Below are positions 1-32,153 of a stretch of 32,153 nucleotides of DNA, piece after piece. The notes below the pieces were generated by a model, which worked only from the letters and a program-made list of their open reading frames with translations, did no database searches and was not told where the DNA came from. The position numbers were made by a program, and so were the translations under genes. The stretch is taken from positions 1 to 32,153 of the forward strand of contig CALLJF010000012.1 in assembly GCA_938091495.1 (NCBI GenBank), written 5' to 3'. The stretch's first letter is position 1. Each line of letters opens with the position of its first letter. Origin of the DNA: an uncultured Nitrososphaerales archaeon. GTDB lineage: Archaea > Thermoproteota > Nitrososphaeria > Nitrososphaerales > JACAEJ01.

Positions 1-11
1 AAATTGAAACA

Positions 12-761
12 TTACCTCTCCTCAATCCTTGGAGCAAGGTAAAAGTGTACTCTACCACCGAGATCACTCAGCTTCAGTTCAAGCCTTATGGGCATCTTGC
101 TTGAGTATTCGAGCAAAACTGCATCTGATGTTGTAGCCTTAATTATGCTCGATAAATACTCTATGCTATAGGTTGCCTTGCTATCCTCCTTTACATCTAA
201 CTCCAATAAATCTTGGGTCGCTCGCTCTAGAATTATGGAACCAGAGCCTATATCGCTCTTTCCAGAGAATATCAGTCTATCTTTCGAGGCTTCTATTGTC
301 ATATGGTCTGAAATGGCAGAAATATCGCTTAGTATCTTCTCAAAGGCTCTCTCAGCCATTATGGCTTTGACATTAAAGCTCAGCTTGGGAAGAGGCGTAG
401 GTCCATAAGTGCTCTCTATCAAATGCAGCAAAAACTCTCTCTTATATCCATCGAGAATTCTAAGGACGAGCATTTCATCTGAAGTTGTAATCTCTATGCT
501 ATCTTTTGCATCAGCCCTTTTTATCAGCTTCATGAAATCCTCTATTTTTATGCTGAACTTGAAAGGCTTATCGCATTCATACTTTTCAAAAGCTGATTTT
601 GGCCACAGAAGGTCTATAAGGGCTACGTGAGATGGATCCATAGCCCTAAAGGTTATTCCCTCTGGTGACGCTTCAAAAGTCGCTTCTTCAACAAGCGTTG
701 AAACTGCTGATGAAACTACTTTCCATTCCTCTGATGTAGAGGTCTTAGCCAAGAATACCAA
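12..761 (-). CDS. pcn: DNA polymerase sliding clamp (PCNA)
   Basis: Ring-forming processivity factor that tethers DNA polymerase, FEN1, ligase and other PIP-box proteins to DNA. The 249 residues match the usual archaeal PCNA length (about 245-250). The N-terminal half has the PCNA pattern FRAMDPSHVALIDL near residues 38-51, and the C-terminus ends in the typical strand LAPRIEER. The start is TTG at 759-761: a GGTGG ribosome site lies 8 nt upstream (minus strand, forward ccacc at 770-774) and no ATG is better placed. It diverges from korA across a 117-bp region. It is followed by only 11 bases before the window edge, so any downstream operon partner is not visible. Archaea of the TACK group can carry one to three PCNA paralogs; whether this is the only one cannot be told here. 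Confidence 0.96.
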   Translation of the reverse strand: MVFLAKTSTSEEWKVVSSAVSTLVEEATFEASPEGITFRAMDPSHVALIDLLWPKSAFEKYECDKPFKFSIKIEDFMKLIKRADAKDSIEITTSDEMLVLRILDGYKREFLLHLIESTYGPTPLPKLSFNVKAIMAERAFEKILSDISAISDHMTIEASKDRLIFSGKSDIGSGSIILERATQDLLELDVKEDSKATYSIEYLSSIIKATTSDAVLLEYSSKMPIRLELKLSDLGGRVHFYLAPRIEER

Positions 762-813
762 ATCAACCCACCACTGATCAATTAATCGTTTTCAAGGGAT
801 TATTAGCCTTATT

Positions 814-824
814 GGTTTTAAATA
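814..824. promoter_or_regulatory. Shared TATA-like element between PCNA and korA
   Basis: GTTTTAAATAG reads as a TATA-like box on both strands. Measured from its centre it lies about 57-60 nt from each start codon. With transcription starting about 26 nt downstream, both genes would have leaders of about 30 nt carrying their GGTGG and AGGTGA ribosome sites. Bidirectional use is an inference. Confidence 0.4.
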
Positions 825-878
825 GATAGATTTATCTTGAGCTATACACTATTGAAATAAATTTGCATAGGTGAAAAA

Positions 879-2609
879 ATGACCATAGATTTTACCTTCA
901 AGATAGGAGGAGAGGCCGGGCAAGGTCTACAATCCATAGGATACGCCCTTTCCAAAGCCTTCGCAAAAGGAGGGTTATACGTGTTTCTAAACCAAGACTA
1001 CGAATCAAGGATAAGGGGAGGACATACTTTCGTCCAAGTCAGGGTAAGAAACGAGCCTGTTTACACTCTTTCTGAAGAAGTGAACATGCTCATAGCTTTG
1101 AACAAAGAAACGATAGATTTACACAAAACCGAACTTGTCAAAGGTGGGGCGATAATATTTGATGGTGAAAAGATTCCTATAAAGGCTGAAGACAACTGCT
1201 ACAGCGTACCCTTGGAAAAGCTTGCATTAGAAAAGGGAGGTAGTAAGATAATGATCAACACCGTTGCTACAGGAGCTGCCATGGGCATGCTCGATTACGA
1301 TTTTAACCTTTTGGCTGATGTATTATCTGAGGAATTTGGGAGAAAAGGCAAGGACGTTGTGGAAAGTAATGTAAAAGCTGCAAGAGCTGGTTATGATTAC
1401 GCTAAAGAAAATTACAGAGGAAAGTATGACTTTACAATAAGGCCCTTAGGTTCTTCAAAGAGGATGTTCCTAAATGGTAGTGAAGCCATAGCTACTGGAG
1501 CCATAGTTGCAGGTTGTAAGTTCATGGCAGGCTATCCTATGACCCCCACATCACTAATACTAGAGTTCTTTGCTTCGAAGGCAAGGGATTACAACCTTGT
1601 ATTCGTCCAGTCTGAAGACGAGTTGGCAGCCATTAACATGGTAATTGGCGCAGGATATGCTGGTGTTAGAGCCATGACAGCTACAGCAGGGGATGGTTTC
1701 GCCCTTATGGTAGAAGGATTAGGACAAGCAGGCATGACAGAGACTCCGATAGTTGCTGTAGTAGGGCAACGCCCTGGTCCTGCTGTAGGCTTACCAACAA
1801 GAACTTCCCAGGCCGATCTTCTTTTCATGATTGGAGCTGGCAACGATGAATTCCCGAGAGCAGTCTTTACACCTAGTACTATAGAGGATGCCTTCTGGCT
1901 TACCATTAAAGCCTTTAACATTGCAGAGAAGTACCAGATACCTGTCATAATCCTGATAGACCAGCATTTAGCCGATTCTTATCGCACTGTGGATAGGTTC
2001 GATCTATCAAAGGTGAAGATAGAGAGGGGAGAAATGCTATCAGAAGAGCAGATTAAGGCTATGGGGCCATACAATTATAAAAGGCACCAATTTACTGAGT
2101 CAGGAGTTTCACCAAGAGCCATTCCTGGAACACCAGGATGTTTAGTAGTAACAGATGCAGACGAGCATAATGAAGAAGGCCATATTATTGAAGATGCCGA
2201 GACTAGGACAAAGATGGTTCTAAAGAGGCTAAGAAAGTTTGAGGGTGTTAAAAAGGAGATAGAACCTCCTAAAATCTACGGACCTGAAGATGCAAAGATA
2301 ACCCTAATAGGATGGGGATCGACCTATGGTGCTATAAGAGAAGCCGTCGATACTCTGAGAAAGGATGGAATAGACGTGAACATGCTATACATTAATGTTG
2401 TCTGGCCCTTCCCAAAAGATGAAGTATCATTGGTATTATCTAAGGCAGAAATGAGCTTTGTCATAGAAAACAATGCCACTGGCCAATTAGCTTATCTGAT
2501 AAAATCAGAAACTGGCAGGGAAGTGAATGAAAAAATTCTGAAGTTCGATGGAAGACCATTTTCGCCAACACATATAGTAAAAGAAGTAAAGAAGAAGGTG
2601 AAAGGCTAA
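879..2609 (+). CDS. korA: 2-oxoacid:ferredoxin oxidoreductase, fused gamma-alpha subunit
   Basis: Oxidises 2-oxoacids (pyruvate, 2-oxoglutarate or branched-chain) with CoA to acyl-CoA, CO2 and reduced ferredoxin, together with the beta subunit next door. Residues about 1-185 are the gamma domain, with GGEAGQGLQS near residue 10 and YESRIRGGH. From about residue 195 follows the alpha (thiamine-enzyme pyrimidine-type) domain, with YPMTPT at about residue 219 in place of the usual YPITPS motif, then SEDELAAINMVIGA and the ARTSQ-like TRTSQADL segment. The 576-residue fused form without a delta (ferredoxin) subunit is typical of archaeal two-subunit OFORs. The ATG at 879 has the ribosome site AGGTGA at 869-874. 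The stop overlaps the beta-subunit ATG by one base (TAATG), so translation is likely coupled. Substrate preference cannot be read safely, hence the symbol is tentative. Confidence 0.93.
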   Translation: MTIDFTFKIGGEAGQGLQSIGYALSKAFAKGGLYVFLNQDYESRIRGGHTFVQVRVRNEPVYTLSEEVNMLIALNKETIDLHKTELVKGGAIIFDGEKIPIKAEDNCYSVPLEKLALEKGGSKIMINTVATGAAMGMLDYDFNLLADVLSEEFGRKGKDVVESNVKAARAGYDYAKENYRGKYDFTIRPLGSSKRMFLNGSEAIATGAIVAGCKFMAGYPMTPTSLILEFFASKARDYNLVFVQSEDELAAINMVIGAGYAGVRAMTATAGDGFALMVEGLGQAGMTETPIVAVVGQRPGPAVGLPTRTSQADLLFMIGAGNDEFPRAVFTPSTIEDAFWLTIKAFNIAEKYQIPVIILIDQHLADSYRTVDRFDLSKVKIERGEMLSEEQIKAMGPYNYKRHQFTESGVSPRAIPGTPGCLVVTDADEHNEEGHIIEDAETRTKMVLKRLRKFEGVKKEIEPPKIYGPEDAKITLIGWGSTYGAIREAVDTLRKDGIDVNMLYINVVWPFPKDEVSLVLSKAEMSFVIENNATGQLAYLIKSETGREVNEKILKFDGRPFSPTHIVKEVKKKVKG

Positions 2610-3463
2610 TGGTAACGCTAAAGGATTATGAAGGAGGACCAACAGCTTGGTGCCCAGGCTGTGGCAATTTTTCCATCTTGCTAGCAGTAAAAAGAGCTTT
2701 AGTTGAAATGAATTTAGAGCCGTATCAAGTGCTTATAGTGTCTGGAATAGGCCAAGCGGGTAAATTACCTCACTACATGAGATGCAATACTCTAAATGCT
2801 CTCCATGGAAGAGCTGTTCCGGAGGCTATCGGTGCAAAGTTAGCTAATCATGAATTAAAAGTGATAGCTGTTGGTGGAGATGGTGATGGTTACGGAGAAG
2901 GAGGTAACCATTTTATGCATGCCATACTAAGGAATATAGACATAACTTATATCGTTCATAACAATCAAATCTACGGACTAACGAAAGGACAGGCTTCTCC
3001 GACTAGTGACAAAGGCTTTGTCACAAAGACTACTCCTGAAGGTGTTATATCTTTGCCTTTTAACCCACTAGCTTTGGCGATATCTCTTGGCGCAACCTTT
3101 GTAAGCAGAGGATTTGCTGGAGAAGTTGACCATTTAGTCGAATTGATAAAGAAGGCAATGCAGCATAAAGGCTTCGCTTTGGTAGATGTTTTACAACCAT
3201 GTGTTACTTTCAACAAGTTGAACACTTGGGAATGGTATAGAAAGAGAGTCTACAAGCTCGAGGGTACGGATTACGACCATACCAATAGATTAACTGCATT
3301 CCAAAAAGCTCTTGAATGGGGAGATAGAATCCCTATTGGAATCATATACAAAAGCGATAGATTGACTTTTGACGAGCAACTACCAACGCTGAAAAAGGGA
3401 CCGCTAGTAAAGCAGAAGATAGATCCATTGGCATGTGAAAAGATACTAGATGAATTTATGTAA
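2609..3463 (+). CDS. korB: 2-oxoacid:ferredoxin oxidoreductase, beta subunit
   Basis: Thiamine-diphosphate-binding catalytic half of the korAB enzyme. It has the TPP motif GDGDGYGEGGNHF at residues 90-102 with the following NN, and the ITYIVHNNQIYGLTKGQ segment. Iron-sulfur ligands expected from the Sulfolobus enzyme are a CxxC pair (here C15 and C18), a cysteine in the GIGCS loop, and a late cysteine (here C198 in LQPCVTF). The third ligand is not a cysteine: the loop reads SGIGQAGKLPHY, with Gln49 at that position. The nearest extra cysteine is C59, ten residues later. The ORF otherwise looks intact at 284 residues. The start overlaps the korA stop, with GGTGA inside the korA end as ribosome site. 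It converges on the JAMM gene, leaving 27 bp between the two stops. Confidence 0.93.
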   Translation: MVTLKDYEGGPTAWCPGCGNFSILLAVKRALVEMNLEPYQVLIVSGIGQAGKLPHYMRCNTLNALHGRAVPEAIGAKLANHELKVIAVGGDGDGYGEGGNHFMHAILRNIDITYIVHNNQIYGLTKGQASPTSDKGFVTKTTPEGVISLPFNPLALAISLGATFVSRGFAGEVDHLVELIKKAMQHKGFALVDVLQPCVTFNKLNTWEWYRKRVYKLEGTDYDHTNRLTAFQKALEWGDRIPIGIIYKSDRLTFDEQLPTLKKGPLVKQKIDPLACEKILDEFM

Positions 3464-3490
3464 TGAAAAGATCATTAAGCATTTGAATCA

Positions 3491-3874
3491 CTAAGGAATT
3501 ATCGAGTAATTTATCATGTTCCCTTCACGATCAAATACTGCAATATCTCTTTCAGAATTATAAGGATAGGCCATTATGACCATTATTCTTCCATAGAAGT
3601 TATTCAAATCTCCCAAAGATGGTTTTAATACTCCAGATGGGTGCGAATGAGCCACGCCAACTATTGATAAATCTAGAGGAAGCATATGAAAGGGAAAGCT
3701 TGAAAAGCCTTCGCCATGAGTAGCAAGAGGCGGTATTACTGTTTCCTTCACTAAAATTTCATCTTTGCTTATCTTCCCCCTAAGAAGGAGTATGCCTTCG
3801 TTTGGGTGAAAGGTTTTAGCATAGCTCAGGAGGCTATTCATTACCGAGGCTTTGAAGGTAATTTTTTTGAACAT
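3491..3874 (-). CDS. JAMM/MPN+ metalloprotease (desampylase-like)
   Basis: Small stand-alone JAMM-domain zinc protease of 127 residues. The full signature is present: Glu26 in HPNEGILLL, then His76-Ser-His78-Pro, Ser86 and Asp89 in the segment HSHPSGVLKPSLGDLNNF. Family members in archaea (for example Haloferax HvJAMM1) remove ubiquitin-like SAMP proteins from targets; RadC-like and Rpn11-like proteins share the fold. The size and the absence of other domains fit the desampylase type, but no ubiquitin-like partner gene is visible in the window. ATG start at 3872-3874; no strong ribosome site is visible. Next upstream on the same strand is the frameshifted zinc-ribbon gene, which may be co-transcribed. 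Confidence 0.88.
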   Translation of the reverse strand: MFKKITFKASVMNSLLSYAKTFHPNEGILLLRGKISKDEILVKETVIPPLATHGEGFSSFPFHMLPLDLSIVGVAHSHPSGVLKPSLGDLNNFYGRIMVIMAYPYNSERDIAVFDREGNMINYSIIP

Positions 3875-3913
3875 GGTATTACTCCTAAAGACCCTGCAAA
3901 TAAATAGTAAATG

Positions 3914-4116
3914 TTAATCTTTATTCTTTTTAATACTCTTCAAATAATCTTCTCTAATTTTTGTTGCCAATTCCCCATCTTCGATTATGAATGCACCGCG
4001 GTAGCCACATTCCCTGCAGTCCCAAAGACGCCATAATTGAGGAAGGCCTGATGCCCAAAATATATCAGTTAAACCACAACGAGGCAGAACTTAGTCCCTC
4101 TTTTACTCTCAGTCAT
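3914..4116 (-). pseudogene. Small C4 zinc-ribbon protein, frameshifted
   Basis: Read on the minus strand from ATG 4116, the frame gives MTESKRGTKFC and then runs into a stop (LVVV-stop). The frame one base over continues with RCG, then LTDIFWASGLPQLWRL, WDCRECGYRGAF and ends KSIKKNKD-stop at 3914. Joined, this is a 67-residue protein with two CxxC knuckles (CPRC and CREC). That is the pattern of a short archaeal zinc-ribbon family of unknown role, related in fold to RNA polymerase/TFIIS-type ribbons. The break is exactly one missing base in the first knuckle: between TGC (4086-4084) and CGT (4081-4079) there are only two bases (CT) where a proline codon CCT is expected. It could be a true mutation, a sequencing error in a C run, or recoding. 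It fills the gap between the JAMM gene and Nnr. Confidence 0.75.
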
Positions 4117-4251
4117 TCTTGTTCTGATAGAACATATTTCTTTTAGAATTTAATGTTATCAAAGGGAAAATAATGCTTCAAAAAGAGAAGGGATTCCATA
4201 GGATTATAAGCTAAACGTTAATTTACCCCTTAGTTTCATCGATTGGTTGAC

Positions 4252-5784
4252 ATGAGCATTATAACGCCAGAAGAGATGGCTATAGCTGATGAGAATTCAG
4301 AGTATCTAGGAGTGCCTAGATTGTTATTAATGGAAAATGCAGGAAAGGCTATAGCAGATGTTGCAAAAGAGAGGCTGAAGAAAAATCAAAAGAATAAAGT
4401 CGTAATAGTAGCTGGAACTGGGAATAATGGAGGAGATGGTTTAGCATGTGCAAGGCACCTTGCCAATCAAGCAGATGTAATGATTATCTTATTAGGAAGA
4501 GCTGAAGAAATTAAGACTGAAGAAGCATCAAAGAATTGGCAAATTATCGAAAAGATGATTCTTAATATTCGATATGCTCAAGCTCCTGATGCTCAATCCT
4601 TGATGAATTTGAAAAGTGAGATAGAAGATGCAGATATAATAATTGATGCGATATTTGGTACTGGTATAAAAGACAAGATAAGAGAGCCTTTCTCATCAGC
4701 CATTGATGTAATAAATTCATCAAAGGGCTTCAAGATAGCCATTGATGTACCATCAGGATTAGACCCTTTAACTGGGAATGTTCATGATAAATCTGTAAAG
4801 GCAGATGTTACCGTAACTTTGCATAAAATGAAATCAGGATTGATTAATAGAAAGGAGATAACAGGTAATGTTATAATCGCTCCAATAGGCATGCCTCCAG
4901 AGGCTGAGATAGTAGTCGGTCCTGGCGATGTGCACTATTCTATAAAACCAAGAGACAAATATTCAAAGAAAGGGGACTTTGGTCGCTTATTGATAGTAGG
5001 GGGTAGCAAAGAATACTCAGGGGCACCAACGTTGGCAGCCTTAGCTGCTCTTCGCACTGGCGTTGATATAGCTATTATTGCTGCGCCAAAGAGTGTTGCT
5101 GATGTGATAAGGTCCTTTTCCCCAAACCTTATAGTAAGAAGGCTCAAGGATGATTATCTAACATCGGAAGATATGCCAGAATTGAAGAGTTTAGCAGAGA
5201 GATGCACAAGCATGCTAGTGGGTCCAGGTCTAGGATTGGAAGAGGAGACAAAGACTGCCATTCTGAGCTTCATGAAAGAATTAGGAAAGGATAAGCCAAT
5301 GCTAATTGATGCAGATGCTCTAAAGGCTTTATCAGAAGAACCTACTAGCTTGAAGAATTATCCAACTATAATAACACCTCATGCAGGAGAGTTTGAAATA
5401 GTAACTCATAGCAAAATAGCACCGCCAGATAGGCTTGAGGATAGGATGGAGCAAGTTAAAAGAGAGGCGAAGAGAATGGGTTTGACTATCTTATTAAAGG
5501 CTCATGAAGACATAATTTCTGATGGGGATCGTCTCAAGATAAATCTGACCGGAAATCCAGGAATGACGGTTGGTGGTACGGGAGACGTATTGTCAGGAAT
5601 AGCTGCTACTTTCTTGGCTTGGGGAGTGAAGCCCTTTAGAGCTGCTTGCGCTGCTTCTTTCGTATCTGGATTTGCTGGAGATTTAGCGACAAGAGATAGA
5701 GGATATCATATCGTTGCAACGGACGTTATAGAGAAGATTCACGAAGTGTTGAAGAAGTTTGATACTCCTCCATTCAATATTTGA
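4252..5784 (+). CDS. nnr: Bifunctional NAD(P)H-hydrate epimerase / ADP-dependent dehydratase
   Basis: Repairs hydrated NADH and NADPH: the N-terminal YjeF_N domain (about residues 1-215) epimerises R- and S-NAD(P)HX, and the C-terminal carbohydrate-kinase-like domain (about 220-505) dehydrates the S form using ADP. Visible signatures are MENAGKAIAD, VVIVAGTGNNGGDGLACARH, and DAIFGTGIKDKIREP in the first domain. The second has GDFGRLLIVGGSKEYSGAP, LVGPGLG, LIDADALKAL, ITPHAGEF and NPGMTVGGTGDVLSG. An upstream in-frame TTG at 4243 would add three residues. I prefer ATG 4252 because it begins MSIITPEEMAIAD, the typical family start, and follows a weak GGTTGA. Length 510 residues is normal for the fused form. 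It stands alone as a transcription unit. Confidence 0.96.
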   Translation: MSIITPEEMAIADENSEYLGVPRLLLMENAGKAIADVAKERLKKNQKNKVVIVAGTGNNGGDGLACARHLANQADVMIILLGRAEEIKTEEASKNWQIIEKMILNIRYAQAPDAQSLMNLKSEIEDADIIIDAIFGTGIKDKIREPFSSAIDVINSSKGFKIAIDVPSGLDPLTGNVHDKSVKADVTVTLHKMKSGLINRKEITGNVIIAPIGMPPEAEIVVGPGDVHYSIKPRDKYSKKGDFGRLLIVGGSKEYSGAPTLAALAALRTGVDIAIIAAPKSVADVIRSFSPNLIVRRLKDDYLTSEDMPELKSLAERCTSMLVGPGLGLEEETKTAILSFMKELGKDKPMLIDADALKALSEEPTSLKNYPTIITPHAGEFEIVTHSKIAPPDRLEDRMEQVKREAKRMGLTILLKAHEDIISDGDRLKINLTGNPGMTVGGTGDVLSGIAATFLAWGVKPFRAACAASFVSGFAGDLATRDRGYHIVATDVIEKIHEVLKKFDTPPFNI

Positions 5785-5833
5785 AGATTAGAAAGAGCTT
5801 TAAACGCCCTTTTTATAGGTGGCTTTGATCAAA

Positions 5834-6451
5834 ATGTCTTTTGAGAGAAGAAGAACTTTTAGCTGGACAGAGATCCAGCATATTATAATTGCTTGGCTTG
5901 TACTTGGATTGGCTTTCTCTGTAGCCATATCCGGACCTTTCAATATCAATTACTTAGGATCTTTCCTACAAGTATTCATGATCTCTCTATTGACAATAGG
6001 CGCTGGATTCGTTGGACATGAACTAACTCATAAATTCGTAGCCCAAAGATATGGATGCTTAGCAGAGTTTAGAATGTGGCCCTTAGGGTTGATACTTGCT
6101 CTATTTTTCGCATTTTTCCTGGGAGTCGTATTTGCAGCCCCCGGAGCAGTTTATATTACACCAGCTTCATTCGGTTTAGGCGCTGGCATAACCAGAAGAG
6201 AGAATGGGATAATATCTCTATCAGGCCCCCTCACAAACGTTCTCTTCGCAGTAATCTTCTTTTTGCTCACCTTTCTCAACGGGCTATTGTATAATATAGG
6301 ATCTTTAGGATTTTTCATTAATCTTTTCTTGGCAGCCTTTAATTTGATACCTTTCCCACCTATGGATGGGCACAAAGTATTCGTATGGAGCAAAGGAATT
6401 TGGGCCATCGTTGCAATACCATTATGGGTAGTCATTATACTGATTTACTGA
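5834..6451 (+). CDS. Site-2-type membrane metalloprotease (peptidase M50 family)
   Basis: Multi-pass membrane zinc protease of the S2P/M50 family, which cleaves substrates within the membrane. The zinc motif HExxH is seen as GHELTHKF about 60 residues in, and the third ligand region is NLIPFPPMDGHKVF near the C-terminus, matching the NPxPPxDG consensus. About five hydrophobic segments are visible, and no PDZ or CBS domain is attached, so this is a minimal form (205 residues). Possible starts are GTG 5819, TTG 5825 and ATG 5834. I chose ATG because a TTTAAA box near 5799-5804 would place transcription start just before it and AGGTGG lies upstream. The next gene downstream is an ESCRT-III protein, 112 bp away, with its own TATA box. 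Natural substrates are unknown. Confidence 0.88.
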   Translation: MSFERRRTFSWTEIQHIIIAWLVLGLAFSVAISGPFNINYLGSFLQVFMISLLTIGAGFVGHELTHKFVAQRYGCLAEFRMWPLGLILALFFAFFLGVVFAAPGAVYITPASFGLGAGITRRENGIISLSGPLTNVLFAVIFFLLTFLNGLLYNIGSLGFFINLFLAAFNLIPFPPMDGHKVFVWSKGIWAIVAIPLWVVIILIY

Positions 6452-6526
6452 TCTAATCATATTTTTACCCTTGGCTTCAACTCTAAAATATTTTTACCAT
6501 TCGTTAAAATTATCTTTATCTTGAAC

Positions 6527-6534
6527 ATATAAAG
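6527..6534 (+). promoter_or_regulatory. TATA box of the ESCRT-III gene
   Basis: ATATAAAG, centred about 33 nt before ATG 6564. This predicts a transcript with a leader of only a few bases, which agrees with the absence of a ribosome site. Confidence 0.5.
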
Positions 6535-6563
6535 TTCCTGAGTATAATAATTTAGGCTCAGAA

Positions 6564-7214
6564 ATGACTAACTTTATAAAAAAATGGGTGAAGAAGGAGC
6601 CTGAAGGTTTTCGAGAAAAGGTAGGAGATGCTCTCAAATCTAAGGCTTTCTTAAAGCCCATGATAGAGAATGCCATAAAACAGATTCAAATTCAGGTGAA
6701 TAAGCTCGACTCTGCCTGCATTAGGCTTAGGGATAAAGGATTAAAAATCTTCAACGATATTGTTTCGGCTATTCAAAGACAAGATTTACAGCATGCATCC
6801 ATATTTGCGAATGAGCTTGCAGAAGTCAGGAAGATAAATAAGATGGTCACACAAGCCAAGCTCGCTTTAGAGCAGATAGCGTTAAGGCTAGATACTGTAA
6901 AGGAATTGGGTGATGTAACCATTACATTAAGTCCAGCCATTTCTGTGACAAGAAATATCGGATCAGAACTATCGAAAATAGCCCCCGAAGCTGAAAAGGA
7001 GATCGAAGAGATAGGCAGCATACTTAGCGAAATCATCGTGAGCGCTAGCCAAACTAGCGCAGAAAGCATAAGCTTTGAAGCTGTAAATGAAGATGCGGAA
7101 AAGATCATCTCTGAAGCATCGGTAGTGGCTGAACAAAGAGTAAGGGAGATTTTCCCCGAGCTTCCTAAATCTCTTAACCAAATGATAGATGAAAAAATAC
7201 CAGAAGAAGCGTAA
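6564..7214 (+). CDS. ESCRT-III / Snf7-like protein (CdvB family, short paralog)
   Basis: Filament-forming membrane-remodelling protein of the archaeal Cdv/ESCRT-III system used in cytokinesis and vesicle release. At 216 residues it has a basic N-terminus (KKWVKKEPEGFREKVGD), a long helical core with coiled-coil character (residues about 30-120, including SACIRLRDKGLKIFNDIVSA and QDLQHASIFANELAEVRKIN), and an acidic C-terminal half. Length and lack of a C-terminal winged-helix segment match CdvB1/CdvB2-type paralogs rather than full CdvB. The tail contains REIFPELPKSLNQMI, whose FPELP could serve as a MIM2-like binding site for the CdvC ATPase; that is an inference. No CdvA or CdvC gene is nearby. 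The presence of ESCRT-III supports a TACK or Asgard origin. Confidence 0.9.
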   Translation: MTNFIKKWVKKEPEGFREKVGDALKSKAFLKPMIENAIKQIQIQVNKLDSACIRLRDKGLKIFNDIVSAIQRQDLQHASIFANELAEVRKINKMVTQAKLALEQIALRLDTVKELGDVTITLSPAISVTRNIGSELSKIAPEAEKEIEEIGSILSEIIVSASQTSAESISFEAVNEDAEKIISEASVVAEQRVREIFPELPKSLNQMIDEKIPEEA

Positions 7215-7300
7215 TAGCTAAGCTTATGCTAAAAGAAAAATGTGGATTTATGGCACATAAAGAATGATATTGAATGATATTTAATGTCTAGAAACATGCA

Positions 7301-7591
7301 TTATTCTAGGGTAATTAGCCTCCCATATCTTCCTACGTTCAGCCTCAATTCTCCTCTGAAGCTATTAGTGTAACCATTCTCTATCCTTACCCTAGAACCT
7401 ACCTGAACTTTGTCTATGTCATCATCCCAAAGTGACAACTTTACTGTGCCTGAAGCGTCTTGCAAGATGCAGTCTGCAACTCTTGCCTGTTGTCCAGTCC
7501 TTAATGTGACAGTCCTTGGTTCAGGGATCTCTGAGATAATTCCCTCAACATCAACCTTCCTCATACCGTCTCTTAATTCGCTTATCTTCAT
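7301..7591 (-). CDS. Single OB-fold nucleic-acid-binding protein (SSB/SOSS-B-like)
   Basis: A 96-residue protein made almost entirely of one OB fold. It starts with KISELRDGMRKVDVEGIISEI and continues VADCILQDASGTVKLSLWDDD, the pattern of archaeal RPA/SSB and human SOSS-B OB folds. The next strand is VGSRVRIENGYTNSFRGELRLNVGRYG. It probably binds single-stranded DNA, or RNA, as part of replication or repair. It lacks the long acidic tail of crenarchaeal SSB, so it may be a small accessory OB protein rather than the main SSB. ATG at 7589-7591. An ATATATAT stretch about 30 nt upstream (7619-7627) fits a nearly leaderless promoter. It lies between the convergent ESCRT-III gene and a same-strand DUF2284 gene. 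Confidence 0.82.
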   Translation of the reverse strand: MKISELRDGMRKVDVEGIISEIPEPRTVTLRTGQQARVADCILQDASGTVKLSLWDDDIDKVQVGSRVRIENGYTNSFRGELRLNVGRYGRLITLE

Positions 7592-7650
7592 CGACTCTCA
7601 ACTGTTGTTATAAATATGATATATATAACTTTGAGCTTTTAAATGATGAT

Positions 7651-8277
7651 TTAATCCAAGAGAACTAGACCTGTTAGAGTTATCTTATCACGAGGCTCAA
7701 ATGTGGCTTCTAATCCTGCTTTCTTTACAGTAGTATAAACATCTATTCCAACTGACTCCATACTGGGTCTAGCCTCATAAGGATGCTTGCAAGGCATATT
7801 TGGGTCACATTTTTCACATAACCTGCAAGAAGTTGCTATCAGACCTGTGGCAAAATAGTATCCCTGATTGAAAGCCTCTCTTTCAATGAGTGTAACTATT
7901 TTGTGTAACTCCTTCCAAGCCATATCCATTGAGTTTTCCAACTTATGCCCCATCTCTCTAAACAAATCGGGTAGAGTTATACCATTGCCCTTTATCTTTG
8001 TGGCTAACTCATGTGGGTAAGGAAACTCATACTGAATGATTAATGCATATCTGTATTTCTGAAGGTATCTAGAAAATTCTTGTGGTGATGGGGTAAAGGG
8101 AGGGCACATTAAACACTGCCCATACCAATTACATGGAGGGTATCTGCATTTCAATAGTACTCTTTCGTCAACTATTACTTGTTTAGCCCTAATAGGCTTT
8201 GCCTTGCTTGCCCCGCTTTTAACGGCTATCTCACATAATTCTTTTGCATAAGCTCTTAATCTTTGTAGACTAGACAC
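7651..8277 (-). CDS. DUF2284 family putative metal-binding protein
   Basis: A 208-residue cysteine-rich protein of the DUF2284 family (predicted metal-binding). The two characteristic cysteine groups are both present: a first cluster with CRYPPCNWYGQCLMCPPFTP near residues 43-63, and a second with CRLCEKCDPNMPCKHP near residues 156-171. Together they could bind one or two iron-sulfur clusters or zinc ions. A similar cysteine pattern is seen in proteins linked to corrinoid and redox metabolism, but no function is established. The start is GTG at 8275-8277, preceded by GGAGG 11 nt upstream; there is no competing ATG. It is followed 59 bp downstream by the OB-fold gene in the same orientation and diverges from the glycosyl-1-phosphate transferase. 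Confidence 0.82.
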   Translation of the reverse strand: MSSLQRLRAYAKELCEIAVKSGASKAKPIRAKQVIVDERVLLKCRYPPCNWYGQCLMCPPFTPSPQEFSRYLQKYRYALIIQYEFPYPHELATKIKGNGITLPDLFREMGHKLENSMDMAWKELHKIVTLIEREAFNQGYYFATGLIATSCRLCEKCDPNMPCKHPYEARPSMESVGIDVYTTVKKAGLEATFEPRDKITLTGLVLLD

Positions 8278-8390
8278 AGGGTTATTGTCCTCCTTTGTTG
8301 ATTTCTATTAATTTCAAATCTAATAAAAATTGCTGAAAGTAACTTTTTAAAGCCTTATGCTTAAATCCATTTCCATTGAACTGCTTTGAC

Positions 8391-9407
8391 ATGGCCATAC
8401 CATATGATTTGATAGTACTTGCTTCTATTGTTTTTGCTGTAACCTTCTCTCTTACTTATTTATTTACATTCGCCTTGGTAAAAACCCTACCGAGAAGAGG
8501 GTTGGTAGCTGAAGATTATCACAAGCTAAGCAGACCAAAGGTAGCATGGCCAGGAGGGCCTGCTATTTTTTCATCCATCTTAATTGTTGAGTTGTTCCTA
8601 TACCTTATTTATGGAGACTTAAGAATATTATCCATAGCCTTAGTAACGATAATAGCAGGGATAATAGGCCTTATCGATGATAAATGGAGATTAAAAAATG
8701 GCATTATTAAGCCTGTTTTGCTTATCTTGGCGAGTCTGCCTATCCTTCTCTTGGATATTTATGGAGAAATTTATGTTCCCTCCCCTATATTTCCTATTTT
8801 TGGTAGTGTTAGGCTCTATTACGTTTATCCCATACTTGTTTTAGCAGCTGTACCAATAGTATCAAACGCTACGAATATGATGGATGTTTTAAACGGTGCA
8901 TTGAGTGGTTTCATGACGATAGCAACTGTACCTTTAGTGTTTTCTCTAATATTAAGGGCAGATTACAATATAATGATGGCATCTTTGCCATTGATGGGAT
9001 CATCTCTTGCCTTTTTCATATTTCATAGATATCCCTCAAAGATATTCCCAGGGGACTCTGGCAGTCTGGCTTTAGGTGCTATGTTTTGTGCAATAGCGAT
9101 AGTAGGCAGGGTTGAAGTAGTAGCAATAATATCCATCCTTCCTGCCATACTGAACTCTTTCTTCATCTTATCGAGCGTAAAAAGATTAGTGGAGCATAGA
9201 TCTATAAAGACAAGGCCGACTATTCTTCTTCCAAACGAACAGCTCGCCGCATCCAAAGAAACTTCAGCACCGATAACTTTGGTGAGAATGATACTTGCAG
9301 AGGGTCCCTTATCTGAAAAAGACGTAGTATCGAACATCCTTAAACTTTCAGCCTTTTCAGCCTTTCTTGCTGTAATGACAGCTTTGTTGACAGCGTGGGG
9401 AATTTAG
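8391..9407 (+). CDS. Polyprenyl-phosphate GlcNAc-1-phosphate transferase family (GT4/MraY-like)
   Basis: Multi-pass membrane enzyme that attaches a sugar-1-phosphate from a UDP-sugar to a dolichyl/polyprenyl phosphate carrier, the first step of N-glycan or other lipid-linked glycan assembly. Signatures of the family are IIGLIDDKWR (about residues 92-101), VSNATNMMDVLNG (about 155-167) and the magnesium/substrate loop KIFPGDSGSLALGA (about 214-227). Roughly ten hydrophobic segments are visible over 338 residues. An in-frame TTG at 8376 would add five residues; ATG 8391 (MAIPYD) is preferred. A TTTTTAAAG box near 8344-8352 supports a short leader. One base after its stop a small membrane-protein ORF begins, so the two are probably co-transcribed and coupled. 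Confidence 0.9.
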   Translation: MAIPYDLIVLASIVFAVTFSLTYLFTFALVKTLPRRGLVAEDYHKLSRPKVAWPGGPAIFSSILIVELFLYLIYGDLRILSIALVTIIAGIIGLIDDKWRLKNGIIKPVLLILASLPILLLDIYGEIYVPSPIFPIFGSVRLYYVYPILVLAAVPIVSNATNMMDVLNGALSGFMTIATVPLVFSLILRADYNIMMASLPLMGSSLAFFIFHRYPSKIFPGDSGSLALGAMFCAIAIVGRVEVVAIISILPAILNSFFILSSVKRLVEHRSIKTRPTILLPNEQLAASKETSAPITLVRMILAEGPLSEKDVVSNILKLSAFSAFLAVMTALLTAWGI

Positions 9408-9408
9408 T

Positions 9409-9654
9409 TTGAAATTAAGGCTTCTTCCTTTGATGGGGATAATTGGATTTGCTTGGCTTCTCATTTTTTTAGGGTTATACATAATATTCTATTTAATTGT
9501 ACCTATCAACATATTCCCTGAAAGAACCGATTATGTGTCCATTTTTCTCAATTCACTGCTTAAAGTTGCATCATCTGCAACTCTAGCTTTCCTATGGATT
9601 ATAATAATGATAAAATTGAGAGATTTTTACATGAAAAGGAAGTTATCGGCTTAA
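9409..9654 (+). CDS. Small two-helix membrane protein, unknown function
   Basis: An 81-residue hydrophobic protein beginning at TTG 9409, one base after the stop of the glycosyl-1-phosphate transferase. Two transmembrane helices are evident: about residues 8-32 (LMGIIGFAWLLIFLGLYIIF) and about 50-68 (LKVASSATLAFLWIIIMI). A polar loop, FPERTDYVSIF, lies between them, and the C-terminus is basic (KLRDFYMKRKLSA). The GTGGGG just upstream may act as ribosome site. Tight coupling suggests a partner or stabilising subunit for the transferase, but no family is recognised. An internal ATG at 9433 is an alternative start. Confidence 0.7.
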   Translation: MKLRLLPLMGIIGFAWLLIFLGLYIIFYLIVPINIFPERTDYVSIFLNSLLKVASSATLAFLWIIIMIKLRDFYMKRKLSA

Positions 9655-9661
9655 CTAATGA

Positions 9662-10165
9662 TCATAGACTCTTCTCCCAATCCTCTCTTTTCCTGTCATA
9701 TTCATCTCGTGAATAGACACGCTTTGCTGGTACGCCCATCACTACAGTATCTTGAGGCACATCCTCAGTCACCACAGAACCCATGGCTACTACGCTATTC
9801 TTCCCTATCTTCACTCCTGCTTTTATTATGGAGCCAGCACCTATTACTGCTCCATTCTCTACTAATGTTCCAGAAAGCCTTTTGCTTGGAGGATATGGAT
9901 CATTGGTAAATATAGCACCAGGTCCTATGAATACATTATCGCCTATCACAGTCAATGGAGGTATGTAGACATTGCCCTCTATCTTACAATTTTTGCCTAT
10001 CTTGACTTTATAATCTATGTGTGAGAGAGATCCTATTACCACATTGTCTCCTATCTCTGTACTATCTCCTATGTATGTAAAGTTCCAAATCTTAACATTC
10101 TTCCCAAGCTTAACATTCTTTCCAATATGGTTAATGGTTTTGAAACCTTCAGAAGACTTGCTCAT
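9662..10165 (-). CDS. Left-handed beta-helix (hexapeptide) sugar N-acetyltransferase
   Basis: A 167-residue hexapeptide-repeat acyltransferase. Successive hexads such as IGKNVKLGKNVKIWNF, IGDSTEIGDNVVIG and IGAGSIIKAGVKIGKNSVVA form the left-handed helix. The loop with FTNDPYPP and the terminal AMGSVVTEDVPQDTVVMGVPAKRV match WbpD/WlbB-type acetyltransferases, which acetylate a UDP-amino sugar. It lies 32 bp downstream of a Gfo/Idh oxidoreductase on the same strand, the same pairing as wlbA-wlbB in pathways to UDP-2,3-diacetamido-hexuronic acids. The assignment to that substrate is an inference; the acetyltransferase fold is clear. ATG start at 10163-10165. Confidence 0.9.
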   Translation of the reverse strand: MSKSSEGFKTINHIGKNVKLGKNVKIWNFTYIGDSTEIGDNVVIGSLSHIDYKVKIGKNCKIEGNVYIPPLTVIGDNVFIGPGAIFTNDPYPPSKRLSGTLVENGAVIGAGSIIKAGVKIGKNSVVAMGSVVTEDVPQDTVVMGVPAKRVYSRDEYDRKREDWEKSL

Positions 10166-10197
10166 AGATTATGGGTATTCTTTGATATGTTTTAAAC

Positions 10198-11142
10198 TTA
10201 ATTAAGATTCAAGTATATAGAAGATCCTGTCTCATGTGAGATCATAGAAGCTTCGACTATCTTTGTTACATTCACTCCATCCAATCCTGTGACTAAGGGT
10301 TTGCTTCTCTCCTTTATGCACCTTATAAAATCCTTAAGCTCAATGAGGAGGGGTTCCTCCCACTTCTTTCTTGGAATTATTGTGCCTTCATCGCTGTCTA
10401 TCCTCAACTCTTGTGTTATGAAGTCTATAGTGACTATACCTCTTATGCAAACAACTTCAAGCTCTCTGATTTTTTTGGGTGTCAGCCAGTTTGCGACTAT
10501 AAAAGCAGTCTTTTGGTTACTAAATCCTAGAGTTATGACAGCAAAATCAGGACCTTCGTGTTCATTTAGAACTTTGCCCGTCCTTGCAAAGGTCAATTTT
10601 GGCTCCTCCTCAAAGATCCATCTAGCAGTATCTATATCATGAACAGCTGTATCCATTATTACTCCCACGTCTTTGATCTTTCCCGTCCAGACATTCTCTC
10701 TATGTAGTTCCAAAAGTAAAGGTTCGCCAAGCTTCCTACTCTTCAGTAAATTCTTTAATTCTATGATTGCTGGGTTAAAGCGTTCTATAAAGCCAACAGT
10801 CAATATCACATTCTTTTCCTTAGCCAACTCAACCAATCTCTCACCTTCTATGGATTTGTAAGTTAGAGGTTTCTCTACGAATGTATCAAGGCCAGTTTTT
10901 ATCGTCTTTTCAGCGATCTCATAATGAGTGGAGCTTGGTGTGCATATAGTAACTGCGTCTAACTTTTCACTTTTCAGCATATCATCCAATCTTTTGTAAC
11001 CTTTAACCTGATATCTTTCTTCGAATATCTTGACTTTAGCCTCATCTATATCACAAAAGCATGATAGGGCGCCTAAATCGTTTAACACTCTTAGATGATT
11101 CTTCCCCCATCCTCCGACTCCAACAACCCCTATCTTGGGCAT
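10198..11142 (-). CDS. Gfo/Idh/MocA family sugar-nucleotide oxidoreductase (WlbA/WbpB-like)
   Basis: NAD(P)-dependent sugar oxidoreductase of 314 residues. The N-terminal Rossmann domain shows GVVGVGGWGKNHLRV (residues 5-19), then CTPSSTHYEIAEK and the family signature VEKPLTY. The C-terminal substrate domain has the conserved MDTAVHDIDTARWIFEE with the catalytic histidine. The pattern resembles WlbA/WbpB, which oxidise UDP-GlcNAcA at C3 in the making of diacetamido-uronic acids. Together with the downstream acetyltransferase it suggests modified amino-sugar synthesis for glycoproteins or the S-layer. The aminotransferase and the UDP-GlcNAc 6-dehydrogenase that would complete that route are not in this window. 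ATG at 11140-11142 with GTGA 8 nt upstream. Confidence 0.9.
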   Translation of the reverse strand: MPKIGVVGVGGWGKNHLRVLNDLGALSCFCDIDEAKVKIFEERYQVKGYKRLDDMLKSEKLDAVTICTPSSTHYEIAEKTIKTGLDTFVEKPLTYKSIEGERLVELAKEKNVILTVGFIERFNPAIIELKNLLKSRKLGEPLLLELHRENVWTGKIKDVGVIMDTAVHDIDTARWIFEEEPKLTFARTGKVLNEHEGPDFAVITLGFSNQKTAFIVANWLTPKKIRELEVVCIRGIVTIDFITQELRIDSDEGTIIPRKKWEEPLLIELKDFIRCIKERSKPLVTGLDGVNVTKIVEASMISHETGSSIYLNLN

Positions 11143-11294
11143 CTCTATTCACATAATTTCCATTTTAATAGTAAATTAGCTTTTTGTATAAATGTGCTTG
11201 AAAGCTCATCTATCAACTCCTTTACAATCGAATCAGCGCAACTTATTTATTCGTATTGATATTATGTGGTTAATAGCGATCAAAAGTGGTTGGC

Positions 11295-11654
11295 ATGAGT
11301 AGAGAAGAAATTCCTCCCTGGTTAAGAGAGCAACTGGCAAGGTTCGACCAATTACAGCAAAACCTTCAAGCCATACTAGTTCAGAAGCAACAGGTGGAGT
11401 TAGAAATGGCCGAGATAGATAGAGCTATCAACGAATTAAAAAAAATCGATCCTGAAAATACCGTCTACAAGTATGCTGGGTCAATATTAATAAAGGTCAA
11501 AAGGGATGATATGCTAAAAGAGCTTGAAGAAAGAAGAGAGATAGCTAATACTAGATCTTTGGTATTGGCTAAGCAAGAGACGAGAGTGAGAGAGAGTGTA
11601 AAAGAGCTACAGGCCAAGATAGATGATGCTCTACGCTTCAAACCTCCATCATGA
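11295..11654 (+). CDS. pfdB: Prefoldin beta subunit
   Basis: Beta subunit of the hexameric prefoldin chaperone, which hands unfolded proteins to the thermosome. The 119 residues are predicted to form two long coiled-coil helices (about 12-45 and 70-108) joined by the short beta hairpin KIDPENTVYKYAGSILIKV, the hallmark of the beta subunit (VYK.G..L). An in-frame GTG at 11286 would add three residues; ATG 11295 (MSREEIP) is preferred. The gene ends with ATGA overlapping the start of a DHH phosphoesterase, so the two are translationally coupled. A CTTATTTA box near 11242-11249 is a plausible promoter. Confidence 0.95.
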   Translation: MSREEIPPWLREQLARFDQLQQNLQAILVQKQQVELEMAEIDRAINELKKIDPENTVYKYAGSILIKVKRDDMLKELEERREIANTRSLVLAKQETRVRESVKELQAKIDDALRFKPPS

Positions 11655-12670
11655 AAATGATACCATCAACAAAGCTCAGAAAGTTCCCTTTAATCGAAAC
11701 GAAAAGGTTAAGATACGCCATTGTTCTCTGCCATAGAAATGCGGATGTAGACGCATACTGCTCAGCTTATGCTGTCACATCATTTCTTAAACAGATAAAC
11801 CCTAGAGTTGGTGTTAGCGTTGCTTCACCTAAAGGGCTCAGCAAACTTACAAAAAAAGTTCAAGACAATTTTAGAGTAGACCTAATAGAGTCCCCAAACA
11901 TCTCAGAAGCAGATTTGATAGTAGTTGTCGATACAGGAGACATATCGCTCTTGGAAGGTTGGGGCGATGAACTTAAATCCTCAAAGTCTACAAAAGTATT
12001 CATAGACCATCATCCTTTGACAAAATCCATAAAGTCTATAGCAGACCTTCTATTAATCGATGAAAAAGCATCTTCATGCGCTGAAATCGTCTATGAAATT
12101 TTTAAGGCAAAAAGAGTCAAATTGACACAGGAAGTAGCCCAAGCGCTTCTCACAGGGATACTATTCGATTCACAGCACTTGACCATAGCCGATTGTAGAA
12201 CAATCAAGATTGTGGCGGAGCTATGTAAAAGTGCTTCTTTGACTTTTTCCAAAGAGTTACTCGAAATGCCCCGGAGTATTCCTGAAATTATAGCCCGTAT
12301 AAAAGCCATAAAAAGATTGGTAGCTTACAGAGCAAAAGATTGGATTATAACCATAACAAATGTTAGCTCTTTCCAAGCATCTGTTGCCAATTATATGTTA
12401 AATCTGGGTGCAGACGTGGCTTTTGCCTTAGGAGGGCGTGGAGATGAAGTAAGAGGCAGTTTGCGTTCTACTCAATCTTTTTACTCGAATACAAACGTGC
12501 ACTTAGGGATAGACATAGCCCAGAAATTAGCCACTATTCTTAAAGGAAAAGGTGGAGGACACTCCACTGCTGCATCTCTTACTTCTTCATGTACTATAGA
12601 TGAAACTGTATCTTTTTTTCTCTCAACTTTATCTGATAGGCTTGGGTTCGAAATAGAGAAAATTCAATGA
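11651..12670 (+). CDS. DHH/DHHA1 family phosphoesterase (RecJ/NrnA-like)
   Basis: A 339-residue DHH-superfamily phosphoesterase expected to cleave phosphodiester bonds of short oligonucleotides or single-stranded nucleic acid with manganese. The metal motifs are present: CHRNADVDAYC (motif I, residues 27-37), VVVDTGD (motif II), and FIDHHPLTK, the DHH signature. The C-terminal DHHA1 domain shows FALGGRGDEVRGSLRS and the substrate loop KGKGGGHSTAAS. It overlaps prefoldin beta by four bases (ATGA), a linkage seen in other archaea. Whether it acts as a RecJ-like nuclease in the replisome or as a nanoRNase is not decidable from sequence. Confidence 0.92.
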   Translation: MKMIPSTKLRKFPLIETKRLRYAIVLCHRNADVDAYCSAYAVTSFLKQINPRVGVSVASPKGLSKLTKKVQDNFRVDLIESPNISEADLIVVVDTGDISLLEGWGDELKSSKSTKVFIDHHPLTKSIKSIADLLLIDEKASSCAEIVYEIFKAKRVKLTQEVAQALLTGILFDSQHLTIADCRTIKIVAELCKSASLTFSKELLEMPRSIPEIIARIKAIKRLVAYRAKDWIITITNVSSFQASVANYMLNLGADVAFALGGRGDEVRGSLRSTQSFYSNTNVHLGIDIAQKLATILKGKGGGHSTAASLTSSCTIDETVSFFLSTLSDRLGFEIEKIQ

Positions 12671-12743
12671 TTTTTATATACGCTGATGAAGGGTTAAAGG
12701 ACAAGCCAAACTCTCGGATTAGTAAAAGTTTTTCTATATATGG

Positions 12744-12751
12744 TTTTAAAA
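12744..12751 (+). promoter_or_regulatory. TATA box of the hexuloisomerase gene
   Basis: TTTTAAAA centred about 29 nt before the TTG start at 12777, predicting a leader of about 3 nt. It supports the TTG as start, since no ribosome site is needed. Confidence 0.5.
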
Positions 12752-12776
12752 CAGAATTGCGGGGGCTTTAGAGCAC

Positions 12777-13385
12777 TTGATTGGTTCAGATGTTAAAAAA
12801 AGTTCCTCAGTTCTTATAGAAATAGTGAGTAAGAACCTTTCAGATGTATCTGAGGAAGAAGTGGGCAAGTGCATAGAACTTTTATTATCTCGCCGCGATA
12901 AGGAAATATTCATAATGGGTGCAGGTAGAAGCGGCTTGGTAGGAAGAGCCTTTGCCTTAAGGCTTCTTCACCTTGGTTACAAAGTCCACATTTTGGGGGA
13001 GACCCTCATGCCCTCTGTGAGCAAAGATGATCTCGTAATAGCGATTTCAGGCTCAGGCTCCACAAAGCTTGTCATAACCGCGGTAGAGGCCGCAAAGCGC
13101 GTAGGTGCAACCATAATGGGCATTACTTCCTACCCGGATTCATCCTTAGGAAAGCTATCAGATTACATTCTTCAGGTTAAAGGTAGGATCATGCCAACAA
13201 AAGAGGCGAATGGTAGAGATTACTTTGCAAGACAGATACTAGGTCTTCATGAGCCTCTTGCCCCTCTTGGCACTCTCTTCGAAGATACTTGCATGATTCT
13301 ACTAGATGCCATGATCCCTGTGTTGATGAGTAAGCTCAAAATAAGTGAAGAGGAACTAGGAAAGCGTCATTCTAATATAGAATAA
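12777..13385 (+). CDS. hxlB: 6-phospho-3-hexuloisomerase (SIS domain)
   Basis: Interconverts hexulose-6-phosphate and fructose-6-phosphate. In archaea lacking the oxidative pentose phosphate route, the reverse ribulose monophosphate pathway uses this enzyme with hexulose-6-phosphate synthase to make ribulose-5-phosphate. The single SIS domain is intact in 202 residues: IFIMGAGRSGLVGRAFALRL (about 44-63), HILGETLMPSV, VIAISGSGSTKLV, GITSYPDSSLGKLSDY, and the C-terminal LAPLGTLFEDTCMILLDA helix typical of this subfamily. The start is TTG 12777, just downstream of a TATA box. Hexulose-6-phosphate synthase is neither fused nor adjacent. Promoter spacing suggests it is transcribed alone, upstream of EF-2. 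Confidence 0.9.
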   Translation: MIGSDVKKSSSVLIEIVSKNLSDVSEEEVGKCIELLLSRRDKEIFIMGAGRSGLVGRAFALRLLHLGYKVHILGETLMPSVSKDDLVIAISGSGSTKLVITAVEAAKRVGATIMGITSYPDSSLGKLSDYILQVKGRIMPTKEANGRDYFARQILGLHEPLAPLGTLFEDTCMILLDAMIPVLMSKLKISEEELGKRHSNIE

Positions 13386-13485
13386 TAACATTATAGGCAT
13401 CAAAAAGACTTAAGTAGAATAGATAAAAACTTAAATATAATAGCAAAGCGCGAAGCGTAACTTGTATCAAAGTAAGTGATGAACT

Positions 13486-15678
13486 TTGCCAAGATATAAA
13501 ACAACTGCTGAAGCCTTGAAAATCATAAGGAACAAAGATCAGATTAGGAACATAGGAATAATCGCCCATGTCGACCATGGAAAGACCACGATGAGTGATA
13601 GTTTGCTTGCTGCTTGTGGTATGTTAAGTCCTTCGGTGGCAGGTCAGGCTTTGGCTTTAGATTACATGGATCTTGAGCAACAAAGGCAGATGACCATCAA
13701 AGCTGCCAACGTTACTCTATATTACGAGTACAAGAATACGCCTTACGTGATAAACTTGATAGATACTCCCGGGCACATAGACTTTACAGGAAAAGTAACC
13801 AGAAGTCTTAGAGCGATAGATGGTTGTGTTGTGGTTATAGACGCTGTGGAAGGAGTAATGACTCAGACTGAGACTGTTACTCGACAGGCTTTGGAAGAAA
13901 GAGTTCGTCCTGTTTTATACATAAATAAGATAGATCGCTTGATCAAAGAGCTTCGCTTAACTCCAGAGAAGATGCAGAACTGGTTAGCAAACATAGTGAA
14001 TGACTTTAACCAATTGATCGACATTTATGCTGAGCCTGAATTCAAAGAAACTTGGAAGGTTAGCATACCTCGTAATTCAGTGGCCTTTGGTTCCGCAAAG
14101 GATCGATGGGGCCTCAACTTTATGATAGCTCAGCAAAAAGGAGTTAAATTTAGCGATATAGTAAAAGCTTACAATGAAGGTAATGAGGCTGAATTAGCCG
14201 AAAAGCTTCCTTTACATGAAGCAGTCTTGTCCATGGTCATAGAACATCATCCTCCACCCCATTTTGCCCAAAAGTATCGTATCCCAAGGATTTGGAAGGG
14301 AGATCTAGATTCAGAAGTAGGAAGATCCCTTCTATCCTGTGATGAGAATGGACCAAAAGTCATGATGATAACGAACGTTATAGTAGATCCACAGGCAGGA
14401 GTGGTAGCTGTAGGTAGACTTTTTTCAGGCAGTATTAGTGATGGTGATATTGTCTACTTGTCAGAAGCTAAAAGAGAGGGAAGAGTACAATCTGTCAATA
14501 TGTTCATGGGACCGTTTAGGGAGATAGTTGGAAGCTTGACAGCAGGCAATATCCCGGCTTTGCTAGGCTTAGAACATGCAAGGGCTGGTGAAACGATATC
14601 GTCAGTAAAGGGCATAGTTCCTTTTGAACAGATAAAGTATGTTTCAGAGCCTGTAGTAACGATAGCTGTAGAATCTAAGTATCCTAGAGATTTACCTAAA
14701 TTAGTGGATTCTCTTAGAAAGCTCAGCATCGAAGATCCAAACCTTATCGTTAGGATCAACGAAGAGACAGGAGAGATGCTCATGTCAGGGATGGGAGTAT
14801 TGCATTTAGAAATAGCCACCACTATGATCCAACAGCAAGGCTTAGAGATAATAACTTCTAAACCTCTTATCAATTATAGAGAAACTATAAGAGGCAAAGC
14901 TGGACCTGTCATGGCAAAGTCTCCCAACAAGCACAACAGAATCTTTATGAGAGTCGAGCCATTACAAGAAGATATAGTAGAACTGATTAGAAATGGTACC
15001 ATTCATGAAGGTCTTGATAGAAAATCTATAGCAAAAATATTGAGAGACAAAGGATGGGATGCAGAAGAAGCAAGAAATGTGGTAACCATAGACAACAGGG
15101 GCAATATTCTCATAGATGCGACAAAAGGTGTTCAGTATATGCAAGAGTCCATAGACATGATAAGGTCTGGTTTCATGGATGTTATGGAGAACGGACCTTT
15201 GGCTTATGAGTATTGCAGAGGAATAAAGGCTATTTTGCACCATGCCGAATTTCATAGCGATCCTGCCCATCGCACATACGCTCAATTGATGCCAGCCTCA
15301 AGGCGATCTTTGCTTGGTGCTTTATTGCTAGCAGATCCTGTTTTACTTGAACCAGTATTAGGTATAGAAGCAAAAGCTCCAACAGAACTAGTAGGTCAAA
15401 TAGTTAGCGTCATCTCTTCCAAGAGAGGTAGAATCCTGACCATAGACCAGAAAGAGTTCACAACAGTTATCATGGGAGAGATACCAGCTGCAGAGACTTT
15501 TGACTTGAGCGAGGTTATGAGGGGCGCTACTGCTGGGAAGGCTTTATGGTCTACTCACTTTAAGATGTGGAGCCCTGTACCATCTAGCATGCTAACAACA
15601 TTGATAGCGGAAGTAAGGAAGAGGAAAGGTTTGAAGCCTGAGCCGCCAAGTCCTGATGAATTTATAGATAAAGAATGA
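13486..15678 (+). CDS. fusA: Translation elongation factor 2 (EF-2)
   Basis: GTPase that translocates the ribosome. All domains are present over 730 residues: the G domain with IIAHVDHGKTT, DTPGHIDF and NKID; the switch region LEQQRQMTIKAAN, which resembles crenarchaeal EF-2; and the C-terminal end RKRKGLKPEPPSPDEFIDKE, typical of archaeal EF-2. The diphthamide histidine is His595 in the domain IV loop. The loop reads DPAHRTYAQLMPASRR where most archaea have HRGPAQ and eukaryotes HRGGGQ. The start is TTG 13486, giving the conserved MPRYK. A nearby ATG at 13479 is in another frame and terminates at once. AGTGATG just upstream acts as ribosome site. It is transcribed downstream of hxlB with a 100-bp AT-rich gap. 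Confidence 0.97.
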   Translation: MPRYKTTAEALKIIRNKDQIRNIGIIAHVDHGKTTMSDSLLAACGMLSPSVAGQALALDYMDLEQQRQMTIKAANVTLYYEYKNTPYVINLIDTPGHIDFTGKVTRSLRAIDGCVVVIDAVEGVMTQTETVTRQALEERVRPVLYINKIDRLIKELRLTPEKMQNWLANIVNDFNQLIDIYAEPEFKETWKVSIPRNSVAFGSAKDRWGLNFMIAQQKGVKFSDIVKAYNEGNEAELAEKLPLHEAVLSMVIEHHPPPHFAQKYRIPRIWKGDLDSEVGRSLLSCDENGPKVMMITNVIVDPQAGVVAVGRLFSGSISDGDIVYLSEAKREGRVQSVNMFMGPFREIVGSLTAGNIPALLGLEHARAGETISSVKGIVPFEQIKYVSEPVVTIAVESKYPRDLPKLVDSLRKLSIEDPNLIVRINEETGEMLMSGMGVLHLEIATTMIQQQGLEIITSKPLINYRETIRGKAGPVMAKSPNKHNRIFMRVEPLQEDIVELIRNGTIHEGLDRKSIAKILRDKGWDAEEARNVVTIDNRGNILIDATKGVQYMQESIDMIRSGFMDVMENGPLAYEYCRGIKAILHHAEFHSDPAHRTYAQLMPASRRSLLGALLLADPVLLEPVLGIEAKAPTELVGQIVSVISSKRGRILTIDQKEFTTVIMGEIPAAETFDLSEVMRGATAGKALWSTHFKMWSPVPSSMLTTLIAEVRKRKGLKPEPPSPDEFIDKE

Positions 15679-15738
15679 CGCTAAAAGATTTAAAATTCAT
15701 AACAAAATACCTATCAAGAGCAGGGCAAGTCTCAGGGA

Positions 15739-15746
15739 AGGTGAGG
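15739..15746 (+). promoter_or_regulatory. Ribosome binding site pointing to a CTG start
   Basis: AGGTGAGG is a near-perfect archaeal ribosome site (GGTGA core). The codon at normal distance (8-nt spacer) is CTG 15755; no ATG, GTG or TTG in the glycosyltransferase frame lies close by. Confidence 0.6.
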
Positions 15747-15754
15747 ACTAAGCA

Positions 15755-16444
15755 CTGGCTCCAATTTATAGTATATGCATAACCAATTATAATACGATAG
15801 ATACTATTAGAGAGTCTTTAGAGAGCATATTAAACCAAATCGATGATAGGTTTGAAGTTATAGTTGTGGATAACTATAGCACAGATGGCTCTAGAGAAAT
15901 ATTGGAGAATTATGCAAGGCAAGGAAAGATAAAACTAATACTTGAGAAATGCACGAGAGGGCGTGGAAGACAGATAGCCTTTGAAAACTCACAGGGAGAC
16001 TATATAATCTCAGGCCTTGACATGGATGATGTATTCTATCCAGTCCTTAAAGAAATACTCAAGATATATCACTCAAAGTATGAAGGTTGCGTTGGTTTAA
16101 CGAAGGGCCAGATAAGCCCTAGATGGGTTGCTAAAGCAGTTGGCTGGAAGGACTTGCAGTCCAGAGAGGATATGGATTACATAAGAAGAGCTTCAAAACT
16201 TGTACCTGTTGTGGAATTGTATCCGATGGATAAATTCGTAAGGATAGGAAAGAATTTCTGGCGAAAGAATTTAATTAACAGGGCAAGGGAGCGTTTCATA
16301 AAGTATCTTTGTATGTATGAGTTGGGAGAGAACCCTTGGAAAGTAGAGATAAGGCTGAATCCATGGTACGATAAGTTTCCTCTTGTAATAATAGCGATCC
16401 TGGCAAAGATTTGGAAGAGAACTCATAAGGTCAGGATCATATAA
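15755..16444 (+). CDS. Family 2 glycosyltransferase with probable CTG start
   Basis: GT-A fold glycosyltransferase. The frame upstream of the first GTG (15866) is open back to TAA 15749-15751 and encodes the classic GT2 N-terminus YSICITNYNTIDTIRESL, followed by FEVIVVDNYSTDGSREIL. Starting at GTG would delete this essential first strand and nucleotide loop. The only well-placed codon is CTG 15755, eight bases after AGGTGAGG. That gives 229 residues with the DxD-like motif LDMDDVF near residue 90. The C-terminal region is basic and has a hydrophobic stretch (FPLVIIAILAKIW) that may associate with the membrane. It follows EF-2 by 76 bp. Alternatives are an ATT start with poorer spacing or a mutated ATG. 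Acceptor and donor are unknown; a role in surface glycans fits the neighbourhood. Confidence 0.82.
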   Translation: MAPIYSICITNYNTIDTIRESLESILNQIDDRFEVIVVDNYSTDGSREILENYARQGKIKLILEKCTRGRGRQIAFENSQGDYIISGLDMDDVFYPVLKEILKIYHSKYEGCVGLTKGQISPRWVAKAVGWKDLQSREDMDYIRRASKLVPVVELYPMDKFVRIGKNFWRKNLINRARERFIKYLCMYELGENPWKVEIRLNPWYDKFPLVIIAILAKIWKRTHKVRII

Positions 16445-16626
16445 GAGAATTAATAGATATGACGTTAGCTAGACTTGTGATAGTAATCCTATTTAAATAA
16501 AGAAGTAAGATTGGTCAATATAAAGTCCTTCAGGTTGAACTCATACTAACAGATATTCTTCAACTATTTATAGTTTCTGTAAGCTATAATAAGTTTCTTT
16601 TCCTTTGATATTGAAAATTTTAATTT

Positions 16627-16902
16627 TTAACTTTTTGGGTTATTTCTCTTAGTCTTTCTTTGATGACTCTCCAGAATAACGCCAATGTTAGTATACACTA
16701 AGAAAGAGTAGTCGGGTGAAAACCCAATATCTTCTGGTAAAACACACTCTTTATTCATGTGCACGTACTCAGCATTAGTAAGTCCTTTTGAATAAGCAAA
16801 CCTGTTAATCATAGCTATCAAGTAAACAAGCCATAGATCGACACATGTACCATGCTCTAAGCACCTAGCATTTTTAGATTTGATGTCAATAAGTAAATCC
16901 AT
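16627..16902 (-). CDS. Hypothetical protein, no family recognised
   Basis: A 91-residue ORF from ATG 16902. It has three cysteines (ARCLEHGTC and NKECVLP), a hydrophobic helix (VDLWLVYLIAMINRFAY) and a basic tail (HQRKTKRNNPKS). Composition looks protein-like, so it may be real. No ribosome site is clear. In the same frame upstream, separated by a TAG at 16909-16911, an open segment of 29 codons from TTG 16998 reads LAVVLELVISRAIKEARQFC and on. The ORF could therefore be the C-terminal part of a broken longer gene. It lies between a plus-strand GT2 gene and the minus-strand FkbM gene in a region rich in damaged genes. Confidence 0.4.
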   Translation of the reverse strand: MDLLIDIKSKNARCLEHGTCVDLWLVYLIAMINRFAYSKGLTNAEYVHMNKECVLPEDIGFSPDYSFLVYTNIGVILESHQRKTKRNNPKS

Positions 16903-17019
16903 CTTTAACTAGAATAAATGTTTACGATTCACTTCATTACAAAATTGCCTTGCTTCCTTAATGGCTCGGCTGATTACCAACTCCAGCACAACTGCCAAGT
17001 TAACCTAATTAATACTGGG

Positions 17020-17775
17020 TCAATAGGCAAAAACGTAACTCCAATTAATTCCTCTCTCTACATCTTCGACTTTATAACCATACTTCGATAAGAGAGCAAT
17101 GACCTTGTCCCTATTCGAACGCCACAGTTCCCTATCCGACTCTGCCCCTTCCACGTCTATCTTTATCCAGTCGACACGCTTTATATTATGATCTCTTATC
17201 ACTTCATCCATAGGGTAAACATCAACTTCGATAAATCCACAATGTTTATCTTCGACAAATGAATGGTGCCCATGACTTCTCCCGATGAAAAGTCTTAGCT
17301 TGGCTCTTGAACTCCATGCGCCTATATTCAAAGCTATTACATTACCAAGATTATTGAGCTCTACGTTTCTCTTCAAGATAGAGAAGTTATCTGGATGAGC
17401 TTCAACTGCTAAAACCTTACCAGTGTACCTAGCAAGACCTAACGCATATTTGCCTATATGTGCGCCAATGTCGATAAAGACATCCTCCTTATGGGGCTTA
17501 ATTATTCTGACAATATCTTTCTCAAAAGAAGGAGAAACGATCTTGTAGTCATCGTGGTTACGAATTATATATTTTATACCATGAATAATAACGATCCCAC
17601 TAAGATTTTCATCTACGCGTTTTCTTAATAAAACATATGCACGCCCTCTGAAGACTTTTGGCACTGATGCTAAAATACACCATTTAAGAAATCTGAACTT
17701 ATAAAATCCCTTCCAATACCTTATTGACAAAAGACTCTGAGTAACATCCCTTATATATCCAATTAACGAGGGCAT
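17020..17775 (-). CDS. FkbM family methyltransferase with internal deletion
   Basis: SAM-dependent methyltransferase of the FkbM type, often O-methylating sugars in surface glycans. The SAM site is present: VFIDIGAHIGKYALGLAR (about residues 98-115) and VLAVEAHPDNFSILKRN. The later motif WIKIDVEGAE is also present, but the next residues are SDRELWRSNRDKVIALL. In relatives, VEGAE is followed by a helix and strand of about 20-25 residues before the I-E-x-W segment. Here the strand and helix seem to have been removed in frame, so the fold core is probably disturbed. Otherwise the ends look complete (251 residues, ATG 17775). The start codon directly abuts the stop of the GT4 gene (TGA-ATG), so the two form an operon. 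Confidence 0.83.
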   Translation of the reverse strand: MPSLIGYIRDVTQSLLSIRYWKGFYKFRFLKWCILASVPKVFRGRAYVLLRKRVDENLSGIVIIHGIKYIIRNHDDYKIVSPSFEKDIVRIIKPHKEDVFIDIGAHIGKYALGLARYTGKVLAVEAHPDNFSILKRNVELNNLGNVIALNIGAWSSRAKLRLFIGRSHGHHSFVEDKHCGFIEVDVYPMDEVIRDHNIKRVDWIKIDVEGAESDRELWRSNRDKVIALLSKYGYKVEDVERGINWSYVFAY

Positions 17776-18891
17776 TCATCTCACTTCGTCTATTATCTCT
17801 ATCATTCTTTTTTGAAAGGCTTCTTCTGAAAACTTTTTGGCTATTTCTGGAAATTGTGGCGCAAGATTATCGTTCTTTCCATCTAATGTTTCAACTAATT
17901 TCAAAGTGAAATCATCAATACCATTGTATCTAAGCTGGGAAAAAGGAACTATCTCGGGAGCACCTCCAGAATTATGGACTATTGGAATGCATCCCGCACT
18001 CATAGCCTCTACTATGACCAGACCAAACGGTTCATCCTTCATGCTATGTACAAAGATTTTAGCCTTCGAAACTATTTCAACAAGTCTCTTAAAAGGTATA
18101 TTCTCATGTAGTATTATGTTTTTTAATCCTAGTTTATTTATCTCCATCTTTATTTTATTAAGCATGATTTTGCTAGAAGGAGTTCTGATAGTGCCAATCA
18201 TGTGTAACTTCTCTTCCCTGCCCATTTTTTGAAGTCTTTCCATCACTCTAACTTGTAATAATTGGTTTTTCTCTTGGGAGAATCTGCTCACACTAACTAT
18301 ATCTTGCTTTTCATCGAATGGAATATCATTCTTCCATTTGTTAATTTCAACTGGAGGATAAACTACTTCTGGATAAATACCCCAAACTCTTTGGCACCAT
18401 TTCGCAGTAAAATGACTGTTAGCCAACAATCTTGTGTATCTAAGATTCTTGATAGCACTATTGACTATCCCATAAAAAGGCAGAAAGTAGGCTCTCCAAA
18501 AACCATGCCTATATTTGCCTGCTCTATCTAACTCTGCTGTAACAGGGAAGTGGCAATAGGTAATCTCAGGTATCTTTCCAAACCATAACGGTAATATTGT
18601 TCCACTAATATCTATCAATAACTCATTCTTCTTTCGGTAGAATCTTACTAATGAGTGGTTGATCAGGTTCTGATAAATACCAAACAATGGGAGATCAAAT
18701 GTTATTGTGTTGACTATCTCTGCATTTATTTTCTTGCCGAAAATCCTTGCTATGTCTTCGTTATTTACTCCACCACTACAATAGAGAGTAACATCATGAC
18801 CCTCATTTTCTATTGCTTCTACTAGACTTATTGTTGTTCTTTCAACGCCGCCCAATGTATTAAGGTACGTGCTTATAACGCCTATCTTCAT
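17776..18891 (-). CDS. Family 4 glycosyltransferase, Alg11-like
   Basis: GT-B fold retaining glycosyltransferase of 371 residues. The N-terminal domain begins KIGVISTYLNTLGGVERTTI, with the glycine-rich donor-domain loop. The C-terminal domain has VSVSRFSQEKNQLLQVRVME and the GT4 signature KDEPFGLVIVEAMSAGCIPI followed by HNSGGAPEIV. The mid-region LLANSHFTAKWCQRVWG with VVYPPVE resembles Alg11-type mannosyltransferases that extend dolichol-linked oligosaccharides. It probably adds a sugar to a lipid-linked or protein-linked glycan at the cytoplasmic membrane face. It is the first gene of a two-gene operon with the FkbM methyltransferase and diverges from the epimerase gene. ATG at 18889-18891; no ribosome site is seen, and an AATTTATC box about 31 nt upstream suggests a short leader. 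Confidence 0.9.
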   Translation of the reverse strand: MKIGVISTYLNTLGGVERTTISLVEAIENEGHDVTLYCSGGVNNEDIARIFGKKINAEIVNTITFDLPLFGIYQNLINHSLVRFYRKKNELLIDISGTILPLWFGKIPEITYCHFPVTAELDRAGKYRHGFWRAYFLPFYGIVNSAIKNLRYTRLLANSHFTAKWCQRVWGIYPEVVYPPVEINKWKNDIPFDEKQDIVSVSRFSQEKNQLLQVRVMERLQKMGREEKLHMIGTIRTPSSKIMLNKIKMEINKLGLKNIILHENIPFKRLVEIVSKAKIFVHSMKDEPFGLVIVEAMSAGCIPIVHNSGGAPEIVPFSQLRYNGIDDFTLKLVETLDGKNDNLAPQFPEIAKKFSEEAFQKRMIEIIDEVR

Positions 18892-18938
18892 CTACGTTCA
18901 TACTCTGGAATCTTATTAGATAAATTTTAACTTTAAGG

Positions 18939-18946
18939 TTATAAAG
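18939..18946 (+). promoter_or_regulatory. TATA box of the epimerase gene
   Basis: TTATAAAG centred about 26 nt before ATG 18968, predicting a leaderless transcript. The same 76-bp region carries an AATTTATC box (minus strand, 18919-18926) for the divergent GT4 gene. Confidence 0.55.
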
Positions 18947-18967
18947 CAATAAGGATTGTGAGCCTTG

Positions 18968-19891
18968 ATGGAATATTCAAGAATTTTGGTAACAGGCGGA
19001 GCAGGCTTTATTGGGAGCCATACAGTAGATAGGCTCCTTCAGGAAGGCTTTGGAGTAACTGTTTTGGACGATCTATCTACAGGTAGAATTGCTAACATAA
19101 AGCATCACTTAAAGAATAGAAGGTTCAGGATGATAGAAGGCGACATAAGAGATGAAAAAGTTGTAAGAAGAGCATTAAAAGGAATAGAAGCTGTTATTCA
19201 CGAAGCAGCTATTAGTAGCGTAGAAGAATCCATCAAAGATCCCATAAAGACAAATGATGTCAACCTGAATGGCACTCTGAATTTATTGAATTTGAGCGTA
19301 AAAGAGGGAGTGAAACGCTTTGTATTCGCCTCATCGGCTTCCGTTTATGGAGATTTAAATCCCCCCCTAAAAGAAGATTTTCAACCTAAACCCATGTCTC
19401 CTTATGCAGTCTCTAAGCTCTCTGGCGAATATTATTGCAAAGCCTTTCATAAGATTTATGGATTGGAAACTATATGTTTGAGATACTTCAATGTTTATGG
19501 ACTAAGGCAGAGAAATAACCAATATAGTAGTGTAATAATAAATTTCATCGATAATCTGAAGAAGAATAAATCGCCAGTGATATTTGGCGATGGTTTACAG
19601 ACAAGAGATTTCATTTACATTAGCGATGTTGTAGAGGCAAGCCTCATAGCTTTAAAGAGCAAAGAAGGTATTGGAGAAGTCTTTAACATAGCAACAGGAA
19701 AGCCTACTACTATTAATGAATTGGCTCAAACTATTATTGAACTTAAAGGAAAAAATAATCTTAGACCTATTCATGCTGAACCAAGAAAGGGAGACATAAG
19801 GCACAGTTATGCAGATATAGAAAAAGCAGAAAAAATTCTGAAATTTAGGGCAAAAGTATCACTAGAGGAAGGGTTGAAAAGGCTTTTATGA
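18968..19891 (+). CDS. NAD-dependent sugar-nucleotide epimerase (UDP-glucose 4-epimerase-like)
   Basis: Extended short-chain dehydrogenase that epimerises or dehydrates nucleotide sugars. The NAD motif ILVTGGAGFIGSHTVDRLL is at the N-terminus; DLSTG, then the catalytic Ser-Tyr-Lys are seen as FASSASVYGD and SPYAVSKLSGEYY; LRYFNVYGLRQ and the substrate segment FGDGLQTRDFIYISDVVEA follow. These match archaeal GalE-like epimerases (307 residues). A TTG at 18965 precedes ATG 18968 directly; ATG is preferred from the TATA spacing. Exact sugar specificity (Glc/Gal or GlcNAc/GalNAc) cannot be told. The downstream neighbour is a degraded GT2 with its own ribosome site, so the two were probably once one operon. 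Confidence 0.92.
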   Translation: MEYSRILVTGGAGFIGSHTVDRLLQEGFGVTVLDDLSTGRIANIKHHLKNRRFRMIEGDIRDEKVVRRALKGIEAVIHEAAISSVEESIKDPIKTNDVNLNGTLNLLNLSVKEGVKRFVFASSASVYGDLNPPLKEDFQPKPMSPYAVSKLSGEYYCKAFHKIYGLETICLRYFNVYGLRQRNNQYSSVIINFIDNLKKNKSPVIFGDGLQTRDFIYISDVVEASLIALKSKEGIGEVFNIATGKPTTINELAQTIIELKGKNNLRPIHAEPRKGDIRHSYADIEKAEKILKFRAKVSLEEGLKRLL

Positions 19892-19914
19892 AGATAGCTT
19901 AAAGGAGATATGTG

Positions 19915-20229
19915 ATGAGAGTCGATGTAGTTCTTCTGAAAAAGGATAGTAACAAACTCTACTTCAAACAGCTTAGAAAGCCTATACCGTAACTTTCCTG
20001 TTTGATCGTTATTGATTGTTCAACAGATGAAACTATTAAAGTTTTAAAGAATTATGAAGGGGTTGAATTTCATTACGATATTGGAAGCAATTTCGAGAAG
20101 TGGTTGGCTGAAACTATAGGCGACAAATAGTTAGCAGAACAGATTGGAAAATTGAAAAGCAAAAACCTCAGGAAAGAGTTTAATATCGATTTCATAAAAT
20201 CGTTAACTAGGTTAAAGTGTTACCGCTGA
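19915..20229 (+). pseudogene. Degraded family 2 glycosyltransferase
   Basis: A strong ribosome site (GGAGAT at 19903-19908) precedes ATG 19915. The frame reads MRVDVVLLKKDSN, then hits TAA at 19990-19992. The same frame continues with CLIVIDCSTDETIKVLKNYE and YDIGSNFEKWLAETIG, stops again at TAG 20128-20130, and runs on to TGA 20227-20229. The pieces match the start of archaeal GT2 enzymes (MRVDVVLL..., P-V-x-x-LIVIDG-STDET). The spacing of conserved parts is shortened and the DxD region is absent. With two in-frame stops and deletions it should not make an active enzyme, although a 25-residue peptide could still be translated. It fills most of the gap between the epimerase and the radical SAM gene. 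Confidence 0.78.
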
Positions 20230-20243
20230 ACGATAATATAACT

Positions 20244-21752
20244 ATGAAGGTTTTGTTAACTGCTGACAGAACTTTGATGAGCAATTATCGGAACGATGAG
20301 TTCTTGGGCTTTGGAACAACAGCGCCTCCAAACGTTGTTCCAGAATGGTTTTTCCAACTGCTCTTCTTTCCCCCAATAAAAACAATTAATGGCATTCCCA
20401 TTCAAGCGCCTTATGGGCTTAGAAAGATTGAGGCTCAACTGTTAAACGAAGGATTCGAAGTTTTAACGGTTGATCCGGACCACCTTAGTAAATATTTAGA
20501 TGACGCTAAGGCATTAGGAATCCATGTTATGGATCCTTTCGGTTTAGGTCCCGCATCATCCACATTCTTCCACATTTTAAAAACTGGTGAACCATATGTT
20601 GCAAAACACTTCCGCCTACTGCTTGAAAAACCAGAATTAGCCAAAGCGAAGAAACGTGGCCTAAAAATAATCGTGGGCGGACCTGGGGCATGGCAGCTTA
20701 GACTTAGACCAAAATTTGTTGATGAGCATGGAATTGACTGCATATTAGATGGTGAAACTGAAAAGATTGTTGGAAAAATATTTAGGACAGCAGTTGAAGG
20801 CGGTGAACTTCCAAAATTCTACGAAGTTGGCGCTAAAGAATCACCAAGTTTGGATGAGATACCTGAAATTAGAAACCCTTCAATAAACGGTTTAATCGAG
20901 ATAGGACGAGGCTGCTGCCGTGGATGCCAATTTTGCAGCGTCACGTTAAGATCTCTAAGATGGTACCCATATGAAAAAATAGAAAAAGAACTCCGAGTAA
21001 ACATGAATGCAGGAATAAAATATGCTATACTGCACGCTGAAGACGTGCTGCTCTACGGCTCAAAAACCGTGTTGCCAGACAGAGAAAAGGTGCTGAAACT
21101 GCATATGCTGTGCAAGCATTATGTTGAAACGTTAAGCTGGAGTCACACATCGATGGCTGCAGTTGCATCTGCCCCGGAACTTGTAGAGGAAATTGCAGAA
21201 CTCATATTAAGTGATAAGCAGGAATTGTGGGGAACCGAAATTGGAATAGAAACAGGCTCGCCTGAACTTGTGAAGAAGGTTATGCCAGCCAAGGTTCGCC
21301 CATTCAAGCCTGAGCAATGGCCTGAGGTTGTTAAAACTGCTGCTGGCATCATGACGGATAACAACCTTGTTCCTGCATGTACTCTAATAACTGGTTTGCC
21401 CCAAGAAACTGAGGATGACGTAATAAAAACAATAGAGTTAATGGACGACTTGAGAGACTTCAAAAGTCTAATTGTGCCCCTGTTTTTCGTTCCATTAGGC
21501 AAATTAAAAGACAAAGACTGGTTCACAATGGAGCAAATGAGCGATCTGCAGATGGAGCTACTTATAAAATGTTTAAAGCATGACATTTACTGGACAAAGG
21601 TGATAATGAGATCATACTTCAAAGGAAAATGGTACAGTAGAATTTTATCCTTTCTATACTGGCTCTTTGTGAGAATAGTGGAAAGGAAGGCGAAAAGCGT
21701 CTACAACATGCCACTTAAAGCTGAAACCCACAGAGTAAAGGCGAAAACATGA
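20244..21752 (+). CDS. B12-binding-domain radical SAM protein
   Basis: Radical SAM enzyme of 502 residues with an N-terminal cobalamin-binding-type domain (about 1-200, including PYGLRKIEAQLLNEGFEV and KIIVGGPGAWQ). The [4Fe-4S] motif is Cx3Cx2C: C224, C228 and C231 in GRGCCRGCQFCS. The later TEIGIETGSPELVKKVMP and LITGLPQETEDDV segments are typical of the barrel. Relatives of this B12-radical SAM class methylate or rearrange unactivated carbons, but the substrate here is unknown. A GTG at 20217 could add nine residues; ATG 20244 (MKVLLTADRTLMSN) looks like the genuine start. It uses CGN arginine codons for nearly half of its arginines, whereas the neighbouring glycan genes use AGA/AGG almost only, which may indicate horizontal transfer. 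Its stop overlaps the next ATG (ATGA). Confidence 0.88.
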   Translation: MKVLLTADRTLMSNYRNDEFLGFGTTAPPNVVPEWFFQLLFFPPIKTINGIPIQAPYGLRKIEAQLLNEGFEVLTVDPDHLSKYLDDAKALGIHVMDPFGLGPASSTFFHILKTGEPYVAKHFRLLLEKPELAKAKKRGLKIIVGGPGAWQLRLRPKFVDEHGIDCILDGETEKIVGKIFRTAVEGGELPKFYEVGAKESPSLDEIPEIRNPSINGLIEIGRGCCRGCQFCSVTLRSLRWYPYEKIEKELRVNMNAGIKYAILHAEDVLLYGSKTVLPDREKVLKLHMLCKHYVETLSWSHTSMAAVASAPELVEEIAELILSDKQELWGTEIGIETGSPELVKKVMPAKVRPFKPEQWPEVVKTAAGIMTDNNLVPACTLITGLPQETEDDVIKTIELMDDLRDFKSLIVPLFFVPLGKLKDKDWFTMEQMSDLQMELLIKCLKHDIYWTKVIMRSYFKGKWYSRILSFLYWLFVRIVERKAKSVYNMPLKAETHRVKAKT

Positions 21753-22039
21753 AAATATGCCTAATTTCGCCTCCATATAATTCAGAGGACAAATCAATTG
21801 TTGGAGTATCATCGCCCCAATTAGGCTTAGCATATATTGCTTCAATGCAAACATCAGAAGAATGCAAATACATCGACATAATTGTTAAGGGAGAAGGCGA
21901 GGAGACAACCAAAGAATTAATCGAAACTATTGAAAAAGTGGCTCCGCTGAACGGAGTTAAGAGAATTACTTTCAGGAATAAAAATTAAATAATTGACGCT
22001 GGACCTAGACCGTTAATTTATGCCATGAATATGCATTAG
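21749..22039 (+). pseudogene. Remnant of a second B12-binding radical SAM gene
   Basis: Starts by ATGA overlap with the preceding radical SAM gene and reads MKICLISPPYNSEDKSIVGV, then SPQLGLAYIAS, the standard N-terminus of B12-binding radical SAM proteins. It then jumps directly to EECKYIDIIVKGEGEETTKE, which in relatives lies some 60-70 residues later. A stop at 21986-21988 ends a 79-residue product. The same frame continues as IIDAGPRPLIYAMNM to TAG 22037-22039, matching the IID-x-GPRPLI linker that normally follows. The whole iron-sulfur barrel domain is missing. So there is an internal in-frame deletion, a premature stop and a 3-prime truncation: a relic of a former tandem pair. Confidence 0.78.
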
Positions 22040-22069
22040 AACCAATTAACTTGACCTTCATTTAGCTCG

Positions 22070-23068
22070 TTAGCTTGCTGGCTCACTAAGATTAGATGAT
22101 TTTTTTGAATGCCACAATCTGGGATAAGTTCCTGCTTTCATTATTACGCGCTTTATTGAAAAAGCAATTCCTTTGTCAGCTTCCTTTATCTCCTTTGTTG
22201 ACATCAAAGCCTCTCCTATTGCTACTAATTCTTTTTTCAAAGTGTAAAGGCAAACAATATCTCCTTTCTCAATATCAGGAGATAGTTGTAATATTCCAGG
22301 TACTGCCAACTTTGCCCCATGGCAAATAGCATCTACTGCAGAATCACGAATTACTACTGATTTGATAGAGGATGTTGCAAACTCTATAGGTTTTATCAAC
22401 TGCCTAATCTTATCTTCTTTACCTTCATCTTTCCATTCATAAATAGCATCTAATAAATCATGAAGCCTTACCAATCCATCTGATTCGCTTAGATTGCTAA
22501 CTTTTGTCCTTCTTAACTCTATCATAGTAGCACCACACCCTAATACTTCCCCCATATCATAAACGAGCTTTCTCACATAAGTCCCAGCCTGACAAAGAAC
22601 TCTTAAAAGTATCAGCTTACCCTTTTGCTCTAACAGTTCTAGATCATAGATCTCGCGAGTCCTTATTTCCCTTTTGACAGAGGATCTTTGGGGAGGTCTT
22701 TGATAAATTTCTCCAATGAATTCAGATAGAACGCTTTTTAGCTTTGTTTCACTCACAGGATCATGAGTTCTTGCAACAGCGTAATACTCTTTAGACCCAA
22801 GCAAAAGTAGCGATAAGGCTTTAGTTGCCTCGCCTAAACCCACTGGCAATAAACCAGTTACAGGAGGATCAAGAGTACCACTGTGCCCTGCTTTATCAAC
22901 TCCTAGCATCTTCCTCACCCATGATACTACTTCATGGCTAGTAGGTCCTGAAGGCTTGTCAAGAAGAATTAAGCCATAATCTAAAAGAACTTCTATGGGG
23001 CGTTTGTAAGGATAATAGCCATAATTCTCATCAGTCAAATCTTCATCTATAATTATCAAATCTTGCAA
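22070..23068 (-). CDS. cbf5: H/ACA RNP pseudouridine synthase Cbf5 (TruB family)
   Basis: Catalytic subunit of the archaeal H/ACA ribonucleoprotein, which turns uridine into pseudouridine in rRNA and can modify tRNA position 55. The catalytic loop AGHSGTLDPPVTGLLPVGLG contains the conserved aspartate (Asp67). KPSGPTSHEVVSWVRK precedes it, and the RPPQRSSVKREIR and AGTYVRKL segments are typical. The C-terminal PUA domain covers about residues 230-310. Length 332 is normal. The start is TTG at 23066-23068, with no better start in the 32-bp gap to cmk. It is the last gene of the long ribosomal-SecY transcription unit. Confidence 0.95.
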   Translation of the reverse strand: MQDLIIIDEDLTDENYGYYPYKRPIEVLLDYGLILLDKPSGPTSHEVVSWVRKMLGVDKAGHSGTLDPPVTGLLPVGLGEATKALSLLLLGSKEYYAVARTHDPVSETKLKSVLSEFIGEIYQRPPQRSSVKREIRTREIYDLELLEQKGKLILLRVLCQAGTYVRKLVYDMGEVLGCGATMIELRRTKVSNLSESDGLVRLHDLLDAIYEWKDEGKEDKIRQLIKPIEFATSSIKSVVIRDSAVDAICHGAKLAVPGILQLSPDIEKGDIVCLYTLKKELVAIGEALMSTKEIKEADKGIAFSIKRVIMKAGTYPRLWHSKKSSNLSEPAS

Positions 23069-23100
23069 GAGCTTTCCCTTGATTTGATCACTAAACCAAA

Positions 23101-23724
23101 CTAAAAACTCTTTTTGCTAATATTTTTCTTTAATCGATTTTTTATGTAGAGGTCAATGGCTTTTGAGACCATGTAGTAGACATCATCAGGACCGAACTTG
23201 TCAGTATTCAACACTAGATCAAAGGGGGTGAGATCTTCCCCAAAATCGAATCCATAAAGGCTTTTGTATATTTGTCTAGTCCTCTCGTCTTTATCTTTGA
23301 TGATTTTTATGATTTTTTCAACTTTTATCGAGTCTCTTTTTGCAGCTCTCTCAGCTCTAACATCTAAAGAAGCTTTCAACCAAATTTTAAAGGCCTCTCC
23401 TTTGAAGAGCCATGGCATAGTCCAACTGTCAAGTACAACTCCACCCCTATTCGCTATCTTAAGTAATTTTTCATCGACTTTGCTATCGAATTTTTTGTCT
23501 CTTTCCCTTTCTTCTAAGAATCTCAGGCCTTCCTCGCTCTCCCACCACCCATCACCTTTTGGCTCATAACCTTCTTCTATTGCTAACTGCTTTAGAGCAT
23601 CCCCACCTGAGAAGTAGTCTAGACCATATCTTTCAGCTATTCTCTTGGCTAGAGTGCTCTTTCCAGAACCTGCCATTCCTGAAATACAAATTACAATATT
23701 TTTGCCTTCTTTCTTAGCATCCAT
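23101..23724 (-). CDS. cmk: Cytidylate kinase (archaeal type)
   Basis: Phosphorylates CMP and dCMP with ATP. P-loop GMAGSGKST lies at residues 16-24; FSGGDALKQLAIEEGY is the CMP-binding region; VLDSWTMPWLF and the C-terminal basic tail complete the fold (207 residues). Two starts are possible: GTG 23733 and ATG 23724. ATG is preferred since AAGTGA lies just upstream. The gene follows DUF106 almost directly and precedes cbf5 by 32 bp, matching the conserved archaeal order SecY-Adk-DUF106-Cmk-Cbf5. The eL34 and eL14 genes that some archaea insert around cmk are absent. Confidence 0.94.
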   Translation of the reverse strand: MDAKKEGKNIVICISGMAGSGKSTLAKRIAERYGLDYFSGGDALKQLAIEEGYEPKGDGWWESEEGLRFLEERERDKKFDSKVDEKLLKIANRGGVVLDSWTMPWLFKGEAFKIWLKASLDVRAERAAKRDSIKVEKIIKIIKDKDERTRQIYKSLYGFDFGEDLTPFDLVLNTDKFGPDDVYYMVSKAIDLYIKNRLKKNISKKSF

Positions 23725-23735
23725 CCGCTTCACTT

Positions 23736-24215
23736 TTAATCTAGGCCAGTGCCAAGAAGCTTTGTTATCATGCCATTAAAGGCCAAAGACGATATCAAAT
23801 ACCACCAGATCAATCCTACCTCTTGTACTAGAATAAAGGGGCTAAGGGATACAGGTATTAAAGGTATAGGCGACAAGGCAACTACAGTATTGTAACCACC
23901 GACAAAAATGGCAAGGAGGTAATAGATGATTATGAACGGAATCCAGAATAAGAGCATGGGCTTCATTCTTTGTATGTTTGCTTTCATCTCTAAATTCATC
24001 ATCTGCTTTTCCCTTTTTCTTAGCTTTTCCTCCTTAGCCTTATTTTTTGTGAGTATGGCTTGCCTCAGTTCTTTTCTAAAAGCTCTAACCTCAGCACGAA
24101 TTCTTCGTGCTCTATCTACATCTGTCAATAAGCGAGTGGCTAAGTTAGAAATTAGATTCAACATTATCGCAACAAATGCTACCAACAAAGTGTGCATGGG
24201 GTTAACTTCTATCAT
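23736..24215 (-). CDS. DUF106 membrane protein (YidC/Oxa1/EMC3-related insertase)
   Basis: A 159-residue membrane protein with an N-terminal transmembrane helix (HTLLVAFVAIMLNLISNLA), a charged cytoplasmic coiled coil (residues about 35-85, rich in Lys/Arg/Glu) and two or three C-terminal hydrophobic segments. This is the architecture of archaeal DUF106, the YidC-like protein related to EMC3 and TMCO1 that assists insertion of membrane proteins. Its place right after SecY and Adk is the standard archaeal arrangement and supports a role alongside the translocon. ATG at 24213-24215 with GGTGTGAT upstream; it starts exactly after the adk stop. Confidence 0.9.
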   Translation of the reverse strand: MIEVNPMHTLLVAFVAIMLNLISNLATRLLTDVDRARRIRAEVRAFRKELRQAILTKNKAKEEKLRKREKQMMNLEMKANIQRMKPMLLFWIPFIIIYYLLAIFVGGYNTVVALSPIPLIPVSLSPFILVQEVGLIWWYLISSLAFNGMITKLLGTGLD

Positions 24216-24797
24216 TTATATCACACCAAGGGCTTTTAAGATTTGGTTAGCAGCCTCTTCTATATGATTCTCTCTATTTATAACTATTAGTATAGGAGCT
24301 CCAGTAATTATTCCAGTAGCACTTAGCATGCTTCTCGCCATCTCTATCTCTCTGGTAACCTCTGCCTCATCAATTAAATCTCTATATCTCCCAGAGTCTC
24401 TCATGCGCCTTTGGACAATCTCATTAGGCAGGGCCTCTATCAGAATAATATTGCTAGGTGACAAAGCCCTTAATACTTCAATGGGAAGACCAGGCCAGTA
24501 CCCCTCTTTTGTATTGATCATAAGGTGAGTATCTACAATCAAAAAATCTGTCTCCATTTTTGCTATTTTCTCAGCAGCGTTTATCTGAAGCTTTCTTTGC
24601 TCTTCTATTGGCAACTTCCTCATTTCATCCCTATGCTTGATGCCAAGCTTCTTCGCTTCCTCGAACATAACCGTGCCAAATATGATAGATTCTACAGCAA
24701 GGTTCTTTTTCTTTATTGTCTCTACCACTTTGTTTACAACTGTAGTCTTGCCGACTCCTGGAATGCCCACCATTATAGCCCTCTTTATGTTTGCCAA
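24216..24797 (-). CDS. adkA: Archaeal adenylate kinase (AdkA type)
   Basis: Converts AMP and ATP to two ADP. The P-loop GIPGVGKTT is at residues 11-19, followed by IIFGTVMFEEAKKLGI, HRDEMRKLPIEEQ, FLIVDTHLMINTKEGYWPGL and RRMRDSGRYRDLIDE, the archaeal family pattern. A longer reading from ATG 24884 would overlap SecY and add an unrelated N-terminus. I place the start at TTG 24795-24797, because GGTG lies six bases upstream and the resulting 193 residues with MANIKRAIMVGIPG match the usual archaeal Adk length. Its stop abuts the DUF106 start. Confidence 0.92.
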   Translation of the reverse strand: MANIKRAIMVGIPGVGKTTVVNKVVETIKKKNLAVESIIFGTVMFEEAKKLGIKHRDEMRKLPIEEQRKLQINAAEKIAKMETDFLIVDTHLMINTKEGYWPGLPIEVLRALSPSNIILIEALPNEIVQRRMRDSGRYRDLIDEAEVTREIEMARSMLSATGIITGAPILIVINRENHIEEAANQILKALGVI

Positions 24798-24803
24798 TGA
24801 CAA

Positions 24804-24807
24804 CACC
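24804..24807 (-). promoter_or_regulatory. Ribosome site deciding the adkA start
   Basis: GGTG on the minus strand with a 6-nt spacer to TTG 24797. It argues against the upstream ATG at 24884 within the SecY gene. Confidence 0.55.
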
Positions 24808-24858
24808 TTATAGAAACAACCAATTGAAAGTTTCGCTAAGTTAAAATGTTTTTCTTGG

Positions 24859-26304
24859 TTACTTTCTCCCCAAAATTCCAGCAAGTCTAGGTGATATAGT
24901 CTCGAGCTGCTCTTTTACCAATATTTGGTAGTACTGCATGATTATGCCTATCATCAATAATATTCCTGTTCCAGAGCCAAAAACTCCTAAAAGATCTGAT
25001 AGAGATGCAAGTAGACCTATGATAAGACCACCTAGTATAGTGATAGGTGGTATATATTTGGCTAGAACTGCTCCTATCGATGCTTCTGCCCTTCTGAAGC
25101 CTGGCACTTGAACCTCCGAATCTATAAGACTTTTTGCCACTTCTTTGGGCGCCAATCCTCCTATCTCCACCCAAAGCTTAGAGAAGATAACAACCAAAGT
25201 TACCATGAAAATTACGTAAGAAATAGCTCTTAAAGGATCTGCCATAGCTACACTTAAGCTGTGTGGTGGATTTATGTAATAGACAAAACCGCCTGTTGGA
25301 TAAGTTACACTGCCTGTTAATCGATCAACGGTTCCTACTCCTATCCAGTTAAGCCATGGATTGGTATTATCGATATTATAATTGGACCAAATGAACTGTG
25401 AGAAGAATATTATATTTGTCAGTAACACTGAAGTCAATATCACAGGAACTACTGATACGTAAAGCAATTTGATGGGATAGACGCCAGAGAATCCTTTATA
25501 CTTTGATGATGTTATAGGGACTTCAACCCTTACTCCTTCGGCATAAATTAGTAAAAGAATCACTACTATAGTCATGATAAATCCTATCAAGCTTGGAAGA
25601 GCTCCAGGCCTTATTATAACTTCATTAAACGATCCTCTGAGCAAAGCATCGATAAGAAAAGGAAAGAAGCCAAAAGGTTCAATCTTCGGAAACTGCTCAG
25701 TCCCAACGTTCACTGTTAAAGGATTAAAAAGGTCCCACACTATTCTTTGGGCTACGCCTGCCATTATGAATAAACTTATACCACTACCAAGGCCCCAGCC
25801 TTTTTGAACGAGTTCATCGAAGAGCATCACCATAACGCTAGCACTGAAAAGTTGTATCACTATTATGCTCATAGCCATGAAAGATAGATTTCTGCCATAG
25901 ATGCCTCCTATCACATACCCAAGAGCTTCTATAAGTATGACAATTATAGTCAAGAGCTTAGTAAAGGCTGTAAATAGAGCTCTATCCTCGGGCTTCTTGA
26001 AATCCAGCTTTATTATATCAGCTCCTTTGAGGAGTTGTGTGATCAAGCCTGCTGTTACTATAGGACCTATACCAAGTTCCATTAGAGTGCCTTGGCTGGA
26101 TGCAAAGATTATTCTTGAGTAAGCTAAAGGGTCTGTGCTCGGTTTTCCAACTCCATAAAGTGGAATTTCAGCCATGACAAGGTAGATGGCTAAGGCTAGA
26201 GCTGTCCAGACCAGCCTCATAGTTAAGGACAATTTTCTTTGAGGCTTCGGGACCTCTGGCAATATTGAAGAAACATTTCTTATGAAAGAAGAGAGACTAC
26301 TCAT
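24859..26304 (-). CDS. secY: Protein translocase subunit SecY
   Basis: Channel-forming subunit of the Sec61/SecYEG translocon. The 481 residues contain about ten transmembrane helices. Recognisable parts are AEIPLYGVGKPS, the segment GTLMELGIGPIVTAGLITQL in TM2, WGLGSGISLFIMAGVAQRIV, and the cytoplasmic EGVRVEVPITSSKYKGF loop that docks the ribosome. There is also a C-terminal LVKEQLETISPRLAGILGRK tail. The gene starts six bases after the uL15 stop, as in most archaeal spc operons. ATG at 26302-26304. Confidence 0.97.
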   Translation of the reverse strand: MSSLSSFIRNVSSILPEVPKPQRKLSLTMRLVWTALALAIYLVMAEIPLYGVGKPSTDPLAYSRIIFASSQGTLMELGIGPIVTAGLITQLLKGADIIKLDFKKPEDRALFTAFTKLLTIIVILIEALGYVIGGIYGRNLSFMAMSIIVIQLFSASVMVMLFDELVQKGWGLGSGISLFIMAGVAQRIVWDLFNPLTVNVGTEQFPKIEPFGFFPFLIDALLRGSFNEVIIRPGALPSLIGFIMTIVVILLLIYAEGVRVEVPITSSKYKGFSGVYPIKLLYVSVVPVILTSVLLTNIIFFSQFIWSNYNIDNTNPWLNWIGVGTVDRLTGSVTYPTGGFVYYINPPHSLSVAMADPLRAISYVIFMVTLVVIFSKLWVEIGGLAPKEVAKSLIDSEVQVPGFRRAEASIGAVLAKYIPPITILGGLIIGLLASLSDLLGVFGSGTGILLMIGIIMQYYQILVKEQLETISPRLAGILGRK

Positions 26305-26309
26305 CTTAT

Positions 26310-26744
26310 TTACCTTGTTTCTAATACTCCTCCAACTTTTTCTATTTTATTCTTTGCACTTTTTGTGAAGGATTTTGCCATAACATAGTAAGGATGTTTG
26401 ACTTCACCTTCTCCAAGAAGCTTGTCATAACCTAGATCTGTAAGGTCTATCAAGGCTTTACCGTCCTTTTCCTTAATCTTACCACTTTTCGATAACCCCT
26501 CATATATCTCGTTTAATTGACCAACATTGATCCATTTCTTTGCTACGGTTCTTCTAGGTGGCTTGAACTCATCCCTTCCAAAGTGATTCGGTGCATATTT
26601 GACAGTCCAGCTCCATTTATGCTTATGAAGACCAGCTTTGCCTTTTCCTCCCCTGCTGCCGCTCTTCCTATGCTGACCTACTTGTCCATAGCCAACAGTC
26701 CTAGACCCTCTTAATTTCCTAGTTTTTCTCAACCGAGTCGGCAT
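26310..26744 (-). CDS. rpl15: Ribosomal protein uL15
   Basis: Large-subunit protein uL15 (144 residues). The basic N-terminus TRLRKTRKLRGSRTVGYGQ and the glycine-rich GQHRKSGSRGGKGKAGLHKH are the archaeal/eukaryal uL15 signature. The C-terminal domain has VKHPYYVMAKSFTKSAKNKI. It starts at ATG 26742-26744, 54 bp after uL30, and directly precedes SecY. Confidence 0.97.
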   Translation of the reverse strand: MPTRLRKTRKLRGSRTVGYGQVGQHRKSGSRGGKGKAGLHKHKWSWTVKYAPNHFGRDEFKPPRRTVAKKWINVGQLNEIYEGLSKSGKIKEKDGKALIDLTDLGYDKLLGEGEVKHPYYVMAKSFTKSAKNKIEKVGGVLETR

Positions 26745-26798
26745 CTTTTAGCACCTACTACCAAATTGATAATAAATTAAAAGATTATCATGCTAATG

Positions 26799-27266
26799 TT
26801 ACATCATCTTTTCAACGATAGAGATTAGTTCAGGGTTTTCGCCTAATACTCCTCCTTGGGCATACATGCGCCTAGTTGAACGCTTGAATCCTCCTTTCGG
26901 TGGTGATAAAGCGAAAAAAGGCTTTATCTTTTTAACTTCTTTCAAAACAACTTCTCCCTTCTCCAAGGACTTTGCAAGGTCACTAAAGCTCTTAAAATTC
27001 ATCTCTTTAATCTCTTTTAGGCTTAAAGGCTTCCACCCTTCCTTTCGACCTCTCTTCTTGATCAATTTCGAAATAAAAGAGGCTTTTACATGGCACCATG
27101 CAACATGGTCTTTGGCGGCTATGAGCATGCCTTTATAGTCCGGTGTGTCTGGTATTATCGTTGCTCTAAATCTTTTTGACAGATGAAGTTCCTCAAGAAT
27201 CCTTTTTACAGGCTTTCGGACATTTACAGTGCCACGAAGTCTTACAACAAGAAGGCTCTTAACCAA
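26799..27266 (-). CDS. rpl30: Ribosomal protein uL30
   Basis: Large-subunit protein uL30 in the long archaeal/eukaryal form (155 residues). Signatures are LLVVRLRGTVNVRKPVKRIL, LHLSKRFRATIIPDTPDYKG and the C-terminal FALSPPKGGFKRSTRRMYAQ. The start is TTG at 27264-27266, three bases after the uS5 stop. A later ATG would remove the conserved first strand, so TTG is firm. Confidence 0.96.
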   Translation of the reverse strand: MVKSLLVVRLRGTVNVRKPVKRILEELHLSKRFRATIIPDTPDYKGMLIAAKDHVAWCHVKASFISKLIKKRGRKEGWKPLSLKEIKEMNFKSFSDLAKSLEKGEVVLKEVKKIKPFFALSPPKGGFKRSTRRMYAQGGVLGENPELISIVEKMM

Positions 27267-27269
27267 ACT

Positions 27270-27887
27270 TTATCCCTGCCCAATGCTAAGGCTGTGAGTT
27301 CTCTTTAAGGCATCGTAAACTGCGTAAGCTATTGAAGAAACAGTGCTAGTAGAACCGTAGGTTCTTGTCCAAGCATCTTTTATCCCAGCTAAAGATAGCA
27401 AATTCCTTACTTTTTCTCCAGCCACGAGCCCAAGCCCCCTTGGGCCCGGTATTATCACTATCTTTACACTGCCACATTTGCCTATAGTCTTAAAGGGAAG
27501 TGAATGAGGCGTCATACATCTACACTCCCAACTACCACAACCAAGTTTCACAGGAATTATATTCAATAAGGCGGTACTGGTAGCCTTATCTATAGCCAGC
27601 CTCATCTGGCTAGCTTTTCCTTTGCCAACGCCGAACCACCCCCCTTCATTCCCTAAAGCGATTACAGCGCTGAACCTAGTTAATTCGCCTGCGTCTGTCT
27701 GCTTTTGAACTATCCCTGCTCCAATCAGAATCGTCTTTAAATCTGGTAAAAGTTTCTTGACTATCTCAGGCTCCTTTATCTTCATGCCGCTCTCGAAAAT
27801 CTCTTCTAAAGATGTGATCTTTCCCTCTGCCACAAGACTCCCTAGCCTTGTTTTAGGAGCCCAAGGTTGAACAGCTCGTTCACTCAT
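27270..27887 (-). CDS. rps5: Ribosomal protein uS5
   Basis: Small-subunit protein uS5 (205 residues), involved in decoding accuracy. The N-terminal WAPKTRLGSLVAEGKITSLE and the zinc-ligand-like segment VKLGCGSWECRCMTPHSLPF are typical of archaea. The next parts are GKCGSVKIVIIPGPRGLGLV and the C-terminal ARTYGST-like TRTYGSTSTV. It overlaps uL18 by four bases (ATGA). ATG at 27885-27887. Confidence 0.97.
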   Translation of the reverse strand: MSERAVQPWAPKTRLGSLVAEGKITSLEEIFESGMKIKEPEIVKKLLPDLKTILIGAGIVQKQTDAGELTRFSAVIALGNEGGWFGVGKGKASQMRLAIDKATSTALLNIIPVKLGCGSWECRCMTPHSLPFKTIGKCGSVKIVIIPGPRGLGLVAGEKVRNLLSLAGIKDAWTRTYGSTSTVSSIAYAVYDALKRTHSLSIGQG

Positions 27888-28477
27888 GCCTTGCCCACCT
27901 TAAAGCCTTCTATTATCTTTTTGCGAACATCTTCAAAAAGCTCTGGAATCGATTCTGGGTTGAAGGCCTTGCTGATGAGATTTGAGAACCTCTTACTGTA
28001 AAGCGCTTTATCCTTCTCTAGTAAGTTTTTGGCATAATCAGCTATGTGCTTGCCCTTGAGGCTCTCTTCAGAAGGCAGAGATTTATGATTTATAGGTATA
28101 GATAAACCTGCATCCAATAACCCCTTCACTACAGCTGTGATGCGTGAGTTGGGCACAAACCTTCTCAATCCTGTGTATAAGATAGCCTCTTTTACCTTGT
28201 CCTTAGCTTTGAGCCCAGCCAACAATCCTGTGAGGTATGCTGCTGGCATGTTCTTTCTTGAGCCCAACCACCCAAACTTTATCAACTCTCTTGAATGAGC
28301 CGATGCTAGAACCATATCGCCTTCTTTTCGGGATGATATTATCTGGACCAGAATATTCTTTCCACTTATAAATGTAGATACAAAGGGCAATCTGCTCATT
28401 ACAATTGCTTTTCTCTTTCTATAATTCGTCTTTCCCTCCCTTCTTCTACGCATGATCGGAACGTAACTATGGTTCAT
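27884..28477 (-). CDS. rpl18: Ribosomal protein uL18
   Basis: 5S rRNA-binding protein uL18 (197 residues). The diagnostic N-terminus RRRREGKTNYRKRKAIVMSR and the segment GWLGSRKNMPAAYLTGLLAG are present. The archaeal C-terminal extension with SKRFSNLISKAFNPESIPEL is also present. ATG at 28475-28477, seven bases after the eL19 stop. A second ATG at M9 (IMRRRREG) is a possible alternative start. Confidence 0.96.
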   Translation of the reverse strand: MNHSYVPIMRRRREGKTNYRKRKAIVMSRLPFVSTFISGKNILVQIISSRKEGDMVLASAHSRELIKFGWLGSRKNMPAAYLTGLLAGLKAKDKVKEAILYTGLRRFVPNSRITAVVKGLLDAGLSIPINHKSLPSEESLKGKHIADYAKNLLEKDKALYSKRFSNLISKAFNPESIPELFEDVRKKIIEGFKVGKA

Positions 28478-28484
28478 GATTTTG

Positions 28485-28928
28485 CTATCTACTCCTGCCC
28501 AGTAGGCTCATCTGCTCCTTAAGATGCTTAATCGATCTTATCTGACCACCTTTTATCTGTAAATAAAGCTTGTCAAATACATCGCCCGTTATATCTCCTC
28601 TTTCTCTTGCTTTCTTTAGATGGTTTCTCATAGCTCGAACCTTTATGACCCAAAGCCTCTTTCTTGGCAATCTAGCACCCTTAGAACCCTTTTTCGAACC
28701 ACTACCTCTACCTCTCTTCTTCTTTAGAGCCTTTTTTCTCCTAATTCTGCCTCTAGATATGCCTTTAACAGGCTCAGCCCAGATTATACCTTCTTTGATA
28801 AGGGCTCTTATGTCATCTCTTGTAATGGCGTCAGATATTCTTTCAAGACTATCAGGGTCTATCCTAACCCTGTTTACTCCTACATTAAGGACCTTTGCAG
28901 CCATTGCCTTCTTATGGCTTATGTTCAA
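28485..28928 (-). CDS. rpl19e: Ribosomal protein eL19
   Basis: Archaeal/eukaryal protein eL19 (147 residues), highly basic. It has KKAMAAKVLNVGVNRVRIDP, the central RGRIRRKKALKKKRGRGSGS and RNHLKKARERGDITGDVFDK. The start is TTG 28926-28928 with AGGTG about ten bases upstream. It follows eL32 after an unusual 116-bp gap that could contain mini-ORFs, described separately. Confidence 0.95.
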   Translation of the reverse strand: MNISHKKAMAAKVLNVGVNRVRIDPDSLERISDAITRDDIRALIKEGIIWAEPVKGISRGRIRRKKALKKKRGRGSGSKKGSKGARLPRKRLWVIKVRAMRNHLKKARERGDITGDVFDKLYLQIKGGQIRSIKHLKEQMSLLGRSR

Positions 28929-29044
28929 ACTCTATGGCACCTCTTGGCTTTTTAGCATCGTCTTGATTGTCCAATAACTTCACTTCCTTAAACATTTCTG
29001 AAGTTCATTGCAAAATCTTTAATACTAGTCATCTCAATTCCCCT
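28929..29044 (-). other. Gap between eL32 and eL19 with two possible mini-ORFs
   Basis: The rest of this operon is nearly gap-free, so 116 bp stands out. ORF A (29032 to 28988) has GGGG upstream and reads MTSIKDFAMNFRNV-stop. ORF B (28995 to 28912) reads MFKEVKLLDNQDDAKKPRGA and on to EFEHKP-stop, overlapping the eL19 start. Dropping a single T (28990) would join them into one 39-residue protein. Either this is a small frameshifted gene or a chance arrangement; no family is recognised. Confidence 0.3.
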
Positions 29045-29473
29045 TTATTTTGGGCTCTCAGCCTCTTTAGTCTTCTCTATTCCTGTTGGGTTTAAGACCT
29101 TTATGCCCAGTTCTTTTGCCTTTTCTATCAGTTCTTTGCGTTTCTTGGCTCCTAATCCCGATGCCAATCGAGCAGCGTCCTGTTTTGGGTTAAGGCCCTT
29201 AAGTTCATCTAAATTATGAACCAATACGTCTCTATACCCAGAGGGATGAAGACCTCTTGCTAACTTTGGCCCTCTATATCCGACTTTTACTATCTTGGGC
29301 CAGCCTTTAACCCTTAAGCGCATCTTACTATCTATGCCCTTCGGTTTCCTCCATTTTTCACTCAACCTCTTATATCTCCATGATTCTTGCCTCACAAACT
29401 TTGGGCGCTTGTCGTCTATGCTCTCTCTTAACTTCAAAAGCTCAGTTAAACTCGCTTCACTTTTCTTTTTCAT
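29045..29473 (-). CDS. rpl32e: Ribosomal protein eL32
   Basis: Archaeal/eukaryal protein eL32. The conserved block FVRQESWRYKRLSEKWRKPK is followed by GIDSKMRLRVKGWP and PKLARGLHPSGYRDVLVHN, with a GLNPKQDAARLASGLGAKKR region near the C-terminus. Upstream in-frame ATGs at 29497 and 29512 would lie inside uL6. I chose ATG 29471-29473 because AAAGGTTGAGG lies just before it and it begins four bases after the uL6 stop, giving 142 residues. Confidence 0.94.
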   Translation of the reverse strand: MKKKSEASLTELLKLRESIDDKRPKFVRQESWRYKRLSEKWRKPKGIDSKMRLRVKGWPKIVKVGYRGPKLARGLHPSGYRDVLVHNLDELKGLNPKQDAARLASGLGAKKRKELIEKAKELGIKVLNPTGIEKTKEAESPK

Positions 29474-29477
29474 GGCC

Positions 29478-30017
29478 TCAACCTTTCTCCTTTTCATAAA
29501 TGTATATCCCATCGAGAAAAACTCTCTGATCTTTTCTTTTTACTGCCGTTGCTTGCTCTATATTAGCCGCTGTTTGCCCCACATCCTCTAATGAGACACC
29601 TTTGACTACTACATCGTCACCCTCAACGGTAACTTGACAATCGCCCACTATTTTTGCTGTGCGAGGAGACCTTTCCCCGTAAAAGTTTTCTATTATTACT
29701 TCTTTATCCTTCACTTTAACAGAAATTGGAAAGTGTGTGAATACTATCTTAAGTTTATAGGTGAAGCCCTTTGTCACGCCTCTGATCATGTTTTTTATGA
29801 TGGATCTGACGGTATTCGCAATGCTTGCATCAGATCTCTTTTTACCTAATGGCCTGACTAAAATTCTATTCCCCTCATGTAAAACTCGGACCTTTATCTT
29901 AGAAAAGTCCTTTCTACATTCGCCCAAAGGTCCCTTAATGGCAAGTATATCACCATCTAACTTTGCTGTAACGCCATTTGGAAGTTCCAGCGTTATTTGC
30001 TCGACCTCGCTTTGCAT
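29478..30017 (-). CDS. rpl6: Ribosomal protein uL6
   Basis: Large-subunit protein uL6 near the sarcin-ricin loop (179 residues). It begins VEQITLELPNGVTAKLDGD and continues IKGPLGECRKDFSKI. It has TVRSIIKNMIRGVTKGFTYK, the archaeal FTHFPISVKVKDKEVIIENF, and YGERSPRTAKIVGD. It is the first gene of the ribosomal segment here: upstream lie a short promoter region and the F420 oxidoreductase, not uS8. ATG at 30015-30017 with AGTGATC just upstream. Confidence 0.97.
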   Translation of the reverse strand: MQSEVEQITLELPNGVTAKLDGDILAIKGPLGECRKDFSKIKVRVLHEGNRILVRPLGKKRSDASIANTVRSIIKNMIRGVTKGFTYKLKIVFTHFPISVKVKDKEVIIENFYGERSPRTAKIVGDCQVTVEGDDVVVKGVSLEDVGQTAANIEQATAVKRKDQRVFLDGIYIYEKEKG

Positions 30018-30051
30018 TCTCGATCACTTTACCAAGAGTAAAAATGGTGGG

Positions 30052-30061
30052 CTTTTATGCT
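30052..30061 (-). promoter_or_regulatory. Promoter of the uL6-led ribosomal operon
   Basis: GCATAAAAGC on the minus strand, centred about 40 nt before the uL6 ATG. This predicts a leader of about 14 nt that would hold the AGTGATC ribosome site. It is the expected main promoter of the 8-kb unit down to cbf5. Confidence 0.45.
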
Positions 30062-30108
30062 TTTACCATAGAAATTATCACTTAATGGGACCATACTTTT
30101 GAAACTCT

Positions 30109-30816
30109 TTAAACTATCTTGATAGATGGCTCTTTGATGTTGTTATGACATATTAGATTCATCAAAATGGGTGTGAGAGCCTCCAATAGCCGAGAAACTT
30201 CCAAAGGTCCTGCATAGATAGGCCTTAGATTAGGAATTTGTGAAATTAAGTCCGAGACGAGCTTTACTGCTTTAACGTCGTCGCTTGCCATTAGAGCGTC
30301 ACAATCAAGGTCAAGGTTTAGGTTACAGAGTTTCTTGGCAGGCATAGTGTGAAAAGTTGAAACTATTCTTTTCGACCCTAATTCAAAAGATATGACTTCA
30401 GCTGCAGAAGCCTGTATGATTGATGATGGGCTTTGAGGATCGTTGATAGAAAAGGGCGCATACTTGTAGCACTTGTCATCTTTGTCCAAAGGCACAACAG
30501 GGGATATTATGATCTTATCGCTGGTAATAAAAGGCCTTAAAGACCGAATGAAATCTATCAAACCTTCATGTGGTATAGACAATACTATGACTTCAGAAGC
30601 CTTCATTGCATGAAAGTTATCATAGCCTACTATACTTCCCTTCATCTCATCTCCATAACGCTTTTTGGCTACTTTCTTATAATCCTCTGCAAATGCTTTA
30701 GCCCTATTTTCATCTCTAGAGCCAATTATTATATCATGAAACTTTGCCCACCTTAGGGCTAAGCCTTTACCAAGGTCTCCTGTCCCTCCCAAAATGGCTA
30801 TCTTCATTGTGATCAT
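30109..30816 (-). CDS. npdG: F420H2:NADP+ oxidoreductase
   Basis: Transfers hydride between reduced coenzyme F420 and NADP. The NADP-binding N-terminus MKIAILGGTGDLGKGLALRW and GSRDENRAKAFAEDYKK are the family signature. They are followed by VIVLSIPHEG, SPVVPL and the C-terminal AGPLEVSRLLEALTPILMNL. Length is 235 residues from ATG 30816 or 232 from ATG 30807; the second begins MKIAILGG, like most relatives. A TTTTTTAAAA box at 30841-30850 sits about 28 nt before ATG 30816 and favours the first as a leaderless start. It implies the organism makes F420. It lies next to the ribosomal operon in the same orientation, but no functional link is evident. Confidence 0.92.
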   Translation of the reverse strand: MITMKIAILGGTGDLGKGLALRWAKFHDIIIGSRDENRAKAFAEDYKKVAKKRYGDEMKGSIVGYDNFHAMKASEVIVLSIPHEGLIDFIRSLRPFITSDKIIISPVVPLDKDDKCYKYAPFSINDPQSPSSIIQASAAEVISFELGSKRIVSTFHTMPAKKLCNLNLDLDCDALMASDDVKAVKLVSDLISQIPNLRPIYAGPLEVSRLLEALTPILMNLICHNNIKEPSIKIV

Positions 30817-31042
30817 TCTTTAAATGGTCAGACCAATAACTTTTTTAAAAACGTAGCGAAAATACCGTAGATGTGTCAAAAGCAGCAGCAATAATTGCTG
30901 TGGCAATAAAATAGGGCCAACAATAGCAGCATTCGCAACTAAGAAGTACTTTTAACCATAAAGAACTGCAACCATTCCTTTTTTTCTTTCAGTTAAGTGA
31001 AAAGGCGTTTATTCTTATTATCTCATAAAATCTTCTTCAAAA
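30817..31042. other. Intergenic region with a symmetric TATA element and a possible mini-ORF
   Basis: TTTTTTAAAA at 30841-30850 can serve the minus-strand npdG. On the plus strand it lies about 27 nt before GTG 30873, which opens MSKAAAIIAVAIK-stop (30912-30914). One extra A in the AAAA run at 30908-30911 would extend this to a 27-residue peptide ending IGPTIAAFATKKYF at 30955, a single hydrophobic helix with a basic end. No other gene, RNA or repeat is seen here. Confidence 0.25.
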
Positions 31043-31357
31043 TTATTTTGTAGATAAGTTTACCTCTATAAATACATCGTCAGGAACTCTTAGCCTCATG
31101 AGTTGGCGCATAGTCCTATCATCGGCATCCAAGTCTATAAGCCTGCGATGAATACGCATCTCCCATTTATCAAAGGTATGGGTGCCTTGACCACTGGGCG
31201 CTTTTCTCGTAACTACTCTAAGCCTCTTCGTTGGTAGGGGAAAAGGTCCCCTAACCTTTATGCCAGTCTTCTCAGTAATCTCTTTTATCTCTTTACAGAC
31301 TTGCTCCAAGTTGTTCAAATTTGTGCTTGTGAGCTTTATTCTAGCTAACTGAGGCAT
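31043..31357 (-). CDS. rps10: Ribosomal protein uS10
   Basis: Small-subunit protein uS10 (104 residues). It has ARIKLTSTNLNNLEQVCKEI, the loop GIKVRGPFPLPTKRLRVVTR, THTFDKWEMRIHRRLIDLD and the C-terminal RVPDDVFIEVNLSTK. In many archaea it follows the EF-1 alpha gene; here the upstream neighbour is a divergent SpoIIM-family gene, so uS10 is isolated with its own promoter. ATG at 31355-31357; no ribosome site is visible. Confidence 0.97.
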   Translation of the reverse strand: MPQLARIKLTSTNLNNLEQVCKEIKEITEKTGIKVRGPFPLPTKRLRVVTRKAPSGQGTHTFDKWEMRIHRRLIDLDADDRTMRQLMRLRVPDDVFIEVNLSTK

Positions 31358-31382
31358 CGCACAAAATCCTTCAATAATCTAT

Positions 31383-31389
31383 CTTTTAA
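31383..31389 (-). promoter_or_regulatory. TATA box of uS10
   Basis: TTAAAAG on the minus strand centred about 29 nt before the uS10 ATG, fitting a transcript with almost no leader. Confidence 0.4.
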
Positions 31390-31434
31390 GGCTTATCTTT
31401 ATTAGATTTAACAATTTCATTTTTGTGAAAACGG

Positions 31435-31442
31435 CATAAATA
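31435..31442 (+). promoter_or_regulatory. TATA box of the SpoIIM-family gene
   Basis: CATAAATA centred about 26 nt before ATG 31465, predicting a leaderless transcript. Confidence 0.5.
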
Positions 31443-31464
31443 TTAGTTCTGAAGTTATAATGAT

Positions 31465-32040
31465 ATGGCAAGTAGTGCCAAGCTTTATCTCTATAACCTT
31501 AAGTACTATGTGATTTTAGCAACGATTCTTTTTTTCTCTTTTATAATGATAGGGTACTTTGTTGCAGAATATCTTCAAGTGAGTATACTTGGAGAGTTTG
31601 AAGATGTCTTCCAATGGACTACAGGCTTAGACCCTTTTGTTTTGATGCTCTTTATATTTCTGAACAATTCCATTAAAAGCCTTTTCGCGATACTGCTTGG
31701 TTTTTTCCTTGCCATATTCCCTTTGCTCTTCGTTACTGCTAATGGTCTCTTGATAGGAATGATCTTTTTCGATGCTGCAAAAGAGAACGGACTGATTTTT
31801 ATCCTGTCAGCAATACTGCCACATGGAGTGATAGAGATACCCGTCTTTCTGCTGAGCGTTGCCATAGGTCTAAGAATGGGTGTTCAAACAGTTCTAAAGC
31901 TCGATGGTAGAGACATAAAGCTAAAATCTGAGTTGAAAAATGGATTGAGGTTCTTTATTCTTTTTATCTTGCCCCTTTTTCTCTTATCAGCCTTCATAGA
32001 GGCATTCATAACGCCTATCCTCATAAATATTACGATTTAA
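31465..32040 (+). CDS. SpoIIM (stage II sporulation protein M) family membrane protein
   Basis: A 191-residue integral membrane protein of the SpoIIM/DUF95 family, which is widespread in archaea that do not sporulate. The conserved core is FIFLNNSIKSLFAILLGFFL, then TANGLLIGMIFFDAAKENGL and ILPHGVIEIPVFLLSVAIGL, ending with a hydrophobic C-terminal helix. Five or six transmembrane segments are seen. Function in archaea is unknown; relatives are thought to work in membrane remodelling or transport. Its last 11 bases overlap the convergent gene at the window end. Confidence 0.88.
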   Translation: MASSAKLYLYNLKYYVILATILFFSFIMIGYFVAEYLQVSILGEFEDVFQWTTGLDPFVLMLFIFLNNSIKSLFAILLGFFLAIFPLLFVTANGLLIGMIFFDAAKENGLIFILSAILPHGVIEIPVFLLSVAIGLRMGVQTVLKLDGRDIKLKSELKNGLRFFILFILPLFLLSAFIEAFITPILINITI

Positions 32041-32153
32041 TTCTTGATTTCACTCTTTCCATCAAAGCAGTGTAAAAGTACCTGAGTACTCCATCATCCT
32101 CAACAGATGCATAATGCTTTATGTCCTCGATCTTAAAATGTTCTAAAAAATAC
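32030..32153 (-). CDS. C-terminal end of an unidentified protein (partial)
   Basis: The last 40 codons of a minus-strand gene running off the window. It reads YFLEHFKIEDIKHYASVEDD followed by GVLRYFYTALMERVKSRIKS, with stop TAA at 32030-32032. It is mostly helical and charged, with a basic end. It overlaps the convergent SpoIIM-family gene by 11 bases. I do not recognise the family from this fragment. Confidence 0.6.
   Translation of the reverse strand, partial: YFLEHFKIEDIKHYASVEDDGVLRYFYTALMERVKSRIKS

What the first reader, a model, noticed from the sequence alone, without database searches (positions are those of the whole stretch)
15739..15868. Glycosyltransferase that appears to start at CTG
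The GT2 N-terminal strand and nucleotide loop are encoded upstream of every ATG, GTG and TTG in frame. A near-perfect AGGTGAGG ribosome site lies eight bases before a CTG codon at 15755, and the frame closes at TAA 15749. CTG initiation is rarely documented in archaea.
Basis: partly seen in the sequence, partly recalled or inferred. Interest (0 to 1): 0.5.

Follow-up and report, generated by a model that had tools for sequence, protein, structure and literature searches.

The report
Archaeal enzyme gene starting at CTG
A sugar-transfer enzyme gene in an uncultured archaeon very probably starts at the unusual codon CTG, and several core genes of its relatives show the same habit, which suggests that these archaea use more start codons than gene-finding software assumes.

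Summary
The 229-codon GT2 frame opens with CTG 15755, one codon after an in-frame TAA and 8 bases after AGGTGAGG; its first ATG/GTG/TTG is GTG 15866, inside the fold. A same-genus orthologue (89% identical) has ATG exactly at the CTG column, aligned without gaps from the ribosome site on, and GTT instead of that GTG, so the internal start is unlikely. Codons 2-37 are under purifying selection (dN/dS 0.055).

CTG is not unique to this gene. In 47% of this genome compared with parts of two same-genus genomes, other genes also lack a usable ATG/GTG/TTG: aIF6 and an Lsm-like gene (CTG), LysW (ACG), a tRNA-binding protein (ATA). ArgG does so in one relative (CTG). Most printed homologues from other families have ATG/TTG/GTG at or beside these columns; a few have CTG, and on LysW of three genomes an in-frame stop directly precedes it. 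Six such starts have stronger Shine-Dalgarno pairing than 207 ordinary ones (median -10.25 vs -5.1 kcal/mol, p=0.0004).

Not testable here: reads at 15755, protein N-termini. Best reading: Shine-Dalgarno-driven near-cognate initiation, recurrent in this lineage.

The parts
15739..15746 (+). Shine-Dalgarno site AGGTGAGG, 8 bases before the CTG
   Evidence: Sequence; pairs with the 3' end of this genome's 16S rRNA; -11.4 kcal/mol; GTGAGG part conserved in the orthologue
15749..15751 (+). In-frame TAA stop that bars any start further upstream
   Evidence: the orthologue has in-frame TGA at the same place
15755..15757 (+). CTG, proposed start codon
   Evidence: ATG at the aligned position of the same-genus orthologue
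15755..16444 (+). GT2 glycosyltransferase gene, 229 codons plus stop
   Evidence: PF00535 77.9 bits; full-length orthologue 89% identical; dN/dS 0.075
15866..15868 (+). First in-frame canonical codon, GTG; not the start on this reading
   Evidence: GTT in the orthologue; a start here loses the first 33 profile positions
13486..15678 (+). Upstream gene, by eye a translation elongation factor EF-2 (no family search), ending 76 bases before the CTG
   Evidence: conserved in 5 of 6 relatives searched

Best explanation
The GT2 gene is initiated at CTG 15755 by SD-dependent initiation: the small ribosomal subunit is positioned by AGGTGAGG, initiator Met-tRNA accepts CUG despite a first-position mismatch, and the protein begins Met-Ala-Pro-Ile-Tyr-Ser. 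The codon probably arose from ATG, as in the relative, beside a strong SD, and is tolerated because this lineage of Nitrososphaeria recurrently accepts CUG, and sometimes AUA, AUU or ACG, as start codon. Shown: the anatomy, the orthologous ATG, selection on the N-terminal codons, and near-cognate codons at start columns of several other genes in separately assembled genomes. Inferred: that ribosomes start there, that methionine is inserted, the direction of the change, and that SD strength is what makes it work.
For: Anatomy; orthologue with ATG at the same column, no indel, no internal GTG; dN/dS 0.055 for codons 2-37; aIF6 with CTG in 7 of 7 family genomes printed and ATG/TTG in 12 of 13 others printed; Lsm-like gene with CTG in G000-G003; LysW with CTG in 5 of 300 genomes for one SD-anchored pattern, in three of them with an in-frame stop directly before it; six such starts have stronger SD pairing than 207 canonical ones, p=0.0004.
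Against: No reads, proteomics or ribosome profiling. Only one close orthologue exists in what I searched and it has ATG, so the CTG of this gene is not conserved. A scan for triplets behind strong SD motifs showed no clear CTG excess (3 seen, 2.0 expected in G000). No changed initiation factor was found: aIF1 is present. A passage citing E. coli work puts another near-cognate, ATT, at about 0.3% of ATG, so such starts may be weak.
Confidence: 0.75

Rival explanations
1. Sequencing or assembly error, or a minor-strain base in a metagenome consensus: the true codon at 15755 is ATG as in the relative.
For: The relative has ATG; the genome is a 59-contig assembly and no reads are held.
Against: CTG and other near-cognates stand at start columns of further genes and are shared by separately assembled genomes, so a real CTG start is not exceptional here. 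No other damage in the 229-codon frame.
Confidence: 0.1
2. The base is real but the change is a recent weak or null allele: the gene is poorly translated or on its way to decay.
For: The gene lies in a stretch that differs between relatives: G001 has other sequence after EF-2 and no match to this gene, so it is dispensable in the genus.
Against: Intact 229-codon frame, low dN/dS (it averages both branches, so a recent loss would not show), and an SD stronger than the relative's (-11.4 against -7.6 kcal/mol).
Confidence: 0.11
3. Translation starts at another codon: internal GTG 15866, a nearer ATT or ATA, or in another frame with frameshifting from GTG 15741.
For: GTG 15866 is the only start in the first part of the frame that the standard start set allows.
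Against: GTG is GTT in the relative and cuts off 33 profile positions. ATT 15764 lies 19 bases after AGGTGA. In the relative the frame of GTG 15741 closes after four codons, GTG AGG GTT GAG TAA.
Confidence: 0.04

Closest known systems
[quoted passage not shown]
   Same: SD-led NTG start; passages of a 2020 review say AUG, GUG and UUG serve in all types of archaeal mRNA. In the strong-SD starts of G000 counted here ATG 49, TTG 33, GTG 4.
   Different: CTG is not in that list; the review has no occurrence of CUG.
Bacterial near-cognate starts such as AUU of infC (recalled) and measured E. coli near-cognate initiation
   Same: Near-cognate codon behind an SD; for infC a poor codon kept on a translation-factor gene, as with aIF6 here (recalled analogy).
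   Different: In the passage seen, ATT has about 0.3% of ATG efficiency in E. coli (PMC10666635 citing Hecht 2017). Bacterial IF3 discrimination has no direct counterpart tested here.
CUG initiation in eukaryotes
   Same: CUG is considered the strongest near-cognate there (start of abstract of PMC11706245 in the listings); archaea share eIF2-type initiator delivery (recalled).
   Different: Eukaryotes scan (recalled); here an SD places the codon.

Membership tests
Glycosyltransferase family 2 (PF00535) | Match to the family profile above its cut-off, N-terminal strand included | tested here: met
   77.9 bits, cut-off 23.3, profile 1-111 of 168
Glycosyltransferase family 2 (PF00535) | Sugar-transfer activity | not testable with these tools
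   No assay
Gene with an SD-led near-cognate start codon | No ATG/GTG/TTG between the upstream in-frame stop and the conserved N-terminus | tested here: met
   TAA 15749; first canonical codon GTG 15866
Gene with an SD-led near-cognate start codon | Orthologues have a canonical start at the same column | tested here: met
   ATG in L002; of three more distant hits two have ATG one codon later and one (L004) has ATT there
Gene with an SD-led near-cognate start codon | SD at working distance | tested here: met
   AGGTGAGG 8 bases before CTG; -11.4 kcal/mol
Gene with an SD-led near-cognate start codon | The near-cognate codon of this gene is conserved between species | tested here: not met
   ATG in the one close orthologue; conservation is met for aIF6, Lsm-like and LysW, not for GT2
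Gene with an SD-led near-cognate start codon | Initiating ribosome or protein N-terminus observed at the codon | not testable with these tools
   No ribosome profiling or proteomics

The most novel reading that the evidence does not exclude
This family of Nitrososphaeria, and some sister families, use CUG as a regular fourth start codon, with AUA, AUU and ACG as rarer ones, on core genes such as aIF6, ArgG, LysW, an Lsm-like protein and a tRNA-binding protein. Strong SD sites carry the initiation, and the poor codon may set expression, perhaps by feedback in the two translation-related genes (aIF6 and the tRNA-binding protein). Gene finders that allow only ATG/GTG/TTG truncate or lose these genes.
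Probability: 0.62. Interest if true: 0.75.

Novelty: new variant of a known kind. Interest (0 to 1): 0.62.

Why it matters
Archaeal start codons are taken to be AUG, UUG and GUG, and annotation is built on that. If CUG and other near-cognates are kept by selection on core genes of a family, start-codon stringency in archaea is lower, or regulated, in a way that can be tested directly: aIF6 with CTG in 7 of 7 family genomes, and LysW with a stop codon directly before CTG, are clean reporters. It would also mean that annotations of these uncultured archaea truncate or miss genes.

Tried and rejected
Internal GTG start: rejected (GTT in the relative; fold truncated). Frame disruption by an indel near the start: rejected (ungapped from the SD on). 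Loss of aIF1 as the cause of relaxed initiation: not supported; SUI1 matches in 30 of 31 genomes, all seven of the family among them. An initiator tRNA with an altered anticodon: not resolved; ARAGORN with introns on 645 kb of G000 listed 16 tRNAs, one Met (CAT) and none with a CAG anticodon; 53% of the genome was not scanned. Triplets behind strong SD motifs: uninformative for CTG in G000 (3 seen, 2.0 expected), and CTG is not among the top 14 in G001 and G002. Start calling by SD energy alone was too noisy for a genome-wide rate. Candidates were taken instead from ORF pairs whose first canonical start lay inside the conserved part and read by eye; I dropped antisense shadow ORFs, conserved leader stretches before an ordinary ATG/TTG/GTG, and cut genes. 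The output was cut in the middle, so part of those lists was seen only through the filtered lists. ORFs with a chance canonical codon near the true start are missed, so the number of cases is a lower bound. Left out of the SD test: a VIT-like gene (ATT?), a PfkB-like gene of G002 (ATA?) and a Cdc6-like gene of G001 (ATA where G000 has GTG), because their start column is uncertain or they concern another genome.

Literature: ten searches showed no title or abstract start documenting CUG/CTG initiation in an archaeon, among the rows listed; several lists were capped (for example 25 of 246) and the library holds open-licence papers only. Passages were seen of PMC7531240, PMC10666635 and PMC3219674; all other papers were seen in search listings only. 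Two papers were not held.

Full report
THE OBSERVATION. The window is the first 32,153 bases of contig C12 of an unnamed assembly, 1.386 Mb in 59 contigs (G000). The nearest named relative is the MAG Nitrososphaeria archaeon DRTY6_bin.138. At 15739-15746 lies AGGTGAGG, at 15749 an in-frame TAA and at 15755 CTG, the first of 229 codons that end before a stop at 16442. The first ATG, GTG or TTG of the frame is GTG 15866. The product is a GT2 glycosyltransferase: PF00535 scores 77.9 bits from CTG, and 32.4 bits from GTG with the first 33 profile positions lost.

THE ORTHOLOGUE. A scan of genome contigs and a search of 61 genomes (matches in 4 of 61, the window's own included) found one close orthologue, in the same genus (L002 = L003, contig of 87,265 bases; 89% identity over the full length). 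From the SD to the gene the two align without gaps: the relative reads GTGAGGGTTGAGTAATGGCTCC where the window reads GTGAGGACTAAGCACTGGCTCC. ATG stands exactly where the window has CTG, both have an in-frame stop one codon earlier, and the window's internal GTG is GTT in the relative. dN/dS is 0.075 for the gene and 0.055 for codons 2-37, the part before GTG (11 synonymous and 4 nonsynonymous differences). The SD is stronger in the window (-11.4 against -7.6 kcal/mol). There are three more distant hits in two genomes: two have ATG one codon after the CTG column; the third, L004 (55% identity), again has no canonical start there and reads TGA TGG CAC ATT CTC AAA TAT AGC.

IS IT ALONE? I compared 645 kb of G000 with 689 kb of G002 and 370 kb of G001. 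327 distinct G000 ORFs have a reciprocal partner at 150 bits or more with differences concentrated at third positions (a few antisense shadows remain in this number). Reading the cases whose first canonical start lies inside the conserved part gave, in G000: GT2 (CTG), aIF6 (CTG), an Lsm-like protein (CTG), a tRNA-binding-domain protein (ATA), and LysW (ACG; 107 bits, so outside the 327). aIF6, Lsm-like, LysW and the tRNA-binding protein have the same codon in G002. ArgG has CTG in both genomes, but only G002 lacks every canonical alternative; in G000 an ATG lies two codons earlier, three bases after GGAGG. Pfam names these eIF-6, Arginosuc_synth, LSM, Zn_ribbon_LysW and tRNA_bind. A VIT-like gene (ATT?), a PfkB-like gene in G002 (ATA?) and a Cdc6-like gene in G001 (ATA where G000 has GTG) are weaker cases.

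ORTHOLOGOUS COLUMNS. For four genes I searched 31 genomes each and printed the start region of a part of the loci (aIF6 20 of 30, ArgG 20 of 30, Lsm-like 16 of 22, LysW 15 of 30). aIF6: CTG in 7 of 7 family genomes; ATG (7) or TTG (5) in 12 of 13 others; the last (G014) has GTG two codons upstream. In G000, G001 and G002 a TAA stands directly before CGA CTG. ArgG: CTG in 6 of 7 family genomes and TTG in the seventh; canonical at the column in 11 of 13 others, TTG one codon later in the other two; but in G000, G001, G003, G004 and G006 an ATG or GTG lies two or three codons before the CTG. Lsm-like: CTG in G000-G003, ATG in G004, TTG in G005 (G006 is cut by the contig end and was not printed); of 10 others 7 canonical and 3 CTG (families f12, f13, f16; in f13 two GTG codons lie upstream). 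LysW: ACG after GGAGGTGA in G000 and G002, GTG in G003, ATG in G004-G006 (the only G001 hit looks like the second LysW copy); of 9 others, ATG at the column in 3, CTG at the column in 2 (f12, f16), CTG one codon upstream after an in-frame TGA in G025 (f4), and ATG or GTG within two codons in 3. The tRNA-binding protein (37 of 41 genomes; one search printed 24 of 30 loci): ATA in G000-G003 and ATT in G004-G006, behind GGAGGGA or GGAGAGA; in G004-G006 an ATA also lies two codons earlier; printed hits of f7 and f16 show ATA, ATC or ATT there; several others (f4, f6, f12, f13, f14, f17) have TTG or ATG at or beside the column.

LYSW ACROSS THE ORDER. The pattern AGGTGA-N3..9-CTG-AAR-NNN-AAR-TGY-NNN-GAN-TG occurs in 5 of 300 genomes of the order, the same with ATG/GTG/TTG in 3 of 300; the reversed-pattern control shows none in either. 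None of the five is among the 197 genomes rated at least 90% complete and at most 5% contaminated, against all three of the canonical ones: a point against, though the CTG copies lie on different contigs of five assemblies and keep the whole LysW protein. In the three CTG genomes of one genus in f11 the in-frame TAG directly precedes CTG, so no start upstream is possible; in f12 and f16 the stop is followed by two codons and then CTG. G000 itself does not match (ACG). Most genomes match neither pattern, so this is not a rate.

SD STRENGTH. The six starts of G000 (GT2, aIF6, ArgG, Lsm-like, LysW, tRNA-binding) have SD energies of -8.0 to -16.6, median -10.25; 207 canonical-start genes have median -5.1 (Mann-Whitney, one-sided, p=0.0004). 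The six were chosen for lacking a safe canonical start, not for their SD; ArgG in G000 has the close ATG mentioned above. For the canonical genes the best of several columns was taken, which favours them. Six genes is a small set. The reverse test, which triplets follow strong SD motifs, did not show CTG, in keeping with CTG being rare but no support for it.

MECHANISM. Most likely the SD fixes the codon in the P site and initiator Met-tRNA accepts CUG despite one mismatch (inference). aIF1 is present, so its loss is not the reason. Whether initiator tRNA or other factors differ was not resolved. For aIF6 and the tRNA-binding protein the conservation of a poor codon would fit regulation, as recalled for bacterial infC; this is speculation. 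For GT2 the CTG is not conserved and may simply be tolerated.

LIMITS. One assembly, no reads, no protein data. The CTG at 15755 could still be an error or a weak allele. CTG starts in this lineage do not hang on this gene, because the aIF6, Lsm-like and LysW cases are shared by several assemblies. Literature: no archaeal CUG start was seen in the listed titles and abstract starts of ten searches of an open-licence library (several lists capped); passages of a 2020 review name AUG, GUG and UUG, and CUG does not occur in its text.

Noticed in passing
G000:C12:64405-64734 (L075), outside the window; L076-L083: tRNA-binding-domain protein without a canonical start; ATA in G000-G003 and ATT in G004-G006 behind GGAGGGA or GGAGAGA.
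   Followed up: partly
L145-L151 (aIF6 of G000-G006): Translation factor aIF6 has CTG at the start column in 7 of 7 family genomes, ATG or TTG in 12 of 13 printed others.
   Followed up: partly
L267, L268, L269: LysW of three genomes of one genus: in-frame TAG directly before CTG, behind AGGTGA; no upstream start possible.
   Followed up: partly
L004 (G054) about 1480-1500: A more distant GT2 homologue (55% identity) also lacks ATG/GTG/TTG near its N-terminus; ATT follows an in-frame TGA by two codons.
   Followed up: no
window 15679-18900; L011: The stretch after EF-2 differs between relatives: G001 (EF-2 99% identical) has unrelated sequence from about 15689 on, by eye starting with a glycosyltransferase-like ORF, and no copy of this GT2; in G002 the gene lies on another contig than EF-2.
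   Followed up: partly
L066 about 233-260 (G001): Cdc6/Orc1-like gene (named by eye) has ATA where G000 has GTG; the first canonical codon in G001 is 23 codons into the aligned part.
   Followed up: no
G000 and G002 stretches: ARAGORN with introns labels one tRNA in each genome as Pyl (CTA) with an intron; probably a mis-spliced call of another tRNA. The run without introns (G000 stretches) does not list it.
   Followed up: no
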